The notes under the pieces were generated by a model, which saw only the letters and a list, made by a program, of their open reading frames with translations, was not told where the DNA came from and searched no databases. The position numbers and the translations under genes were made by a program. Below are positions 1 through 7,233 of a DNA stretch of 7,233 bases, piece by piece. Source of the stretch: Paracoccaceae bacterium (lineage in GTDB: Bacteria > Pseudomonadota > Alphaproteobacteria > Rhodobacterales > Rhodobacteraceae); NCBI GenBank assembly GCA_003447515.1, contig DLZA01000019.1, positions 1 through 7,233 on the forward strand. Reading direction: 5' to 3'. How positions within the stretch are numbered: position 1 is the first letter of the stretch; the number at the start of each line of letters is the position of its first letter.

Positions 1-24
1 GCAACATAGTCTTTAAACACAGTG
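1..24 (+). repeat. 24-bp imperfect direct repeat, left copy
   Basis: Positions 1-24 match 7179-7202 at 21 of 24 bases without gaps. The inner 19 bases (6-24 against 7184-7202) differ at one position only. The shared core includes AAACACAGTG. The two copies lie just outside the complete genes of the window, one on each flank. The copies have diverged slightly, so they are not a fresh target-site duplication. The left copy may begin outside the window. Confidence 0.5.
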
Positions 25-107
25 ATACATATTTTCTGTCTGAACTACTAGTGCAATATTGGTCGTTTTGTATTGGAATGGCGGTTCCTGGAGCAGCAAG
101 CTGGTAA
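1..107 (+). CDS. Possible C-terminal end of an unidentified gene entering from the left
   Basis: The frame beginning at position 3 is open from the window edge for 34 codons and ends with TAA at 105-107. The predicted tail includes YWSFCIGMAVPGAASW, a hydrophobic, small-residue-rich end that could be a membrane segment. I do not recognise the family. An open stretch this short is not strong evidence, and no start is visible because the gene would begin outside the window. The first codons (IVFKHS) reappear in the same phase at 7184-7201 with a synonymous TTT/TTC change. That gives slight support to a coding origin for the repeat. The stretch 108-185 between this stop and the ROK stop holds no hairpin terminator or gene that I can see. 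Confidence 0.3.
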   Translation, partial: NIVFKHSDTYFLSELLVQYWSFCIGMAVPGAASW

Positions 108-185
108 CTCAACCCACTGAAACGTATCTCTACATTATAACTATTTTGTTTATTATTCGATGCTAATTTGGTTTTCTAGAGCTGC

Positions 186-1307
186 TCAATATATCAGTTT
201 ATGCAGGGGAAGTAGTGCTGCGCCAATATGAGCTGGGTCGAATGGAATATTGCTGACCCTTAAGACTGGGTTCGGAGTTAATTGCCCTTCAAAGGCTCCA
301 CTTGCAGTTTCCACTAGTCGTTCTCTGAGATAAGTAGGGGCTTCGCCTCCAAAAACAATTTCGTTTGGATCAACCACTGCCTTGAGTGCTCTGATTGATA
401 AGCAAAGCTGAGGCCTGATCTCCTCGAGCCAATTAGAGATCACAGGGTTAGATGGATCAATATTTTTTGTAAGCATTTGAATGTTCGAAATACTGTATGA
501 TGCCTTGTTAAGCCTTTTTACTAACTCTCCGAGCGCAGGGCGTTTGTTTGCTTGATCAGACGTAAAGATTGTACTGATCTCACCTGCATTGCCGTGGCCT
601 CCTAAGAATGCGTCCCGCTCTACAAAAAGGCCGGCGCCGTACCCATAATTAAACGATAGATAGGCAAGACAATGAGGATCGGAACCATCGCTTGCGCCTA
701 AGTAGAATTCAGCAGTTGCGCTACAGGTCGCATTGTTTTCAGCAAATACGGGCAATCCAAAGTGGCTACTAAATTCTTTAGCCAAAGGATAGTTTGCCCA
801 TTTTGCTAATGGTGATGGTGCAACAAATATGCCTCGGCGCTCCACCCGGTGGCCCTGCATAGCAATGCCTAATCCTAATATTTGGTTTTGCGATAACTCT
901 TCGCTCAACCATTGCGCTATTTTTGCTTCAAAGGCAGCTATGAGCTTGCGTGGTTCGCCTGGATCAACTTCAAGGATATCTTGATGAATCGGTTGGCCTG
1001 CAAGATCCATGGCGCACACTTTGGCTTCTTCGGTTCCAATGGAAATACCTATAGAAATAAATCGTTTTGTTTCAATTTTAACCCGTGGGCTAGGTTTTCC
1101 ACGACCAGAAATATACGGGTCGTCCAACCTCAGAAGATCGCGTTCTGCAAGGTTATCTACAATTCTATGTACTGATTGTTGTGAAAGGTTTGTGAGCTTG
1201 GTGATATCAGCCCTAGCAATTGGCATGTTTCGCAACACGGTTGACATCACTGTACGCTCACTGCCGGTCGGACGCTCTGTTTCTTTCATTGTCGTAAATT
1301 TTTTCAT
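186..1307 (-). CDS. ROK-family transcriptional repressor, probable regulator of the divergent transport operon
   Basis: This 373-residue protein has the length and layout of ROK repressors such as NagC, Mlc and XylR. A winged helix-turn-helix occupies about residues 18-78 (helices around ARADITKLTNLS and QSVHRIVDNL), followed by a ROK sugar-kinase fold. The fold begins with the phosphate-loop-like ISIGISIGT at 85-92 and includes ENNATCSATAE at 190-200, GGHGNAGE at 236-243 and IVFGGE at 317-322. In ROK kinases the middle motif is E-N-D-A-N with a catalytic Asp. Here that Asp is Asn192, so sugar kinase activity is unlikely. The usual GEIGH His and the CxCGxxGC zinc cluster are also absent. The start at 1307 has no clear Shine-Dalgarno sequence, and an in-frame ATG at 1289 is a possible alternative. 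It is transcribed away from the ABC operon, next to two palindromes, which suggests repression of the operon and of itself. The ligand is presumably a sugar, polyol or phosphate derivative (inference). Confidence 0.9.
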   Translation of the reverse strand: MKKFTTMKETERPTGSERTVMSTVLRNMPIARADITKLTNLSQQSVHRIVDNLAERDLLRLDDPYISGRGKPSPRVKIETKRFISIGISIGTEEAKVCAMDLAGQPIHQDILEVDPGEPRKLIAAFEAKIAQWLSEELSQNQILGLGIAMQGHRVERRGIFVAPSPLAKWANYPLAKEFSSHFGLPVFAENNATCSATAEFYLGASDGSDPHCLAYLSFNYGYGAGLFVERDAFLGGHGNAGEISTIFTSDQANKRPALGELVKRLNKASYSISNIQMLTKNIDPSNPVISNWLEEIRPQLCLSIRALKAVVDPNEIVFGGEAPTYLRERLVETASGAFEGQLTPNPVLRVSNIPFDPAHIGAALLPLHKLIY

Positions 1308-1380
1308 TTTTTATTTTATTTGTTGGTTCACACTTTTGGTTCCTATTCTTCGCAAATAAAAAATTACGATACAAGAAGCA

Positions 1381-1403
1381 TTATTACTTGACCTGAGTAA
1401 TTA
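1381..1403. promoter_or_regulatory. Operator-like palindrome 1 (TTATTAC-N9-GTAATTA)
   Basis: The left arm TTATTAC is at 1381-1387 and the right arm GTAATTA at 1397-1403, separated by 9 bases. One arm base pair departs from a perfect inverted repeat. The format (23 bp, AT-rich arms, 9-bp centre) resembles known ROK operators such as those of NagC and Mlc, which have TTATTT-like and AAATAA-like arms. It lies between the ROK gene and its divergent target, and its partner site is 25 bp to the right. Binding by this ROK protein is inferred. Confidence 0.65.
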
Positions 1404-1409
1404 TATTAT
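1381..1409 (+). promoter_or_regulatory. Candidate sigma70-like promoter for the ABC operon
   Basis: A -35-like TTATTA (1381-1386, 3 of 6 consensus bases) and a -10-like TATTAT (1404-1409, 5 of 6) are separated by exactly 17 bp. Transcription would start near 1416, giving a leader of about 40 nt before the GTG start. The -35 coincides with the left arm of palindrome 1. A TTGACC at 1388-1393 is a better -35 word but has no suitable -10 at normal spacing. The assignment is by eye only. Confidence 0.4.
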
Positions 1410-1428
1410 TACGCTAAATGAGTAATAA
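1400..1428 (-). promoter_or_regulatory. Candidate sigma70-like promoter for the ROK gene
   Basis: On the minus strand a perfect TATAAT -10 occupies 1405-1400, and TTATTA (3 of 6 consensus bases) occupies 1428-1423, with a 17-bp spacer. The -35 is the right arm of palindrome 2. It mirrors the plus-strand promoter and shares bases 1400-1409 with it, so both promoters would compete for polymerase and be blocked together. The leader to the ROK ATG would be roughly 85 nt. Confidence 0.45.
1406..1428. promoter_or_regulatory. Operator-like palindrome 2 (TTATTAC-N9-GTAATAA)
   Basis: This is a perfect 7-bp inverted repeat: TTATTAC at 1406-1412 and GTAATAA at 1422-1428, with a 9-base centre. It has the same arms and spacing as the site beginning at 1381. 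The 25-bp offset means neighbouring dimers would bind at about two and a half helical turns. The site ends 27 bp before the GTG start of the ATPase gene, so occupancy would obstruct transcription of the operon. Confidence 0.7.
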
Positions 1429-1444
1429 GGCTAAAGCTGATTTT

Positions 1445-1450
1445 GGGAGG
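1445..1450 (+). promoter_or_regulatory. Ribosome binding site fixing the GTG start of the ATPase gene
   Basis: GGGAGG sits 5 nt before GTG at 1456. No in-frame ATG lies nearby upstream, and the residues just after the GTG (IGIRNLSKSF) are the normal first strand of the ABC domain. The rare start codon is therefore well supported. Confidence 0.75.
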
Positions 1451-1455
1451 ATCTG

Positions 1456-2499
1456 GTGGCAGCAATCGGGATCAGAAACTTATCTAAGTCGTTTGATGGA
1501 TTTCAAGCATTATCTAAATTTTCATTAGACGTTCAGCAAGGCGAGTTTCTCACGCTGCTTGGGCCTTCTGGCTGTGGAAAAACTACTCTGTTAAAGATCA
1601 TTTCAGGTTTTTTAGAGCCATCTACAGGATCGATTTCCATCGGTGGAGAAGATATTACCCGTGTGCCACCTGAAAACCGAGACACTGCTTTATGTTTTCA
1701 ATCTTACGCACTGTTCCCACACCTCAACGTGCTGCAAAACCTCGAATTTGGATTGAAGCAGAAACGTGTTTCTCGAGATCAAAGAGATGCAAGGGTAAGC
1801 GAAGTTGCAGCCAAGCTTGGACTTGAAACCCAGCTGAGTAAATTGCCCAATCAACTGTCTGGAGGACAACAACAACGTGTCTCTTTAGGACGTGCTCTGG
1901 TCATGCGTCCAAGTGTAATTTTATTTGACGAGCCACTGTCTAACTTGGATGCAAAACTTCGAGATCAAGTTCGGGTAGAAATTCGCCGAATTCAGCAAGA
2001 TTATAGTTTGACTGCAATTTACGTAACTCACGATCAATCTGAGGCTTTGGCTATGTCAGATCGGATTGTCGTTCTTAACGACGGTAAAATTGTACAGGTT
2101 GATACGCCCGAGCAGCTATATGCGCAGCCTAAAACGCGCTTTGTTGCCGATTTTATTGGTGGTGCTAATTTGATAACCGGCAGGGTTTGTAGTCAAACGA
2201 AAGAGAATCTTACTTCCGTCGAGACTCTGATGGGTCAAATCCAAACATCTCATCGCATTAATAAAAGTAGTGAAAATGTTGAGCTGTGTTGGCGACCAGA
2301 GCGGGCACAGATAGGCAAAGGGCCCTATTGCGGGACAATTGTGCACCGTGCGTTTCAAGGTCAATTTACCGACCTTATTTTAGAAGAAAACGATATGATC
2401 TTTCGCATTCAAACCAATAATGACAGGTTTCGCGTTGGAGAAGTTATCACATTTTCAATTTTGCCTGATGACGTGGTTGTACTTGAGGCGGACGGATGA
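1456..2499 (+). CDS. ABC transporter ATP-binding protein, PotA/FbpC-like
   Basis: This 347-residue cytoplasmic ATPase energises the importer encoded downstream. All catalytic motifs are intact: Walker A GPSGCGKT (36-43), Q-loop Gln82, signature LSGGQQQR (134-141), Walker B VILFDEP (154-160), D-loop SNLD (162-165) and switch His192. Residues from about 235 to the end form a C-terminal TOBE-like regulatory domain, including the characteristic WRPERAQIG at 279-287. Length and architecture match the spermidine/putrescine and iron(III)/sugar-phosphate (Pot, Fbp, Afu) ATPase group. It starts with GTG behind a good Shine-Dalgarno sequence. Its stop overlaps the next start in ATGA (2496-2499), which implies translational coupling to the first permease. 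The family is certain, but the substrate is not: automatic labels such as 'polyamine' should not be trusted for this group. Confidence 0.95.
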   Translation: MAAIGIRNLSKSFDGFQALSKFSLDVQQGEFLTLLGPSGCGKTTLLKIISGFLEPSTGSISIGGEDITRVPPENRDTALCFQSYALFPHLNVLQNLEFGLKQKRVSRDQRDARVSEVAAKLGLETQLSKLPNQLSGGQQQRVSLGRALVMRPSVILFDEPLSNLDAKLRDQVRVEIRRIQQDYSLTAIYVTHDQSEALAMSDRIVVLNDGKIVQVDTPEQLYAQPKTRFVADFIGGANLITGRVCSQTKENLTSVETLMGQIQTSHRINKSSENVELCWRPERAQIGKGPYCGTIVHRAFQGQFTDLILEENDMIFRIQTNNDRFRVGEVITFSILPDDVVVLEADG

Positions 2500-3350
2500 C
2501 GATGCGCAACTGGATTCAGATCTTTGCACTTCTTATGCCTGGTCTTGGTTTAATCCTAGTCTTGATTGGATCAGTTGTGTATATCGCTATCGCCCAGTCA
2601 TTTGGATATTATGCACTGCTTGGTGAAAGTGCGTTTAGTACTGAATTCTGGTCTGAAGTATTTAGCAGAAAAATATTTTCTCGCGCGGTGCGGTATTCAA
2701 TTTATATAGGCTTCTGGAGCGCTGTTTTATCGGTTGCGCTTGCTTATCCACTAGCAATTTGGTTGCGCAAACCATTCCCCGGATCGATCGGTTTGGGCGC
2801 ACTTTTGAAAGCACCGCTGTTGGTGCATGGGTTGGTTGCGGCCTTTCTTTATATTAATGTTATTTCCTACAACGGACTGCTTAACCAGACAATGCAAGGA
2901 ATTGGTATTTGGGCCGAACCACGACGTCTTCAAAATGACTCAAATGCATTTGGCGTTCTGCTGCTGCAGGTTTGGAAAAATATGCCATTTGCTTTGCTAG
3001 TTTTAACTGGTTCTGTACAGGGTATTTCTGATGACGTGCTAGACGCAGCACGCGATTTAGGGGCTGGCCCCTGGGCGCGATTTCGAAAAATTATTGCGCC
3101 TCTTACCATGTCGGGTATGCAGGCTGCGATGGTAATCATATTCATTGGCGCACTAGCAGATTTTACTTTTCAAACAACTGTTGGTCCAACCAATCGCCAA
3201 TCGATGGCGCAGTTAATGGTCAGTTTTAAATCTCGGGGTGATTGGCATTCGGCCGCAGTTGTTGGCGTGTCTTTGATGATTATTGCGCTTCTAGGTTCCG
3301 CCTTACTGGCATTATTGACACGTACGGTGATGCGAGGAAGCCCAAGATGA
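2496..3350 (+). CDS. ABC transporter permease, PotB-like (first membrane subunit)
   Basis: This 284-residue inner-membrane protein has about six hydrophobic segments, near residues 9-34, 67-90, 100-123, 150-172, 207-230 and 253-275. The EAA-type cytoplasmic coupling loop, DAARDLGAGPWARF (183-196), docks onto the ATPase, and its position between the fourth and fifth segments is typical. The ATG lies inside the ATGA overlap with the ATPase gene, with GAGG at 2485-2488 as its ribosome site. A second ATG two codons later (2502) is possible but has poorer spacing. It forms a heterodimeric channel with the next gene product. The family assignment is firm; the imported solute cannot be deduced from the membrane subunit. 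Confidence 0.93.
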   Translation: MTMRNWIQIFALLMPGLGLILVLIGSVVYIAIAQSFGYYALLGESAFSTEFWSEVFSRKIFSRAVRYSIYIGFWSAVLSVALAYPLAIWLRKPFPGSIGLGALLKAPLLVHGLVAAFLYINVISYNGLLNQTMQGIGIWAEPRRLQNDSNAFGVLLLQVWKNMPFALLVLTGSVQGISDDVLDAARDLGAGPWARFRKIIAPLTMSGMQAAMVIIFIGALADFTFQTTVGPTNRQSMAQLMVSFKSRGDWHSAAVVGVSLMIIALLGSALLALLTRTVMRGSPR

Positions 3351-4174
3351 GCTATGCAAGGTTGAATTCGCTGCTCATCGTAATGATTGTAACTGTAGCG
3401 TTGATATGGCTGGCAATTCCTTTCACGATGGCGATCCTTTGGTCGCTTGTCGATCCTGCTGAGCCCTGGACAGCTGATAAGTTATTGCCTCCGGTAATGT
3501 CATTTTACCGCTGGGTAGACATGTGGGAAAATTCATCTTTAAAATATGCACTGATTTCATCATACTCACTTGCTCCGACAGCAGCCATATTGGGGCTCTG
3601 CCTCGCCATGCCAACGGCCTTTGCTTTGGGGCGATTTAATTTTGCGGGGCGCGAACTTGCTAAGCTGTTATGTCTGTTACCATTAGTCGTGCCGCCTTTT
3701 ATAACGGCAATTTTCTTTTCAGCCCTACTTTTTCAGCTTGGTCTTAATACTTGGCGTTTTGGGGCAATAGTTTTTGCGCACTCTATATTATTTTTACCCT
3801 ACGCAATTCGTATACTTACAGTAAGCTTCGAAAATGTTCGCCAAGACCATATTGATGCTGCCCGTGACTTAGGCGCGAGTCCGTGGGCGCGGTTTCGTGT
3901 TGCGTATTTACCAGCTTTAAAACCCGGAATTTCAGCCACTTTATTAATAGTATTTATTCAATCAATCGAAGAATTCGCAATCGCTTTTATCATCGGTTCA
4001 CCGGATATAGTTACAATACCAACCCTTCTGTATTCTGCACTTGGTCAGGACTTTGTTCGTCCAAATGCCGCTGTGCTGTCACTCATCCTAGTCGTTCCTA
4101 ATGTGTTCTTAATGTTGATATTGGAACGGCTTATGCGATCTGCCAACCCGGCGTTATCGTCGGGTAAAGGGTAG
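3347..4174 (+). CDS. ABC transporter permease, PotC-like (second membrane subunit)
   Basis: This 275-residue inner-membrane protein pairs with the upstream permease. Hydrophobic segments lie near residues 9-33, 67-93, 104-130, 137-157, 194-217 and 241-260. The EAA-type loop is DAARDLGASPWARF (170-183), nearly identical to that of its partner, as expected for paired subunits that contact the same ATPase dimer. I chose ATG 3347 over the longer in-frame ATG at 3242. It forms an ATGA overlap with the preceding stop, has GAGGA at 3334-3338 at good distance, and the extra 35 residues of the longer form would overlap the first permease and look unlike a membrane protein start. The binding-protein gene begins 34 bp after the stop. 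Confidence 0.93.
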   Translation: MSYARLNSLLIVMIVTVALIWLAIPFTMAILWSLVDPAEPWTADKLLPPVMSFYRWVDMWENSSLKYALISSYSLAPTAAILGLCLAMPTAFALGRFNFAGRELAKLLCLLPLVVPPFITAIFFSALLFQLGLNTWRFGAIVFAHSILFLPYAIRILTVSFENVRQDHIDAARDLGASPWARFRVAYLPALKPGISATLLIVFIQSIEEFAIAFIIGSPDIVTIPTLLYSALGQDFVRPNAAVLSLILVVPNVFLMLILERLMRSANPALSSGKG

Positions 4175-4194
4175 CTGGGATTAACAAACTTAAC

Positions 4195-4201
4195 AAAGGA
4201 G
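4195..4201 (+). promoter_or_regulatory. Strong ribosome binding site of the binding-protein gene
   Basis: AAAGGAG lies 7 nt before the ATG at 4209. It is the best Shine-Dalgarno sequence in the window, in keeping with the need for binding protein in excess over the membrane subunits. Confidence 0.75.
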
Positions 4202-4208
4202 AAAGAAA

Positions 4209-5312
4209 ATGTTCAAAAAACTATTTACGACTGCTGCTGCTTTGGGGGCGTTTATGACACCCTTACATGCTGGCGACCTATCAACGATGAGTTGGGACGA
4301 AATCGTAGCGCAAGCCAAAGAAGAAAGTAATTTAACCTGGTACGTTTGGTATCTGCAAGATGATTTTAGACGTGCGATCAGTTCATTTGAAGATGAGTAC
4401 GGTATTTCAGTAAAAATTCCAGATGGTGATAACGCTGGTAATTCACAAAAAATGTTAGCAGAAAAAGACCGCGAAACCGGTGACATTGATGTGTTCGCCT
4501 GGGGTTATGATAGCTTTGAAACTGTTGAGTTGAAATCTCTTTTCAATAGTCTGGACAAGCTTCCTAAAGATGATGGACGGGTTTCAAAGCTTGCAGGCGT
4601 TGATGGTGGCGACCATGTTTTGGCTTTCTGGGGGAACCAATCAGGTATTGCCTATGACCCAGCAAAAGTGAGTGAAGCAGACCTTCCGCAGTCGATTGAC
4701 GATTTCGCCACTTTCTGGACGGATCATCCAAACAAGTTCGGTTTTAATTATGAAAAGGGCGGTTCGGGCCCCTCCTTTTATCAAAACGTATTGCGAAACG
4801 TTGCCGGAGTTGATTTCTCCAACGGAGAGGTTTCTGATGCGCGGATTGCAGCCGTTCAGCCGGGTTTTGATTTTTTTAATAAACACGCAGCAAATTACAT
4901 CATCACAGCGTCTAACGTCGACAATATCAATAGGGTTAGTGATAAAGAGCTGTGGATGGCTCCAGCATGGGAAGATCACCTTGCAGGACTTCAAAACCGT
5001 GGCGAAGTACGGAAAGAAATCAAATTCTACATCCCAGAAATGGGTATGAACGGTGGAGGAAACGGCGTTGCCATTCCAAAGAATGCACCTCATCCCGCGG
5101 CAGCAATGGTCTTTGTCAATTGGCTAACATCACCTGAGACACAGACGATGTTCAACCGAGATTTTGGCACTGCCCCGATGAATGCTGCGGCAGATGACAG
5201 TGCAGCTTTGGTTCCTAATGAACAACGCGCTTTCCGCCAGTCATGGGGTAAACAGCCATTTCGTAGTAAGGTCGAAGAGGCCTTTATCGACAATGTGATT
5301 CTTGAGCGTTAA
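4209..5312 (+). CDS. Periplasmic extracellular solute-binding protein of the ABC importer
   Basis: This 367-residue secreted receptor delivers solute to the two-permease channel. A classical signal peptide is visible: positive start MFKKLF, a hydrophobic core to about residue 17, and cleavage after PLHA (residue 21). The mature protein has the two-lobe binding-protein pattern. The first lobe begins at NLTWYVWYLQDDF (41-53), GDIDVFAWGY (91-100) leads to a hinge-like GNQSGIAYDP (142-151), and GNGVAIPKNAPHPAAA (284-299) with FVNWLTSPETQ (302-312) is the C-terminal block common to the PotD/FbpA/AfuA-type families. No lipobox cysteine is present, so it should be freely periplasmic. AfuA, a member of this broad group, binds sugar phosphates, a precedent that suits the phosphatase and phosphoesterase genes downstream. 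The ligand is unproven. Confidence 0.9.
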   Translation: MFKKLFTTAAALGAFMTPLHAGDLSTMSWDEIVAQAKEESNLTWYVWYLQDDFRRAISSFEDEYGISVKIPDGDNAGNSQKMLAEKDRETGDIDVFAWGYDSFETVELKSLFNSLDKLPKDDGRVSKLAGVDGGDHVLAFWGNQSGIAYDPAKVSEADLPQSIDDFATFWTDHPNKFGFNYEKGGSGPSFYQNVLRNVAGVDFSNGEVSDARIAAVQPGFDFFNKHAANYIITASNVDNINRVSDKELWMAPAWEDHLAGLQNRGEVRKEIKFYIPEMGMNGGGNGVAIPKNAPHPAAAMVFVNWLTSPETQTMFNRDFGTAPMNAAADDSAALVPNEQRAFRQSWGKQPFRSKVEEAFIDNVILER

Positions 5313-5329
5313 GCGCTTCTAAAACTCAG

Positions 5330-5359
5330 TGCGGCGCCGGTTCTTCCACCGGCTCCGCA
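5330..5359 (+). terminator. GC-rich intercistronic hairpin without U-tract (attenuator or mRNA stabiliser)
   Basis: GCCGGT (5336-5341) pairs with ACCGGC (5348-5353) around a 6-nt loop. After one C/T mismatch the stem continues with GCGG (5331-5334) and CCGC (5355-5358) and a T-A pair. This gives about 11 pairs in an otherwise AT-leaning region. No T-run follows (the next bases are GCCATAAAACG), so it is not a classical intrinsic terminator. Its place just after the binding-protein stop suits partial termination or protection of the upstream mRNA 3' end, as in other binding-protein operons. Confidence 0.6.
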
Positions 5360-5389
5360 GCCATAAAACGAATTTGGTATGAAAAAATC

Positions 5390-6196
5390 ATGTTATCTGA
5401 TGTGACTACGAAAAGAACCGCGGATAGTGTGCGTGAAGATATTTTTCAGTACCTATCTGGTCAAAATACTGCTCTGGAGTTTCCAAAGGCGATTACAAAA
5501 CCTGGACAGGGTGGAAAGTTTGACACTTATGGAAACGTTATGCATCATCCTGGAAATACTTTTGTTTGCCATGTTGATCAAAAATCCGATTTCTTTGTTT
5601 CCCTATGTGCCCTTCAAGATGGGTTAAAAAGGTCAGCTTTAGCGAGTAATTATACTTTTTTGCCGCAGCACAGTTTTCATATGACTATTTTTTGTGGGAT
5701 TAGTGGATCCCCTTTGGGAGTAGATGGTTGGCCGAAAGGAATGCCTTTATCCGCAAATCTCGATCAAATTACTCAGCAGTTTGATACTAAGATTTCCGCC
5801 TGGGAAAAATTTAATAAGGTCCTTATGCAACCGTCAGGGATGTCAATGCCTGGTACCGTTCGTATGATCCCTGCTACGGATATAGACGCTCGCATTCTAC
5901 GAGAAGCCCGACACCAACTGCAGGATCTAACGGGGCTGTATCGGAATGACATTGATACGTATGAATTTCACATAAGTTTAGGCTATTTAAAGCAATGGTA
6001 TAACGATGATGAAGCAGCTGCCGCGATAGCGGAGGCTGATAGTCTTTTTTACAGCCATTTGAGCGCTTACAGAGATTTAGAGTTTGGCCCCATTGAATTT
6101 TGTAAGTTTCAAAACATGCATTATTTCGAAATAATTAGGGTTCTTGGTAATGCCAGTCTTAAAATGAACAACTGGCGTGCAAGCGTTGAAAATTAA
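5390..6196 (+). CDS. DUF1868 / 2H-phosphoesterase-like protein
   Basis: This 268-residue protein is predicted to be cytoplasmic, with no signal peptide or membrane segment. The block GGKFDTYGNVMHHPGNTFVC (41-60) is the typical opening of DUF1868 proteins. Two short His motifs, HMT (His97, Thr99) and HIS (His194, Ser196), are about 97 residues apart and fit the paired HxT/HxS signature of the 2H phosphoesterase superfamily. Members cleave 2',3'-cyclic or 1,2-cyclic phosphates or related diesters. Function within DUF1868 is not established, so activity here is inferred from the motifs. ATG 5390 has only a weak ribosome site but allows the full domain. It lies between a transporter and a phosphatase gene, suggesting that it converts the imported compound into a phosphomonoester. 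Confidence 0.8.
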   Translation: MLSDVTTKRTADSVREDIFQYLSGQNTALEFPKAITKPGQGGKFDTYGNVMHHPGNTFVCHVDQKSDFFVSLCALQDGLKRSALASNYTFLPQHSFHMTIFCGISGSPLGVDGWPKGMPLSANLDQITQQFDTKISAWEKFNKVLMQPSGMSMPGTVRMIPATDIDARILREARHQLQDLTGLYRNDIDTYEFHISLGYLKQWYNDDEAAAAIAEADSLFYSHLSAYRDLEFGPIEFCKFQNMHYFEIIRVLGNASLKMNNWRASVEN

Positions 6197-6198
6197 GA

Positions 6199-7002
6199 GT
6201 GAACGATGCAATGAATTGGAATGCAAAATCAAAAATTGCCCAGAAAATTGTGACGGAAGCAAGTACGCTGGCCTTGGAGCATTTTGATAATATATCCAGC
6301 CTGCAGATCGAGCAAAAAGGTCATCAAGATTTTTTAAGCCAAGCCGATAAAGCTGTAGAAGCTTTTATTCGCGAAAAGCTTGATTTGCATTTCCCTGATG
6401 ATGGGATTGTAGGAGAAGAAGATAAAAGAAAGCCAAGTAAATCTGGTTTTACATGGGTGATTGATCCTATTGATGGAACAGCTAATTTTATTAAAGGTAT
6501 TCCCGCATGGGTAGTCGTTCTAGCAGGTGTTTATGAAGATAAAGTAGCAATAGGAATAATTTTTGATGCATGCCATAATGAAATGTTTTCAGCTATTGTG
6601 AACCAAGGGGCTTTCCTCAATGGCAAGCGGATACCACCTCTTGGCGAAGGGCTGTTGAAAGAGGGAAGCGTTGGAGTTGGATTTTCTAATTGCGCTTCCA
6701 CGAAATGGACCATCAGTATCATAAGCCAAATTTTAGATGAAGGAGGCGTTTTTCAACGGAATGCATCCGGTGCCCTTTCACTCGCCTATGTAGCTACAGG
6801 TCGTTTATTAGGCTACGTAGAAGAATATATGAATGCTTGGGATTGCTTGGCTGGGCAGTTACTTGTCGCTGAAGCCGGGGGTGTTATCGAATTGCAATCA
6901 GCCAATGCAATGATTGAAAATGGAGGTGAGGTCATTGTCGGTGTTCCGGGTATTTTTGAAAAACTTCTTGAAATATCTCGAAAGGCTAAGATGCTGGTAT
7001 AA
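6199..7002 (+). CDS. Inositol-monophosphatase-family phosphatase
   Basis: This 267-residue Mg-dependent phosphatase has the usual family length. Metal and catalytic residues are intact: VGEED (71-75, with the metal-binding Glu), WVIDPIDGTANF (86-97, with Asp89, Asp92 and Thr94) and NAWDCLAGQLLVAEAGG (212-228, with Asp215). GALSLAYVATGRL (191-203) is the conserved segment before the last motif. Substrates in the family include myo-inositol phosphate, histidinol phosphate, fructose bisphosphate, PAP and, for AccG of Ti plasmids, a sugar phosphate, so sequence alone does not fix the substrate. The GTG at 6199 lies 2 bp after the previous stop and has no clear ribosome site. ATG 6211, four codons in, is an equally possible start. 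The tight spacing implies co-transcription with the phosphoesterase gene. No terminator is visible downstream. Confidence 0.92.
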   Translation: MNDAMNWNAKSKIAQKIVTEASTLALEHFDNISSLQIEQKGHQDFLSQADKAVEAFIREKLDLHFPDDGIVGEEDKRKPSKSGFTWVIDPIDGTANFIKGIPAWVVVLAGVYEDKVAIGIIFDACHNEMFSAIVNQGAFLNGKRIPPLGEGLLKEGSVGVGFSNCASTKWTISIISQILDEGGVFQRNASGALSLAYVATGRLLGYVEEYMNAWDCLAGQLLVAEAGGVIELQSANAMIENGGEVIVGVPGIFEKLLEISRKAKMLV

Positions 7003-7029
7003 GCATCTGCCAATTCGTGAAAACATTAG

Positions 7030-7071
7030 CACAATCCGCGTGCCGGGGGTCAAGTTTCTCCTCCGCTACCA
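7030..7071 (+). pseudogene. Degenerate 3' fragment of a tRNA-Met (CAT) gene, possible att site
   Basis: The stretch can be laid out as the 3' half of a tRNA. It shows a relic of the anticodon loop (CACAA), anticodon-stem strand TCCGC (7035-7039), variable loop GTGCC (7040-7044), T-stem GGGGG (7045-7049), a T-loop with one T missing (TCAAGT), T-stem TTCTC, acceptor strand CTCCGCT (7061-7067), discriminator A and CCA (7069-7071). It matches the alphaproteobacterial elongator tRNA-Met 3' half as I remember it (...TCCGCGTGTCGGGGG... and CTCCGCTACCA), apart from a few substitutions and one deletion. No 5' half precedes it, so it is not a functional gene. Fragments running from the anticodon loop to CCA are typical footprints of tyrosine-recombinase integration. 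Confidence 0.65.
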
Positions 7072-7178
7072 TTTCAATTTATTTCAATGATTTAAAGTTT
7101 AGAGCATGGCTTATTGTCCGTAGCGCACTTATTTAAACAAAATGGATTGGAAACGCTGAGTTGAACAAAATATCTTTA

Positions 7179-7202
7179 GCATAATAGTCTTCAAACACAG
7201 TG
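7179..7202 (+). repeat. 24-bp imperfect direct repeat, right copy, overlapping a 15-bp palindrome
   Basis: This copy matches 1-24 at 21 of 24 positions. Here the repeat runs into a perfect palindrome, CAAACACaGTGTTTG (7192-7206), with 7-bp arms around one base; the left copy keeps only the inner CACaGTG of it. The surrounding stretch 7072-7233 contains no gene I can support, only AT-rich sequence with a short tandem ATTTCAAT (7071-7078 and 7081-7088). Confidence 0.5.
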
Positions 7203-7233
7203 TTTGTGTATTGGTAGACTTTTTTGTGCGAGA

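Follow-up and report, generated by a model that had tools for sequence, protein, structure and literature searches.

What does a bacterium import and cleave with an operon that joins an ABC importer to a predicted phosphodiesterase and a predicted phosphatase? The question is raised by the window, an entire contig of 7,233 bases from a genome bin of 71% completeness, which contains the following features.

186..1307, minus strand: ROK-family gene (PF00480, 1.5e-20, 74.4 bits versus a cut-off of 22.9)
1381..1403, no strand assigned: palindrome TTATTAC-N9-GTAATAA with 1 mismatch, candidate operator (palindrome search)
1406..1428, no strand assigned: perfect palindrome TTATTAC-N9-GTAATAA, candidate ROK operator (palindrome search)
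1456..2499, plus strand: ABC importer ATPase with TOBE_2 (PF00005, 7.9e-35)
2496..3350, plus strand: ABC permease 1 (PF00528)
3347..4174, plus strand: ABC permease 2 (PF00528)
4209..5312, plus strand: extracellular solute-binding protein (PF13416, 9.5e-25; model pLDDT 89.7)
5330..5359, plus strand: stable hairpin between the binding protein and DUF1868 genes (77-nt gap, −23.8 kcal/mol, z −3.1)
5390..6196, plus strand: DUF1868 protein of 2H phosphoesterase fold, predicted phosphodiesterase (PF08975, 6.6e-25, 87.8 bits versus a cut-off of 21)
6199..7002, plus strand: inositol-monophosphatase (IMP)-family phosphatase, Inositol_P (PF00459, 7.8e-49, 167 bits versus a cut-off of 27)

The genes from the ATPase to the phosphatase run in one direction, with two 4-bp overlaps and thereafter gaps of 34, 77, and 2 bp, and the ROK gene is divergent. 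The operon described in the earlier note, a Pot/Fbp-type importer followed by DUF1868 and IMP-family genes under a divergent ROK gene, is therefore present with all of its genes intact. Its description of the last enzyme as catalytically intact also agrees with the sequence: the metal-binding motifs are present (GEE from residue 72, DPIDGT from 89, and WD from 214), and an alignment of 12 IMP-family proteins shows no variation at Glu73, Glu74, Asp89, Asp92, Gly93, Thr94, Trp214, or Asp215. The phosphatase does not reach an NCBIfam equivalog cut-off, and its activity on sugar or polyol phosphates is a prediction.

The importer gives little guidance to the ligand. Because none of the seven window proteins reaches a curated NCBIfam cut-off, “Pot/Fbp-type” denotes a class and not a substrate, and the fold predicted for the binding protein fails to distinguish among AfuA-, UgpB-, PotF-, and FbpA-like proteins or to pick a ligand. 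Sequence comparison with the PDB places ferric-binding and polyamine-binding proteins closest, and the best model for the ATPase is PhnT2 (359.6 bits, under its cut-off), as might be expected if the importer served a polyamine, iron, or an aminoalkylphosphonate and the two enzymes acted on something unrelated; however, the two enzymes remain together even where the importer is of another type, and such a division of labor appears improbable.

This linkage was examined in other genomes. DUF1868 is present in 33 of 394 genomes of the window's family, 4 of 385 in a class sample, and 16 of 398 in a phylum sample, in the last of which just 12 DUF1868 places were opened further. An IMP-family gene lies directly downstream of DUF1868 in 8 of 33 genera of the family, each taken as a sampled genome with DUF1868, as compared with ∼0.02 expected (0.022, for genes placed at random at a density of 0.95 per kb). 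In 4 of those 8 genera, a UgpB-like importer precedes the pair, DUF1868 and IMP genes also recur with this second importer type beside a ROK gene, and annotated plasmids carry the same operon as the window. The earlier note had set its proposal against the possibility that DUF1868 and the phosphatase are linked only here; because the importer, 2H, and IMP genes also occur together elsewhere, both in further genera and with a different type of importer, the proposal was not refuted.

The loci compared number 87 (the window, 67 of L014-L081, with L069 lacking a DUF1868 match at the threshold, and L116-L134), or 86 distinct loci, since L063 and L130 are one contig; the window and L014 are near-identical, and L147-L158 and the plasmid loci stand outside the 87. 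In 37 of the 87, neither binding protein lies within 6 kb, and in five loci a phosphatase could be missed because fewer than 600 bases lie downstream. A tree was constructed from 33 of the 35 window-type loci, excluding L031, in which the gene appears split, and L044, at a contig end, and with the 627-residue frame of L025 trimmed to its last 375 residues. In this tree, the IMP gene adjoining DUF1868 is confined to the window's lineage, and 12 of the 33 loci have none of eight marker enzymes at >100 bits.

The DUF1868 protein is, as the earlier note claimed, a two-histidine protein, with HMT at residues 97–99 and HIS at 194–196. His97, Met98, Thr99, and His194 are invariant across 25 aligned sequences, and among DUF1868 frames of at least 200 residues the first H-x-T/S motif is found in 89 of 89 and the second in 85 of 89. 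Both motifs and the 2H fold place the protein in the 2H superfamily. The fold is common to LigT, Usb1, AKAP18, and CNPase, and some DUF1868 genes adjoin housekeeping or unrelated genes, so the protein could be a LigT-like 2′,3′-cyclic phosphodiesterase of RNA or nucleotides that merely adjoins importer genes, but its recurrent association with importer genes and with IMP and ROK genes and its patchy distribution across the family and class samples make this highly improbable. The literature searched contained nothing on a role for DUF1868; its sequence and setting suggest one in phosphodiester cleavage.

Indications of the product come from neighboring genes. The assignments rest on Pfam and NCBIfam runs on one representative each (GalT, L018; PMM, L051; GDPD, L049; UgpB-like, L029; Na/Pi, L035), with the remainder assigned by similarity to those representatives. 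Sister operons, whose binding proteins are 71–76% identical to that of the window, carry a gene for the Leloir enzyme galactose-1-phosphate uridylyltransferase (GalT), whereas the window itself has none; GalT and IMP never occur together in one operon among the loci examined, and no PF10509 galactokinase is present in the 4 genomes with GalT sister operons. Vibrionaceae versions have a phosphomannomutase-family (PMM) or a glycerophosphodiesterase (GDPD) gene, and in another alphaproteobacterial genus DUF1868 lies within a C-P lyase operon. The C-P lyase pathway includes a ribose-1,2-cyclic phosphate. The galT, phosphomannomutase, and phn neighbors narrow the product from a “polyol or sugar” toward a sugar 1-phosphate, so that the earlier proposal of a system for a phosphorylated polyol or sugar diester stands as to the parts, which recur together, and is narrowed as to the product.

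The reading that we favor, tentatively and from sequence comparisons, is that the importer, DUF1868, and IMP genes beside ROK form a conserved operon of marine bacteria for the import and cleavage of a hexose-1-phosphodiester or hexose-1,2-cyclic phosphate, with galactose the likeliest hexose. The importer would bring in the diester, the 2H enzyme would open it to hexose 1-phosphate, and the IMP-family phosphatase would hydrolyze this to hexose and phosphate. GalT of the sister operons would convert this hexose 1-phosphate to UDP-galactose with no kinase step. Because the galT operons occur in genomes without a PF10509 galactokinase, the proposed intermediate is directly testable.

Two other ligands were weighed against the same neighbors. 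If inositol-1,2-cyclic phosphate or glycerophosphoinositol were imported, the 2H enzyme would generate inositol 1-phosphate and the IMP-family enzyme, named for this reaction, would release inositol for the iol pathway. Of 17 host genomes, 15 have an iolD match above the cut-off, among them all 3 of the window's close relatives that were checked; G000 (71% complete) and the GalT-bearing G204 have none. Inositol also leaves GalT in the sister operons and the PMM-family gene in Vibrio unexplained; we consider it unlikely, though a serious alternative. A glycerophosphodiester or glycerol cyclic phosphate, opened by the 2H enzyme to glycerol phosphate for the phosphatase, would accord with the presence of GDPD genes at 5 Vibrionaceae loci and also, following the phosphatase gene, in Thioclava, with a metallophosphoesterase near DUF1868 in 5 loci, and with the UgpB- and UgpC-like proteins of the second operon type. 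However, the UgpB-like protein scores 247.5 bits, under the UgpB cut-off of 411, and there is no place in this scheme for GalT and PMM-family genes, making it rather unlikely.

The ROK-family gene likely encodes a regulator. Its protein has a helix-turn-helix-like stretch at the N terminus, with a weak MarR_2 match, and scores 95 bits, under the cut-off, with a NagC-like model. The two palindromes, for which 0.04 matches would be expected for both sites together, lie between the ROK and importer genes, and a palindrome in this position is shared by both operon types; the perfect form is present in single copy in the window's genome and likewise in 4 other genomes searched. The regulator may sense the freed sugar or sugar phosphate.

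A broader and more speculative extension of the hexose-1-phosphodiester reading is that DUF1868 proteins are sugar-1,2-cyclic-phosphate (sugar-1-phosphodiester) hydrolases serving a marine nutrient class, with the phosphatase route in the window's lineage, a galactokinase-free Leloir step in the sister lineage, and ring opening in some C-P lyase operons. If true, imported hexose-1-phosphodiesters would be a hitherto unrecognized nutrient class in the sea, DUF1868 would have its first role, and dissolved sugar phosphodiesters would be a joint source of carbon and phosphorus for marine Rhodobacterales.

Among known systems, PhnP of the C-P lyase pathway opens a sugar-1,2-cyclic phosphate; DUF1868 would perform the same kind of step, but the fold of PhnP differs from the 2H fold, and genomes with DUF1868 in a C-P lyase operon have another candidate as well, a TIGR03223 protein. 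A structure has been solved for Atu0111 of Agrobacterium (PDB 2fsq), described as a protein of unknown function. The plant Appr>p cyclic phosphodiesterase (1jh6, 1fsi), whose substrate is a nucleotide sugar, is distant (14% identity). The window, unlike the second operon type with its UgpB-like protein, has no match of its binding protein to the UgpB model (NF008211) at E 0.001 or better. The earlier note had also likened the locus to the acc operon, as a similar logic built from different parts, and this comparison holds. The acc parts belong to other families: AccF is a GDPD-family phosphodiesterase and AccA a peptide-type binding protein. No window protein matches PF03009, the AccF-like GDPD family, at E 0.001 or better, and no AccA-type SBP_bac_5 match is listed for the window, which has instead an SBP_bac_8 binding protein, a predicted 2H diesterase, and a ROK regulator gene; AccG, IMP-like according to the earlier note, has an IMP-family counterpart (PF00459). 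In the available part of one source, UgpB and GpxB transport glycerol-1-P and glycerol-3-P, and GpxB is placed in the PhnT family (PMC12718374). As described in the available part of another, the acc operon of the Ti plasmid (AccA–AccG) functions in agrocinopine and agrocin 84 uptake and combines an importer, a cytoplasmic phosphodiesterase, and a phosphatase for a sugar phosphodiester (PMC4526662), an arrangement that the window, with its predicted diesterase and phosphatase, would share.

The window, an entire contig of its genome bin, contains a divergent ROK gene and six tightly spaced plus-strand genes encoding, in order, an ATPase, two permeases, a binding protein, a DUF1868 (PF08975) protein, and an inositol monophosphatase (IMP, PF00459)-family phosphatase; the junctions (−4, −4, 34, 77, and 2 bp) fit a single transcript. 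A stable hairpin at 5330-5359 (−23.8 kcal/mol, z −3.1), inside the 77-bp gap between the binding-protein and DUF1868 genes, perhaps has a role favoring the binding-protein mRNA. Active-site motifs are intact in both candidate enzymes, the DUF1868 protein and the phosphatase, and a structure model (pLDDT 89.5) supports a 2H fold for the former. A 24-nt direct repeat (88%), near both contig ends at 1-24 and 7179-7202, may perhaps have caused the assembly break.

That DUF1868 is linked with IMP and ABC importer genes beyond the window is borne out by a neighborhood search, a check suggested in the earlier note, of 87 DUF1868 loci (86 distinct). A scan of species genomes yielded 56 loci, and order, family, and class samples added more. 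A binding protein of the window type (SBP_bac_8 class) is encoded within 6 kb of DUF1868 in 35 of the 87 and a UgpB-like protein in 15, with neither type within this distance in 37. Of the 50 loci with either binding protein, 38 have a ROK gene no more than 6.5 kb away, versus 2 among the 37 lacking both. The gene immediately downstream of DUF1868 is a co-directional IMP-family gene in 13 of the 87. In the family sample, DUF1868 is present in 33 of 394 genomes and the IMP gene is directly downstream in 8 of these, as compared with about 0.022 expected from 170 IMP-family genes across the 33 genomes. The 8 (7 distinct, because the window and L014 are near-identical) are as follows.

Window, L014: window-type importer
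L029, L038, L042, L081: UgpB-like importer
L036, L131: no window-type or UgpB-like importer found

Annotated plasmids of Alloyangia, Thioclava, and Rhizobium etli have the order ROK, binding protein, two permeases, UgpC, DUF1868, and inositol monophosphatase, followed in Alloyangia by a PhoX phosphatase gene and in Thioclava by a glycerophosphodiesterase gene. The order in Rhizobium BT04 is ROK, ATPase, two permeases, binding protein, and DUF1868; Deinococcus gobiensis has a LacI gene with importer and DUF1868, and locus L045 combines a third importer type, with fused permease, with IMP and DUF1868 genes.

Gene order and binding protein differ between window-type and UgpB-type operons, and the UgpB-type phosphatases have only 18-26% identity with that of the window. 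A palindrome, TTATTAC-N9-GTAATAA, is located between the ROK and importer genes in both types (position confirmed for the window, L016, L017, and the UgpB-type L029), the window having one perfect copy and one with 1 mismatch. The perfect form occurs exactly once per genome in the five searched (G000, the window's genome; G196; G197; G198; and G894, the genome of L029), where a reversed control pattern gave zero matches. Because it is common to both types, the palindrome suggests related ROK regulators responding to a similar inducer, and the two importer types likely share one switch. Other operons, window-type and UgpB-type alike, carry different sites.

A galT gene lies between the binding-protein and DUF1868 genes in L018, L019 (marine isolate HTCC2150), L020, and L023.

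L018, 8935-10005: galT, by NCBIfam match

With scores of 524 and 480 bits, the protein from L018 exceeds both NCBIfam cut-offs, and the other three were assigned by match to it. Each of the four genomes has a single GalT match, located in this operon, and a search for the PF10509 galactokinase family only found none in any of them (the family is missing from 11 of 13 genomes covered by the search; the 99% completeness figure is for sampled copies of HTCC2150 and CCMM004 only). Galactose-1-phosphate for the operon GalT would therefore need another source. Identity to the window's binding protein is 76% for that of L018 and 71% for that of L023. In the tree the window clade, the L018-L020 clade, and L021 fall under a common fork (93/98, below the tool's star threshold), with L023 on a different part of the tree; on the basis of these identities and the fork, the window and galT sister operons likely share a ligand. 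One phosphate ester compatible with both GalT and an IMP-family phosphatase is galactose-1-phosphate: inositol monophosphatase is cited, in an excerpt of PMC3882048, as acting on it, and a plant IMP measured on L-galactose-1-phosphate has a Km near the inositol-1-phosphate value (PMC3871819).

A phosphomannomutase-family gene is found at the divergent cluster in 5 Vibrio loci and a GDPD gene in 5 Vibrionaceae loci. A Na/Pi cotransporter-family gene adjoins DUF1868 in L023, L035, and L065, fitting phosphate release. In five genomes of one alphaproteobacterial genus (L147, L148, L150, L151, and L152), an ABC ATPase gene comes after DUF1868, which is located at about 9.5-10.4 kb. Neighbors were scanned further in L148, L150, and L152: the L148 gene is inside a C-P lyase operon (named genes phnF, G, K, L, TIGR03308 transferase, DUF1868, phnD, and phnE), a phosphonate-binding protein gene comes next in L150, and L152 has the TIGR03308 transferase. 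The C-P lyase pathway contains ribose-1,2-cyclic phosphate, which is opened by PhnP; a search of the DUF1868 C-P lyase genomes yielded no PhnP match above cut-off and a TIGR03223 protein.

Together, the galT genes, the likely shared ligand, and the phosphomannomutase/GDPD, Na/Pi, and C-P lyase neighbors favor a reading of DUF1868 as an enzyme that would open an imported sugar-1-phosphodiester, perhaps a 1,2-cyclic one, to sugar-1-phosphate, from which the window phosphatase would then free sugar and phosphate; we infer import, opening, intermediate, and inducer alike.

Several observations count against this reading. Among window-type operons, the IMP gene is beside DUF1868 only in the window's lineage (window, L014, L015, and L017; the L016 contig ends at the IMP position), one IMP gene in Thalassospira (L033) is on the far side of ROK, and 12 of 33 window-type loci lack every marker enzyme. 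Most hosts could use inositol, with iolD above cut-off in 15 of 17 host genomes. In other lineages DUF1868 occurs beside housekeeping genes (L116, L118, and L124) or among genes for sugar use that give no hint of a phosphate, namely pectin genes in L063, a glucokinase gene in L057 and in L080, and a CUT2-type importer in L046. The binding-protein structure model fails to pick a ligand.

Other settings of the gene were also recorded. A type I phosphodiesterase gene is just upstream of DUF1868 in L044 (3306-4973) and L067, divergent from a window-type importer, as is a metallophosphoesterase gene in L067. A 533-residue protein (L051, 1248-2846, minus strand) encoded beside ROK and a mannosylglucosylglycerate-synthase-like gene is kept in six Vibrio loci and has no match in Pfam, NCBIfam, or PDB. 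The Asticcacaulis DUF1868 gene is surrounded by four ROK genes and frames of 876-905 residues (L064, 1882-18326). In L134 (10267-12612), the gene adjoining DUF1868 encodes a TonB receptor plug domain. Escherichia coli plasmid NZ_CP070073.1 (L172) has a lone DUF1868 gene at 7962-8762, near a microcin B17-type cluster and pemIK, with no importer nearby; three further E. coli plasmid records have a DUF1868 match.

No paper found in the literature search names DUF1868, PF08975, or COG5255, and Atu0111 is given as of unknown function in PMC3290555. The earlier note had likened the window operon to the acc operon. Acc-type parts are absent from the window operon, which is thus not an acc member, yet the likeness in logic to acc as described in PMC4526662 stands, the two appearing to work alike with different parts.
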